Part shown: positions 1 to 64,000 of the stretch, piece by piece | Numbering within the stretch: position 1 is the first letter of the stretch | How the letters are laid out: every line of letters starts with the position of its first letter | Assembly: GCA_930367215.1 (NCBI GenBank) | Contig: OV884056.1 | Span: 229,701,127-229,765,126, forward strand | Length of the DNA: 64,000 nucleotides | Reading direction: 5' to 3' | From: Pollenia angustigena | Taxonomy: Eukaryota; Arthropoda; Insecta; Diptera; Polleniidae | Notes under the pieces: model-generated | What the model was told of the DNA's origin: nothing | The model's input: only the letters and a program-made list of their open reading frames with translations | Databases searched by the model: none | Position numbers and translations under genes: made by a program

Positions 1-110
1 GTGATTCATCTTAAGGTTTTATTAATTATGTAAAATAAAAAACATAAATTTGAAGGGGAACTTAAAATTGTTCTTATAGGTTAAAAAAAACAATTTGTGG
101 TATTTACTAT

Positions 111-163
111 TTGAAAATTTTATCACGTAAATATTGGCCATGACTACGTCTGAGGTGTTTCAT
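111..163 (-). pseudogene. Inverted C-terminal tail of a mariner-type transposase
   Basis: Read on the minus strand this short stretch gives MKHLRRSHGQYLRDKIFK, which lines up with the C-terminal tail of the mariner relic at 34703-35440 (MDHLRRSHGQHLHE). It lies directly upstream of, and in the opposite orientation to, the central transposase part at 180-700, which lacks this tail. I infer a local inversion inside one old mariner copy. It is too short to be functional. Confidence 0.6.
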
Positions 164-179
164 TCAGCACTCAATGAAA

Positions 180-700
180 TTCCGGTGTTTTATCGTGAAA
201 TTTTGTTAAGTGATGAAGCACATTTCTGGAATAGTACTAAAAGCTAACTTTACATCCATTAAAAAAAAAACGGTATGGTGTGATTTCTGTATATGCTGGT
301 GGAATCATTGGTCTATATATCTTCAAAAATGAGGAAAATCAGAATGTTTTCGTCAATGGTAACCGTTATTGCACCATGTTAACGGACTATGTGCTTCCTG
401 AAATTCAAGCCCATGGTCTCGGTGAGCTCTGTTTTCAACAAGACGGCGCTACGAACCATACAGCGCGGGAAACAATGACCTTGTTGAGAAATCATTTTGG
501 TGACCAGTTAATTTCACGTTTTGCTGCTGTAAATTGTCCACCTAGATCGTACAATAACAAACCTTCGGACTGTTATCTCTGAGGATATGTAAAGTCTGAG
601 GTCGTCAGGAATAAGCCAGCTGAGATTGACGCTTTGGAAGCCAACATTACTCGTGTTGTTCGCGAGAAACCAATTTTATTCATTCGATTAAACGCCTAAT
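180..700 (+). pseudogene. Tc1/mariner transposase relic, DD41D type
   Basis: The plus strand encodes the catalytic core of a mariner-superfamily transposase, the nuclear DDE enzyme that cuts and pastes its own element at TA sites. Visible blocks are LLSDEAHFW near 210 (first Asp), YAGGIIG, FQQDGATNHTA (second Asp) and PPRSYNNKPSDCYL, followed by a stop where family members have FLWGYVK. There are 41 residues between the second Asp and the third Asp of KPSD, a DD41D spacing as in the rosa-like mariners. The N-terminal DNA-binding half is absent, the PPRSCDLTPLD block is eroded, and the C-terminal tail is found inverted upstream. I see no terminal inverted repeats. It is a dead fragment; the superfamily call is safe, the subfamily is inferred from spacing. 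Confidence 0.8.
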
Positions 701-760
701 TCACTTAATTAAATATTTGATTAATTCTTTAATTGTTACAAATTTTTGAATAATTTTTCT

Positions 761-1338
761 ATATGGGCATTTCCATTTTGACGTGTCGTGATATTTGTAC
801 CACATAATTTAAAAAAAATTAAATGAAGAAGTCAAATTTGTAAAAAGGGTTTCTATATACACAAAGTAATGAAGTAGCACTATATTCAGAAAAAAAATAA
901 CAGCAATCGACGCTAAGGATTTGCAGATACGCGTGACGTTTAAAAAACGGAAGTGTATTTTGACTTGCGTTACAAAACTGAATAAGTCTGCGAAAGACGT
1001 TTTGTATAAAAAACTTTTTTTAGTAAAATTTGGACTTATATAGACTTATTTTTCAAACTACCAAATTTAAAAATATTTGCTCGTTTAAAGGTACATATGG
1101 GCATTTTCAGCGAAAAGTCTAATTTTTTTTAATGTAACGCCAGAATGCAAAAAAGCTTGTATTTTAGAACCATGTTTTTCAAATGTTATCACTTTTGTTA
1201 CAAAATGTAGAGCTAGTTGCGCTTTACACCAAAATCTAAAAAAGTAAACTATACATATCAAATTGTTTGAGCAACAATTAAAATTACTTCTGGCGTTACG
1301 TGACAAAAAGTAGACTTTTCGCTGGTACTGTCCATATG
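761..1338. repeat. Dispersed inverted-repeat element, copy 1 (CATATGGGCA family)
   Basis: This copy is collinear with 50719-51308 over its whole length, with scattered mismatches and small indels. It contains two related internal starts (ATATGGGCATTTCCATTTTG at 761 and CATATGGGCATTTTCAGCGA at 1094), and the second has an inverted partner at 1313-1338 (GACTTTTCGCTGG then CCATATG). This is the layout of a non-autonomous DNA element with an internal, smaller inverted-repeat unit of about 245 bp. No coding capacity is visible. The superfamily is unknown. Confidence 0.7.
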
Positions 1339-2150
1339 CGGAAATCTAAGATCCAAGCCAGGGCACCCATGTTCGTCTTAAATTATGCCCACAACGTATA
1401 TTTTACACTTATCTGATGTAAAGCAACTTTTTCCTTTCACCAATTTAAAATAAATTTTTTTATTGGACTTTTAAAAAAAAAAACTGTCATGACTGCAGCT
1501 ATTTTCCAATAATTATTGAATAACACAATTATTATCAAGGCAAGTTTTTATATGTTTAAACATAACACTTACTTTAAAGCAAGAGAAAATGTAAAAACCA
1601 AACAAAATAATATGCCCAAAAATAGGCAAAATCACCACTAATAATGAATGATGAGTTAAATATAAGAAACAAAGTGGTTGACTGCTAGTTAATAATTACT
1701 TTATTTTTTTTTCTTATTGAAATAAATATACATACATGCACCTTATGTTAATACACATCATTCCTTCCAACTTAAATAAAATCATTTGAAATTTGTTATT
1801 ACAGAATCCTTTGATTTATTAATAATCGCATTACACTTTTCCAAAAACTTTATTTTATTTAATTCAATCCCAAACAGTTATTGCCAAATTAACGTTACAG
1901 TCTCAGACTCAGTAAAATTCCATCCATCCAACCTCTTAAAATTACATCCATCCAATTTCTAGCCGGTAATGGGCGGAAATACATTTCTGTATTCAAAACA
2001 ATTAATTTTAGATTAAAATTATAACGTTTAAAATTGCCCAGCTCGATCCCCAGAAATCAATTTAATAGAAAATGCATCCCTTTAAGCTTTGTTCACAGCC
2101 AGAGCAAGAATTTCGGTTTTTCATCTGTCTTATTTCTTCCCAAAGTATTT
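1339..2150. other. AT-rich stretch without genes; holds a short dispersed repeat
   Basis: The only structure I see is at 1674-1765, which begins GTGGTTGACTGCTAGTTAA and ends with TATGTTAATACACATCA. The same start and end blocks recur at 7218-7345. The block could be a piece of an LTR or of a MITE. Nothing coding is supported in the remainder. Confidence 0.5.
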
Positions 2151-2397
2151 CATATCAGGGGCTTAAAGCACAAGAGGTTTAAGTACCATTTTCTAAAATT
2201 GAGTTTACATAGGGAATTACAGGTGAAGTTCGGAGAAGTTGTTCAGAGCACAAGAGGTGAATTAAGGATTCTCATCCGGACGCTAGATATGATGAACATT
2301 TCAAGCACTTCACAATAAAATACCTGCGAAACAACTGCTTTTGTCTCATTATTAAACATAAGTCTCTTGAGCCCCTTGTGCTTTAAGCCCCCCATAT
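2151..2397. mobile_element. MITE-like element with GGGGCTTAAAGCACAAG ends
   Basis: The left end CATATCAGGGGCTTAAAGCA and the reverse complement of the right end, CATATGGGGGGCTTAAAGCA, match for about 35 bp with a few differences. The unit is 247 bp long and non-coding. An extra internal block AGCACAAGAGGTGAATTAAG near 2248 resembles the ends. No clear target duplication is visible, so the superfamily is open. Confidence 0.65.
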
Positions 2398-2794
2398 GTT
2401 TTAAAAAAAAAAAAAAGATTTAACTAAATTTTGTTTAAAAAGTTGAGTCAATTTCTACTTCAGCTACTATTTGTATGAAATTGTTTATGACGTTTATAAT
2501 AATTTTATTTATTTAGTTTTGAATGAACATTTCAACAAAATGTTCCAACAAAAAATAATAAATGCGTTATATTCTTCTGGGCAAAATTTGCAAACGGTTT
2601 CTTTATTTAAAATGTGTGTGCTGTCGAAAAAAAATAGTTGCTCTATTATGAACACCAGTGGAAATGTTGCTGCCTATTGTAAACGAAGCCTTAAAGTTCG
2701 TAATTAGAAAAATACACTTAACCTGTATCTACTTTAAATTCCATATCAGTGTCTCAATTTAAGTTTTAAAGGTTTAATTTTAAGAGATGTTCTA
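2398..2794. other. AT-rich stretch, nothing recognised
   Basis: A homopolymer A run near 2403 is followed by low-complexity AT-rich DNA. A 78-codon open frame here has no recognisable motif and looks like chance. Confidence 0.5.
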
Positions 2795-3310
2795 TTTTTT
2801 TATGTAATCACACAATTGCTCCTCTTCTTCATTTTCTTCTTCCCAACTTTTAATTATCGGTTGTCCTCTCTTCTTCTTACACAACTTTTGCATGTTGCCT
2901 TGCTTCCCACGATTACAGCAAATCACATTTTTTGTAAAAATGTTGCTTCCCGTTACCCGCTTGTTTGCTGTTGCTTTCACTTGAGTAAATATTAACTGCG
3001 CTGCTTTGATTAGAAAATTGTTCCCATCTTATTGACGTTCCGTACCCTTTTTATACATTTATGTTCTCATCTTCCTCTTTAAACAATGCTACATTCATTG
3101 TTGATATTTACAATGCATTTTCTAATTCTATTGCTTTTTGAAATCTTTATTTAAATCAACTTCACTCGATAATCGCTGCTGTATTTTCTCGTCTCCAACT
3201 CCACAAACAATTGGAATTAATAACGCTTTGTCCAGAAAGTCAACAAAATCACACTATTCTGCTTGTTGTTTTAGCTCATTTACAAAATCCGCTAGCTTCG
3301 GACCGACAGT
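2795..3310 (-). pseudogene. Ty3/gypsy-type gag relic with degenerate zinc knuckle
   Basis: On the minus strand the order of motifs is that of a retrotransposon Gag: KLADFVNELKQQAE, then DKALLIPIVCGVGDEKIQQR, a gap with frameshift, and finally ICCNRGKQGNMQKLCKKK, a degenerate CCHC zinc knuckle (His replaced by Asn) followed by an acidic EEENEEEEQ tail. Gag forms the cytoplasmic particle that packages the element's RNA. A stop codon follows QQAE and a frameshift lies near 3140, so the gene is dead. No polymerase region or flanking LTR pair is visible nearby. The family call rests on motif order and is fairly sure; the clade is not determined. Confidence 0.7.
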
Positions 3311-4311
3311 TTAATATTAGTTTTAAGAATTTATAATATTCTGCAAATATATACAATTTCTTTTTGGTTTTAAATGACTTTTTAACCTTTATGTGCTGGG
3401 GATTGTAAACTTACGTCGGCAGTCGGAAGTCTACATTTGTAGCAAATATGTATTTGTATGGAAAGCAATGTCCACATATGAAAAACATTACTAAGCAGAG
3501 TTTCATACTTTAATGGATATTTATAAAATCTAATAAAGTTAAATATGCAAGCACCAGCATACCCATGAGAAATTTAAAAAAATCCCTACGTATCCTTTAA
3601 TCTAGAGACAACACATAGTCAAATTTCGTATTTGATTTTTCATTTCCTAATCTTTTACTACTTAATTCAAATAATTACATTTAAAACAAAAAACAATTCG
3701 AATTTCTTTCGCACATCGGAAATATTCAAACTTGGGGTACCAAATAAAAGGGAAGGTACTGTAGAATTTAAAAAAAATTAATATATAAAGAATAATTCCT
3801 TTTAAAAATATAACCTTCCATATCCTTAAAAGTTTTCATTATTATTATTTCATATTTTTTGATTTCTCTTAGTTTAGAAGAGGTGCGATTATTTTTTTTT
3901 TTTTATTAAATATTCGCTTTTATTATTCGCATACATTTTAGCGAATGTGAGTGCGAATGCAAATAGAAAAAATAAGAAAAAAAGTTCGCAAGAGCGAACC
4001 AGAATACTGGTTTTGTCAATTGCCATGCTGTAAGGACTCGTAGTATAAGGTTTATGTTATAAAATACTTAAATGCTATTGCATATGAACAATTTTAATTT
4101 ATAAATGAAAATAATACGAATATTTACATATTTTGAATATATTGAAAATTCCCTCATTTGCCTTAAAACTAAAAATCTGTCCTTTTTTCTCTGCGCTTGA
4201 AATTTTCCGAAAAATTCCTATTATTGGCATCACTGATTCATACACAAACGTGAACAAGAAATCAAAAGTTAAAAAAAAAAAAAAAATATGTACTAAATGA
4301 AATGTTTGACA
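3311..4311. other. AT-rich stretch without genes
   Basis: Low-complexity AT-rich DNA with poly-T and poly-A runs (3892-3904, 4271-4286). I see no coding relic, no inverted repeat and no clear match elsewhere in the window. Confidence 0.5.
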
Positions 4312-4316
4312 CGCCG

Positions 4317-4345
4317 CACAGTGCTTTGGCCCATAGACATAAATC
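4317..4345 (+). promoter_or_regulatory. Transib left end: heptamer, 13-bp spacer, A-rich 9-mer
   Basis: CACAGTG (4317-4323) equals the consensus V(D)J recombination signal heptamer. After a 13-bp spacer comes ACATAAATC (4337-4345), then a run of A. The right end has the same kind of 9-mer at a 23-bp spacing. The sequence is as stated; its role as a transposase-binding site is inferred from the Transib and RAG families. Confidence 0.7.
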
Positions 4346-4660
4346 AAAAAAAAAACAAGTCTTATATTGTGCTTAAAAATGTACAGATCGATAGATAACA
4401 AAATAATTAAAATGAATTTTGAAGAATTTTTTAGATTTAACTCTTTTTGGCGGCGCTAGAGGGCGCCAAAGTTTGAGAATTTATAGTAAAAATGGCCAAA
4501 CAACTACTTGAGTTTTACATGCTTTAGGAAAACTGTTGTAAAACTGTTGTTTTTTAAAGCACGAGATTGAAATTTTTTTCTGTAGTAGTTTACTATATTT
4601 AGAACTAACTGTAAAAAAATTTTATTGATTTATTTTCTCATAAGTGTTTTTTTATTGGTT

Positions 4661-4832
4661 TGAAAAATGCTTATTATTTACTTAAGCTCTAAAAATTTTC
4701 TAACTTTGATGGAATATTAAAAAAAAAAGAAAAATATGGTCTATGGGTTTTTTTCTGATTTCGAATATTTAGACTGTTTTCTAATAACTACAAAAAAAAA
4801 AATTGAAAAAATTTTACCACAACTTGAAAAAA
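4661..4832. repeat. Internal direct repeat of the Transib-like element, unit 1
   Basis: This segment, starting TGAAAAATGCTTATTATTTA, is nearly identical to 5199-5368, an offset of 538 bp. Both units include TATGGTCTATGGGTTTTTTT and a stretch ending TTACCACAACTT. The same pair is present at matching positions in copy 2, so the duplication predates the split of the two copies. Confidence 0.8.
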
Positions 4833-5198
4833 AAAAACTTTTTTTAAATGGCTATTTTCATGATTTTTGATCAAATTTTGATAGTTTTCAGGAGTTTAAA
4901 AGACAATTAACTACAAATACTGTGAAATATTAATTCAAACTTATACCATTCAATAAAAAACAACAAAAATCAAAATATGTATAAAAAATTGTTTGTGTTT
5001 GTCTGCATTCTACGGCATAAGAGGGCGCTGAAATCACAAATGCCCTTGGTTTTTTATTGTTTCAAGAAAATAATTGTAAAAAATTAATTTTTTGGATTAC
5101 GAGATTCAAATTTTTTTCTGTAACAGCTAACTATATTCTAAACCATCTATAAAAAACTTTTACTGGAATTATGCTCCTATACATATTTTTTAATGGTT

Positions 5199-5368
5199 TG
5201 AAAAATGCTTATTATTTAGTTAAGCTCTAAAAATTTCTTAACTTTGATGGAATATTAAAAAAAAAAGAAAAATATGGTCTATGGGTTTTTTTCTGATTTC
5301 GAATATTTAGACTGTTTTCTAATAACTACAAAAAAAAAAATTGAAAAAATTTTACCACAACTTAAAAA
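5199..5368. repeat. Internal direct repeat of the Transib-like element, unit 2
   Basis: Second unit of the 538-bp-offset duplication described at 4661-4832. The units differ by a few bases and a one-base indel. Confidence 0.8.
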
Positions 5369-6663
5369 AAAATTTATTTAAAAAAAATGCTTTTTTCGTG
5401 ATTTTTGCTCAAACTTTCATAGATTGAATTAGTTAAAAAAAAATAAACTAGGAACATAATAAGAAAAAAATCCAAATATATATACTATTGAATTAGAAAA
5501 ATTGACAAGATAAATTAAAAAAAATTAGTATAACAGTTGTGTCTGTTTCTTTTTGTCGACACAAGATGGCGCTAAATTCCCAGATGACGTTGGTTTTTCA
5601 TCGTATAAAGAATATTTTCAAAATGTGACTTAGTGCCGTTATTTTTTATTTAAATTGAAGATGGTTACGTGACAGAAGTTTTTTTTTGGTAACAGCCTTT
5701 GTTTGTAGTAAGAGCAATTCTATTGTGGAGTGTTCGAAAATATTGCATACAGGGTTTTAAATTTAAAAGAAAATAAAAATTTTCTATTAAAATGTTAAAT
5801 CAATTTATATATTTAATAAATACTTACTTTTACAAACGAGTAAAAGTGAGGGCGCGTGGTTCAAAAAATGAACGTGCACATCTCTAATCAATTTTATTGC
5901 AATCAAAATCAGCTTATCAAATTTTATTGGAATCTTTCTATTTTTGAACATAGCTCCCATACAAATCACTCTCCCGAAAATAGCTTTTAATGCCAGCTTC
6001 CTTAAAAATATATGTAGTAACATACCAATATAAATCGTAGGTTACATATTCGGCAGAAAGAACTTTGAAACGAATCTTAACCTCATAACATAATTCTGGT
6101 GGGTCCATGATTGCCCATGGGTCCCAAATAGATTACAATCTGGAACTTTGTTTTTAAATACTATGCTATAGGATATCACATGGTCGGGCTTGACCGATTA
6201 TACTTTCTTACTTGTTATTTTTGCACGACCATTTTAAGCGTTTTTAACTCATTTTTCATTAAATGATGTTTTTGTATTTTTCACATTTATAATCCGATTC
6301 TACCAAAATTTGGCACACATATATATCTAACAAATATCAATTTTCATACCAAATTGTATTACGATCGGATAATTTTTGGAAGTGTTATAACATTTTTAAG
6401 AAAAAGGATATATGGCAGGACCTTGAGTCCTTGTTCAGATTTAAGTGAAAATTTGCACATACGTTGCTAGTTGTGTGTGTATTAGTATGACCATTTTTTG
6501 TAGTTTTGTGGGCATTATTGAAGCTAAAATTACATTTTTCCATTTCAGGACACATGGGAGGTAGGCGTGTCCTTGGACCGATTTGTCCAAAAATTCAAAT
6601 TTTTCTTAACTAAGCTATTCTATGCTTGTGTACCAAATTTCAAAAATTTCTGACAACTCCTTC

Positions 6664-6702
6664 TATTTATGTCCCTTCGTTATATGGGGACAAAGCACTG
6701 TG
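6664..6702 (-). promoter_or_regulatory. Transib right end: heptamer, 23-bp spacer, A-rich 9-mer
   Basis: Read inward on the minus strand, CACAGTG (6702-6696) is followed by a 23-bp spacer and ACATAAATA (6672-6664). Compared with the left end, the heptamer-proximal CTTTG and CCC are shared and the 9-mer is moved inward by 10 bp, about one helical turn. Confidence 0.7.
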
Positions 6703-6707
6703 CGCCG

Positions 6708-7372
6708 CATTCCAAAAAAATTTGAGTTTAGTAAGAGAGTGATGTGAATTTCCATACATTTGATATGGGGTCTACATTTGTAGACTACCGGCCAGGTGAT
6801 GGTCATTTTGTAAAGGAGGGTGTGGGTTGAGCTGTTAATTATTTTTTTAACGTGTTAGTGGCGAAAACTGCTTAGAATTGATTTTTAGGAAGCTACTGAA
6901 CATTTCGCACCCTGCTGTTGTGGAAATTATTTTTTTATTGAACATAAAGGTTAATTAAGTAGCCAATTCTGTCATTTTCTGTTTTAGGAACCGTTAAAGA
7001 AACAATTACCCGGTATAACTCTGCCCACCAAAACTGCACAAAAATGCAATCTTCTCGGAATCTTTTATAGGATTCAATTTAAAAACTTGATAAAGATAGG
7101 GATAAAATATTCTACTAGTAAGAAACGGTCTGCGGAGCTAATAAATTTCATCATTTCTGCTTCAGATCTGCTTATTTTCCTCCTTTAACTTTTCTTTCGT
7201 CGTCGCCAATGATTAGTTTAACAAATAACGTGGTTGACTGCTAGTTAACAATTAATTTATTTTATTTATTATTGACATAAATATATGTACATTAAAATTA
7301 AGTTAGATTTTATTTACGAAGAGCACGTTATGTTAATGCACATCAATGAAAGGCTTGGGTAGGTAAATTTTA
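6708..7372. other. Flank between the Transib copy and a mariner; holds a dispersed repeat
   Basis: From 6708 to about 7210 I see no gene or repeat. From 7218 to 7345 lies the second copy of the segment found at 1674-1765 (start GTGGTTGACTGCTAGTTAAC, end TATGTTAATGCACATCA). The mariner-type element starts immediately after. Confidence 0.45.
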
Positions 7373-8119
7373 AGTGCCGATGTTGATTTTGAATAAAACA
7401 CAAATTATTTAGGACATTACTGTAATTTCTTTTTATTATGATAATATTTGTATGGTTCAATTATCGGTCAAATGGCCGCCGCGACACACCTCCATACGAT
7501 GGTCCAAATTTCCATGACGCTGAGGCATAATTGAGGTTCTATGCCGTTAATGTGCCAAATTACCTCATCTTTTAGCTCTTTAATTGTTCCTGGCTTATCG
7601 ACGTACACCTTTTCTTTCAATACCCTTAAAAAAAAGAATTCCAACGGTGTCAAATCACATGAACTTGGCGGCCAATTGACATCGCCACCACGTGACATAA
7701 CACGGCCGTTGAATTTGTCGAGCAAAGAGCCATTTTTTCGTTAGCTGTGTGGCAAGTGGCACCGTCCTGTTAAAACCACATATCGTCCACATCCAAATCT
7801 TCCAATCCGGGTCATAAAAAGTTCGTTATCATCTCACGACAGCGAATACCCTTCACAGTTACTACCTTACCGGCCTCATTTTGTAAGAAATACGGCCCGA
7901 TGATGCCGCCAGCACATAAACTGCACCAAACAGTCATTCTTTGTGGATGCATTATTTTTCGACAATCACTCTTGGATTATCATTCTCCCAAATGTGGCAA
8001 TTCTGCTTATTGACGGATCCACTGAGGTGAAAATGTGCCCCATCACTGAAGATGATTTTCTTCGAAAATTGATCATCCTTTGTTGGCATTTCTTGCCAGC
8101 ATTCTGACCATTGACGACG

Positions 8120-8148
8120 CACAGTGCTTTGGCCCATAGACATAAATC
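8120..8148 (+). promoter_or_regulatory. Transib copy 2 left end (heptamer, 13-bp spacer, 9-mer)
   Basis: CACAGTG at 8120-8126, spacer 8127-8139, ACATAAATC at 8140-8148, identical to copy 1. Confidence 0.7.
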
Positions 8149-10523
8149 AAAAAAAAACAAGTCTTATATTGTGCTTAAAAATGTACAGATCGATAGATAA
8201 CAAAATAATTAAAATGAATTTTGAAGAATTTTTAAGATTTAACTCTTTTTGGCGGCGCTAGAGGGCGCCAAAGTTTGAGAATTTATAGTAAAAATGGCCA
8301 AACAACTACTTGAGTTTTACATGCTTTAGGAAAACTGTTGTAAAACTGTTGTTTTTTAAAGCACGAGATTGAAATTTTTTTCTGTAGTAGCTTACTATAT
8401 TTAGAACTAACTGTAAAAAATTTTTATTGATTTATTTTCTCATAAGTGTTTTTTTATTGGTTTGAAAAATGCTTATTATTTACTTAAGCTCTAAAAATTT
8501 TCTAACTTTGATGGAATATTAAAAAAAAAAGAAAAATATGGTCTATGGGTTTTTTTCTGATTTCGAATATTTAGACTGTTTTCTAATAACTACAAAAAAA
8601 AAAATTGAAAAAATTTTACCACAACTTGAAAAAAAAAAGCTTTTTTTAAATGGCTATTTTCATGATTTTTGATCAAATTTTGATAGTTTTCAGGAGTTTA
8701 AAAGACAATTAACTACAAATACTGTGAAATATTAATTCAAACTTATACCATTCAATAAAAAACAACAAAAATCAAAATATGTATAAAAAATTGTTTGTGT
8801 TTGTCTGCATTTTACGGCATAAGAGGGCGCTGAAATCACAAATGCCCTTGGTTTTTTATTGTTTCAAGAAAATAATTGTTAAAAATTAATTTTTTGAATT
8901 ACGAGATTCAAATTTTTTTCTGTAACAGCTAACTATATTTTAAACCATCTATAAAAAGTTTTTACTGGAATTATGCTCCTATACATATTTTTTAATGGTT
9001 TGAAAAATGCTTATTATTTAGTTAAGCTCTAAAAATTTCTTAACTTTGATGGAATATTAAAAAAAAAAGAAAAATATGGTCTATGGGTTTTTTTCTGATT
9101 TCGAATATTTAGACTGTTTTCTAATAACTACAAAAAAAAAAATTGAAAAAATTTTACCACAACTTAAAAAAAAATTTATTTAAAAAAAATGCTTTTTTCG
9201 TGATTTTTGCTCAAACTTTCATAGATTGAATTAGTTAAAAAAAAATAAACTAGGAACATAATAAGAAAAAAATCCAAATATATATACTATTGAATTAGAA
9301 AAATTGACAAGATAAATTAAAAAAAATTAGTATAACAGTTGTGTCTGTTTCTTTTTGTCGACACAAGATGGCGCTAAATTCCCAGATGACGTTGGTTTTT
9401 CATCGTATAAAGAATATTTTCAAAATGTGACTTAGTGCCGTTATTTTTTATTTAAATTGAAGATGGTTACGTGACAGAAGTTTTTTTTTTGTAACAGCCT
9501 TTGTTTGTAGTAAGAGCAATTCTATTGTGGAGTGTTCGAAAATATTGCATACAGGGTTTTAAATTTAAAAGAAAATAAAAATTTTCTATTAAAATGTTAA
9601 ATCAATTTATATATTTAATAAATACTTACTTTTACAAACGAGTAAAAGTGAGGGCGCGTGGTTCAAAAAATGAACGTGCACATCTCTAATCAATTTTATT
9701 GCAATCAAAATCAGCTTATCAAATTTTATTGGAATCTTTCTATTTTTAAACATAGCTCCCATACAAATCATTCTCCCGAAAATAGCTTTTAATGCCAGCT
9801 TTCTTAAAAATATATGTAGTAACATACCAATATAAACCATAGGTTACATATAAACCCTCATCCAAAAAACCCATATATGAAGATGAAGATATCTAAATAA
9901 TATTCGGCAGAAAGAACTTTGAAACGAATCTTAACCTCATAACATAATTTTGTTCTGGTGGGTCCATGATTGCCCATGGGTCTTAAATAGATTACAATCT
10001 AGGAACTTTGTTTTTAAATACTATGCTATAGGATATCACATGGTCGGGCTTGACCGATTATACTTTCTTACTTGTTATTTTTGCACGAGCATTTTAAGCG
10101 TTTTTCACTCATTTTTTATTAAATGATGTTTTTGTATTTTTCACATTTATAATCCGATTCTACCAAAATTTGGCACACATATATATCTAACAAATATGAA
10201 TTTTCATACCAAATTTTATTACGATCGGATAATTTTTGGAAGTGTTATAACATTTTTAAGAAAAAGGATATATGGCAGGACCTTGAATCCTTGTTCAGAT
10301 TTAAGTTAAAATTTGCACATACGTTGCTAGTTGTGTGTGTATTAGTATGACAATTTTTTGTAGTTTTGTGGGCATTATTGAAGCTAAAATTACATTTTTC
10401 CATTTCAGGACACATGGGAGGTAGGCGTGTCCTTGGACCGATTTGTCCAAAAATTCACATTTTTCTTAACTAAGCTATTCTATGCTTGTGTACCAAATTT
10501 CAAAAATTTCTGACAACTCCTTC

Positions 10524-10562
10524 TATTTATGTCCCTTCGTTATATGGGGACAAAGCACTGTG
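10524..10562 (-). promoter_or_regulatory. Transib copy 2 right end (heptamer, 23-bp spacer, 9-mer)
   Basis: Reading inward on the minus strand: CACAGTG at 10562-10556, spacer 10555-10533, ACATAAATA at 10532-10524, identical to copy 1. Confidence 0.7.
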
Positions 10563-10998
10563 CGACGTCTGGAATGGTCAAGAGGCTTTAGCTCTTGAAT
10601 CAATTGCAACTTGTTAGCGTGTAAATGGAAGTCTTTATGCATAATGTTCATCAATGACGAGCGTGAGTGCTGCCATTGTTGCGCACGACGACGAGTTGAG
10701 GTGGGCAGCTATTCAGCTACACTATTGCGAACAGCAGCAATATTTTCTGCAGTACGAGCTGTACGAGCATGCAGTGGCATTTTTACATCTCCTATAGACC
10801 CAGTTTGCTCATTGTACGGATGTACGCACATTTGGACTATTAAATTGACCGAAAAAATCACAAAGTGCACGAAATGTATTTTGATGCCTGAATAGCTTTA
10901 ACGCGTTGCTCGATTGTGTATCTTTTCATGGTTCAAATTGAGTTAGTCTGAAATTGAGAAATGTTAAAAAATGTAGTTCACATTCAACATCGGCCTTT

Positions 10999-12690
10999 TA
11001 TAAGTTTTTTTATATTAAATATCTGATTTTAATTTCTAATTATCATTTAATTATTTTACAGATTAATATTTCGAATATATTAACTGAATTTTAGAATTGT
11101 GGCTAAATTTTGCAATAGTGTTTTGGTCGTTCGAGATTCCTTCAAAGATCACGCTTTAGGTGACAAAGGAAAAAATCCACATTATTGTTAAGAAGGGAAA
11201 TGCTACATATGAAAACATGTACTTCTTTTGAAAATTCTTTGCAGAAACTTAAAATCTTGCAAAACTTGCCCTGGTTATACTATAATTGAAAAGAACATTA
11301 CACAACTCTGTAATAACAAGTTACGTTCATGTGGTTTTTTATTGTTCATCATTTTTTTTTTCATTCGCATAAAGAATTTGTTTATTATTCGCTTGAAATA
11401 AATAATTCAATTATTTCACACAAAAATAAGATTGTGGCGGAAGGCTTGTATTGCTGGAGGTTATAACAAATACGCGCATATACACACAAAAATAAATTTT
11501 CATACAAATTTTCCTTTTTACACGTGTACAGAAATTAATGCAATTAAAACTTCATATTTAACCACGCAGATGCTTATAACCACAGACGCACATGTTTTAA
11601 TAAGTCTTAATTTGTGTCATTGTTTTGTAAATATGTGTTGCAAAGTGGAAAAAGTGCTTAAGTAGAGTTAAGCTAAAATTGAGTTTATGGCAGTTTTGTA
11701 AACTTTATGTTTAAATGTATACATGGACTGAGTTTCAACTATTTTTTAAGATTTTTAAAGAAAAAACAACAAATTCAATTTTTGCTTATTTTTTAATGTG
11801 CAATAACAATTGCAAAAAAACCTCAGGTTTACTGTCGATCGGTGATATTAGAAATATTTACAAATAAAAACCTAAAACAACTATAACCGCATAGAAGTGG
11901 TGATTATATTAGAGTACGACAAATTTTCAAAAGCACCTTTAAAGTTTAAAACTGCTTTTCTATAAAACTTTTAAAAATAGACTTAAGAAATATTTCCTTT
12001 CCAGCGTTTAATATTGAAAGGACCGCAAGTGGCAGGAATTTTTAAAGGCCTCTATACTACTGTCTAAAAGATTCCCTTTGTATAATACCTTGTAAATTAA
12101 TTTTTGAAAAACCTTCCAAAATATACAGTACACATTCGCTACTCCCTTCTTTAAGATGGGAGAAAGGAAGAAGTTCAGTTTTTTTTTGTGTCCTTCCATA
12201 CTCCCCCTTTTGGGAAGGGAACGAACTGGTTATGCAAGGGCTTGCCCCCAATTACAACCTGTGTAAAAATAAATAAGTATAGAATGCGGCGAGGAGGGTT
12301 TGTATCTGCTATATAAGGCCTTCAATTAGGCCTCTTTACTCATTCTTGTTACCGCTGGGTTATTGCCGTAGATATTTACATTACAATGACAAAAATTAAG
12401 TCTTATTAATACAAAAAAGATAGTAATAGTTGGAAAAGGACGACTGTAAGATACCGTACACCACAGCATTTAAAAACTAGTTTCAAGTGTTCACCCCCTA
12501 TGGGTTCCATGGGCAATCATTGTCCCAGGGAAACAAAACAATTTTATGAACGTCGTTAACAGGGGACTTTATTTTGCCTACAATCACAAAGCTTAGCCAT
12601 TATATAGAATCTGTCATGTGAAATTATATGTCAATGCCAAGATTATGCATTAAAATTATTTTCCGGGAGTGGTATTTCTATGAGAGCTTT
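10999..12690. other. AT-rich stretch without recognised genes
   Basis: No coding relic, tRNA or clear inverted repeat is seen. A more GC-rich patch at 12125-12310 (minus-strand open frames of 63-64 codons) carries no motif I recognise, and a patch around 12495-12525 contains GGGTTCCATGGGCAATCATT, close to the GGGTCCATGATTGCCCATGG block inside the Transib-like copies, in inverse orientation. Confidence 0.4.
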
Positions 12691-12699
12691 GACAAAAAA

Positions 12700-13070
12700 T
12701 ATGGAAAGGTTTTGATAAATATTGGTAAATAGTTAAGGTTATAATAAAATAATTTTGGGCGAAAAAAGATGTTAATACCAACATAATAAGACTGGGTTCC
12801 AGTACTCAATTTCGGGAAGAAGCTTTTCAACCTTTCAATAGGTGTTCTATCGATAGTTAGAACGTTTGTACAAAATTTAGTCAAAATATATCCAAAATTG
12901 CGACTTGAACTTTCCGCCATGGATACGTTTGGCATCCAGCTAGACAAATTAACGAACATTGATAGATCAATTTAAAAAGTTTTTCTGGGTCGAGAACCCA
13001 CCCTCATGTGTTGCACAACTGATCATATACGCAGTATCAACTCCCCCAACTATGATGGTGTAGGGTGTAA
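12700..13070. repeat. Dispersed fly repeat related to 19240-19590
   Basis: Shared landmarks with 19240-19590 in the same order are ATACCAACATAATAAGA, an AAAATTGCGAC block, a CCAGC-rich block, and a closing block in which TATGGTGGTGT-like sequence precedes GGGTATAAA or GGGTGTAAA. Such repeats are non-coding. The family is not determined. Confidence 0.5.
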
Positions 13071-13439
13071 ATTAATGAAATATAATAAAGAATTTTAATT
13101 TAATATGTTTTTATATAGACCAGTAATAGTTAGTAATTTGTGTGTGTGGTTTTGGCGTATTAATTATTAAAATAAAATTTTAATATTGGATATTAAAGTA
13201 ATGAATTATAAATATTTTCCTTTTTTTAACTCGAGGCTTACACAAAGAAATTAAATTGTGAAATATTATTAATAAAAGAATATTAATAATTTAATTATTT
13301 TGTCGGTTAAAATTTTTTTTGTGCACTTAAAGGTTGTGCTTAATTCAACACCAGCTGTTGAAAAAAAATATATTACGACAAAAAAATGGGAGTACATTTA
13401 AACGAAATCTTGTTAATTAATTTCTTATTTGATATTTAA

Positions 13440-14739
13440 CCCTGCTGTTAGGTTAGAAAAAACTTACGAATGTTAGGTTAATGGACCATTTGGTCCATAT
13501 AAATAGCTAATGTAAAAAACAAGTATGAGATATCCCTTTTTTGTTTTTTTTATCAACATATATCAAATATGTATAAGGCAATTGTGGGATGCCACGTTTT
13601 TTATTTTTGTTGTCAAGAAACACAAATATTTGCAGTTCATTTTGTGTGTTGTTTTCAATAGTTCAGCCGCGAACTGTGGAACCGTTGGCAATAACTTCTT
13701 CCAATGTCTTATAATTGTCACGAAAATGTTACCATTGACAAGCAACTTGTTGCATTAAACATCAAAACCAAGAAAATATGATTTAAAATTTTGGTTATCG
13801 GTGGACTCTAAGTCATGCTACGAATGGAAAATACAACCACATCTTGGTAAGTCTAGAAATGCACAGCCTGAAAAGAACCAAGGGCAACAGATTGTATTGG
13901 ACTTGACAGAAGGCTTTAAAGGGCAAAATATAACAGGCGACATTTTTTCACCTTTTGAGTTGGTAAAAAACTTCAGGAAAGGAAACTTACATATGTAGGG
14001 TTTTAAGGTGACGTAGATACTGCTAATCAAATGGTTGGTTCCTACAGCACAACACGCAAAACGAATCCATGGCCAATCATTGTATTTGGAAACATACTTG
14101 CTATGACCGCTTTGAATGCATAGATACCATATTCTAAAATCGACGTTTCATAGGCTCCAGCTGATCGGAATCGCATGAGACCAGAATTTTTGCGGAACCT
14201 AGCACTTTTCCTGGCGTATACGATGAAACGGACTAGATTACCTCAACAAGAGTTCTCAGCACAGTAATTGACTGAAATACGATCACCATGCATAGTTTCA
14301 GTGGCTTCTTCGAATAATAATACTTCTAACTCAGTGGCTCGAAAGCGTGGAATTTGTAGTTGCTGTAAGTCTAAGTCTGAGATAAAATGCTCCATTTGCT
14401 GCAAGTTAAAACCAACCGAAAAACATTTTGTTCATCATACAATGAAAATTATTATACACTTAACTATTATATACTTGTTTTTTTTTTTAAATAAATGTAA
14501 AAAATCAATGAAAACCAAAAAAAATATACTATGGACCAAATGGTCCCTTAACCTAAGATTCGTAAATTTATATTTTTCTCAGCCCTGTTTGAAGTCAGAA
14601 CCTTGAATTTTTGTAAAAACCATTGTTTTATAAAAAGACCACGTGAGCTAAAAAACTAAGTCAGTATATATCACCGTTCAAAAATTACAAAGGAAACAAT
14701 TCAAAAATTGGACCAAATGGGCTAAACCTAACACCAGGG
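13440..14739 (+). mobile_element. Internally deleted piggyBac element
   Basis: The element is flanked by TTAA (13436-13439 and 14740-14743), the obligatory piggyBac target. The ends are CCCTGCTGTTAGGTTAG and, inverted, CCCTGGTGTTAGGTTTAG. A subterminal palindrome, ATGGACCATTTGGTCCAT, lies at 13481-13498, and related GGACCAAATGG blocks lie at 14533 and 14710. At 1300 bp it is roughly half a full piggyBac; the missing part is the N-terminal two thirds of the transposase. Confidence 0.88.
13801..14460 (+). pseudogene. piggyBac transposase relic (C-terminal third)
   Basis: Motifs appear in the order of a piggyBac transposase (DDE_Tnp_1_7 family, cut-and-paste at TTAA). EKNQGQQIVLDLTEGFKGQN and ITGDIFSPFELVKNF match the block containing the second catalytic Asp. 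DVDTANQM and YSTTRKTNPWPIIVFGNILA match the VDxxDQM block, with Asn where the second Asp is expected. RPEFLRNLALFLAYT follows, and then KRGICSCCKSKSEIKCSICC, the C-terminal cysteine-rich domain that binds the element ends. A frameshift or stop follows the GNLHM at 13996 and another stop follows MTALNA near 14119. The gene is dead in at least three ways. Confidence 0.85.
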
Positions 14740-14944
14740 TTAATATGCATGTTGCAGTGTGAATAAAACTGAACTGGTAAAATAAAATAAAGTAATTGGT
14801 TTTTATTTTTGTTTTTTCTTTACACACTTACAACTACTCACTGTTTATTTTTGTTGTTTTTGTTTAAGATTTGAAATTGTTACAAGTAAAACTGTGGTTT
14901 ATAATTCTTATTCAAGTTACGGTTTTATTTTTATTATATGGTTA
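14740..14944. other. Short AT-rich spacer
   Basis: Nothing beyond low-complexity AT-rich DNA is seen between the piggyBac relic and the next repeat. Confidence 0.4.
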
Positions 14945-15058
14945 GTTTTTCTAAAATATTTGGATGAAGTTTCCTGACGATCTGGCCAAAGCAACCACTG
15001 AAATACGCATAGGAATAGCTTATCCCATCAATAATAAATTTCAGTTTATCAATAGTAT
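14945..15058. repeat. Single arm of the palindromic repeat family (copy 1)
   Basis: TTTCCTGACGATCTGGCC, then a CACTGAAATACGCATAGG block, AATAGCTTATCCCATCAA and AATAAATTTCAG, match the right arm of the palindrome at 41871-42287. A third partial copy lies at 47275-47370. This copy lacks its partner arm. Confidence 0.7.
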
Positions 15059-16423
15059 GAAACGCTTATAATCGCGTGGTTGTTTTTCAACCATAGCAAA
15101 ATTTTTTCGGAAAAGCGAAAATACTATTATAAATTAAATACCAAACTGTTATTTGTGGTAAACAAATTATTGCCAAGTTTATATGTTTATAATTATGTTA
15201 AATTTTAGAGCTACCAGTACAATAGTATCCAAAGTAACAAAGGCATAAAGTCTCAATTCCAGAAAGCAGATATCGTTAGATGGACTCAGAAAGTTATTAT
15301 GTGTTATTCGCGAAAAAACCACTATAGTGTTGTGTTTATAAATAAAAGATATTCTTTGTATTTTGCAAATATTTTCTTTGTTTAAAAGTAAAATATTTAT
15401 TTCGCAAACTCACGATTTCTTAAATCCGAGGATGCCGAAATTTGAAACGTTGGTTAAATTTAGTAACCTCGAGTTCGGGAAATTTAAAAAGCAGACTTGG
15501 TTTTCACAGTCAGTGTGGGTGTAGTCATGTGTTGTCATTATAATGCAGCACTTGATTCTTAAAAATGGTTTAAACATACAAATACTTACGCAATTAAACG
15601 AGTAATTCACCACAATGCTCATTTACGCTTAAAATGCGTGCTTTTGTTTTTTTTAACAAGAAGAGTTAAATTCATTTGTATGAGTATTATAACAATTTTT
15701 AATTTTATCTTACTGATATTGCAAGTATATGTATGTGTTGTACGTATGAAAATAGTACTCATACATGTGCATTAAAATTCATATTCGTACATAAAACATA
15801 ATAAACTTTTTTTAACATCATATCTGCAAGGCAAAAATAAGTAATACAATTTTTAAGTAATTGCTTTAGTTTTAATTTAACAAAAAGTTGACATTGATTA
15901 ATTTCTTTATAAATGCTGGAAATAAGTATGATGCATATATTTGCTTAAGGTTTTTTCTTTTAACTAAAATTAAAGAATTCTCTTTAATTGGTTTGGTAAT
16001 GCAATTATTTTGAATAAAAGCAGATTTTATTATTAAGAAATCTTTAGATGAAACAAGGACTCTTTATTAAAAAAAATTCAAAAGTAAAGAATGCTAAATT
16101 AAGGTCTATGAAGAGAATCGATCGATTTCAACGCGATAATTTTTTTAACGGTGTCACAAATTTCGGGCTATTTTAAACCAGTGCTGCCAATCTGTTGTCA
16201 TAATATGTGTAAGTTGAAGCCCGTGTGTAATTGGTTTTATATGTTATCCGTGTGTAATTTTACTTAAAGTTCTATTTCTTCCTTAATTTTTGACAGTCAA
16301 GTCTCAGTCTCTAGTTTTTATGGCAGTCAGACTTATGGTGGCTATGAGGTTAAAGACTGAGTTAGGCAAACGTTGCTGTACCCGTACTGTAACGTACCGT
16401 ACTGTAAGCATGTTGCTGCACTT
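15059..16423. other. AT-rich stretch without recognised genes
   Basis: No coding relic or convincing repeat is seen. A 70-codon minus-strand frame at 15410-15622 and a 103-codon minus-strand frame beginning in the next MITE lack recognisable motifs. Confidence 0.4.
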
Positions 16424-16797
16424 CCCTGCAAATAATAGTGTACTACATGCTCCATTTTGATAAAATGGACTACTCCATGGACTGGTCCAATGTAATGCAA
16501 GCATGGACCATGCCATTGTTAAAAAGTGCTTGTAGTGAGATGACATGTCTTTGTTTTTTAACGACATGCTTTCGTTTTTAAACGACTTCAAAACTAATCC
16601 TCTTGAGTATACCATGGAGTAGTTTTAAAACTTCTCCTTTGTAGCCCAAGGCTGGGTTATATAGTCCTACCCTAGGACATCGTAATGTTAAATAGACCAT
16701 GTTTTTTCCATACGTTTGGGTTACTTTTGGACTAGTCCTAGTTTCTTGTGGGCTACTCTTTACACGCGTGTTCGGACTGGTCCTATTATTTGCAGGG
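16424..16797. mobile_element. MITE with CCCTGCAAATAATAG terminal repeats
   Basis: The left end CCCTGCAAATAATAG and the right end CTATTATTTGCAGGG are perfect inverse matches over 15 bp, 374 bp apart. The interior is less AT-rich than its surroundings and has repeated short motifs such as GGACTAGTCC, GGACTGGTCC and ACTCCATGGACTGG. No target duplication is clear. The 103-codon minus-strand frame that covers most of it is not convincing as a gene. Confidence 0.7.
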
Positions 16798-18249
16798 TTG
16801 TAGAACTTTTTAACGTGTCATAGGGTTTTCCCATACATAAACAAAAAGCAATAGTATAATATAATAGTATGAAACAAAGCACACAGTGTTGGGAATCAAA
16901 AATGTTTAAATGGTAACCGCTGTGCAGAAAAAGTACGAAGAAAAAAATATAATTGTAGTAGAAGAGTACATATAAAAAGAAAACAGTTTATTTTCTCTAC
17001 TGAAAATTTATAAATTTTGAGTTAACTCCCTTTAGGGGAACCACTGCGATATGTGATATTTGTATACACTCACGCCAAGTCGAATTCCAACAAGCGTTTC
17101 AAGCACAGAATACTAACAGAACTGTCACGAGACGGAAGATTTTGCGTTTTTTTTTGTCCCTTTCTAAGAAAGCTGCCCTTTTGCATTTCTCTTTTCATCA
17201 TCTTCTATGCCGCAATACAATAAACACAAATTTATTAAGTTAAGATTCATTTGCAAAACTGTTGCTAAAATTTACTTTTAAGTTCACCACAACACGAGTT
17301 AATAATATTTAAGTAAGTTAATTACATTATAAAACAAAACAATAATACTAAATACATTTTTTTTTTTTGCACAAAAAACAACGTTTGTTGAACTAAGGCA
17401 TTTCTTTAACGTGGTTGGTGTTTTGTTATTTTTGTTTTGATTTCGCCATTTGTGTTGATTGCTGCGGCCTGTTTTTACACCTTGCCACTGCACTACCAAA
17501 AAAAGCTTTCTGTCTCTTTCTTCGAAAGCTGCCCTCGCAACTGATTTGGGACTTTTTCACACGTCACTTTTACAGCTCTGAGACAGCTGATGATGACTGA
17601 ATGATGCACATAAAATGTGTACACTTGTTTAATACCACATTTAGCGATAATGATTCGATTTCAATTTTATTGACTATAAATTTTGTACGTACGTTAAATA
17701 TAATAGTTTTAAGTGATTCCTTGGTCTAATGGTTAGAGAACACTTCTAGTATTGCGTGGACAAAATTATCCACAGAATGCAAAACTTTAAATTTGTTTGC
17801 TTCATGTAAAATTCTACTTCGGGATCAAAGCAATTTATAAGTGATTAAAAACCGCGTAACTTCAAATCCGCATAAAATAATCCGCATAAAAACAGACCTA
17901 AGTGTATATGAAAATATGTTGTAATGTAAGTTGTTTTGTCGCAATTCCATAGATATACTGAAAAAAGTATCAAGAAAAAAGAGCGAATATACCCGCATTC
18001 AATGTAACATACAAACCAAACATCACTGTTTTACAAATGCCATGCAACAACAGTATAAAATTCTATTTTATACAGAATGGTACGTAACATTAAATTTCCG
18101 TAAGCTTTTGTATTGCTTTTCCGCTGATTCATAAATTACAGGTACGGTTCGGCCACGTTCGCATAACTCAGCCTTTAGATTCATGTAAAAGTTCTTTGTG
18201 CCAAATATTATTTAAATATCTTTATTAAATGATAATTTTGGACCTACCA
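16798..18249. other. AT-rich stretch with a tRNA-like A-box fragment and a small duplication
   Basis: TTTCTAAGAAAGCTGCCCT at 17161 recurs as TTTCTTCGAAAGCTGCCCT near 17517, a short direct repeat about 355 bp apart. At 17716-17745, CCTTGGTCTAATGGTTAGAG resembles the 5' half of a tRNA (A box), but no B box or cloverleaf follows, so at most it is a SINE head fragment. No gene is supported. Confidence 0.4.
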
Positions 18250-19071
18250 CAGAAAAAAATCAAGTTAAAAACGTCGAAAACAAGGTTGATTTATAATTTT
18301 TCGGTGGCGAATTTGCTTCATACGTTTTTCATCTTATTTCAACCTGATTTTACAATAACGTGCGAACAACATTTTTTTCTTTTAAAATAACTATACTTGA
18401 TGTTAATTAAACATTGCAGTAAAGTTGGAGCAAAATGTCATTTATATTGAAATAACAATCCGAATCACGTTGACTGAAAGTTATTTCAAGTTGAAAGAAC
18501 ATGAATTTCATGTACAATCAAGTTGGTTTGAGTGTAATATAGCAGGGAGAAGAAGCTGCAGAGACAACATATACATTTATTTAAGAATAATCAAAACACT
18601 TACCCCTGTAACACATTTTTCACTTATTTCGTATTCCCCTTTGTTAACAGAAGCATCAGCAGAATCCCTAGATATGGTTTTCGTCATCATTCTACTTTGA
18701 AAACTTGATGTATTTAACTAAATAATTTTAATTAAAAGAATACGGGAATTTTCTTATTTTTAAAACATATTTTAAAAATGAAAATAAAAAAATGTACATA
18801 CTTAAGTATGTATGCATGTTAATTTGACAAGATAAACGTTTGATTTTAATAAAAATACGTTTTTATGGATTCAATATTGAAAAAAGTTATTTTAACAGTG
18901 AATCATATTAAATAAACGTGATTTAAGGTTATTTTAATATTTTTCATTTAAAATTAACATGAAATAATGATAAATTTAAATAAAAGACATACTTTTGCAG
19001 AAATTTACTATGATTCTCAAACAACATTTTGCCATGTTAATTTTACATTGGTATTTTTTTCTGTGTGTACA
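18250..19071. mobile_element. TIR element of the ACACAGA-end group
   Basis: The left end CCACAGAAAAAAATCAAG and the inverse right end ACACACAGAAAAAAATACC bound about 820 bp of non-coding AT-rich DNA. Ends of the same style occur at 21911-23318, 38649-39968 and 47009-47650. No target duplication is visible. The superfamily is unknown. Confidence 0.5.
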
Positions 19072-19239
19072 GGATAACATTTTGTCATGACATAGCAGCT
19101 ATCGTAAAGTTATTATTTTGTTAATTTTTTATGTTAATTCCAACATTTATAAAGAATTAATGGCATTGAAACCTTTTTTTTGGGAGAACCGATTCCAATT
19201 AAATTTGTTAAAATGATTTTGATTGCAATACAATTAGTT

Positions 19240-19590
19240 TGAATCCAATTTAATATGAATACCAACATAATAAGATGGTTTATGGGCACAAAGACCCTTT
19301 CCCGAAAGAAGGTTGTACGGGCACTATGTGAAATTTTAAATCGATTCGGCCTTCATCAATAGGCTTGGCACAATGCAATTAGAGCCTATGTTCCACTTTT
19401 ATCGAATTATCTCTAAAATTGCGACCTCTACTTTGTGCACAAGGATACATGGACAGCCAGCCAGCGGGACGGATATCGTTAGATCGACTCAGAATTCTGA
19501 GCCGAACGGTATACTTAAAAGTGTGTATAGGATCAATAAAAGCACAAATGCATAATACCCTCTCCACTATTGTGGTGTGGGTATAAATGT
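19240..19590. repeat. Dispersed fly repeat related to 12700-13070
   Basis: It shares ordered landmarks with 12700-13070 and closes with CACTATTGTGGTGTGGGTATA. Open frames on both strands are short and lack motifs. Confidence 0.5.
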
Positions 19591-20199
19591 GATTTTGTTA
19601 TATAACTATAAATTTTGTGGTGGAAAATCACAAGAGATTTTGTACAATTAACGAAAATTTCGTTTACATAATTCATGGACTTAATTCCCTGTATATAATA
19701 AATTATTGAAAAAAATATTCCAAACGCTTTAAATCTTGAATAATTTACATAGTTCGAGAAAATAAAACCTCTTTTAAGTAAATAAAAAATAATTTTTCGA
19801 AAGTACAACCTTTTTTTGTGAAAAACTACCCCTTCCCAACCCATAGACATTTCGTTTAATAAGAATTTTATGCCATTTACATTTTGATGTTTTCCCTTTT
19901 TCAGCAAGCAGCTTAAATACCTGAAAATGTTTGCGAACATTTCATTGACATTTTGCTTATCGCATTGACAGTTACTTCTAACAATCTAATATTTTAAAGA
20001 GCAACAAAAAAAAATTTATTTTCCTTTTTATGGGATATACAGCCTTTGAAAGGGTTATTAATGCCCTTTACAATTTTTCTCCTGAAATATGGTTAAAATG
20101 TTTGAGCAATGAACGTTTGTCTTTTTAGACCCTTGTTAAAAATAAATCTGTATAATTTCTTCCCAACAGGTGAGGTGAAAGGGGTATTATATAAGCTTG
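19591..20199. other. AT-rich stretch without genes
   Basis: A 135-codon minus-strand open frame (19533-19940) overlaps here. Its residue composition (Phe, Tyr, Ile and Lys rich) is what AT-rich DNA yields by chance, and it shows no domain or start context. I do not call it a gene. Confidence 0.45.
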
Positions 20200-20775
20200 A
20201 CATTCCGTTTTTTATTTCTATAATATTGATATTATACCCTACAAAGTCAATATGAGTAGCGAAGTTGATTTAACAATGTCGGTCTGTCCGCGTGTTTCTT
20301 GAAATTATTTTTTCGAAGTCCCCAGATATGATAACTAGAAGGTTGTTTTACATTTATGTTTTGTGTAGACCAGAATTGAGCGCTATTAAAATTAAGCCAG
20401 GTCGGCTGAGATATGGGCAAAAAAACTTAAATTTTACCCATAAATCTCTAACTTACTTTTTAACGTTTTCACTCTCATCTATGAAAAATATTTTTTTATT
20501 TTCAGCTAAGGTAAAGTTATTAAAATACTAGTAGTGCAAACAAAATTTATATGACCGTCCTAGATACAAATAACAGCCTCTTTTCGGATACTTTTGAGCA
20601 GAGCATTTGATAAGTTTTTACTGTCCGGTTTTAGAAAAGCTTTTAGATAGAAAAAGAAACTTTTCTAAAATTTCTAATTTTTAATAGAAATAGAGGAAAA
20701 TTAAAAAATTTCAAATTTAACAAACTGCTTTAATTGTACAGTGGTGAAGGGTATATAAGTTTCGGCAAAGTCGAG
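20200..20775. repeat. Dispersed fly repeat bounded by ATACCCT and AGGGTATATAAG
   Basis: It starts with TATTATACCCTACAAAG, includes GTCGGTCTGTCCGCGTG and CGAAGTCCCCAGATATGA, and ends with GTGAAGGGTATATAAGTTTC. A truncated relative lies at 23398-23760 (CTGTCTGTCCGTC, then AAGACCCCTGATATGA). It is non-coding. The repeated short blocks are the evidence. Confidence 0.55.
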
Positions 20776-21143
20776 TATAGCACTTATAGTTGCTATGTGC
20801 CTTTTAGCCTTAAATAATTTCATCAAAAGAGGATTTTTTTTTTAAATTTTTGTAGTAGTTTGTCAAAGTTTATTTCAAAAATTTACTATTTTAAATGTGA
20901 CAGTTGGTTTGACTGGTTTCAGAGAATAAAAGATTGGAAGATAATTTGTTTTATTTGGGTTTTAAATTATGAAAAATGTGTCAATTATACTAAATAAAAA
21001 ATTATAATATCACTGCATAGCGAATCAAATAGAGAGTATACTAATAAACATAGCTTGTTAATGTCATAGCTGTTTATTGTAATTTGTTTTAATCTAAATA
21101 TAGCTCATAATTAATTATTTATAATTTCTATTTCAGAAATTAG
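20776..21143. other. AT-rich stretch, nothing recognised
   Basis: Low-complexity DNA with no gene relic or repeat that I can support. Confidence 0.4.
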
Positions 21144-21408
21144 CATATCGATGCTTTACTTTCTCAACCTCGTATCTTAAAAAAATACAACTTTTTAGGA
21201 GAGAAAAAAAAACGTTTTATCTTTGTATACTTCCGTGTTTGGGTTAAAGTTAAAATGGAATTATTAAAGAATTGATTACATCTATGTAAATTGTATTGAA
21301 ATAATAAGTTGCTACATTGTTAGAACACAAAAATAGCAGTCGTTTGATATGAAAAAGTCAAAACCGTATTCTTAAGATACGAGGTTGAGAAAGTAAGGCA
21401 TCGATATG
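21144..21408. mobile_element. MITE with CATATCGATGC terminal repeats
   Basis: The left 37 bp (starting CATATCGATGCTTTACTTTC and ending CGTATCTTAA) and the right 37 bp are inverse copies with a single mismatch; total length is 265 bp. The interior is non-coding. No clear target duplication adjoins the ends. Confidence 0.8.
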
Positions 21409-21539
21409 TTAAATTTATTTAATACTCATTAAATATAATTTAAATTAATTCCGATTAATTTACAATAATGTTATAAAAATATTTTCCTTCTCTTGCAAGC
21501 CAAATATACTATTTTTATACCCTTCACCAAAGCTAAAAA

Positions 21540-23388
21540 CCCTGCAGGAAATTTGAGTTAATTGTTCTTAAGTGACGATTAAACAAAATAGTATAATAAA
21601 AAGAGATTAATTTTGATATGTGAAACAGGACATATCACTTAACTGGTGATAAAATCTATTTAAAGTGTAGTTACTAAACTAGTCATGTGACTGGATTTTT
21701 AGCGGTTAGTGGCTGGTTCTTTTATTTTATATGAAGAGTATTATATTAAGATGGTTCACTCGGGCCAAAATCTGCGACAGAGATTAAATTAACCGAACTT
21801 GAATGTGTCCATAGAGTGAAAAACTCAAGTAACAGTGATCTGTTATTTACCCACTCCGAGTACAACGCGATGTTAAAGTGATATGTCTCCTTCATATAAA
21901 GTGGAAGAACTACACAGAGAAAACAGATTCGTGATCACAATCGAATTTGTCGCCTATCGAATTTCGACGGTTATATGCACTATCAAACAATTCGGTTACA
22001 ATTACTGAAAATGTCGTTGCTAAGCATAATATTTTTGATAGAAACATTTGAATTGTAGTACACTATCAATCATAATCACTGATACTGTTGTAGGTTATTA
22101 GAAAGGAAAAATATACCTCTACCCGAATATATTGTAGATGCAACTGAATTTACACATAATTGGTGTTAATAACAAAAGATTTGATTGACTTAATTAATAT
22201 ATTTTTTCCACCGGTTGCATTAACCATTTTCCTGGTTTTTTAGATGAAAATCAAAATAATTACAATAACTTCGATTATGTTGTTAGTAGATTTATTAAGA
22301 TATTTTATGTATCGTTTATACATTCACTCTTATCGTGATTGGCGAACTGAAAATACGCCTGCGATTGTTTGGTAATAGATAAAAGATAGAACGTGAACTT
22401 GCTTACTTAAATCTATTACCAAAGAGTTGCAGTAGTATTTTTAACTTGCCAACCATCATAAGGGTGATTATTTAATGTTATAAAACACATACAAACTACA
22501 TACATACATTATTTTCCCGACCAACACAGACAATGTTGAGAACATTGTGGGCCTACTCCCTTATCGCACCTAAAAGAGTTCCAATTAGACCAAGCGGGCA
22601 GTGTTGAGGAACTGAGAAAGCAGTGGGCCAATTCGTAAGTGGCGAACATGAAGTGCTTTAAGAAATTTAAACGAAGCAGGAAGCAATAGCTGTCCTATCC
22701 TCGCCCAAATTCCTAGTGACCCTGGAGCTGAATTAAGTGGTAAACTCACCGGCAAAGAAGGAGAAAAGTAAGATAACTTATTTTCCTTTTATTTGCCGTT
22801 CAGATAAATTCAATCAGCTGACTCCCAACTTTTACATGTATTTTGAATGGCGTTGCCAGCTGAAAACGTTGTTTTTTGTCGGTATATTGAGAAGCCCAAA
22901 ATCGTTAACGGACAGTTTATCGGTCCAATAAATTTATGTTGACATTAAGTAACAGACAGTTTGTCGATACATTGAGAAAATGGCCATAACAATCAATAAT
23001 TAGCTGCAATTAATGAATAAGAAATTATATATTAAAATTTATTGACAAAAGCAAATTATTGATTGTAATGACCAATATTCAGAATTGCACTGCATTTAAT
23101 TATTCGTACTAATTTTTAGTATTAAATGAAGTCCATTATCATAACTAATAAAATAACTGAAAGAATAATATTTCAGTTGGAATTACGTTTAAATATTTAT
23201 TAGTATTAAAAATCAGTTAGAGTTACACATTTTTAATAGTTTCAATTATATATTATTATTACTTGATCAATATTTTATAACTGCAACGTTTGCCGACCAA
23301 TTTGTTCTCTGTGTGTATAACCGGTTCCTTCCACTTTAGAACTTTCACGTGACAAGATTGGTGTTAGTGCGTTTTCCCTTAGGGAAGG
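21540..23388. mobile_element. CCCTGC-end repeat family, copy interrupted by another element
   Basis: It starts CCCTGCAGGAAATTTGAGTT and ends CCCTTAGGGAAGGTT, as do the copies at 27332-27807 and 32271-32745. Those copies are about 475 bp; here the extra 1.4 kb is the element at 21911-23318. The family is non-coding. This copy is more diverged than the other two. Confidence 0.6.
21911..23318. mobile_element. TIR element of the ACACAGA-end group, nested
   Basis: The left end TACACAGAGAAAACAGA and the inverse of the right end, ATACACACAGAGAACAAA, bound 1408 bp. The flanks are AAC on both sides (21908-21910 and 23319-23321), and joining them restores GGAAGAACCGGTTCC, the order found in the uninterrupted relatives, so AAC may be a 3-bp target duplication. 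The interior is AT-rich with a somewhat GC-richer patch at 22540-22740 that may derive from a LINE but is too diverged to assign. Confidence 0.6.
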
Positions 23389-23397
23389 TTAACATAA

Positions 23398-23760
23398 CTT
23401 AACAAATTTGTCATTCCGTTTGGAATATCTACAATAATAATCCTGAAAACTCTATAGGATATATATATATATATTATGGATCCTTATGAAAAGGTAAGTT
23501 CAAATCACGATGTCCTTCTGTCTGTCCGTCTATTTATCCGTATGTTCGTGTGTTCGTTGAAAGGGGTTTTCCCAAGACCCCTGATATGACGCGGACTAGA
23601 TGTTTATGTATTTATGTCACATATAGTCGGGAATTACTTGCTAATTAAGCCCAGACGGATCGGTCTACAAATGCCTGAGATGTGGACAAAAAAAAAACAA
23701 CTGCCTCTAATGTTGCCCATAAATTCCTTGGTGTCGTTTTTTATTATATTATGTACTAGC
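23398..23760. repeat. Truncated dispersed fly repeat related to 20200-20775
   Basis: TTTGTCATTCCGTTTGGAAT, a short (TA)n at 23461-23475, CTGTCTGTCCGTCTATTTAT, AAGACCCCTGATATGACGC and GAGATGTGGACAAAAAAAAA follow the order of the repeat at 20200-20775. The 3' part is missing. Confidence 0.5.
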
Positions 23761-23885
23761 TTTATCCGGTGCGATTCGCTTTTCCCATTGAAATAAAGTT
23801 AGTCCAATTTTTTCAAATAGTTCCTTTGTATTGATTACGAAGCAGGTAGTATCAAATTTAGATACATTTACTATTACCGTTCTTA

Positions 23886-24237
23886 AGCCTAGATTACACT
23901 ATCTCACAAGTCTTACGTATTCCATAATACTTTGTGAGATAGAAATCTAATGAGTTTTGTTGCGTCTGTCAAAAAATCAAATGTAGCATGAGAGTTTGTG
24001 TTCACAACATCACACAAAGTATAAACACTCACACATGAAAAAAATGCAACCCTGATCCAATGAAAAGTATTTTTGTTTAGAAATTTTTCAAAAAACGATG
24101 AAGTCGTATGGGATGTCAAACTGTTTTCATAATACTTGTTATTTTCGTGACACATTGCATTCACACTATCGCACTTTGTCATTTTACTTGAGATTTTGAC
24201 ATGTATTAATACAAAGTATAATAGTGTAATCTAGCCT
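23886..24237. mobile_element. PIF/Harbinger-like MITE, TTA target duplication
   Basis: The left end AGCCTAGATTACACTAT and the inverted right end AGGCTAGATTACACTAT match at 16 of 17 bases. TTA flanks both ends (23883-23885 and 24238-24240). A 3-bp TWA duplication is typical of PIF/Harbinger elements. The subterminal ACTTTGTGAGATAG block near 23930 is echoed by ACAAAGTATAATAG at the other end. It is 352 bp and non-coding; the 89-codon minus-strand frame inside it is chance. Confidence 0.75.
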
Positions 24238-24239
24238 TT

Positions 24240-25430
24240 ACTGATATACAGAAACCTATATTCTGCTTATAAGAACGTGTCATGTCCATTTCTCCAATCC
24301 AGCCAACTTTTTGACAGATATTTTGTAATGGAAAGCAAACTATTTGTTGCAAATCTAAAAACTTAAACATACTATGACCATTTCCCAGATATAAAGAAAC
24401 CCAAATTGACTTTGTTTGGAGGTGCCATGCCTGCTTCTCCAATCTAGCTCATTTTTAATAAGTGTTGTGTATTTTTAACCAAGCTAAATATCTGTACAAA
24501 ACCGTTCCCCGGATCACTGTTATTTACACTGTCTTTGTAATAGAGGAGCCACTCCCACTTTTCCAATTCAGTCTCCTTTTTGGCAGATGTTGTGTATTGT
24601 TAACAAAGTTATTTGTTTTAAATTTAAAAACTTTTCTGTAACCATTCTCCAGATATAGAGTTATTCATACTTGAAATTTAACAAACATTTATAGGTATGT
24701 TAAGTGATTTTTACCTATTTTACACTTAAAATATTTAAATTTCAAAAAATCTCTTTTCTGTATATCTATTCGTCAAATTTTCATGTCCCTAACTTCAGCC
24801 ATTTGGGCTGCACAATTATGAAGCAGTCACTTTACTTAGTCATAAATTTAATTCAACACAGCATGCTTTTGTTTATTTTTATTTTGAAAGGTGCAGTTTA
24901 TCTTAAGAGTGGGTCCTAAAAAGCTTGAATACTTTTGCCTTCAGATATTCGGTATTTAATATGTTCGCTCTATAGGAGGTACTGCCTCTTTTCCGTCTGC
25001 ACCGCCCAATTTTAATTTGAAATTTAAAGTGTACCAAAATAGTGGCTTCAATCACTTTTGAACACTCTCGCTTCAATAGTTCTTTAGTTACGCGATATTT
25101 AAATACCCTCCTTTTTTATTTCTATAAGTGTAGTTTACCTACCAAGTTTGAACATTCCCACTAAAAGAGCTCTTCAGATATGTGATATTTAACATTGGGG
25201 GTTACACTTTCCCTGCTGCTATCTCATGTGCGATATTTAGTATTGGCATACTATGGAGGATGACCTGCCCCTATCGAAACACTAAGTAGCCATTTTATTT
25301 TCGGGGCTCACGTGATGTTGCTGCAAAAATTTCAGGAAAATCGGTCCAGTTTTTTAGAAATCTATAAGCCTACAAACAAACTGACAAACATTTTTCAATT
25401 TTATATATACAGATATCTGGAGAACGACAA
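24240..25430. repeat. Degenerate tandem-like dispersed repeat
   Basis: Diverged units recur about every 125-145 bp. Each has a block like TTCTCCAATCCAGCC, then GACAGATGTTGTGTAT, AAGCTATTTGT and CATTTCCCAGATATA (24290-24310, 24430-24450, 24555-24580 and weaker further on). The array closes with AAATTTCAGGAAAATCGGTC followed by TTTATATATACAGAT. No coding frame persists. Confidence 0.55.
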
Positions 25431-26089
25431 GAGCCAAGGCTTTCAAATAAGGTTAAAGCATCTTGGTTATCCATACACAACAACCGACAAAATTTGGGTG
25501 CCACTTCCCATACAAAGATAGTTTTCTGTATATTTAAAGAATGGCAAGAGCTTAAGTTTCCCAATTATGTTAAAGCATGTTGGTTATCCATAACAACATG
25601 TTGTATTTATATAACTTTTCGTTCTTATCGCACCATGACGACTAAATAAGGTAAAATTTGTAAGAAGATAATTGTATAAAATCGAGCCCTAACCGCGAAA
25701 ATGACGTAAGCGACATGATTTTCAATTTTCGTTTTTTTTTTTAATAAATGACTTTATTGGCAACACTTTCATCATCTCCTTAAATGTCATGGTCACATAA
25801 GGTACCGTTATGATTTTATAGCAAAAACAATTTTAATGAAAGCGACAAATTTTATACAAAATGTATATAAAATAATATAAAAAAGCCCTCTCCTGTAAAA
25901 TTAGATTTTTGGCGCTTACGTTATTTTCGCGGTTAGGGGTCGATATAATTTAAAAACTGTTAAATTATGTTCCATCTAAGCCAAACTTTTTGCAAAAGCA
26001 AAAAATTGTTCAATAAAACTAGTGGTTACGTGCAGGACGTTAGATATTTGATACGTGTGAACATTAGACAGGTCACATCTTGTATGGGA
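25431..26089. other. AT-rich stretch without genes
   Basis: GAGCCCTAACCGCGAAAATG near 25684 and the inverse CGCGGTTAGGGGTCGAT near 25929 form a short inverted pair about 250 bp apart, possibly a further old MITE. Nothing coding is supported. Confidence 0.4.
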
Positions 26090-27157
26090 TTTTTTTTTTT
26101 AATTTAATTGTTTGTGCTGCTTAAAATCCGACGGTGCCTAGCCGTGCCGGGTGGGGCCCAAAGTTCCCCATATTATAAAAAAAAACATCTTTTTTATCAG
26201 ATCTTTATAGTTATACTAGTTGAAAAGCCGAAAATCAAAAATATGGCTTCGTTACGATCTTCCGCAGAGAAAGTACTTCAAGTGTGCCAAATTTCAGCTT
26301 CTTATGTCATCAGATGGCTTCAGAAAGTTGCGGAAAGAATAGGACATACATGCAAACATCCTGACATACTAAGAAATTATATATTGTATAGATAGATTAA
26401 CATATGTTCGCGCAACTCAAAAACGCTTAAGCTTATTGAAAAACTAAAAAAAAAACGAAATTCCGCAATAAAATTTACTTTAAGAAATTTGAAACTTTTT
26501 TCTTTATGTTGGCTTTGCGTTTGAGATATACAGTTATTTCGAAAATTAAGCAGGTTGCACAACATATGTTCGCGTAACTCAAAAACGCTTTAGTTTATTG
26601 AAAATCTAAAAAAACCGAAATTCCGCAATAAAGTTTACTTTAAGAAAGTTAAAACGAAATAACGGTTTATCTGGAAAACCAAAGTCAACATAAAGAAAAA
26701 AATTTTAGCTTTCTTAAAGTAAATTTTATTGCGGAATTTCGGTTTTTTTTAGTTTTTCAATAAGCTAAAGCGTTTTTGAGTTGCGCGAACATATGTTAAT
26801 CTATCTATACAATATATAATTTCTTAGTATGTCAGGATGTTTGCATGTATGTCCTATTCTTTCTGCAACTTTCTGAAGCCATCTGATGACATAGGAAGCT
26901 GAAATTTGGCACACTTGAAGTACTTTCTCTGCGGAAGATCGTAACGAAGCCATATATTTGATTTTCGGCTTTTCAACTAGCATAACTATAAAGATCTGAT
27001 AGAAAAGGTGTTTTTTTAATAATATGGGGAACTTTGGGCCCCACCCGGCACGGCTAGACACCGTCGGATTGACCTGAAAAATTAGATCATGATTTCTTAC
27101 ACCAAACCTCATATTTTAAGCAGCGCAAAAAATTAAATTTAAAAAAAAAAAAAAAAT
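26090..27157. mobile_element. Foldback element with arms of about 430 bp
   Basis: Two long inverse arms, about 26090-26530 and 26700-27157, are nearly identical. Landmarks are GACGGTGCCTAGCCGTGCC and its inverse GGCACGGCTAGACACCGTC, and AACATATGTTCGCGCAACTC and its inverse. The left arm lacks about 45 bp present in the right arm after CTTAAAAT. The centre holds a further partial copy of the arm (26562-26690), so the hairpin is compound. The two arms carry mirror open frames of about 70 similar codons, which are a consequence of the palindrome and not evidence for a gene. Confidence 0.8.
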
Positions 27158-27331
27158 TTCGACCAGTCTAGTGAACATAGCCTTAATTATTCAATTGATT
27201 GAGCATCGTCAGCTTTAATAAAATAAAAAATCTAGTTCAAAAAACATAGCACTTTAGTTTGGGAGTTAAATTTTGATATTAATGTCATACGTCCTTGGAA
27301 CACACTACCCAGAAGTGTGAAAGATTAGGTA
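27158..27331. other. Spacer between repeats
   Basis: AT-rich DNA with nothing recognised. Confidence 0.4.
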
Positions 27332-27807
27332 CCCTGCGGGAAATTTGTGTCAATTGGTCCAACAGACTGGTCCTGGGAGTTGTGAAAATAGGACAGGTAC
27401 AAAAAGAAAGAACTTATGACCAGTGAAAGGAGAACCAATCATGTCAGTGGTTTTTGAAGAAAAAAAAGGTAGAAAAAGTAATGAATTACAGTACATTCTT
27501 CGCCGGTGGTATGACACATTTTTTGGGACTTCCTAAAATTTGGTTCTTGAATTTAATTCTAGGACTTGTTTTATTGAAATAATATTACATTGTATTGGAA
27601 TAATACTTCATTGTAGTAACTGTCACTAAACACGTCCATTGATAATAGATGTGTGACTGGTCAGATGGTGTCAATTGACCCCCTCCATATGCAACCCTAT
27701 ATAAAAGTGATAGGTCTTATTCATATATTGTGTTAAAACTAGAACCGGTCTCTACCACCAAAGACCTATCACAGGACTACTTTGGTGTCAGTTCGCTTCC
27801 CTCTAGG
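27332..27807. mobile_element. CCCTGC-end repeat family, uninterrupted copy
   Basis: It runs from CCCTGCGGGAAATTTGTGTC to CGCTTCCCTCTAGG, 476 bp, collinear with 32271-32745 and, inverted and truncated, with 49579-49812. Its ends are imperfect inverse copies (GGGAA followed by TGTGTCAA or CTGACACCAA). It is non-coding. Confidence 0.7.
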
Positions 27808-27980
27808 TTAACTTCAGTTAAAAAAAAAAACTATTATTTAAGCTATTTGCTTAATTTTTCTTAAATAACCTTAAATTGTTCGTAATTGTCCGGCACGTGA
27901 TTTCCGTAAGCACGTGATTTTCAGAACAGGCCCGTATAACGTAAATTTTACTAAATTTTTTTACATTTTTGTCATATCTG

Positions 27981-28453
27981 CCCTGCAGGAAATGTCACTA
28001 CTGAATCTGTACTGATTCACTATTGACACAGTCACACGTACTAGTGAATTTTATAGTTGTTATTGAAAATCTACTACTGACGTTTGTAGTACATATCGTT
28101 ACTTTAATATAGAAAAGCCCTAACTAACATTTTCCTTACTTTTCAGGAGAAGGAAAAAACTTTAAAAAAAATTGCAACTACAAGACTATAATTTTTATTA
28201 AGTTTTCTCCTTCTCCTGTAAAGTAAGGAAAACGTAAATCTATTATACACTTTTGGTACAAATACGAATTCATAACAAACTTTTTTTATTATTGGTTTAG
28301 CTTCTATAAGAATTATTCTTCTCAGTTGTTATTTATATTATTTTTTTGTATTTTGCATACGTAGTTTAGTGTAGACATTGCGTTAACGATGTCACTAAAA
28401 AAGTCGACAAAACTGGTGACTTGGAGACACTTGCATCCAGAGTTTCTTTAGGG
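27981..28453. mobile_element. CCCTGC-end repeat, subfamily B
   Basis: It starts CCCTGCAGGAAATGTCACTA, continues ACTGATTCACTATTGACACA, and ends with GGAGACACTTGCATCCAG and TTCTTTAGGG. The same start, middle and end occur at 43207-44127. Its interior carries a strong hairpin (28131-28235). It is non-coding. Confidence 0.65.
28131..28235. repeat. Inverted repeat (hairpin), arms of about 35 bp
   Basis: TTTTCCTTACTTTTCAGGAG with the following GAAGG and A-rich run pairs with its inverse ending CTCCTGTAAAGTAAGGAAAA, with about 30 bp between the arms. There are only a few mismatches. It sits inside the subfamily B element and is absent from the 43207 copy. Confidence 0.7.
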
Positions 28454-31381
28454 TGGTAATCGAATTTTTAGTTCAACATTTTATAAACTTTATTTTATTT
28501 CTATTTAATTAATGTTTGAATTTGTATGATTTCGTACTATTTTTGAATTTTTATCAATGTTTAATATTTTGATTGTCAAAATAATGTACAATACGTTACT
28601 CTGTGTTATTTAAAGTCTGATGTCTTGTTCCACAAATTAACTAATACAATTAATAAACTTCAGTTTTCTAATTTGCTTAAAACCTCTTAATACAGGAGGT
28701 TTGTTGTTGTGATAGTTTACTATGCTCACACCGTCTATTAGAGTCGAAAAGACTTCATTTAGAAAAGACCAGACCCCCCCACATCAGATATTTTGTCATT
28801 TACCATTGTTAAAATCCAACCATATTTTATTGCTCTTCTTTCAAACAAATTTTTTCTGCGTGGAAATAAAATAATAGATTTAAAAATATGTAGTCACTTG
28901 ACATATTTACTTGTCAGAAATCTTTAAATACGATTTAAGAAATTGACTTTTCTCTTAACTCTGATTTTACATATATGTATGTATTTTTTTTTTCTAAAAC
29001 AACAACAAACTGCAAATATTGATTTTTCTCTTTATGAGGCCATAAATCCGAAAACAATTGCAATAATTTGACTTAATTAAATTATTTATTTGCAAAATGA
29101 AGAAAAGCATACAAAGATGAACTTAAAATAACAAACAATATTTTCACTTATTTTGCTGTTAGAACACAACACAATGCAAAATATGGGAGGAAGAATATAA
29201 AACTCACACATACTTGCTTACAATCTTTTGCATGTGGCAAAAAATAATTTCCATATACTATTTTCTGAATTGCTGCAGCACGTTGTCAATTACTCTAACA
29301 AATTCGTATGAATGTGTAACATTGTGTGGCAGCCAATTTTGTCACATTCAAGTCAGTCAATCAATTGATCAAACGCATGCAGAAAAACACACAACGTGGT
29401 ATGAAAAAAAAAGTCGAACACATGCATCATTAATGAGAATAGGACTTGAAGAAAATATGAAATTTGAAAAAGAAATACAAAACAGGCTTCCCACATGATA
29501 ACTAACACATGCACATACGCAAACAAAGAACAATTTGCTGAACACTGGTAGTGAATGTCTTTTAAAACTACAGTCTATTCGCAGGCAAAACGTAAAAAAA
29601 ATTCAAAGAAAAAAAAAACTGAAAAAGAGTCAATAAAATTAGCGTACGAATGTCAGCGTTATTTCAAATTATAATTTCCATACTGAGTGTTACGTTATTG
29701 GATTTTTCCGTTTTTTTTTTTTTGTTTTTTTTGTTTTGCCCACCAACCCCATTCAAATGTTTTACAAGGATGACATCATTAAGCCAATGTGTCTGTTTAG
29801 TCTACATTTGATTGCGAGTATGTCAGTGCAGTGATGGCGTTAATGACATAAAAGTGTGTAAGTGTGCTTGCTTGATTATTGTGTATGCAAAACGCATTTT
29901 ATATTCACTCGCGTTTGTTTGCTCGATTTGACTCTCTGCACTAAAATTTCTATTATAATTGACGTTTTAATAGCGCAAATGATGCAGTGGTAATATTTCA
30001 GTGAACTATTTATGTACGTTATGTGTAAACTGCATATACACAATATAAAATTCATGAGTATAATGAGAATTTTAATTTGTTTAATTTGTTTTCTGCTAAA
30101 CACACTACAGGTGGCATAGGGGACAAATTCATTTTGATTTGCTTAAATTTCGTAAAGTTTAAGCTGCAATAAAACTTTTTTAAGTGAACAAATCTGCAAA
30201 ATATTATGGTACCTTTAACCATATTATTGTCACCGGTAACCATTTGGTACAGTACTTAATTTGCTTATCACTTATAACTGTGTTCCACCTTAGAATATCA
30301 CACACACATTGGCGATATAATTGTACAATACGTTAAATTGAACAATTTTATTGCAAGTTTATGATCCGCTTAAAATATTATGATATTACTGTTAGGCTTC
30401 TATATGGTTTACACGTTTTTACCTTCTAACCATAAAAACCAGATTATTAGCATTTTTTTCTTTAAAACTGTAAAAAAATTTTAAGACGATTTTTTTATTA
30501 ATGTAAACTGCTGTAATTATATATTAATATAAATTACTTTGTTTAAAGAGATTTTAAAACAAACAAAATTAAGATATTTTATAAAACACTATAGTGGGTT
30601 AAAAAAAAATACTTGAAAATACACACTTCATCATGCATGTGCATGCAAAAATATAAAATATGTACATCCGTTTCAACACCTCAACACAGCTGTGCCCTAA
30701 AGTTGTTGACTTATGACTAACTGTCTGTCAATGTTCGTATACTGAACTGTACTTGAATTTTTTTGTTAAAGTATGTGTGTCTACTCTACAATTCATCACA
30801 AATTTGCCATAATATTTTGAGTTGACAACGTCTTTTGCAAAAGGTAAATAACTCACATATACAGTGTCTCTCAAAATGTTGGGAATAAAGTATATTTTTC
30901 AAAAAGATTGTATTATCAATATGTATAATGTTTAAGCATTTTTAACAAGATGTCATAACTTTATTGTGAAGTGGCTTAAATGGCCAATCTAAACATTGTT
31001 TTGCTAAAACAGCCAATGTCTTATTTACACAGATCAGTTTCTAAGCGTTTTTGTGTGCTATGTCGTACATTTTCGTATGATACCCAGAACGCCATGGGGT
31101 ACCACGTCATGCAGTACCATGTTGTACAAAAACGTTGTGAAATAAGAAGTAAGCAGCAGAATGGATAATAGATATCTCAAAGTTAATATTTAAAAAATTT
31201 AAATAATTCAGAAACTTTTGTGAGGGATTTGTTTTTAGAAATTCTTGCTAAATGTTATTCCTAGGAGATGTTCTTACAATATATTATTATTTTTTTTCTT
31301 GTTTTATTTATTTAATCACAGTCTATGAACTAAAATCCTAACAAACCCATAAAATAATCTACATTTTGTTAGGATACTTAA
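28454..31381. other. Nearly 3 kb of AT-rich DNA without recognised genes
   Basis: Scattered open frames of 60-95 codons on both strands have AT-driven composition and no motif. Poly-T near 29709 and poly-A runs near 29610 and 30602 are present. I see no inverted-repeat element here that I can bound, and no tRNA. Confidence 0.4.
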
Positions 31382-31651
31382 CTAATGTTTTACATTCAGG
31401 AACAAAATTATGTTACGTTTTATTTTATTAACATTTACAGGGTGATCAATAAAATAATGGAAATCATTAAAAGATTTGCATAATCTTCTTAAGGCGTCAG
31501 CGTTTGCATAGTTAGTTTGAAAACACTGTAGATGAAGTGGTGCGAAGTTCCGAGCAGATCTAAGGGGTAATTTGAAGTTAATCGTCCTCAGCAGGAACTC
31601 TGAGCAAATTGAACCATTTAATAAATTTACTAAAAAAGCAACCTTAAGCAT
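31382..31651 (-). pseudogene. Non-LTR retrotransposon C-terminal fragment
   Basis: The minus-strand frame encodes FLVNLLNGSICSEFLLRTIN, then FKLPLRSARNFAPLHL and QTNYANADALRRLCKSFND. This order (a leucine-rich stretch, PxRxxRNxxPLxL, then TNYxxxxxLxRLCxxFN) is the C-terminal tail that follows the reverse transcriptase in many insect LINE proteins. Upstream on the minus strand no reverse transcriptase is recognisable, so this is a 5'-truncated 3' end, as LINEs usually leave. The clade is not assigned. The family call comes from remembered tail architecture and is moderate. Confidence 0.55.
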
Positions 31652-31794
31652 GATGCATGTACTTTCTTAAGTCGACAAATTAATTATATAGAGTGCATTA
31701 GGGTAATAACTTTTTTTTTAATGCAAAATGCCACTCCAGCACCATGTGGGGAATTTTGCTCTGATAATAAAAAACTGTTTTTTAAGCTGATTCG

Positions 31795-32040
31795 ATGAAA
31801 AAAGTTTCCGCACCGTAAGCGATTCCTAAAACTCCATATTATGTGTTAATTTTATTTTCGGAAACTGAAACCCATTTGATTTTGCATTAGACTTATGAAA
31901 AGGGGTTTAATGTTGAAGATTATAAATATATGAATTTAAACCAAAACGTACTTATTTTAGACAAGATGATGAAATTAAATAAACAAATTAAATAAACAAA
32001 AACAAAACTTCAACGTGTTTGGTGCGGAAACTTTTTTCAT
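31795..32040. mobile_element. MITE with ATGAAAAAAGTTTCCGCACC terminal repeats
   Basis: The first 20 bases (ATGAAAAAAGTTTCCGCACC) and the inverse of the last 20 are identical. The unit is 246 bp, AT-rich inside and non-coding. No clear target duplication is visible. Confidence 0.75.
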
Positions 32041-32270
32041 GTAAGAGGAAAAGTGACACCATATTTTTTATATTTTTTATGCCCCACACGGCTATGAGTT
32101 GGTATTTTTGATACTTGCAAAAATTGCAAAAATAAATAGCTTCTTGTGATAATCAGTGTAGGGATCCCGATTAATAGAACCGTATTCCAGGATAGGGCTT
32201 ACTTAGGATGTATACAAACGTTTGATAAAAGCAAGCACGCCACGAGCTTTATTTACCATAATTATAATAT

Positions 32271-32745
32271 CCCTGCGGGAAAGTTGTGTCAATTGGAACA
32301 TAAGACTGGTCATGGGATTTGTGAAAATAGAACAGGTGCAAAAAGAAAGAACTCATGACCAGTGACAGGAAAACCAATCATTTAACTGATTTATGAAGAA
32401 CAAAAAGATAGAAAAAGTGATGCATTACAGTACAGTCTTCACCGGTGTGTGTCACATTTTTTGGAACTTTCTAAAATTTGGTTCTTGAATTTAACTCTAG
32501 GACTTGTTTTATTGAAAAAATATTACATTGTATTAAAATAATACTTCATTGTAGTAACTGTTACTAAACACGTCCATTGATAATAGATGTGTGACTGGTC
32601 AGATGGTGTCAATTGAACCCCTTCAATGATAACCCCATGTAAAAGTGATAGGTCTTATACAGAGAAAGTGTTAAAACTAGAACCGATATCTTCCACCAAA
32701 GACCTATCACGGGACTACTTTGGCGTCAGTTCGCTTCTCTCTAGG
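32271..32745. mobile_element. CCCTGC-end repeat family, uninterrupted copy
   Basis: It is collinear with 27332-27807 from CCCTGCGGGAAAGTTGTGTC to TCTCTCTAGG. TAT flanks both sides (32268-32270 and 32746-32748), a possible 3-bp target duplication. It is 475 bp and non-coding. Confidence 0.7.
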
Positions 32746-34577
32746 TATGTTTGTTAAAGTTTAATTACCCATCAAGGAGAACACCTAAGTCTAAGTGAGC
32801 GTACGGTTCTCAAAACCAGAAACGATACGGGGTTTTAAGTGTTTGTGTATTACCCAGTAAAAACTTCGCTTACTTCTACTATGTACAGTAAAAAAAAATA
32901 ATGACTTACTTTTGAATGCGTTAATTTTGGGACATTCCTTGTAAAATTCATTGGTTCTTTCAGTAGAATTGTAAGTAGTGCTCTTATGTTTTTCTGATTA
33001 CTCAACACATTATTTTGTAGGCGAAGTTTTTACTGGGTAGTACACAACACGTAATGTTTTCAGTGTTTTTTCTCTCACATTTATTAAGGAACGGGCAAAC
33101 AAAATAATTAAGCAACGCCTCTCACTAGTATTGTTGTTGTTGTTTTGTAATTTTCTCGTCCGCAGCACGAATAAATAGCCAATGCGTGTATTGTGTACAT
33201 ATTTTTTTGGGTATACATTTCCAGTTGGCTTTTTTTTTTTTTTTTTTTTCTTAGTAAAAAGACAAATTAATTTTGATTTGTTTTTAAAAAATTTTTTTTT
33301 TCTTTACCAGCTAAAACGAAATGAATTTGTATATGCTACATTAAACACAACAAAGTTGTTAGATTTTACGAAAACAGAACGCTAAAAGGCTGTTCTCATA
33401 TCTATGGTGAGTTGGAAAAGTACAGTATTAGCTTTGTGCAAGAAGATCACAAACAGAGAAGTGTTGTTAAAGCATTTACTACACAAACACACCTTCGTAC
33501 CGTACATAACACTATTTATTTTCGAACACTTTTTTAATACATTTTAAATAAATTCGCATTATTTCTATGTATTAATCCGATTTTTTAAATAAGGTATTAT
33601 TTTATTAACAAAATTTTGTCTGATACTGTATGTGTATTATACGTTTACACGGATACGTTAAACGTTGTTGTTATTGCTCTTATTGCTGTTGTTTTATCAC
33701 TTCGCCATTATTACTCTCAAGTTTTACTGCTGTTATTGTCGGCTTTGGTAACAGTGTCATGTCGTGTCGCATCTTTTCAACACAATAATGACAGTGACAT
33801 CAAACACTTTATCAACGTCATAATCTGATGGGTTACATTTGTGTTCAAAAAATATTTTTCATAATTATTTTAAATGTTGTTATAAAAGTTCTTAAGAGGA
33901 TTGTTATTGAAAATAAATTAGAGTGAAAACTTTAATTTACTCAAGACTTTTAAATGAATTTTTCATATTCTGATTATATGGGCCATGTCACAGAATATTT
34001 ATAGTTTTATTTTTTTTAATTCAATTTAATGGAATAGAATAAGCTGGTAAAAGGTTTTTAAATAAATGTATCAGAGAAAATTTTCTCTGTATTGATAATA
34101 CTTGACATATGGTTATAAAGAAATCCTTTGCATATCGCACACTAAATCGTAAACAGTCACAACTCAAAATTATACAAGATCGGTTCCTTTTTTCATAAGC
34201 CATTTCATAAATCCTATCTCTAACGAATACGTAAGATTAATTGAAAAAATACCGATGTATCTGTTTTATATGTTACTTGTGCCATTGGATATCATTAACT
34301 TTTAGTTAATTAGTTAGTTGTAATAGTGCACTTACGATTAATTTTGTACTTTACCTTCAGCTAAATGGTATTAATTCGAGTTGTGCCGTTTCTAATGATG
34401 AAGTGTTCAGCTAAGAGTTATGCCTAAAGACTGAAAATCAAAACTAAAAAGTACCACTTGTTTACAAAATTACAGCACAGAATTAAAAAAAAAAATAAAT
34501 GTTTCTGATTAGGTGTGCGATATATACATACACAAAAGCAGGGCTGTGAAATCCAACTCCAACTATGATGCTAAGTG
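32746..34577. other. AT-rich stretch without genes
   Basis: A poly-T tract lies at 33231-33250. A pair GTAAAAACTTCGC (32868) and GCGAAGTTTTTACTGGGTAG (33022) forms a short inverted repeat about 150 bp apart, so a small MITE of roughly 180 bp (about 32860-33041) is possible. CAGGGCTGTGAAATCCAACT at 34540 looks like a hAT-type end but has no confirmed partner. No gene is supported. Confidence 0.4.
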
Positions 34578-34597
34578 TATATATCGTCCCCTTAATA

Positions 34598-35521
34598 TCG
34601 GGTGATTTTTTAAGAGCTATAGGAAAGTTAAATAAAAAAACACATAAAATTCAGAAAAATGCATGAAATCTTTATTTGAATCGATATTAAGGTCCATATA
34701 ATTTAATGTTTGAAGACTATTTCATGCAAATGTTGACCGTGACTACGCCTCAAATGGTCCATCCGCTTAGTCCAATTTTGGCATACTCTTTCCAACATTT
34801 CGGCCGGAATCTCATGAATAAATGCTTCAATGTTGTCTTCAAATGCGTCAATTGAAGAAGGCATGTGTGTATAGACATGAGCTTTAACGTAGCCCCACAA
34901 AAAATAGTCTTAAGGCGTTAAATCGCACGATCTATGCGGCCAATTGACCGGTCCCGAACGTGAAATAAATTGTTCACCAAACTCGCCTCTCAATAAGTCC
35001 ATTCTTAAGCGTGCTGTGTGGCATGTGGCACCGTCTTTTGAAACCACATGTCATGCAAGTCAAGCTCTTGCATTTTGGGCAAAAAAAAGTTGGATATCAT
35101 CTCACGGTAACGCTCACATTCCACAGTTACGCTACGATTCGCATCTTCTTTGAAGAAAATGATGCCACCAGCCCATAAACCGCACAAAACTGTGGATGCA
35201 TTGGTAGCTCTTGCAATGCTTCTGGCTGATCTTCACTCCAAAATCGACAATTCTGCTTATTAACGTACCCATTGAGCCAAAAATGGGGGTCGGTTAAACT
35301 GACCATAAAATGGAAGAATCGCGCGATGAAGTTTCTTAACAGAGCACGCATTTTCATAATAAAATTCAATAATTTGAAAGCGTTGTTCGTTTGTAAGATG
35401 ATTCACTGTTAAATTATAGACCAAACTGAAGATGTTTGACAGTGAAATAAAACACGAAACGTGCGTCAGCTGTTTAAACCAGTGTTGCCAAAACAATAAT
35501 AGCTAAAAAATCACCCGATAT
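34598..35521 (-). mobile_element. Mariner-type element with TCGGGTGATTTTTTA ends
   Basis: The ends TCGGGTGATTTTTTA and its inverse bound 924 bp; TA adjoins both ends. The insertion lies in the terminal repeat of the element at 34578-36425, whose intact right end shows the empty-site sequence. The copy is shorter than a full mariner because of internal deletion of the transposase gene. Confidence 0.88.
34703..35440 (-). pseudogene. Mariner-type transposase relic, internally deleted and frameshifted
   Basis: From the N-terminal side (minus strand, near 35400): LTNEQRFQIIEFYYENACSV, then LPFYGQFNRP, a deletion removing most of the DNA-binding half, then LTDPHFWLNGYVNKQNCRFW (the SDEAHFW block, first Asp in LTD), CGLWAGGII, ERYREMISNFFLPKMQELDL, a damaged WFQQDGA block, WPHRSCDLTP with a stop where Leu is expected, DYFLWGYVKAHVYT, and a complete C-terminal tail ending near 34703. 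At least three frame changes separate these blocks. The enzyme family cuts and pastes at TA. The block order and the terminal repeats make the assignment sure; the copy is inactive. Confidence 0.88.
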
Positions 35522-36425
35522 AACAATAGCGTATGTGCTCATACGCAAATTTTTTTTTATTATATATTTAGAATTTCGATCATTGATTTTATGTCTGTTC
35601 AAAATTTCGTCAAATTCTACTTCCAAAAAGTGGGTCAAAATGTCGTTGGTAAAAATAGTGTATAATTTCTTGTTCAAAATTTTCCTTCAATAAGTGTGTA
35701 AGCTCATATGCGCTATTTTACTTGAAATTGTCTCTCGAAAGTTGTAAAAAGAATAATAGTGTATACTCATTATACCCCATTTTAGCCTGTAGAAAAACAG
35801 CTTATAATTATAAACACTATTGTTTGAATAATAGTTTCATTCCGACCTGCATGAATCTGCATGATCCCCAAAATTTGTGCAAGAAGAGAAAGAAGACGAA
35901 TTAATTTCTAGTTATTTTTGATTTACGCAATGTATACCTTAATTTGTCATAATTTTATGTTTGTAATAACCCAAATTGGAAAGTAATGAATATGTGTGCC
36001 ACTGAATTAACAAAACTATGAATTAATCACTGTTTTATAATGTTTCAAATTGATATTTTTGAGATCAAATATTTTAATAAAAATACCGTAAAATTATTGA
36101 ATAAAACAGCGTATAACATACAAAATAAAATAGTGTATCAGATACATCATACGAATTCCTTAAAAAATAAAATAGCCTATATGGAGGACTTGCACTTTGA
36201 ATGACATAATTATGGTCTAAAGGATGCGTAGAATAAAACAAATTTGCCAATTTAAAGACAAGAAACGGTATTATGTATTCGTCGAAAAATCCAATAGGAA
36301 GAAGTTTTATTTACCGCGATATTGAGGTTTTAATAGACATCCGATTTGACAAAAACTTTAAACTCGATTTTCTCAAAACCCCAAAAAAAACTATACACTA
36401 TTGTTTTATTAAGGGGACGATATAT

Positions 36426-36815
36426 TCTGCAGATAATTGATTCAATAATATATTTTTTTGAAATACTTAAGTTATTTTTATTAATTGTCCTAAAAGTTAG
36501 CAAAATACTTAAATAACGGAAACTTAAAATAACAAAACTTGAAAGAAATAAAAAAAAAAATTTGAAATGGTTGGACCAAAATGTTTGTAAAGCACTTGCC
36601 TTTAGGGATAGGATAGCCTTAATAGTATATTATTTCAGTAATGCCCTTAAAACGGATCTGCTGATTTGAAAATGCCGTTACGATATGAGCAGCATTCTAG
36701 ATTTTCAGAACGGTGTATTTTAGCACTATAGCAACACTTTTTCTATACAATGTTAAACATATTTCAGTGTTGGCGAATTGCTGTTACAAACTTACTTAAG
36801 CACAAGTAAATGACT
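36426..36815. other. AT-rich spacer, nothing recognised
   Basis: No gene or bounded repeat is seen. Confidence 0.4.
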
Positions 36816-37273
36816 TTAACCCTTGTGTAAATATCCGATCTTATCCACATTGTCTAGCACCCGGTCTACCCGGGTATCCATATTCTATAATGTATTAAAA
36901 ATCCATATTTTCTGAAATAAAATTATGTTTTTAAACTTTTTAAAACCTTATTAAAAAATATTTATGTTAAAATGTGATTTTTTAACTTGGTATTGCATAA
37001 CCGCTAAAATTTTAAATTTTTTATACAGAGGACAGTATTTTTTGGTATAACAGTTGAACATTTTTGTTCATACTTGATATGTAAATAAGACTTCCCCTTA
37101 TTTTAATACTAACGCTTTGGAAACTAAACTTTTGTAATTGTATGATACACAATTTAGTTTATTGACTTTGAGTTTGTTGAATTGAGCAGTTTAAACATGT
37201 TTGAATTATCCCATAAAGTGTATTGTATTGTATTGGGTACCCGGGTGCGCATGTTGCGATGGTTAAAGTTTAA

Positions 37274-38330
37274 CCCTTCGTCTTACTCATGAGTCTGGCC
37301 AGACTTTTTTCGATTTTAAATGTTATTTTAGTATATTCAAAACTCAGCTAGACTCTTGAAATTTCAGGGGCACTTCTAGAATTTAGTTTGCTATAAAGAG
37401 CGGAAGAAATATATCCTGGGAAGGACATATAAGGAAACTTATTCGAATATCTGACTGCACACATTACATTCGTAGCACATGCGGTCCGGGCAGATCCACA
37501 TATATTTTGTATAGAAGACGCCGTATTTTTAAATTTCTTTCTTGCTGTTTTTTTTTTTTTTGTTTAATTGTCTATTATATACTTAATTTTATTTAACACA
37601 TAAACTAGTAGCTCCATCTAGTTCTCAATTTGAAAAAACCAATAATCACATTAACTAGTAACTCAAGTTCAGAAGCTGATTTTTACATGTAATGAGTGGA
37701 GGCTAATGACTTAAGGTAGAAGTACATAACACGCGTTAGCGCGCGCACGCTCTGTCGTCTGCTGTCAAAAAAAAGTTAAACGAGTGTATTTTCAAAGATC
37801 AAGCTACATGCAAAATATTTTGACGCGTTTGCGCCAGAAAGTTGGTTAACTTTGAACTTTTTATTGCGTTGTGTGTTTTTGACAAGTAATCAGCTGACAA
37901 TAAAAAGAATAATTTAACAAATTTGTGAATCATAAAAGAAAAAATTACTGAAGAGCTTAAAAACACAATATTTAGATAAAAAGAATAAATTCAATAAAAT
38001 AACAAAATCTTGATATACTTTCGAACCCGTTTTTAATGCACAAATAAGTAAACAAATACAAGACAGCTGACAGGAATGACTTTTGTAACGCGTGTTGTGT
38101 AACTTGCAATTTTTTACGCACTAAAGTTTTTAAACGCACGATACTCGTTGACGAACAAACGCGTGTTATGTACTTCCACCTTTAGAGCATAATTAAGCTG
38201 CTGAGGAAGGTTATTATTATTATTTAAATTAAGTAAACAAAATTTGGTTTTATTTACTAAAAAGTTAGTTGGGTCTGGCTAGACTCATGCGTTACGAATG
38301 TGAAATTAAAAACATGTGTAAGACCGGGGG
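37274..38330. mobile_element. TTAA-type piggyBac-like element, middle member of the nest
   Basis: The left end has TTAA (37270-37273) then CCCTTCGTCTTAC; the inverse of the right end reads CCCCCGGTCTTAC, with TAAA in place of TTAA, probably decayed. The left subterminal palindrome AGTCTGGCCAGACT (37292-37305) is perfect; a matching GGGTCTGGCTAGACTC lies at the right near 38272. A Harbinger-like MITE is nested inside it. Confidence 0.65.
37714..38181. mobile_element. PIF/Harbinger-like MITE, innermost member of the nest
   Basis: The left end AGGTAGAAGTACATAACACG and the inverted right end AGGTGGAAGTACATAACACG differ at one base, and TTA flanks both (37711-37713 and 38182-38184). It is 468 bp with a CG-containing patch (TTAGCGCGCGCACGC) next to the left end and no coding frame. 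Confidence 0.75.
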
Positions 38331-38800
38331 TAAAGCAAAATTTTTTAGGTATTAAAGGAGCAAAACAATAAATCAAGAATCTGAATTCGCTTTTTTAAAG
38401 TTAAACAACGACGATTTTGAAGCTTGTTTAAAAATGTTGATTCTTAATAAATTTTTTTCATGTTTATATATCTAGGTGGGTACCCTGATACCCGGGCATT
38501 AACGCAAGGGTTAATACCCGCAATTGAGCCGAACGTGTATTTAACCACAGATATAAAAAATCACAAACCTCCTTTTTCTTAATTTTGCTAATGCAACTAA
38601 GACTCGTGCCTGCACTAATCAATAAAACACCAAAATAATTTATAACGTTACACGCAAAGAAAAAACATGGTTGTGGTAAACATATTCTAAGAGCAACATA
38701 TTATGATAAGAATTATGATTGTAGTCACCATATTAAGATTATTATTGAATCATATTATGACTTAATATACTCGTACTATTACATCATAATATTTTTCCCT

Positions 38801-38965
38801 TAATCATATTATTATTCTGTTAATCATACTAAGTTAAGAAGTAATCAAATTATTGTCATGTTAATCATAATAAGCTAAGAAATTAATCATATTATTGTCA
38901 TGTTAATCATAATAAGCTAAGAAGTAATCATATTATCATCTTGTTAATCATAATAATTTTAGAGG
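38801..38965. repeat. Tandem repeat, about four units of 41-42 bp
   Basis: Units begin with TAATCATATTATTGTCATG-like sequence at 38801, 38842, 38884 and 38925, and continue TTAATCATAATAAGCTAAGA. The first and last units are more diverged. Confidence 0.8.
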
Positions 38966-39131
38966 CAGTCATGTTATGATACAGCACCATTCATTCGTAG
39001 CTGTCATAAAAATACAAAATAAATTAAAATATTTTTGCATCGATTTTTTATTTTGTGGCTTTTTACAATTTTTCTGAATGTTAATCAAATAGCGGAGTTC
39101 AATATAAGGCCTGCAAAAGAGCAAATAAAAA

Positions 39132-39379
39132 ATCTGTGGTTTTCATTGGCAACCCCGTGTGTCCATTTTTTCGATTTTAAGAGGTTGATGCCATATTGCC
39201 TAATTTTGAACGCTCTTTACATTTTTTCGCAAAAAGATAGATCAATTCCGATTTTTTAACGTAATCACATGGTTTAAAAAGTGCAATACCTAGCCCATAG
39301 TTTGATCTAGAATGGTTTTTCGGCTTTCCTGAAAATTTTGTTTTAAGACATACGCGGTTGCCCATGAAAACCACAGAAA
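39132..39379. mobile_element. MITE with CTGTGGTTTTCATGGGCAAC ends, copy 1
   Basis: The ends ATCTGTGGTTTTCATTGGCA and the inverse of CGGTTGCCCATGAAAACCAC bound about 248 bp. An inverted copy of the whole unit lies at 49162-49424, sharing AAATCGAAAAAA, an AATTAAGCAATAT-like block, and a CTAGAATGGTTTTTCGGC block or its inverse. It is nested in the TIR element at 38649-39968. Confidence 0.78.
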
Positions 39380-39968
39380 TATCGTAACACTTTTAAAAAA
39401 TATAACGAAATCTCTGTGTGTTTTGTTGTTGGATTTTCGAAAAAACTACGATATTTTGCATTTGCACTATTATATCACTAATACTGAATTAACTCCGCTA
39501 ATATTTTAATTTTTTAATTTCTTTAAACTTATTTTTTTATGGAATTTTATCTTTTAATTTTTTAACCGCTCACAAATAAAAAAACGACACAACTGCTTCA
39601 AAATTATTTTACAAATGGCGGTAACATAATATGATTAGAGTAAAAATAGTTTGATTGCATCTTTAACATAATATTATAAATGTATAGAATGTTATCATGT
39701 TATGGCTATTAAATATCATGATATGAATGTGAGAAATATAATATGTTTTCAAAGTTATCATAATTTAGATGTTAGAAAAATAATTATTTTTCGGTCTACA
39801 ATACTCAAATTTATAATTGCGATCAACATTGATATGTTTACAATAACTATAATATTGTTGATATTAAATAAAAATAACAATTATTTGTGTACGACAACAA
39901 TATATTGTTACATTAAACATAGTGTTGTTGCCGTAACCATGCCCAACCATATTTTTTCTCTGCGTGTA

Positions 39969-41870
39969 CACAGCTTTGAAAAACTGTAGTCAACGTAGAA
40001 AAACTGCCACATCTTCCACTTCTTTATTTGTTATTGGCCAAAAAAAAAACTGTTGCTTTTACTTACGATTCATTAAATATAAACAGTCGCTTTCAAACCA
40101 ACTTTAAAAGCGTAAAGTTGTACACAAAAAAGCTAGCTTTCGCTCAACAATTAATTTCAGTGTATTTATAGAAAAACAAAAATACAAAAATTGGGAATTT
40201 AGCACGTCATACTTGAATCTTTCATTTTTTGTTTTAAAACCCTGATGTTACACACTTTTATATAATTTAATTTAAGTACTTGACTAAAATAACTCTTAAA
40301 TAAAAAATTAAATTATATTTGTTTAAAGAATATTTGTTTGGAAGTCGTGAGTTTTTGTAGTCCAACTCTGAAACTGGTAAAAACACGTCGGCTCTGAAAT
40401 AACAAATCCGTCTCCACAGCCCTGCATATGAATACAAAGATTTTTATTATTTAATCCAGTTGTTTTTTTTTTTCAAATTCTTAGAAGCTTTTATGTTTAC
40501 TGTAAATTAATTATTTTTTACTATATTTCTTTTCATTTCAGGTATGTAAACGTTTCTTTTGATAAAATTTCCTAAAAGTAAGTAGATCAAATAAACTGGT
40601 AAAGAAATAAAAAAAATCTATGTAGCAAATATTATGCAAAATTAACCCATTTGGAAGGGAATGTTTTACTATTTTGTTAAGGATTAAATTTTCAGGCTGC
40701 TGTCAAATCAGGCTCGAATTTATCTTGTGTCCAGTTTGGTTAAACCAAGAACAGGCTCACATCATGATAATATTTCGATTGTGAAAATTTTTTTCTGTTT
40801 TGCATTTTTTTTCTGTGGCGTTATTTAAAATGGTGCAAGGAACTCAAAAGCTACGTCACTAGAGATATGTGTTTTTAGGCTTGCATCCATTAAAAAAAAA
40901 AAAAAAGCAACACTGGCATCAGCAAATGAATAGACTACACCACAAATTATATTAATATGTACATAGAATTTCCACTTAAATATGTAAATTGATAAAAGAA
41001 GCTTCTTTAAAATTCGATTCCAAACTTGCAGAAGTAAAACTCATTCCTTTTTATTTTATCTGAAATGTTTTGTTAATTAATATCTGGCAATTCCCAGTAA
41101 AAAATGGCGCTTATTGGTAAGAAGTTTTGTAAGGGAGAGAAGCACAATACCGCCTTACAAGCCTGCTTACAAGAGGCATGATTTATATGGCGAATTCCCA
41201 CTTGGAAGCTCTATTTTTTCTCTATGCTAAACCACATTAAATGACTGATTGCGTTATAAAAAAATTTAATTTCTATGTTCGGTAATATTTCGGGTATAAT
41301 CGTTAACATATTTTAAAACCATTGCAATCCAACCTGCTTCCATTTAAGGGAATAACAGAAGCACTTAGAACATTGCTCGTCAACTTTTTCTTTAAAATAA
41401 ATACTTTAATTATTAACTTAACTGCTTACTCAGCTGCTTCTTAGTAGTATGTAATAGCCAGCGCACATCTCCAGAAAACTTCAAAATTGTTTACTGGGTA
41501 CTTTCTACTCCCTTAGCGGGTTAAAACATCCTTTTTAAGGAAAAAAAAACAAAATAAACAGTCTTTTAACTAGACAAACAATTCCCCAAAAATAAACGAG
41601 CTAAAAGTAAGTCAATGAAATAGATCCCTTAAGCACAAAACAAAATAATTGGTTAAAAAAATACGCCAGTTTAAAGAAAATGAATTGACCACAAATCTCT
41701 TGAAATCTAAAAATCTCATGAACATCATCAAGTGAAAACTACAGAAAAAGAAAAGGAAAACAAAAAAGAATACAAATCCATACAATACACGGGTTTTTAT
41801 TAGGGTTTGCAATATCGAATTTGAGAAAATCGACATCATCAAAGTTAAAGTATTTTTCTAAATTAAATTT
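39969..41870. other. AT-rich stretch with one hAT-like end
   Basis: TCTCCACAGCCCTG ending at 40434, preceded by AGTCCAACTCTGAAACTGG, looks like a 3' end of a hAT element (ends of the CAGGGCTGTGGAG type). An inverse start CAGGGCTGTG lies far upstream at 34540. No 8-bp duplication links them. The rest is AT-rich DNA with no gene. Confidence 0.4.
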
Positions 41871-42287
41871 TACCAGCAAAGTAATTTTTGGGAATACAAA
41901 ATTTTAATTTAATAGATTTTGGGATTCGTGCTTATTTCCAAATTTTTATATATGATAAAAACACTGAAATTTATTGTTGATGGGATAAGCTATTCCTATG
42001 CGCATTTCACTGGTGGCTTAGGCCAGATCGTCAGGAAACTTTATCCATAAAGATTTTAGAAAAACTAAAGATATTAAACCAAATAGTTTTTCTAAAATCT
42101 TTATGGATGAAGTTTCCTGACGATCGGGCCTAAGCAACCAGTGAAATGCGCGTAGGAATAGCTTATACCATCAACAATAAATCTCACTGTTTTTATCAAG
42201 AATAAAAATTGGGAATTAAGCACGAATAACAAAATCTTTTAAATTTTTTATATTAAAATTTTTTATTCCCAAAAAGTAATTTTTACC
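41871..42287. repeat. Long palindrome, arms of about 195 bp
   Basis: The sequence from TACCAGCAAAGTAATTTTTG to its inverse ending CAAAAAGTAATTTTTACC folds on itself with a centre near 42075. Both arms contain the TTTCCTGACGATC and GATAAGCTATTCC blocks found as single arms at 14945-15058 and 47275-47370. Mismatches are few, so this copy is fairly young. It may be a foldback transposon or a head-to-head pair of a MITE. Confidence 0.82.
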
Positions 42288-42733
42288 TTTATAAATGTAT
42301 CGAACTAGGAAACTTTAGTAGAAAGCGGAATTTTCAAAAAAAAAAAATTTTTTAAATTTGGCCTTGATTTTAAAAAAATTAAATTTTTGAAGGATTCCAT
42401 TATTCTACTTTTATGAAGACATTTTGGAACAAATAAGTTTTACATTTTAAGGGCTTTTTATCTATCATTTGATATACAATAAAGTTTTAATTAAAAAAAA
42501 GTTAAATTTCCTTTTAAAAGGAGATCTGATGTTCTCATAACCAACTTATATAAACAACTAAAATATTTGACTATGTATAAGTGCATGAACAAGAAGTTTT
42601 TTATGCCTTAATTTATTGTTGTAGGGTAAAATCAATAGATTTCGAAATAATCAAAACTTCGTAGGATTTAAAATTTGTCGAATAAAAGGTTAAAATATTC
42701 TGATTACTATTTTTAACGTGCATCGAATACAAA

Positions 42734-42736
<3 letters not shown>
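42288..42736. other. AT-rich stretch, nothing recognised
   Basis: Low-complexity AT-rich DNA; no gene or bounded repeat. Confidence 0.4.

Positions 42737-42801
<65 letters not shown>
42737..42801. repeat. (TA)n microsatellite
   Basis: About 32 TA units in a row, followed by TGTGTGTAT. An Ile-Tyr open frame across it is an artefact of the repeat. Confidence 0.95.
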
Positions 42802-42807
<6 letters not shown>

Positions 42808-43206
42808 ATACCTATCGGTAAACATCAAGTGATCCATCGAAGGTAATTCAATAACCTTGAATGATTGGCACTAATAAATATTTTTATAAAAAAGTTTTAA
42901 TTATCAAAGTTATTGAATGTACATTAAAAGTTATTTTTTAAATTACAAATGTAATAGTTTTTAAATATAAACAATTTTAAATTTTAATGAGTAGTAAAAA
43001 TATTGATAAACATATTATTATTTAAAAAAATCTAATTTCAATATAACGATTTTCGAATATAGACTCGGTACTGCAAACCCTATATTTAACACAGTGTGTA
43101 AGACACATAAAAAACTTACAAATGCCACTCACAAGTAACGTGTTCGAAACCGCAGATTTACACATACAAAAAAAAAATTAAATAAAATCTGACACATGTG
43201 TTGATA
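42802..43206. other. AT-rich stretch, nothing recognised
   Basis: No gene or bounded repeat is seen between the microsatellite and the next element. Confidence 0.4.
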
Positions 43207-44127
43207 CCCTGCAGGAAATGTCACTAGTGAATCTGTACTGATTCACTATTGACACAGTCACCAGTACTAGTGACTTATTATACCCCAGGCAATGTTATTT
43301 ACATTAGAAATTTCACATGTGCGTGTGATTGGAAATCTACTACTGACTTTGCGTAGTTCCTTTGGCAACATATGTAGACATTGGAACCAGATAATCGCTA
43401 GTAAATTTTAGTAAAAGTAGTCTACAATTTTTGTAAGAATACGAAATCATAATCTTTTTTTATTATTTCTTCAACTTTTATAGGAATTGTACTTCTCAGT
43501 TGTTATTGATAAAATCTTTTTCGTATTAACCCTAGATACACTTTCTTCGTCGAATTGACGAATGCCGTTAAATATTACTTATTTAACTCCGCAGTTTTTC
43601 ACTGAAACTCTTCCAAATTTCATGTAGCTGTAGATATTGCTGATCTGCTGAATTGTGTGGAAGTACGTGCTTATAGGTTGTGTGTAAGTCTGATTTTTCG
43701 TTGATTGTATTCGTCGCACTGACGATGGAAGTGTAAGAAATATTGCCTTTTAGTATATTTTTTAACCTTTTTTAACCCTAGATACACTTTCTTCGTCGTA
43801 TTGACGAAAAAAGCCTTGGCTTGCTTTTGTTGTGTTTTTAGTATTATGTTTTGAAGTTAACTATAATATACTATTTCGAACGAATAAAAACTTGAGTATT
43901 TTATAAACTAAACAAAAATGTTCGTGTTTCCTTATATTGGGTGTGTTTGGGGCCAGATCATAAACGGACTTCGTCGATTCGACGAAGAAAGTGTGTAGTG
44001 TATTAAAAATATTTAGGGTTAAAGCCAAATATAGTGGCAAATGTGTAGACACTTCGTTGACAATGTCACCAATATAGTTGACAAAACTGGTGACATGGAG
44101 ACACTTGCACCCAGGTTTCCTTCAGGG
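43207..44127. mobile_element. CCCTGC-end repeat, subfamily B, carrying a piggyBac-like MITE
   Basis: CCCTGCAGGAAATGTCACTA at the left, and GACACTTGCACCCAG with TTCAGGG at the right, match 27981-28453 in order. The neighbouring 8 bases on each side are exact inverses (TGTTGATA and TATCAACA), extending the terminal repeat in this copy. The TTAA-flanked insertion at 43530-44018 accounts for the extra length. Confidence 0.65.
43530..44018. mobile_element. piggyBac-like MITE, apparently tandem or with an internal end
   Basis: TTAA then CCCTAGATACACTTTC occurs twice in the same orientation (43526 and 43772), and TTTAGGG then TTAA closes at 44022. After the 16-base end comes TTCGTCGAATTGACGAA, and the right end has the perfect palindrome TTCGTCGATTCGACGAA. 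The two start copies suggest two MITEs of about 240 bp side by side sharing a TTAA, or one duplicated unit. It is non-coding. Confidence 0.75.
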
Positions 44128-45440
44128 TATCAACATAAATGTGTATGTGTTGATTTTAAAGTACATTAAGCAGGTACACATTTTTTCCTTAGAGCTTAAT
44201 CCAAAGTGCTTAGATACAAAATGTCTACCACGACGCGAATCAATATAATTTTGGAAATTACGCTATGATATAAAAAACTTTACCTTTATGTAAAAATGTG
44301 CACAAAATTTTATTAAGTACACCAAAAATGCAAACATTTGTAAATTTCTCTTAAACTTGATGTACCCTAATACCCCAACAACACACTTCTATACACTAGT
44401 GCATTGTAGTTTACTTACTACAGTATTACGTTTATAGCCGCATGTGTTTTTTTTGTATCTTCTAGAACTAGTTGTGAAGAGGGTAAACATAGTTTGTTTA
44501 TAAGTGTAAAAGTTTTTATTCTTAAACCACAAAAGTGGAGAGGGTATATCGTCAGCTTAGAGTGGAAATCTGCTAAATCTTTTTTTTAACAGTATATGAC
44601 AGTTTGGTACCATTCGAAAAAATTAGAAACGTCGCATCGAGTAAGAAAAATATTAACTTCAATATAGGACAATATTTAAAAATAAACTAAATATATTTTG
44701 GTTTGATTTTTAAGGTAGAAATAAGTGCTGGAAAACTGTTGATAGTCTTTAAATATCGAAATTATCGATAGCAAAAATATTGATATCGATATTATTATAA
44801 TTTTAAATACAGCTATGAAAATAACAACAGCAGCTTTACACACACAGTTTTTTGCCGCAAGTTATCACTTTCTATTATTAGTTCGCATTGAATTACAGCA
44901 ATGAATACATATTACAAGAATGGCAGGTGGTTTGGATTGCTAAGCTGTACTTCTTTACATGTTTTCATAGGGACTGAAATGACAAATGTTTTTATAATGT
45001 TGTAAAAAGATTCAAGTGCAAATGCAAAGTCCTCTTATTACCTTTTGGGTTGAGAATCAAAACCAATTGAGAACATTATCTAAAGTTGCAATATAATCTT
45101 GTAGGTCATTCTACTTCGGTTCCTTCAGAAAGGTGCTTATCAGCAGCATAATTTTTCAAAAACTGTGATCTAAAATATGGTGCGTACATACATACGTCTC
45201 ATTCGTTCAATAAAGTAATAAAAACAGCGAACTGTAGCCTGTTAACAAACAAGTTAAAGTTTTCTTGCTTAAGTACAAACATTCAGTCGGTAGGAATATC
45301 GCTAGCGAACTCTGAACTATCGATAAATTTCGATAGTATCCCAGCACTACTAAAAGAAGAAAACATTAGAAGCTTATTGTCTGCCCTGTAAAATTTTCTA
45401 AAAGTCAGTTAGCAGGTTAACACTCTATGGCGGCGATATG
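44128..45440. other. AT-rich stretch without genes
   Basis: Nothing coding is recognised. A TATCGATA-rich patch near 44755-44795 and 45315-45335 is present but does not form a bounded element. Confidence 0.4.
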
Positions 45441-46600
45441 CGTTTTTGCTGGTGTGTGCTAAGACACACATTTTAGAATCAGAATCAAACGATGCCTGTC
45501 CATCCGTCTGTCTAGCTTCATGATTGGCTAACTGGCTGGCTGGCTGGCTGGTTGTCTCTCAATATTGCCTTGTACGCAAAGTATAGGTCGCAATTTTTAA
45601 GATATTTTTATGAAACTTGTTATATAGCTACGTACATAAGGACAAAGACTAGAGAAAATGGTGAGAACTGGTCTATAAATGCATGGCCCCCACACAAATT
45701 CCTTTCCAGAATAAAGCCTTACTATCCATTAACTATCTGTTTGTATTAAGATAACATTTGCTTAAGACACATTTTATTGCAACATCGGTCCATATTGGAC
45801 CTCCGAAACAAATACCACTCCCTAAAATAGATTTTAAATGCCATAACTCCCTTATAAATGTTGGTATTAATAAAAGATCAAGCGGCAATATCTTCTACAG
45901 GAGCCACTTTATCTTGACTGTACTGGTAGGTTCAGCATCGACCATATGTCTCATATAAAACCCCCTCGCTAAGATCGCTTTTAGACGAACACATCTCATA
46001 GGTGTTGATAAGAACTCTTGCATGCATTTAAATCTCAGAACCCAATTTTATTTAGCCGACTTCGTGGTTACCTATGGTCTCAGATATGGCACATTCCCGA
46101 AAAATTATCTGTATATGCTGTGGTGTAGGGTCGGCCTTAACCGACTACATCTTTCTGCTTGTTTAATATTCATCGAAAACACCATAAAGTATATAAATTA
46201 TGGATGTTAAAGTAACTCTAAGTCGATTTAGCCATGACCATCTCTCTGTCCGTCTATTAAAATCGCGGTCACCTTAAAACGACTCAAGAGCAAAAAATAA
46301 TTTTAGATTCAAATTGAAATCCATTAAAATCGGCATAAGAGAAAAGAGTTAACCCACCCAAAAAAATGGATATTTCTGTTACAAAACTTACATTAATTAA
46401 TGGCGAAATACACCGATGGACATTAAATTTTACAGAAATTGCTTTCATGTGTCTAGAAATCGTCCAACCAAAGTTCGTGACTACATTTGCAATACGCATA
46501 AAACCGCAGCGAATTTTGATACTGTTAGGACAGTTTTTATAAAGATTGGCTTATATCCCTATAAATCCCGTTTCTGAAGTATTCTCCGTGAAGGGTATCC
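45441..46600. repeat. Dispersed fly repeat, long copy
   Basis: Landmarks are GTCCATCCGTCTGTCTAG, a (GGCT)n run near 45533-45553, CACTCCCTAAAATAGATTTT, TAGGGTCGGCCTTAACCGAC followed by TACATCTTTCTGCTTG, a second start-like block CTCTGTCCGTCTATTA near 46241, and GTGAAGGGTATCCAAGATTC near 46591. The TCGGCCTTAACCGACTA block resembles TCGGGCTTGACCGATTATAC inside the Transib-like copies. Three open frames of 62-66 codons here have no motif. Confidence 0.5.
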
Positions 46601-47008
46601 AAGATTCGATACAGCCACATATACTTGTTTTGTTACTGGGTTTTAATTTTTTACTCTTTATTTTTTCGTTATTATTATGTACTTATTACTAACATACCCT
46701 TTTTCATTTAAACACATATTCATTTCCTAAGTACTTTTCTACTTTGTAAGTTAATCCTTAATACATAAATGTCATCAAAACCATGCTGTGTAAATGTAGC
46801 ACGAGCATAAAGTTAAATAAGAAAAAAAAACATCGAAAAATGGAGACGTAAAACATGAAAACACTATTAGCGCTTGTGGTTTCAAGAAAAAATGGAGAAA
46901 AAATAGAAAAAAGATAATAAAGAAAATATAGAGAGGTAAAAACAAAAACAAGAAGCAGGATAAAGATTAATTACTTCATACCAAAATATTGAGTGTTTTT
47001 GTAAATAT

Positions 47009-47650
47009 TACACAGAAAATAATTTTCATATTTGAATACGAAAATTGAATATTTAATTAACAAAATTTTTTAATTTTCTGCGATGACGATTTGTACGGGA
47101 TTGAGAAAAAAGTTTGAAGGTATAGTTATTGCATTTTTAGTCAACAACCAAGTTGATTGAGTCAACAAATGTTAAGGTGAATTGTTCAAATAAATTGTTG
47201 AAAATGTTAAATAAATCCAACAAAATATTTTCGAATCTTTATTTATTTATTTGTTAATTATGATGTGCTATACACTCAAATTTATTGCGGAGGGATAAGC
47301 TACATCCTATGCGCATTTCGCTAGTTTATTAGGCCAGATCATCAGGAAACCTCTTTCCAAAGACCGTGGGAAAACTTAACCTAACTGTAAAGCGAATTAA
47401 AATTATGAGCTATTAAAAAAATAGGCAAGAGCTGTAAAATACTATATTTACTTTAATTCAATTATTTTTTATTGAATATGAAGAAATATGTAATTATTTC
47501 ATTATTAAATATGTGTTATTGAGTGCTATTTTGCAAAGTATTATTTTGATAAATTTTTTCATTAAATCAAATAAAAAGTTTGTCGAACTAAAATTTTATT
47601 TTTCACAAACTGTGTTGCTAATAATTCTTTTGAGATATTTCTTTCTGTGT
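47009..47650. mobile_element. Putative TIR element of the ACACAGA-end group
   Basis: The left TTACACAGAAAATAATTTTC and the inverted right CTACACAGAAAGAAATATC bound about 640 bp. It contains a partial copy of the palindrome-family arm (47275-47370). The ends are short, so this is less certain than the other members. Confidence 0.4.
47275..47370. repeat. Single arm of the palindromic repeat family (copy 3)
   Basis: AAATTTATTGCGGAGGGATA, CCTATGCGCATTTCGCTAG and GGCCAGATCATCAGGAAAC match the left arm of 41871-42287 with several changes. Confidence 0.65.
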
Positions 47651-47870
47651 AGAGGAGTTAAAATATGTTGTGTTTCCATTTAAAAGAAAAACTGATTTAT
47701 CAGTACTTAAATCAAGCCAAAGCGTAATAAAAAGTACGGTTAGTTCGGATTTTCTTAAATCAAGAACAGAATGCTAAATTCAAGTATAAATTATTCAAGT
47801 GACAAATAATTAACTTAAGCCATAATCCCAGATCCATTCTTAAAAAAATCCAAAAACGGGATTTACTTAA

Positions 47871-48262
47871 CCCATTAAGGCCCTGCGTTGCGTTTTCGCA
47901 ACGTTCACTTAAACCTCCCCTCAGGCATTTTGTTGTTACGTGATTTTGTTTTAAAGCACAGTGAAATAAAATTTAACTTAATATCTAATCGACCTGTTTT
48001 TGGATTTGTATCATACATAAGTTTTTTTTTTAAAAATTTTTAATTTAAATTTTTAATTTTTCCTGTTTTTTGGGTACTTTTGAAAAAATGTAAAAAAAAT
48101 AATGTAATATATAATATACCTATCTGAAACTTCTGAAGGAGGTAGCTAACATACGTACAATATTATTTCTACTGAAAAATCCAATCATCGTAGACATTTG
48201 AGACTTTTTTTATGATTGGATATATCCGTGATGCGAAAACGCAACACTGGGCCTATACCATA
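47871..48262. mobile_element. TTAA-type piggyBac-like MITE with CGTTGCGTTTTCGCAACG hairpin
   Basis: TTAA (47867-47870) is followed by CCCATTAAGGCCC and the subterminal hairpin CGTTGCGTTTTCGCAACG. At the right TGCGAAAACGCAACACTGGG and CCTATACC form a diverged inverse end. A better inverse end, GGGCCTTAATGGG followed by TTAA, lies at 50359-50375, so either this is one MITE or it is the left end of a 2.5-kb element reaching to 50371. Confidence 0.6.
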
Positions 48263-48287
48263 TACAAATTACATAAAATTATCAAAT

Positions 48288-48590
48288 AAATTATTAGTAT
48301 TGTGGTTATTTTATTGAACTATTTATGGTTTTTAATCCAAATTTTTAATATTTTTAATTAGGCTTAAGTTCATTAAATTTAATTTTCATTTCGAGCCCAG
48401 ATTGAGTCAAGAATGAAAAATTATCAGTAAATTTTAATTGATTTTCATGTTGTAAAATTCCTTTCTTCATAAAAATAATTTAATGAAAATTAAATTTAAT
48501 GAACTTAAGCCTAATTAAAAGTATTAAAAATTTGGATTAAAAACCATAAATAATAGTTCAATAAAAAAACCACAATACTAATAATTGTTA
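48288..48590. repeat. SINE-derived hairpin, arms of about 100 bp
   Basis: The arm at 48288-48390 is a near-perfect inverse of 48481-48590 (landmarks TTTATGGTTTTTAATCCAAA and AATTAGGCTTAAGTTCATTA). The loop, about 48391-48480, starts TCGAGCCCAGATTGAGTCAA and is the same as the post-B-box part of the SINE at 48844-49094. I infer that a SINE 3' segment was copied with an inverted duplication of its tail. Confidence 0.75.
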
Positions 48591-48843
48591 AAGCTAAGGC
48601 ACGAGCTCTATGTTTGCATTTGTCCTTCAAGTTGTGCTGAAAAGGTCAACAAGAAAAAGAAAGACAAAAAAATGAAAAAACAAAAAATATGTACTTTGAA
48701 CTTCAAGAAGAATTCTTGACAAAAGTACGAAAAAACAGAAGTAAAGGAATAACATGTTAAAATAAATTAAAATAGATAATCATTCAAAGCAAATTTCGAT
48801 CTACCAAAGGTTGAATGCAATTTGGTTTAAAGATTGATGTTTG

Positions 48844-49094
48844 ACTAATGACGTCAGCAGTCGTCGATGGCTGCGAGTGTTAAACGGCAAGCCCTCTGAG
48901 GAGATTGAGTGGTTGCAATCGAAACATGTCAGGGTAACCTGTCCGTAAACACCTGGGTTCGAGCCCAGATTGAGTCAAGAATGAAAAATTATCAGTAAAT
49001 TTTAATTGATTTTCATGTTGTAAAATTCCTTTCTTCGTAAAAATAATTTAATGAAAATTAAATTAAATGAACTTAAGCCTAATTAAAAATATTA
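48844..49094 (+). mobile_element. tRNA-derived SINE
   Basis: An A-box-like TGGCTGCGAGTGTT lies at 48868 and a clear B box GGTTCGAGCCC at 48956-48966, the internal promoter parts of RNA polymerase III. The A-to-B distance of about 88 bp fits a class II (Ser or Leu type) tRNA with a long variable arm. The head does not fold into a convincing cloverleaf, so it is a SINE and not a tRNA gene. The tail from the B box on recurs at 48391-48525. It depends on LINE enzymes for movement. Confidence 0.65.
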
Positions 49095-49161
49095 TCAAAT
49101 AAATATATTTATACAATCACTTGCTATTTAAAACAACAAAATACAAATTTGTATATATGCT

Positions 49162-49424
49162 AATTCTGTGGTTTTCATGGGCAACCGCGTATGGCTTAAA
49201 ATAAAATTTTTCAGGAGAGCCGAAAAAACCATTCTAGATCAAACTATGGGTTAGATATTGCACCTTTTGAACTTTGTAATTGAGTTAAAACATCGGAATG
49301 GGTCTATCTGTTTTTAAAATTTTTTTAAAAAATGTAAAGAGCGCTTAAAATTAAGCAATATAGCATCAACATTTCAAAATCGAAAAAATAGACATACGCG
49401 GTTGCCCATGAAAACCACAGAATT
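49162..49424. mobile_element. MITE with CTGTGGTTTTCATGGGCAAC ends, copy 2
   Basis: It is bounded by AATTCTGTGGTTTTCATGGG and its inverse, with GGCAACCGCGTATG and CATACGCGGTTGCC inside. TA adjoins both ends. It is an inverted copy of 39132-39379. It is non-coding. Confidence 0.8.
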
Positions 49425-49578
49425 ATAAGTTGTTGTTATTTATGTGTTTTGAAATTTTCGATAATTTTTTCACCTTTTTCAAACTAATGGCCAATTTTTT
49501 AATGCGGGATATTTCGCAGTAGGTAAATTCTCTATGACAATTTCTTTTTTTTTTTCTTTTGCCCAAAGTGTGTTATTT

Positions 49579-49812
49579 TCCAAGAGGGAAGCGAACTTAC
49601 ACCAAAGTAGTCCCGTGATAGGTATTTGGTGATAGAGACCGATTCTAGTGCTAACACTTTATATGAATAAGACCTATCACTTTAACGAGGGGTTGTCATA
49701 TTTCAATAAAACAAGTCCCCAGAACTAAATTTAAGAACCAAATTTTAGAAAGTCCCAAAAAAGTGTCACACCATCGGTAAAGACTGTACTGTAATTCATT
49801 ACTTTTTTCCTC
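49579..49812 (-). repeat. CCCTGC-end repeat family, truncated inverted copy
   Basis: AGAGGGAAGCGAACTTACAC, AAGTAGTCCCGTGATAGGT, AGACCTATCACTTTAACGAG and the inverse of AGTAATGAATTACAGTAC follow the inverse order of 27332-27807. The CCCTGCGGG end is missing. Confidence 0.7.
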
Positions 49813-50210
49813 TCCCAGGATATTAAAGAAAAACTAGTAAGAGTGCTATATTCTGCTATGCCAAATATTTGATATTATCCACTGACAGCTAGGATATTTC
49901 AGGAGTGGGCATTATATTGCACCTGTGGTAAATTGTGAACCGATCTTTACAAAACTAATAAATATAAAACTGTGACAGAGCAAAATTGATTATAATAAAA
50001 TTATTTGTTATGGTTTAAGGCGTACTAAAGTGTTTTTCGAGAGTGGGCTTTATATGGGGCCTATGGTAAGTTATGGACCCATGCACCCAAAGTGCTTTGG
50101 AGCATATCATAATTTAATTAAAAATGAAATGTATATGAATATTTTTTTCCTAAAGACGTGAATGAAAAATTTTAATTTAAAATGTTTGCAAATGCGCTTA
50201 ATTTTTATAT
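49813..50210. other. AT-rich spacer, nothing recognised
   Basis: A small repeated wording, GAGTGGGCATTATATTGCAC near 49903 and GAGTGGGCTTTATATGGGGC near 50041, suggests an old local duplication about 138 bp apart. No gene. Confidence 0.4.
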
Positions 50211-50211
50211 C

Positions 50212-50371
50212 GTTAAGGCCCAACGTTGCGTTTTCGCAACGGAGGTTATCTGTACGTGGGAGTATCCGATTTGCCCAAAAAAAATTTTTTTTCATATTTA
50301 AGTATAAACAATAAAATTGCAAAAGCTTCATCATTATAGCTCAATGGGATCATGGCTCGGGCCTTAATGGG
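50212..50371. mobile_element. TTAA-type piggyBac-like MITE (short, same family as 47871)
   Basis: The left part TTAAGGCCCAACG leads into the hairpin CGTTGCGTTTTCGCAACG; the right part is GGGCCTTAATGGG followed by TTAA (50372-50375). The leftmost CCCA of the end is eroded. It is about 160 bp and non-coding. Confidence 0.6.
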
Positions 50372-50718
50372 TTAATGATGAAATAATTTTAAAGTTAATT
50401 TAATCCTGAATTTCAAAGAACTACCAACTATAATACACTAGCAGAATTGAAATTTGAAAATTTTATGTATTTAAATAAAGAATCTTAGCAAATAGAATTC
50501 CGGAATTTTTCTTTATTTTATTTTCTGAACATGAATATAAAAAAATGTATCTATTTCTTTTTGTTGTGCTGTTGTTGTTTCTAGATAAAACAAGTAAATC
50601 GTTTTCATCTACATTTGGAATGTTGTTGTTGTTTGTATAGCAAACTGCTTCACGTATAAAGCTTAAAAATATTGTACTTATTTTCAAAATTTCCCGGCTT
50701 TGTTTTTGCAAGCAACCT

Positions 50719-51308
50719 CATATGGGCATATCCATTTTGAAGTGACGTGATATTTGTACGACAAAATGTAAACAAATTAAATGAAGTAGTCAAATTTGTA
50801 AAAAGGGTTTTTATATATGCAAAGTAATAAAGAAGCACTATATTCAGAAAAAAATACAATAATTGGCAGTAAGGAGACATAATCGAAAATATGTGCTGGC
50901 GTGACGTTAAATAAAACAGAAGTGTATTTTGACTTGCATTGCAAAACTGCATAAGACTACGAATTAAGCAAGACCTTTTGTATAAAACCTTTTTTAGTAA
51001 GGTTTGGACTTAAAAAGATTTATTTTCCAAGAGTTTAAATTTGAAAATCTTTGCTCGTTTAAAGGTACATATGGGCATTTCCAGCGAAAAGTCTTCTTAT
51101 TGTATTGTAACGACAGAATGCAAACAAGTTTATATTTAAGAACCATGTTTTTAAATGTTTTCCCTTTTGTTACGAAATGTAGAGCTTGTTGCGCTTTACA
51201 TCAAAATATAAAAAAGTAAACTATACACATACAATTTTTGAAGAAACAATTTAAATTATTTCCGGCGTTACGTTACAAAAAGTAGACTTTTCGTTGGAGC
51301 TGCCCATA
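50719..51308. repeat. Dispersed inverted-repeat element, copy 2 (CATATGGGCA family)
   Basis: It is collinear with 761-1338, including the start CATATGGGCATATCCATTTT, the internal CATATGGGCATTTCCAGCGA near 51069, and the closing inverse GACTTTTCG with CCCATAT. The copies differ by substitutions and small indels. Open frames over it are chance. Confidence 0.75.
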
Positions 51309-51455
51309 TTTTTATTATTTTAAGTACTTCTTTGTATTATTTGTACTTAAATTTTTGAGAACGATTCGTACTTAAAGTAAGTGAAAAAACCTTTCATTTT
51401 GTACGACTTTTTTCAGTGAAAACAGGCAATTTCAATATTCGGTGTTGGTATTTAA

Positions 51456-51596
51456 CTGCTTGTTTTTAGAAAACGTAAACAAGTGAGTGAGTGAGAAATT
51501 ACATTGAAAACAAAAACAAATTTTGGTTTTTTATTATTGTTTTCAATATAATTTCTCACTCACTCACTTGTTTACGTTTTCTAAAAACAGGCAGTA
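51456..51596. repeat. Near-perfect palindrome, arms of about 60 bp
   Basis: CTGCTTGTTTTTAGAAAACG, then TAAACAAGTGAGTGAGTGAG and AAATTACATTGAAAAC, pair with their inverse ending CTAAAAACAGGCAG, around a loop of about 20 bp. It abuts the TIR element that starts at 51605. Confidence 0.85.
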
Positions 51597-51604
51597 AATA
51601 TCGA

Positions 51605-52599
51605 ATAAGAATGTATTAAGCGACACTTTTTTCAAAAATTACTTTTTGATGTTTAGCTATACTAGAAGTTAAACGCCACATTTTGGCCTGGGTTTCGCTG
51701 CCCTATCAAGGATGCAAAGGAAACTAGAGAGAAAATAAAATTGGATCAACCTTAAAGTGTTCTCACTGGAATAATGTTGCTTCCTGAAATTTGTATTTTC
51801 CGCCAAAGAAATAATGCTAAGCCACATTTTTAAAAATGTTATTGTCGTAAGCAACAAAAGGTCCACACAAAAATTTTGTTAGATGTCGCTTAGTTGAACC
51901 GAAATTGTCGCTTAGCACACTCATCCAACTAGAACCTTATCCATTTTTGTCGCTTATAACAATCCAGATTATGATTGTCTTTGAGTTTAAATAATTTTTC
52001 TATTCTTCAAAACTGCCAATATCAGGCCCGAAACGAAAGGATTTAGAGAGTCTGCTCAAAAGAAAGTTTATCCTGAACGATGCATACAAGAATACGAGGA
52101 TATTTTAAAAAATAGATTTGGTGAGAAAGAAGACGAAATGGCAGAGACAGACGAAGTAGATGATTTGTCTGACAATCAAAATGATTATTAATAATCTTAA
52201 AATTTCCGTTTTATTCTCTAAGTGCAATTTTTGAATTCTTTTTTTGAAATAAATGTTTTGTTACTTTTTATATAGATTTTTATTTCTTTTATTGTTGAAC
52301 AGAAAAAATAAAAAATGAATTAAACGGCACAATTTATTTCAAACCTTTATTTTTTGTGTCCATGTTAATGTTTTAAGCGCCATTGTGTCAAGCGCCAATG
52401 TCTTGACCACGAAAATGTACTAAGCGACAAAAACTTTTTATCTGATTAAAATTTTGATTTTGCAATGATGTCAAGTTTTGTATTCTGAAAATCGCTTTCC
52501 AAATATGCTCCGTTCAATAAAATACACAAATAAATAACTAAATGAGACGTTTTTTCGTTTCCTACACAATTTTAGAAATGTCGCTTAATACATTCTTAT
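51605..52599. mobile_element. TIR element with repeated AAGCGACA motifs
   Basis: The left end ATAAGAATGTATTAAGCGAC and the inverse of the right end are identical over 20 bp; length is 995 bp. The core motif TAAGCGACA or its inverse recurs inside, at about 51617, 51889, 51908, 51945, 52367, 52423 and 52579, with the inner left three inverted. A 57-codon acidic frame end with downstream AATAAA lies inside. The superfamily is unknown and no target duplication is clear. Confidence 0.72.
52021..52191 (+). pseudogene. C-terminal coding remnant of the AAGCGACA element (unknown protein)
   Basis: The plus frame from 52021 to the stop at 52191 reads GFRESAQKKVYPERCIQEYE, DILKNRFGEKEDEMAETDEV and DDLSDNQNDY. 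The composition (charged, few Phe or Ile) is unlike the chance frames in this AT-rich window, and the acidic end followed by an AATAAA signal at 52246-52251 looks like the 3' end of a real gene. No start codon and no upstream continuation is seen. I infer the C-terminal tail of the parent element's transposase, left in an internally deleted copy. It could also be a captured host exon. I do not recognise the family. Confidence 0.45.
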
Positions 52600-52689
52600 G
52601 GGAAGGTATCGATATATTGTGAATTTATAAACAAGATAGGGAGATTAAAGTCGATAAGCTATTGAGGATTTACCAAATGTGTTCGTAAG

Positions 52690-53095
52690 GTGGAGTAGAG
52701 TGGCGGCGTTGTCAAGTGCCTAAAGCGCTTGCCTACAAAGCTAAGAGCCCCAGGTTTGATCCCTCGCAATGGACGAAATATGTTTATCAGAGTTTTCGAG
52801 TTTTAAATACTAATTGTCTTCAACTTTACTCGAAACAGTCCATCCAAGAAGTCCTCTGACCTCCCCAACAACAAAAGATGGCAGCCCTATTATCCTAGAA
52901 CCTGCGAACTTACCCGGAACAACAGTCGGTTAACGAAACTGAGAGAAGGCAAAATAACAATATTGAATGGGTCGATACTACTAAAACAAGCACAGTGAAA
53001 TCTTACATTGGAGCAATTCGTGTGAACTGGAGATGCTTCGCCGAAGCCATATGCTCCCAGAGGCGTAATGGAGAACAACAATTCCTTAGTTAGTG
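52690..53095 (+). mobile_element. SINE-like element with tRNA-type head
   Basis: GTTGTCAAGTGCCTAAAGCG at 52709 resembles an A box and GGTTTGATCCC at 52753-52763 a B box, 44 bp apart, as in a class I tRNA. The T stem does not pair and no cloverleaf closes, so this is not a tRNA gene. The GC-richer body up to about 53095, including GATGCTTCGCCGAAGCCATA, contrasts with the AT-rich surroundings. The 3' boundary is uncertain. Confidence 0.5.
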
Positions 53096-54779
53096 TCTAT
53101 TGGCATTTTGGAAGAAGAACGTTATTGTAAAACACTATTTTTTATGGATAGTGGTTGGAATGTTTCTCCACACTTTTATTTTGACCCAAATTTACTTCGG
53201 CCGACTGATATTTGGTTTGATTGATGCAAAACTCTCTGAATGGAGCAGGAATTGCTTGAGAACAAGGAATCCGAACTTTACTTTGTTTTTGCTTGTCTTT
53301 AAAAACCACGAAAAAGGGACATAATGTTTTTCAATACTTTTATTAAATTTGTATATTTCTAAAATTCAGTACATACCTTAAAAGTAATGCGGTTGTAGAT
53401 GCAAAACTTGATTAGCTCTGAAACAGTAGTTAAAACATGAATTCAAAATGCAAATTCACATGTGCTTTGGATTTTAATGGAATAAAAAACTCGTGCAAAC
53501 AATTCGATTCTATAATCATTTAAATTTAATGTAATTATTTTCCCGAAGATGTTCATAATATTATTTAATTTCCATTCAACTTTATCCAAATACTTCAAGT
53601 TTTTGTTTTAATGTTGCTTGAATCACTTGTGTTATATCAATTTTTTATATACTGATTGAAAAAGAAGTTATAAACTAGGAAACTTGCATACATTATAAAA
53701 CATTTAAATCTCAAAACTTGAAAATTAAAAGTAAAGCTTTTAAAGCCTTTCATTTATCCTTCTATCCAAAATCCAGCAAAAAACTTGAACGTAAAACTTT
53801 CCAAAAAAGGCAGCACAACAAAACATGGCGCCAATATTTTTATGTTCTCTTAAAAGCTATCCACTCATACAAGCACACACACATATCGACTCCAAAAAAG
53901 TGATGTGTGGTAAAATACTCAAGTAAAAAACAGGTAAATAAATAGAAAACTCAACCTAAGAAATGAAATCATGGATTTAACTACCAGAACATTTTCTGAA
54001 AACAAAATTGGAAAAAACTCTTGTTAAAAAGTCATAAAATCCGCAATAAAACTGAAAATCAAAATTTTCTACAAAGGAAATAAATAGCAAAAAAAAAAAG
54101 CTGAACCTTAAAAAATCTAGAGTTGTAGAAAATTGACAAAAAAAAAAGAAAAAAATTGTTATGGAACAAAAATAAACCATAAAATGTTAGAATATTAAAC
54201 CCAGTCCTTTTTTGTATTTTGGCAGAAATACTTAACAAAAAAATACGAACAGAATAAAAAAAAACTGGATCGTTATGTAACAAAAACTTTTATAAAATTC
54301 ATTCTCCTTTGCTCTCCTCTATTTCGGCAGCAGTTTCAATGAGTTTGGTCAGGTTTAAGGTAAAATTTAAAACCTTACATTTTGTTTGTTTATGCCCGAC
54401 TGTACAGTATGAATGCAATTATAAAGTAGTAGTTTATGGGTTTGAGTTATTATTTAAAGCACATGAATATGTTTGCTGAAGACCTTAAGATTGGGGCCTC
54501 CATAAAGTCTTATTGCTTGGTTTAGCTGGAATATGGTAAACCATTAAACTGCTTGTGAATCAAATACTTTTTTTCTGCTGCTAAAACTCTTTGTATTAAA
54601 TACTTATTTATAAAAGCAAAAGCAATATTCTAAGAATTTTATTTTAAATCGTTAGCATTAAATGGCAGAAGTTTACCTAATGTCTTTTATGAATTCCTGA
54701 GAAAGTTGTATGTAATTCTTTAGAAGAAAACGTTATATTTAAATATGTGAAAAAAATGTTAATGCTCTAAAAAGTGTAG
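53096..54779. other. AT-rich stretch without recognised genes
   Basis: Open frames of 61-74 codons on both strands show no motif. Poly-A and poly-T tracts are frequent. No bounded repeat is seen. Confidence 0.4.
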
Positions 54780-55450
54780 ATAATATTTATAACCTAGCGG
54801 CATTTCAAAAACAGTGAAAACGCAAAGTTTATACATTCTTCGTAGATTTTAATGCCGCACTGTGTAAAGATTCAGGAAAGTCTCTTATATATAAGTTACA
54901 TAATATTGGTATTTCTACAAAAATGGTTAACATGATAGACAGCAAAATACAATAAAACTAATTTCTCAGTATGGACTGGAGAAGAGCTTTCTATAAAGAT
55001 TGATACCGTATGGGGTGTAAAATAAGGATGCCTTTTATCACCTACACTGTTCTCAATCTATCTAAATGATTTACACGATTATCTAGGAGGAGGATTAAAC
55101 GTAGAAAATGATAATATCAGATTATTAGTGAATGCCGACGACATAGTTATTCTGGCGGATGTTATTTAAACTATGGAGGAAATGATTGGTAATCTAGAAA
55201 CATATTGTAATTGATGGAATTTGGAGTTAAACATAAGCAAATCGGAAATGGTTACATTTGGAAATGGTGGAAGATTGTCTCGGCGTGAACATTTTGTACT
55301 CAATGGCTTAATAATAAAAATTACAGCGGAATACACATATTTGGGAAGTCTTTCATCAATCATTTAGAAAGAAGAAACGCATCTGCTGAGAAAATATAAA
55401 TGCGATATGAAATAGTTTTTTAGGGAAAAATTTAATATCGATTAAACCCA
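54780..55450 (+). pseudogene. Non-LTR retrotransposon reverse transcriptase relic
   Basis: Ordered reverse-transcriptase motifs are present in one frame. VYTFFVDFNAAL holds motif A with its catalytic Asp. GCLLSPTLFSIYLNDLHDYL is motif B, with a stop just before GCLL. NADDIVILAD is motif C, where the usual YADD has become NADD. NLELNISKSEMVTFGNGG follows as motif D, then YTYLGSL. The enzyme copies the element's RNA into DNA at a nicked target. Stops at the start of motif B, after VI, after TYCN and after SSII kill the frame. Downstream the LINE is broken by DNA elements at 55452-56582 and 56794-58833, and its C-terminal end is probably the frame at 59040-59492. The clade is not determined. Confidence 0.85.
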
Positions 55451-55451
55451 A

Positions 55452-56582
55452 AGGCTCAGTTAGTCTTTACTTTCTGTTGCTGTTTTGTTCCGTACCGTTC
55501 TGTTTCGAAATTGTAATAGTTAGTTTTTCTGTAGTAACTTATTAGCCATTTATGAAAAATTTATTAGTTTTGCACCGTCCATTGTTTTATTTCAATAACT
55601 TTGATGCACATAAATTTGAAGAAATTAAATTTTATGATAATCAAAAAACAGTATTATGTATTCATTATTATTTATTTTTTTTTTTTTGCTGTCACTTACA
55701 AGTTTTTGATTTTAAAGGTCCCATTAGCCGACCGTAAATGTAGAAATGTAAATGTAATGTAAACAGCTGATCGTTTCTGTTATATGGAAAGCAATGCAAA
55801 TGCTTAACTGACTGTAATGTCACTTAACCGTAACGTGCCAACCTGTAGGAAATAGAATTTCATTACGAGGTTACGTGACAGTTGTAGATAGTGATGGGCT
55901 ACTTATATTTTAAATGCAATCACTCTTTTTGTTTGGTACTTTTTCAGTTATAATATCTGTGGACTTTTTACAAAACAAGTAACAATCCATACATATTTTC
56001 ATTTATACAAATATATGCTTAGATGTATAAAATTAACAAATGTATACATACCCACAAACAAACAAAGTCTGGGTTGTAATGGTATCAAAACCTTGTTTAG
56101 GTGTATGCACATTTTGCAATAAATGTAAGAACATGTGTACGAATATGATATGATACATATTTGTTTTTTGTAAATCTGTAATATTAACATCAAATATTAA
56201 ATGATTTATTTATTTATACATTCAAGAAATACAGTTTTAATACTATTTAAATCACTTGGTACTTTTTCTGCAAAGCGGTAACTATTTCAACATTTTTAAT
56301 TCTCATCACTGTGTGTGTTGTTTTATGCATACTAATGCTTTTTTGTTTTTTGTTGTGAAAAACAGCTGACACGTTCTTACATGTTCTATAAGTGCACAAA
56401 AGAGCTTACAGTACGTTACGGTACTTTGCATTGCATTTAATTACATTTACGGTCGGCTAAAGCGGCCTTAACAAACTGAACCGCAACGGAACAGAAAAAC
56501 TAATCAATTTTATAGGTTTTTTAATAACAAAAACAAATCAATCGATTCGTAACAGAACAGAAAGTAACGACTAACTGAGCCT
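55452..56582. mobile_element. Harbinger-like TIR element inserted in the LINE
   Basis: The left end AGGCTCAGTTAGTCTTTACT and the inverted right end AGGCTCAGTTAGTCGTTACT match for about 27 bp. The flanks are CAA and TAA, compatible with a decayed TWA duplication. It is 1131 bp and non-coding, and carries another element at 55716-56468. Confidence 0.65.
55716..56468. mobile_element. Harbinger-like MITE nested in the previous element
   Basis: The left end AGGTCCCATTAGCCGACCGT and the inverted right end AGGCCGCTTTAGCCGACCGT are the same length and continue AAATGTA. TAA flanks both sides (55713-55715 and 56469-56471), a TWA-type duplication. It is 753 bp and non-coding. Confidence 0.72.
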
Positions 56583-56585
56583 TAA

Positions 56586-56789
56586 GTGTGTAGAGCAATT
56601 CAAACATTTGGGGATTTGCACTTGTTTGACGAAGTTGCAAGTTACAAAGATTTTTCCTTATAAAGGTTTTAAAACTACCTTCGTTTACGCCAAATAGTTA
56701 TATATACTTTGGATCTACACCAAAATTACCTTATTACAACACTTTTTCACTACAACAATCAACGCCTACCAAACTTTTTTAAAAGAATA
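56586..56789 (+). pseudogene. Probable continuation of the LINE between two insertions
   Basis: This 204-bp segment lies between the Harbinger-like nest and the piggyBac. One frame reads VCRAIQTFGDLHLFDEVASY followed by stops, plausible for the region downstream of a LINE reverse transcriptase. The assignment is by position and weak coding character only. Confidence 0.35.
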
Positions 56790-57250
56790 TTAAACCTTTC
56801 AGACATTTTGTCCAATTTATTGGACATTTAAATTTTTTTCTTTGAAGTCACGTAGAGTTGACGCAAATCAACCGATTTTTTAGTATTTACCGTAATAAAA
56901 AGAGTGTTTGTTATACTTTAAACACATATGTTTTAAAAGTGATATTTTTTATTAATTTGTGTTAAATTGAGTGATTTTCAAAAGTTCCTTTGCTATTGTG
57001 AAATATAGTACTCTTCAGTGCTTGTTTTAAGTGATAATAACGTTATTTTACACTTAGAAAAAAATTTGTTAGTATTACTTGAGTAGTTCTTAAGCTATTA
57101 GAATGTTAATTGCATTTAATTTTAAAATTATATAGCCCCTAGACGCTTTTAAATGCACGGCCATATTATTGGACAAATTGACTTTGTGGTTGAAGTTTTT
57201 GGAATTGGCGAGAACATTTATTTTGCCAGAACTGGTGTTAATTTTACGAA

Positions 57251-58335
57251 ATGGCTTTAAAACTACTACTTAGTGAAGAAGAAATCTTGAAACTTTTTAA
57301 AGAATCTTCTGATGTAAGCGATGCTAGTGCAGATGATGAGCTTTTCTCTTAGTAAGTTTCTTGAATTTAGTACAAACTCTTGTGGGGTTTTGTTGATGCA
57401 CAGACGGCCCTAAGCTAGGGGATAGAACGAGGGTCTATGTTGAAAATACAGAAACCGAGATTTTCTACCGTCTGCCGGATAAAGGCAAAAGCTCCCAGGT
57501 GAAGTTCATGCTATTACGGAATGTATGAGATTAATGGAATCGAATATGGGGCGATTAGATGCCAATATATTTACCGACAGCCAAAGGGCAATTAGGGCGA
57601 TAGCAGTTAATAGGCTTAAATCGAGGAATCTGACGAGTTTTGAGCGTTTGGTGAGGAGAGCGAGACGCTGAACACTTTTACAGCCACTGTCAGGACTTCG
57701 TCGAATTAATATCGAAACACCTCGGGTGCGATGTCAACCTTGACTGGAAAACCTTAGGAATTACGTCCGGGAAACTGAGTTTCTTAACGCCAGACGTTAA
57801 TACCCTCCCTAAAGGTGGTGGTAGCACTACCATCTAAGTCCCCATGTTTCCTAAGGAGTGCACAACAGGCCCAGTAGTGGCCTAGGTGTATATCGTACTG
57901 TAATGAGGTTGTATCCTTGATGCGTCGTCCTCCTTTCGACCCACCCTTACCTTAATTTTTTGAAACGGGGGTTCAAGACCATGAAGCATTTCCAAAAGAA
58001 ATTGAAGATGAAGAAGTCTAAGGAGAATTGAGCTGACCCACATTGTGGATTAGGTACCACAACCAAAAACTATGAAAGCACCAAAATGAAATTTACTGAA
58101 AATCTATTGTATGGAAGAAAAGGCTAATGCGAAATCAAAAACTAGTCGCATTTGTTCCACCAAATGATAATATTATTATAGAAACTCCATTTTAAATATT
58201 TCCAAAAATATGTATATCGACAATAATTTTTTGACAATGCCACATGTTACACAATTTTATATGCCGTTCAGCAGAGCAAGTCATCTTTTAAACCATCCAG
58301 CGCTGATGAAATACGCGTATTTTTGGACTTCATAT
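57251..58335 (+). pseudogene. piggyBac-type transposase relic (N-terminal pieces)
   Basis: The ATG at 57251 opens MALKLLLSEEEILKLFKESS and DVSDASADDELFS then a stop. A short acidic N-terminus of the form LxEEEIxxLxxESSDxSD is typical of piggyBac family proteins. After the nested LINE piece, further fragments are EAFPKEIEDEE near 57986, FVPPNDNIIIETPF near 58150, and SADEIRVFL near 58300, which fits the entry of the DDE_Tnp_1_7 domain. The catalytic Asp blocks and cysteine-rich domain are deleted. The terminal repeats and TTAA support the family; the individual fragments are weak on their own. Confidence 0.6.
57390..57955 (+). pseudogene. RNase H domain fragment of a jockey/R1-like LINE
   Basis: Motifs follow RNase HI order. 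TDGPKLGDRT comes first (first Asp, normally TDGSK), then VENTETEIFYRLPDKGKSSQ, a frameshift, EVHAITECMRLMESN (catalytic Glu), and IFTDSQRAIRAIAVNRLKSR (second Asp), then stops and HLGCDVNLDWKTLG. RNase H degrades the RNA strand of the RNA-DNA hybrid during reverse transcription. This domain lies C-terminal to the reverse transcriptase in some LINE clades. The piece interrupts the piggyBac element at 56794-58833 and is more GC-rich than its surroundings. It may be the same family as the 3' end at 59700-60056. Confidence 0.8.
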
Positions 58336-58837
58336 TATGATGAAAAATGGTCCGTAATTACCAGTTGTCCGTGTAGGAAAATATTTACTTGGACGAGCAA
58401 ATTAATCCATTCAAAGCAAAATGTATTTCTTTCTACTGAGCCATTGCAAAATTCAATCCAGCACAAAAAAACAAGCGATGTTCACAACCGCTAACCAATA
58501 TTTAAGGAAAATACAAACACTGGTCGCTACAAAATAGTCGGTTATTCAAAAAAATTATTTTTTATTTGCAACACCTGCTTTGCTAACTATCACACAAAAC
58601 AGATTCTTTTTAATACCTTTGTCTCATTAAATTACACCTTTTGACTTTAAGTTTACTTAGAAGAAACATGCCCACAGAGTAACTTTGTCCAATATATTGG
58701 ACAACACTTTGCGGCCAGGTGAGACAACCTACCTGTAATCTGAATCCAGATTCTTAATCAGCACTCCCAAATTAGCTTACACTGAAAATTTCCGATTTTT
58801 ATCTCAACTGGTTCTATTTAATGTCTGAAAGGTTTAA

Positions 58838-59610
58838 TAGAGAAACTACTTTTTTATTTTGCGTTGACTTGAATGTAACTCAAATTGCAGATTGTGTCAC
58901 TAGAGAAGATTGGATGCATATGAGAGTAGAAATTTGAACTAAATTTAAACTGAAAGAAAAGACGAATATTATTTTTGTCAAGCTAATAGGGCCTAAATTT
59001 CTTCAATGTAAATAAAATTCAATTTTTAATTACAATATTTTGTTTGTATTTTGTTTATTGTTGAAGAGGGCATCTGCAACAAATCGGTTCTTTAAACAAT
59101 TAAATTATAGCAACAAACAACTTTACCTCGAAAGTAGCCCCAGTGTTAACGCAATAAGCATGGTATTTAAGGCAAAGTGCGATCTAATCGAACTAAATGC
59201 CACCCGCTTTTGCCAAAATCTGCCCAAAACATGTTCGTTATGCAAACTTAATGAATTTGAAACTCTCCATCATTTCTTAGCCAAATACTCAATTCTTAAA
59301 AATATTAGTTTTCGATGTTTTAATAAATCAGTTTTCTCTGAAAATGAATTAATAAACTTATTAAATAATGCAAGTATAACTTTTAGAGAACTAAATCGTG
59401 ACATTATAGATTCTTTAGATTATAGAAAGAAAATTATAATGGAATTTAATTATTACAAAACAAAACCGCTATATTATTGTATTAAACTGTAAATTTTAAG
59501 TAACAATCACGACCGACGAAAATATCTCATAGTCGTAAGTTCTTTTTGACATTAGTTATAAAATTATAGTACTTATTGTATATTTCGAAGAATAAAGAAC
59601 AACTTAGTGC
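58838..59610 (+). pseudogene. LINE C-terminal region with zinc-binding-like motif
   Basis: The frame 59040-59492 (150 codons, the second longest in the window) includes KTCSLCKLNEFETLHHFLAK and YSILKNISFRCFNKSVFSEN, then INLLNN and LDYRKKIIMEFNYY. CxxC followed by a HFLxxC-type block and an RKxIIxEF tail is the C-terminal end found in many insect LINE proteins; here the last Cys is Tyr. It lies on the same strand and downstream of the reverse transcriptase at 54780-55450, and I infer it is the same LINE resumed after the piggyBac insertion, with decayed sequence from 58838 to 59039. The ATG is internal to the old frame, so no start is claimed. Confidence 0.65.
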
Positions 59611-59699
59611 AGAATTAAAACCGGAATATGGGTCGAAACCCTACCTATTGAAACCGTTGCACACTGGGGTAATTAGTATTGATTTGTGAGATTAACACT

Positions 59700-60056
59700 T
59701 GTCCACAATTTGATACAAGAAACACAATTTGGTTAAAAATGTTAGGTTAGATTGGCCGGTCACAAAGACCCCGCATAGACCAAAAAGGTCCCTAACGTTA
59801 CCACGTTGTACTATAACCCGTAGAATAAAGTCAGTAAAAAGGTCATTCAGAGAACCGCAAACTCTCTTGACGAATGCCAGAAGTCTCACTAACCCAATTC
59901 CAGAGATTTCCCCGATATCTTGGAAGTAATGATCTCCCAGATAGTTCGCCCTGGAGTGCACAAGTGCCGAGTCGTAGCAGAGCAAGTGCTCTACCGTCTC
60001 CTTTTCCCCTGGTACCCTACAGAATCTACACTTGTCACTATGTAGCCGCCCTGGGT
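59700..60056 (-). pseudogene. Jockey/R1-like LINE 3' end with CCHC motif
   Basis: On the minus strand from about 60052: RLHSDKCRFCRVPGEKETVE, HLLCYDSALVHSRANYLGDH, YFQDIGEISGIGLVRLLAFV and KRV. CxxC, then HLLC, then RxxxLGxxxFxDIxxIS is the C-terminal zinc-binding tail of jockey- or R1-type LINE proteins. The upstream part is absent, a usual 5' truncation. The frame stays open over the motif region, so this copy is fairly young. It may belong with the RNase H fragment at 57390-57955, which is on the opposite strand. Confidence 0.8.
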
Positions 60057-61469
60057 TAAAAATTTTAAATTTATCTCAGGCCACTTGCACAATATCAATA
60101 TATTATGAGAAATATTTGAATAAGAGCTTAATTTTAATAAAACTATTACTGTTCTTATTTGTGTATGAGTTTTTGTTTTCGTAGGATACTGCTAAACTAT
60201 TCGCAAAAAAATATATATTTTTAACGGCAGTTTCAAAACTTTATTTTCAAATTTTTAAAAATTTTGTTAAACAAATTTCAGTTTTTTTGTATAATCACAT
60301 TAGGATTTATTAATGATATAATAGGGAATTAAAATATGAAAAAATTATGCCAATACCTCCCATAAATTTTCCGCACCTGCGATTTAAATTTTGTGATTTT
60401 CGGGAAAAATTAAATTGTTGGCCATATATTGGCGAATGAGTGCAATTTCCCTACTGAAATGAACTATAAGCAAAAACCTTTTAAAAATATTTTACTCCAG
60501 ATAATTCTAAACAAACATTAAAATCGGAAAAATATTTAAAGGAAAGATAGCGAAATTTTGTACAATTTTGTGCCGACTTACATGAAACTGAAGAAAAAAA
60601 CATTCAAGTCATAAGAAGACAAAATGCGAAAAAATTAAGATTAATCCTTAAATGGACTTGGATTCAAAATTACCTCAAACTTTTTAAACTTAAACAAAAC
60701 TTTAAAAAAGTCAACTTTGCAATTACACTCCGGTTTTCTATGGCATGGTGGTGGAAAATTGTGTTCTCTTTTAACTGGTATCCATATTATTATTGAATAT
60801 CCTTAACTGGGTTTTTTTTGGTTAAGTTATGCAGACTAGTTTTTTATATCGGATGGATGCCAGTATATAAATATAATTTAAACAATGTATCTATGTATAT
60901 ATTTTTATAGCGTATGATGGTTAAAATAAATAAATATTGATCATACGCCTCCGAACATACAATGCATGGTTTAGAAACTTTTACCACAGAAGAATTTCAT
61001 TAATTAGTAAAAAATGTTTTTTTTTCTATTTTGATAATCAAAGGCCTCTTTTATTAGACAAAAGATTTCCGCTGGCTATCGGACATCGACTATAGAAAGT
61101 ACATTTTGTATTATGAGTTGACAGTACTGTCAAAAATTTCGTTGTGCGTCGATTTTTTTACGAAAACAATTTTGCTTTAGATACTGTAAATATATTTAAA
61201 GAAAATTTTCTGAAAATGTAAATATATGTTAGCTTTTTAATTTTCCAAATACAACATTCTTAAATATTAAACAGCTATTTGAAAGGCCCGTTTTCCTTAT
61301 GGCACAAATTTGTTTTTTGGCAAAAACGATTTGCATAAAAGTTCAGCGTGTAAAAAAGTGGGATGAAACCTCTTAGAAACTTAATTTCTCGGGGCCAACC
61401 ATAATATCGCCGTGGTCATGTATAACTTAAATCTAATTTTTTAAATTTGTAAACAAAAGTTTTTTTTTA
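60057..61469. other. AT-rich stretch without recognised genes
   Basis: No coding relic, RNA gene or bounded repeat is seen. Confidence 0.4.
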
Positions 61470-61733
61470 AGTAAAAATGTACTCCTGTGAATAAACTTAT
61501 GGTGTTTTCTTTTCTACAAAAAAGTGTGACATTTTATTTAAAAAAACGCAATTTGGTGTCTGTTTCATTAAAATTTTGCTTCCAAAAAAGGGTGAGTTTT
61601 TTAGAATAAAACAAGCCACCCTTTTCAGGAGCAAAATGTTTAAGAAAGACTCCAAATTGCATTTTTTATTAAATAAGATGTCACCTTTTTTGTAGAAAAG
61701 AAAACACCATTAATCACAAAAGTACATTTTTAT
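61470..61733. repeat. Imperfect palindrome, arms of about 125 bp
   Basis: GTAAAAATGTACTCCTGTGA and TATGGTGTTTTCTTTTCTAC in the left arm face TGTAGAAAAGAAAACACCAT and AAGTACATTTTTATCG in the right. The inner parts GCAATTTGGTGTCTGTTTC and AAGACTCCAAATTGC, and TCCAAAAAAGGGTGAG and AGCCACCCTTTTCAGGA, also pair. The loop is only about 15 bp. It is probably a foldback element or MITE. Confidence 0.8.
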
Positions 61734-62227
61734 CGAATGTGCGCATTAATACCAAATGAAAATTCGTTGGATCAGCTAACTCGACTGCTGTCGAAAATCG
61801 GAGTTAGTTCATAATAGGAACTTAAGCTGCTAGCCTTGTTGCTAGGGACTCTAGGAATCAGCGTAGAACAGTAAGAAACTATCTAACTATTCTCTTTGCC
61901 TTAAGGGCATTAATGCTTTTAGATAATTTTAGTTACCTATGACGTAAGTGAAGCCTATTATAGCCGCTTTGTCATACCTTAACCAAATAGAATGGAAAAA
62001 AAATTGGGCAAAATCTGGAATATAAAAGGGTTGCATTAAACCCACAAGCATTTCAGCACTAAGCGCTCTTTTAAGATATTATAATTTTATATGTGATGTA
62101 TTGGATATATTATATATATACAATTAGTATTAGTATTGTCACTTATATTCGAGTAGTATTTTTATGTGGAACCTCAAATTTGGTTACAGTAAAAATTTTC
62201 AAAACTTTCCCTTGAATAAGTTTTTAA
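61734..62227. other. AT-rich spacer, nothing recognised
   Basis: No gene or bounded repeat is supported. TATAAAAGG near 62022 is a TATA-like string without any downstream gene. Confidence 0.4.
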
Positions 62228-63738
62228 TATAGAGCAATTCCATATGAAAACGATCAAAATTCGCAAATTTTTGGACGACCCCTCTCCGATTTTAAAATAG
62301 ATAGTCTCAATCGATTGCAAAGCAAAAAATAATGTACCTACATATTTTTTTTTTTTTATAGTGACTGGTTTAGTGGTGGTGTACACCACTGTCATGTGAC
62401 AAAATTGAAGAATTCTTCATAAGGGACCTCATTGAAAGTTGTTTTAAGAACCAGCAATAAAAAAATGGGCCCCGACTCCTTGTTTGGACAGGAGAAGAGC
62501 ATTTAAGAGACCACCTTGTTAAAAATACATTTTAAAAACTATTTTACAGTTAAAAATACATTTATGAAGAAAAAATCTTTCTTATTTTGCTGCTTATACT
62601 TAACTACAATATTTATTAAAAATTTCAATTGTCTTGGCATCATTATAAAATTAAAGTAACTTTAAATTTAGCACGTCGGCAGACGAAGAGTACCGCTTTA
62701 CATTAATTGACATATCAGAAATATTTGGTATGAAGCAATGAAACGTTTGCGTTCCAGTTATAGTTTTGACATTATTATATCTGATTTGAATTCGTCGCTC
62801 CATGGCATCGTGTTCTTTTTGAGTGCATAAAACTGTGTTAATGGCAATTTCCTTGCTTTGAATCCACGAAAACAAATGTTGTACACTTAAGATCTGGTCA
62901 GTATATGGCCTTTGCAAACTTGCCTTAGTCGCCATGCGTTTTAGGGTTCCCCCTAACGCATTGCATGGGCCCTTACCGTGGGACGTTGCGAAAGAGTGCC
63001 ACTCGACCTTGCAGTTTTGTTCTTCTTCAATTATGCAAAGATTGTAAAAATTTTTTTTATTCTTGTACTGAGAAGCCGCGCCGTCTGAGAAAAACGTTAC
63101 TTTGCCACTGCTGCTATTATCCATGGATTTATGGCCGATCTTGTGAAGGCAGGCAGACCATATTCACTACACACTCAACTTGGGGCTCTTAAAAAAAAAT
63201 TGATTTTTTTCTTCATAAATGTATTTTTAACTGTAAAATAATTTTTAAAATGTATTTTTAACAAGGTGGTCTCTTAAATGCTCTTCTCCTGTCCAAATAC
63301 GGAGTCGGGGCCCATTTTTTTATTGCTGATTCTTAAAGCAAAAATTATGAGGAATCCAAAAAAAAAATTAGCCGGACAATTTAGGAGCTTCTGTGGAAAA
63401 TCGGAAAATTTAATTTTCTTGGGAAAATTTAAAGGTAAATTTCTAAGAAAAATTAGGAAAATTTTATTTTTCAATTAAAGCCTGATTCAATACCTTTCCA
63501 ACGAGCTATCACTCGCTGCGATCGCTTTAGTAGTTTTTCTTTCAATGAGGTCCCTTATGAAGAATTCTTCAATTTTGTCACATGACAGTGGTGTACACCA
63601 CCACTTAACCAGTCACTATAAAAAAAAAAAATATGTAGGTACATTATTTTTTGTTGGGCAATCGATTGAGACTATTTATTTTAAAATCGGAGAGGGGTCG
63701 TCCAAAAGGTGATCGCTTTCATATGGAATTGCTCTATA
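62228..63738. mobile_element. Long-TIR DNA element carrying an unassigned ORF
   Basis: The left arm 62228-62578 (start TATAGAGCAATTCCATATGA) and the right arm 63199-63738 are inverse copies with few differences. Shared blocks include GACCCCTCTCCGATTTTAAA, GTGGTGTACACCACTGTCAT, GAATTCTTCATAAGGGACCT and GGCCCCGACTC. The right arm has about 170-190 extra bases (63352-63530). Terminal repeats of about 350 bp are unusually long. The 620-bp centre holds a minus-strand ORF (62651-63124). No target duplication is obvious. Confidence 0.82.
62651..63124 (-). CDS. Unassigned transposon-borne protein fragment (SDGAASQYKN motif)
   Basis: This 157-codon frame is the longest in the window and its composition is protein-like. 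Visible motifs are TFFSDGAASQYKNKKNFYNL (residues about 9-28), WHSFATSHGKGPCNALGGTL with KR (41-62), then QRPYTDQILSVQHLFSW, TITGTQTFHCFIP and SINVKRYSSS near the end. The frame is open upstream of its ATG for only a short way (IGHKSMDN) before stops, so it is a C-terminal part of a longer protein. SDGxxxQYKN and SHGKGPxxxxGGTLKR recur in uncharacterised arthropod and cnidarian proteins that I associate with transposable elements; a nuclease fold of RNase H type with Asp in SDGAA is possible. Its place between long terminal repeats supports a transposase origin. I cannot name the family. Confidence 0.6.
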   Translation of the reverse strand: MDNSSSGKVTFFSDGAASQYKNKKNFYNLCIIEEEQNCKVEWHSFATSHGKGPCNALGGTLKRMATKASLQRPYTDQILSVQHLFSWIQSKEIAINTVLCTQKEHDAMERRIQIRYNNVKTITGTQTFHCFIPNISDMSINVKRYSSSADVLNLKLL

Positions 63739-64000
63739 ACATCAAGGACATCTCCGCAATTTTCACTTTGCTGATCGTTATATGAATATTTTTTCGCACT
63801 TTTTCTGTAAAATATTTGGTGCCACCATCGGAAATTTCATCCTTACCAATTTTGTTGACTATTTTCTATATTCTGCTTTTCTTGTCTTGAACCTTCGTTG
63901 CGCCAATTTCCTAACAACTCCGCTTTTTAGAAAACGCAATACTCTAAACATTACGATATTATACGAAAACGACAAAAACTTCGCAGACATTTTAAAAGCT

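Follow-up and report, generated by a model that had tools for sequence, protein, structure and literature searches.

The window, a stretch of 64,000 bp from the genome of the fly Pollenia angustigena, contains two copies of a non-autonomous Transib family (Table 1). The family has terminal inverted repeats that start with CAC and resemble the heptamer of recombination signal sequences (RSS). In both copies the motif ACATAAAT lies 13 bp inward of CACAGTG at the left end and 23 bp inward at the right end. An earlier note on this DNA had described this layout, with ACATAAATC at the left and ACATAAATA at the right, and it can be read directly from the letters. The 5 bp duplications flanking each copy and the identity of CACAGTG with the heptamer of V(D)J recombination signals, also claimed there, were confirmed. 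The sequence that hosts copy 2 was taken for a mariner-like reading frame.

Table 1. Coordinates of the two Transib copies in the window, with their ends and target site duplications
Feature	Coordinates	Strand	Details
Copy 1, left-hand target site duplication	4312..4316		CGCCG
Copy 1, non-autonomous Transib	4317..6702	+	2,386 bp; no Transib protein relic found inside
Copy 1, left (13-type) end	4317..4345	+	CACAGTG 4317-4323; 13 bp spacer 4324-4336; 9-mer ACATAAATC 4337-4345
Copy 1, right (23-type) end	6664..6702	-	heptamer 6702-6696; 23 bp spacer 6695-6673; 9-mer ACATAAATA 6672-6664
Copy 1, right-hand target site duplication	6703..6707		CGCCG
Copy 2, left-hand target site duplication	8115..8119		CGACG
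Copy 2, non-autonomous Transib	8120..10562	+	2,443 bp; no Transib protein relic found inside
Copy 2, left (13-type) end	8120..8148	+	heptamer 8120-8126; spacer 8127-8139; 9-mer ACATAAATC 8140-8148
Copy 2, right (23-type) end	10524..10562	-	heptamer 10562-10556; spacer 10555-10533; 9-mer ACATAAATA 10532-10524
Copy 2, right-hand target site duplication	10563..10567		CGACG

The two copies are 97–99% identical over their aligned parts, and their agreement therefore reflects common descent, not conservation. By itself ACATAAAT was found 16 times in the AT-rich window (10.9 expected), a count reached by 8 of 100 shuffles. As the motif alone is not rare, the evidence is in its position and not its presence. 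The 9-mer common to the left and right interiors, GACATAAAT, arose in 44 of 2,000 first-order Markov resamplings, so that in the window family taken alone the shared 9-mer, at about 2% by chance, is only suggestive.

Copies and coding relatives across the genome

A 16 bp end pattern had 1,749 matches across the genome and none when reversed as a control. The end pairs analysed numbered 41 (39 fetched and the two in the window), chosen by the exact 16 bp pattern with one free position; a 42nd left end was a single end, without a partner, in one fetched piece (L048). CATAAAT was found at spacing 13 in 40 of the 42 left ends and at spacing 23 in 40 of the 41 right ends. Duplications were perfect over 5 bp in 36 of the pairs, matched at four of five positions in four and at two of five in one. 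The left duplication, by column (n=41), had C in 30, G in 37, any base, C in 38 and G in 38, giving the GC-rich consensus CGNCG, which a published table gives for Transib (PMC5704228). A chance origin of the ends was rejected on the reversed control and the perfect duplications. Among the 100 places listed, all 39 inward-facing adjacent pairs no more than 10 kb apart joined a left end to a right end, an outcome that inheritance of the ends alone would also yield. The left end had no match in viral contigs, and Rfam gave no match at gathering scores.

The assignment to Transib, proposed in the earlier note from the form of the ends, is upheld by a coding copy whose ends agree with those of the family, a transposase core related to that of HzTransib and the CGNCG duplications. 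The longer copies retain a C-terminal relic that matches HzTransib (6pqn_A, E=9.7e-4), and an open frame of 286 aa covering the core matches the same chain with E=1.2e-64. No Pfam family scored above its cut-off for the 10 open frames from the element and the window, for the seven from longer copies or for the core frame; a database relative of the core frame, P0018, exceeded the Pfam RAG1 cut-off (26.3 against 25 bits). The coding copy at C2:15711525-15716588, known by its core frame as a search match, is flanked by AGACG/AGACG, its core is 99% identical to the 286 aa frame and its ends are spaced 13/23 as in the window family. An autonomous element with unrelated ends, which would have spoken against the earlier note, was thus not what this copy revealed.

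The sequence L079 includes the right end, but the left side, over its initial 231 bp, has no match in it. Its N-terminal exon includes a GRP motif, and a sequence match of this exon to the nonamer-binding domain of RAG1, or to any other RAG1 chain, was not found. For the coding copy at C3:235457873, windows L082 and L083 held no ends. Three coding elements could be read at both ends and oriented, and in each of them the transposase lies downstream of the short end.

The 9-mer was expected to be more conserved within the family than the sequence around it, and this expectation failed. Variable cells made up 2.5% of the 8-mer and 1.0% of the spacer at the left end, and 1.9% and 0.6%, respectively, at the right (n=56 and 58), the 8-mer thus varying more at both ends, in a sample where positions 1–16 were favoured because most copies had been picked by their ends. 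The window family is young.

Ends of other Transib families in the genome

A sister family (core identity 79%) has the left end CACTATG-13-ACAAAAATC; its right end, CACTATG-23-ACAAAAATA, was read in a neighbouring insertion that has a Transib-like C-terminal tail. In this family the heptamer and the 9-mer have changed alike at the left and right ends. A family encoding 550 aa, with duplications CGTCG/CGTCG, has the ends CACTGTG-12-CCAAAAATG and CACTGTG-23-CCAAAAATA, and 1 of 2,000 resamplings equalled its shared motif; windows for a second copy of this family missed its ends. A family encoding 546 aa was found in two insertions (CGCCG/CGCCG and CGGCC/CGGCC); here the shared TTTGGCAAAAA, reached by 2 of 2,000 resamplings, is shifted by 11 with spacings of 11 and 22. 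The 546 aa frame, with one common score, accounted for 22 of the 140 scored matches (140 scored of 7,705 candidates). A family with a 706 aa frame is symmetric, with duplications CGACG/CGACG and a shared 22-mer at offset 0, so Transibs in this genome can do without asymmetry. No ends were found for a 711 aa family, whose best pair scored 21 against 26 for the best of 100 shuffles.

End pairs were picked by a score compared with the best of 100 plain shuffles; the 706 aa family scored 30 against 23, and the 546 aa (27 against 25) and 550 aa (29 against 26) families were only just above the shuffles. The ends of these two were accepted because their shared 11- and 13-mers fall mostly outside the 14 bp scored and, for the 546 aa family, because the second insertion has identical boundaries too. 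The offset between the ends is 10, 10, 11 and 11 in the four asymmetric families. The earlier suggestion of a difference of about one helical turn between the ends holds, at 10 bp in the window family and 10–11 bp in the three others.

In a gapless alignment of right ends from three families, 20 of 39 columns are invariant (maximum in 20,000 resamplings, 12). Invariant columns number 0/9 at positions 8–16, 7/9 at 17–25, 6/9 at 31–39 and 5/7 at 40–46, so the distal motif is conserved at a fixed place in the right ends of these families. Compared with the short end, the long end has an additional block of 10–11 bp containing CATAYAA (the best among the gaps tried, 9 to 12), and this block (7/9) is conserved as much as the 9-mer (6/9). 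Given its conservation across families, the asymmetry probably predates the family split.

Proposed pairing of unlike ends and its alternatives

Our main reading, to which we give a probability of about 0.68, is that the window holds two non-autonomous Transibs in which an A-rich 9-mer follows CACAGTG after 13 bp at the left end and after 23 bp at the right end, and that coding copies with matching ends supply a transposase which recognises the heptamer and the 9-mer jointly and pairs a short end with a long one. That the ends are read as an unlike pair is likely because the coding copy and the other coding families show about the same offset of one turn. A domain resembling the nonamer-binding domain would contact the A-rich 9-mer, and the extra helical turn would leave the ends unequal yet keep the two motifs facing the same side of the DNA. 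Unequal ends would lead synapsis to favour unlike partners, as in the 12/23 rule. The window copies would be mobilised in trans, by a transposase that would enforce 12/23-like pairing.

Several points were counted against this proposal. The spacer of the long end is not free, given the CATAYAA block, and the exon with the GRP motif has no sequence match to RAG1. For invertebrate RAG-like transposons, PMC7204232 proposes that mainly the terminal 15–17 bp are read, with relative insensitivity to asymmetry. The variability of the 9-mer within the window family and the symmetric 706 aa family count against it too and, with this last point, favour a reading in which the asymmetry has no part in pairing. 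The transposase would then read only the heptamer and the next 10–15 bp, the 9-mer and the extra block would be relics or accessory subterminal sites, and the one-turn difference would be incidental; most Transibs are symmetric, and HzTransib has little nonamer similarity, according to PMC8289069. We regard this as unlikely, though the most serious of the alternatives, as the offset recurs across four families, the heptamer and 9-mer of the sister family changed alike at both ends, and the 9-mer region, unlike positions 8–16, is conserved in right ends of families whose cores are 46–50% identical to that of the window family.

The long-end block (positions 17–46) could instead be a regulatory site, for example for the ending of transcription or for a host DNA-binding protein, and its spacing fixed thereby and not by synapsis. 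Conservation extends beyond the 9-mer to position 46 and includes the block within the spacer, and a YY1-like host factor is reported to bind the ends of ProtoRAG (PMC7481187). The core of the 9-mer is, however, common to the short end, a likeness not required of a regulatory site at one end alone, and we consider this explanation improbable. Very improbable indeed is that both ends are of the 23 type, the true left nonamer being an A-run at spacing 23–25 and not ACATAAATC at 13. The A-run is present at spacing 23 in 41 of the 42 left ends, and at 24–25 it scores 7/9 against the consensus nonamer ACAAAAACC, equal to ACATAAATC at 13. Its length differs between copies, however, and in the sister family spacing 13 scores 8/9 and spacing 23 only 6/9. 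The 550 and 546 aa families lack the A-run, yet have a common motif at 12 or 11 and at 23 or 22. Since other families lack it, the left A-run was rejected as grounds for reading the window family as purely 23/23.

Beyond the proposed pairing of unlike ends in this family, insect Transib transposases might follow a 12/23-like rule of their own, in which an ancestral one-turn difference and a contact to CATAYAA in the downstream end make the ends unequal, and synapsis joins only an upstream to a downstream end. This idea is tentative, and we put it somewhat below an even chance. If it is true, neither RAG2 nor the vertebrate immune system is required for the 12/23 rule, and this genome offers its symmetric families as a natural control. 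The asymmetry of Transib ends may bear on the origin of the 12/23 rule. Asymmetric families with long open frames occur in this one genome together with a symmetric family and with a non-autonomous family that has many copies and sharply defined ends; side by side, they offer matched enzymes and substrates for asking whether the transposase alone prefers unlike ends.

Comparison with known systems

Asymmetric 12/23 ends have been published for Transib5 of Drosophila melanogaster and for Transib2, N1, N2 and N3 of Anopheles gambiae (Kapitonov and Jurka 2005, cited after PMC8355894), and PMC9435367 reports ends of unequal build in Transib subgroups I and II. The asymmetry of the window family is thus not new in kind. 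The Drosophila and Anopheles families have a heptamer, a nonamer-like motif and 12/23 ± 1 spacers, as here, and the window family, with 13/23 spacers and ACATAAAT, is set beside them by description. HzTransib of Helicoverpa zea (PDB 6pqn) has the homologous transposase core noted above and a duplication of the same length, 5 bp (PMC1852546), but its ends, in contrast to those of the window family, are symmetric and bear little or no resemblance to the nonamer according to PMC8289069.

ProtoRAG of amphioxus resembles the window family in its bipartite asymmetric ends, and the unlike pair is reported to be preferred in assays (PMC8289069). It differs in its 27/31 spacers, in a TR5 element unlike the A-rich nonamer and in encoding a RAG2-like protein. 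Besides the identical heptamer, the likeness to V(D)J recombination signals is that the 9-mer reaches its highest score at 13, where the A-run at 24–25 equals it, and at 23, and that the left 9-mer of the sister family, ACAAAAATC, matches ACAAAAACC at 8/9. The V(D)J signals belong to gene segments, whereas these are transposon ends, and the shorter spacer is 12 there and 13 in the window family. Finally, the RSS spacer is described as poorly conserved (e.g. PMC2666730), while the long end of the window type has a conserved block inside its spacer, a feature absent from the plain RSS picture.

Ends of the window copies and of their family

Copy 1 and copy 2, the two non-autonomous elements in the window, start with the heptamer CACAGTG at all four termini, and ACATAAAT is separated from it by 13 bp at the left (short) end and by 23 bp at the right (long) end. 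These features and the flanking duplications (see table) are as described in the earlier note. The copies are 97–99% identical across their aligned parts and are therefore a single observation, not two. Copy 2 interrupts a reading frame that, from its sequence, we take to be mariner-like and to which Pfam assigned no family. When copy 2 and one duplication were excised in a script, the flanks joined into an open frame through the insertion site, so the ends belong to a genuine insertion. Inside each copy a segment is also directly duplicated at a step of 538 bp (matching parts: 254 nt, 90%; 121 nt, 74%), and a longer family copy, L018, seems to contain more repeats of it. The A-run immediately inside the left 9-mer differs in length among copies.

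A 16-bp end pattern with one free position had 1,749 matches in the genome (1.37 Gb, 31 contigs); the reversed control had 0. Thirty-nine inward pairs were fetched from the first 100 places listed, all in contig C1 (0.5–79.3 Mb), and with the window copies gave a set of 41 pairs, some of which are possibly non-independent (L027/L028 and L031/L032). All 41 consisted of a left and a right end, and the 39 adjacent inward pairs within 10 kb among the 100 places were made up of 20 left-right and 19 right-left, with 0 alike. The duplications were perfect in 36 pairs, matched at 4/5 positions in four and at 2/5 in one, with the consensus CGNCG, which one row of a published table lists as a Transib target (PMC5704228). 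Of 42 left ends, 40 had CATAAAT at spacing 13; of 41 right ends, 40 had it at spacing 23. L027 and L028, 26 kb apart, share an identical duplication and the same unusual left end, and are probably one insertion copied together with its surroundings. An identical duplication is also shared by L031 and L032, 96 kb apart.

The test proposed in the earlier note, conservation of the 9-mer above its surroundings, failed within the family. In a set where most copies had been picked by exact match to positions 1–16, per-position mismatch in left ends (n=56) was 0.3% in the heptamer, 1.0% in the spacer, 2.5% in the 8-mer and 3.3% at positions 41–58, and in right ends (n=58) it was 0.2%, 0.6%, 1.9% and, at positions 40–50, 1.7%. 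This set was obtained from 60 left and 62 right ends by removing the L001–L008 rows, after exclusion of four hits starting inside the element and of any end <60 nt. The existing variation does not single out the 9-mer, and the family has not existed long enough to show a footprint.

Features of the window and of the Transib families (identities relative to the 286-aa L079 core)
Feature	Position	Strand	Details
Copy 1	window 4317–6702		5-bp duplications CGCCG
Copy 2	window 8120–10562		5-bp duplications CGACG
Direct duplication, 538-bp step	window 4507–5439 (copy 1), 8309–9241 (copy 2)
A-run inside left 9-mer	window 4346–4355, 8149–8157
CATAYAA block region	window 6686–6678 (copy 1), 10546–10538 (copy 2)	minus	right-end positions 17–25
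Pieces read as mariner-like transposase	window 7471–8114, 10568–10897	minus	no Pfam family
Further piece read as mariner-like	window 241–579		no Pfam family
1,040-aa open frame inside long family copy	L010:1703–4822	minus	read as reverse-transcriptase-like
Coding copy	C2:15711525–15716588		5,064 bp; AGACG/AGACG; left CACAGTG-13-ACATAAATC, right CACAGTG-23-ACATAAATA
Sister family (79%), left end	L084:420		CACTATG-13-ACAAAAATC
Sister-type right end	L088:130		CACTATG-23-ACAAAAATA; adjacent insertion, opposite orientation, 5.3 kb from left end
550-aa frame (50%)			one insertion; CGTCG/CGTCG; CACTGTG-12-CCAAAAATG and CACTGTG-23-CCAAAAATA
546-aa frame (46%)			two insertions; heptamers CACAGTG and CACAGAG; common TTTGGCAAAAA offset 11 bp
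706-aa frame (43%)	C5:76348980–76353700 (L093, L094)		one insertion; CGACG/CGACG; symmetric ends, 22-mer at same place in both; CACACTG, gap-free similar 38-bp repeats

Coding members of the family

When the window was searched alongside 40 fetched pieces, no transposase piece was found in copies 1 and 2; a decayed C-terminal piece was present in longer copies in 18 of the 41 sequences (0 in the window). One such piece matched HzTransib (PDB 6pqn_A, E=9.7e-4), and a second piece searched had no HzTransib match. In the coding relative L079, a 286-aa core open frame matched HzTransib at E=1.2e-64 (chain residues 145–411). L079 has the right end of the window family, and nothing in it matched the first 231 bp of the family's left side. 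From its sequence we further made out apparent introns, the motif WGMDGSSGHS and, in the N-terminal exon, a GRP motif. The coding copy on C2, with both ends, has a core 99% identical to that of L079, and its ends establish that a coding member shares the 13/23 ends. A candidate for the autonomous element that the earlier note had suggested seeking is present, and together with the L079 match it bears out the assignment made there: the window family is a Transib. For a third coding copy, no end was found within the fetched windows.

No cysteine-histidine motif such as has been reported in RAG1-like proteins (PMC7204232) is visible in the C-terminal tail as translated. A protein search at E≤1e-10 found 262 relatives; of the 120 listed, the named ones included Rhagoletis pomonella (63% and 68%), which is consistent with a fly. 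When four proteins were run against Pfam, one relative scored above the RAG1 cut-off and one below it. The core frame had 140 scored Transib matches in the genome out of 7,705 candidates; many of these are long open frames (534–716 aa) and 22 are equal-scoring 546-aa frames, suggesting recent activity.

Unequal ends in other Transib families

End windows were fetched for five other families and ends were found in four, three asymmetric by 10–11 bp and one symmetric, so the claim of asymmetric ends extends beyond the window family. For the 711-aa frame (46%), no end pair was found in the fetched end windows. The sister ends are from two separate insertions and are not shown as both ends of one element; the outer flank of the right one corresponds, as far as the boundary, to a copy of the same repeat, and a Transib-like C-terminal tail is encoded within that insertion. 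At positions 1–29 the sister left end differs from that of the coding copy by three changes (heptamer 4 and 5, 9-mer 4), all found again at the corresponding right-end places, with two extra changes in the right spacer. The 546-aa insertions have duplications CGCCG/CGCCG and CGGCC/CGGCC, and their spacing reads 11/22 if GCAAAAA is taken as the nonamer register and 12/23 if counted from CAAAAA.

The longest motif shared by left and right ends beyond position 14 was compared with 2,000 first-order (Markov) resamplings. A 9-bp motif was reached in 44 for the window family, 24 for the coding copy and 46 for the sister, while the 13 bp of the 550-aa family, the 11 bp of the 546-aa family and the 22 bp (offset 0) of the 706-aa family were reached in 1, 2 and 0, respectively. 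The best ACAAAAACC-like motif was at 13, 13, 12 and 11 (tied with 13) in the left ends of the window, sister, 550-aa and 546-aa families, with an A-run at 24–25 tying with the motif at 13 in the window family, and at 23, 23, 23 and 22 in the right ends.

Right ends of the window, 550-aa and 546-aa families aligned gap-free with 20 of 39 columns invariant (maximum in 20,000 resamplings, 12), distributed as 0/9 at positions 8–16, 7/9 at 17–25, 2/5 at 26–30, 6/9 at 31–39 and 5/7 at 40–46. With one gap of 9–12 bp allowed between left and right ends, the best length was 10 for the coding-copy left against the window right end, 10 for the sister and 11 for both the 550-aa and 546-aa families. The extra 10–11 bp block is situated in the right end and contains CATATAA or CATACAA. 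This CATAYAA block, at right-end positions 17–25 in the 23-bp spacer, is conserved across the three families and falls within the surplus sequence of the long end relative to the short one.

Proposed pairing of ends and comparison with known elements

In the coding copy and in the 546-aa and 550-aa families the short end lies on the upstream side of the transposase, and the unequal ends differ by one extra turn and have a motif in common. The transposase probably grips the heptamer and 9-mer at each end; the extra turn would preserve the phasing of the motifs, and the favoured pairing would be between unlike ends. A left and a right end in every pair is also expected from plain inheritance of the ends. 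As the window copies are without any transposase piece, we infer that they transposed in trans.

The observation is real, and the family is an asymmetric Transib that joins an already-known kind; its usefulness is raised by the neighbouring Transib families in the genome. In the search listings and text passages covered, a conserved block within the long spacer of Transib ends goes unmentioned, and we do not claim that it is unreported. Transib ends with 12/23 asymmetry reportedly go back to Kapitonov and Jurka (2005). They are in print in a paper whose text credits them to its reference 8 (PMC8355894). According to the text of a 2022 paper, subgroup I Transibs are all asymmetric-ended and subgroup II includes both kinds, and two blocks lie 4 and 13 bp apart in a RAG-like element from A. 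anophagefferens (PMC9435367). ProtoRAG is described as having 27/31 ends and as performing better with an unlike pair (PMC8289069).
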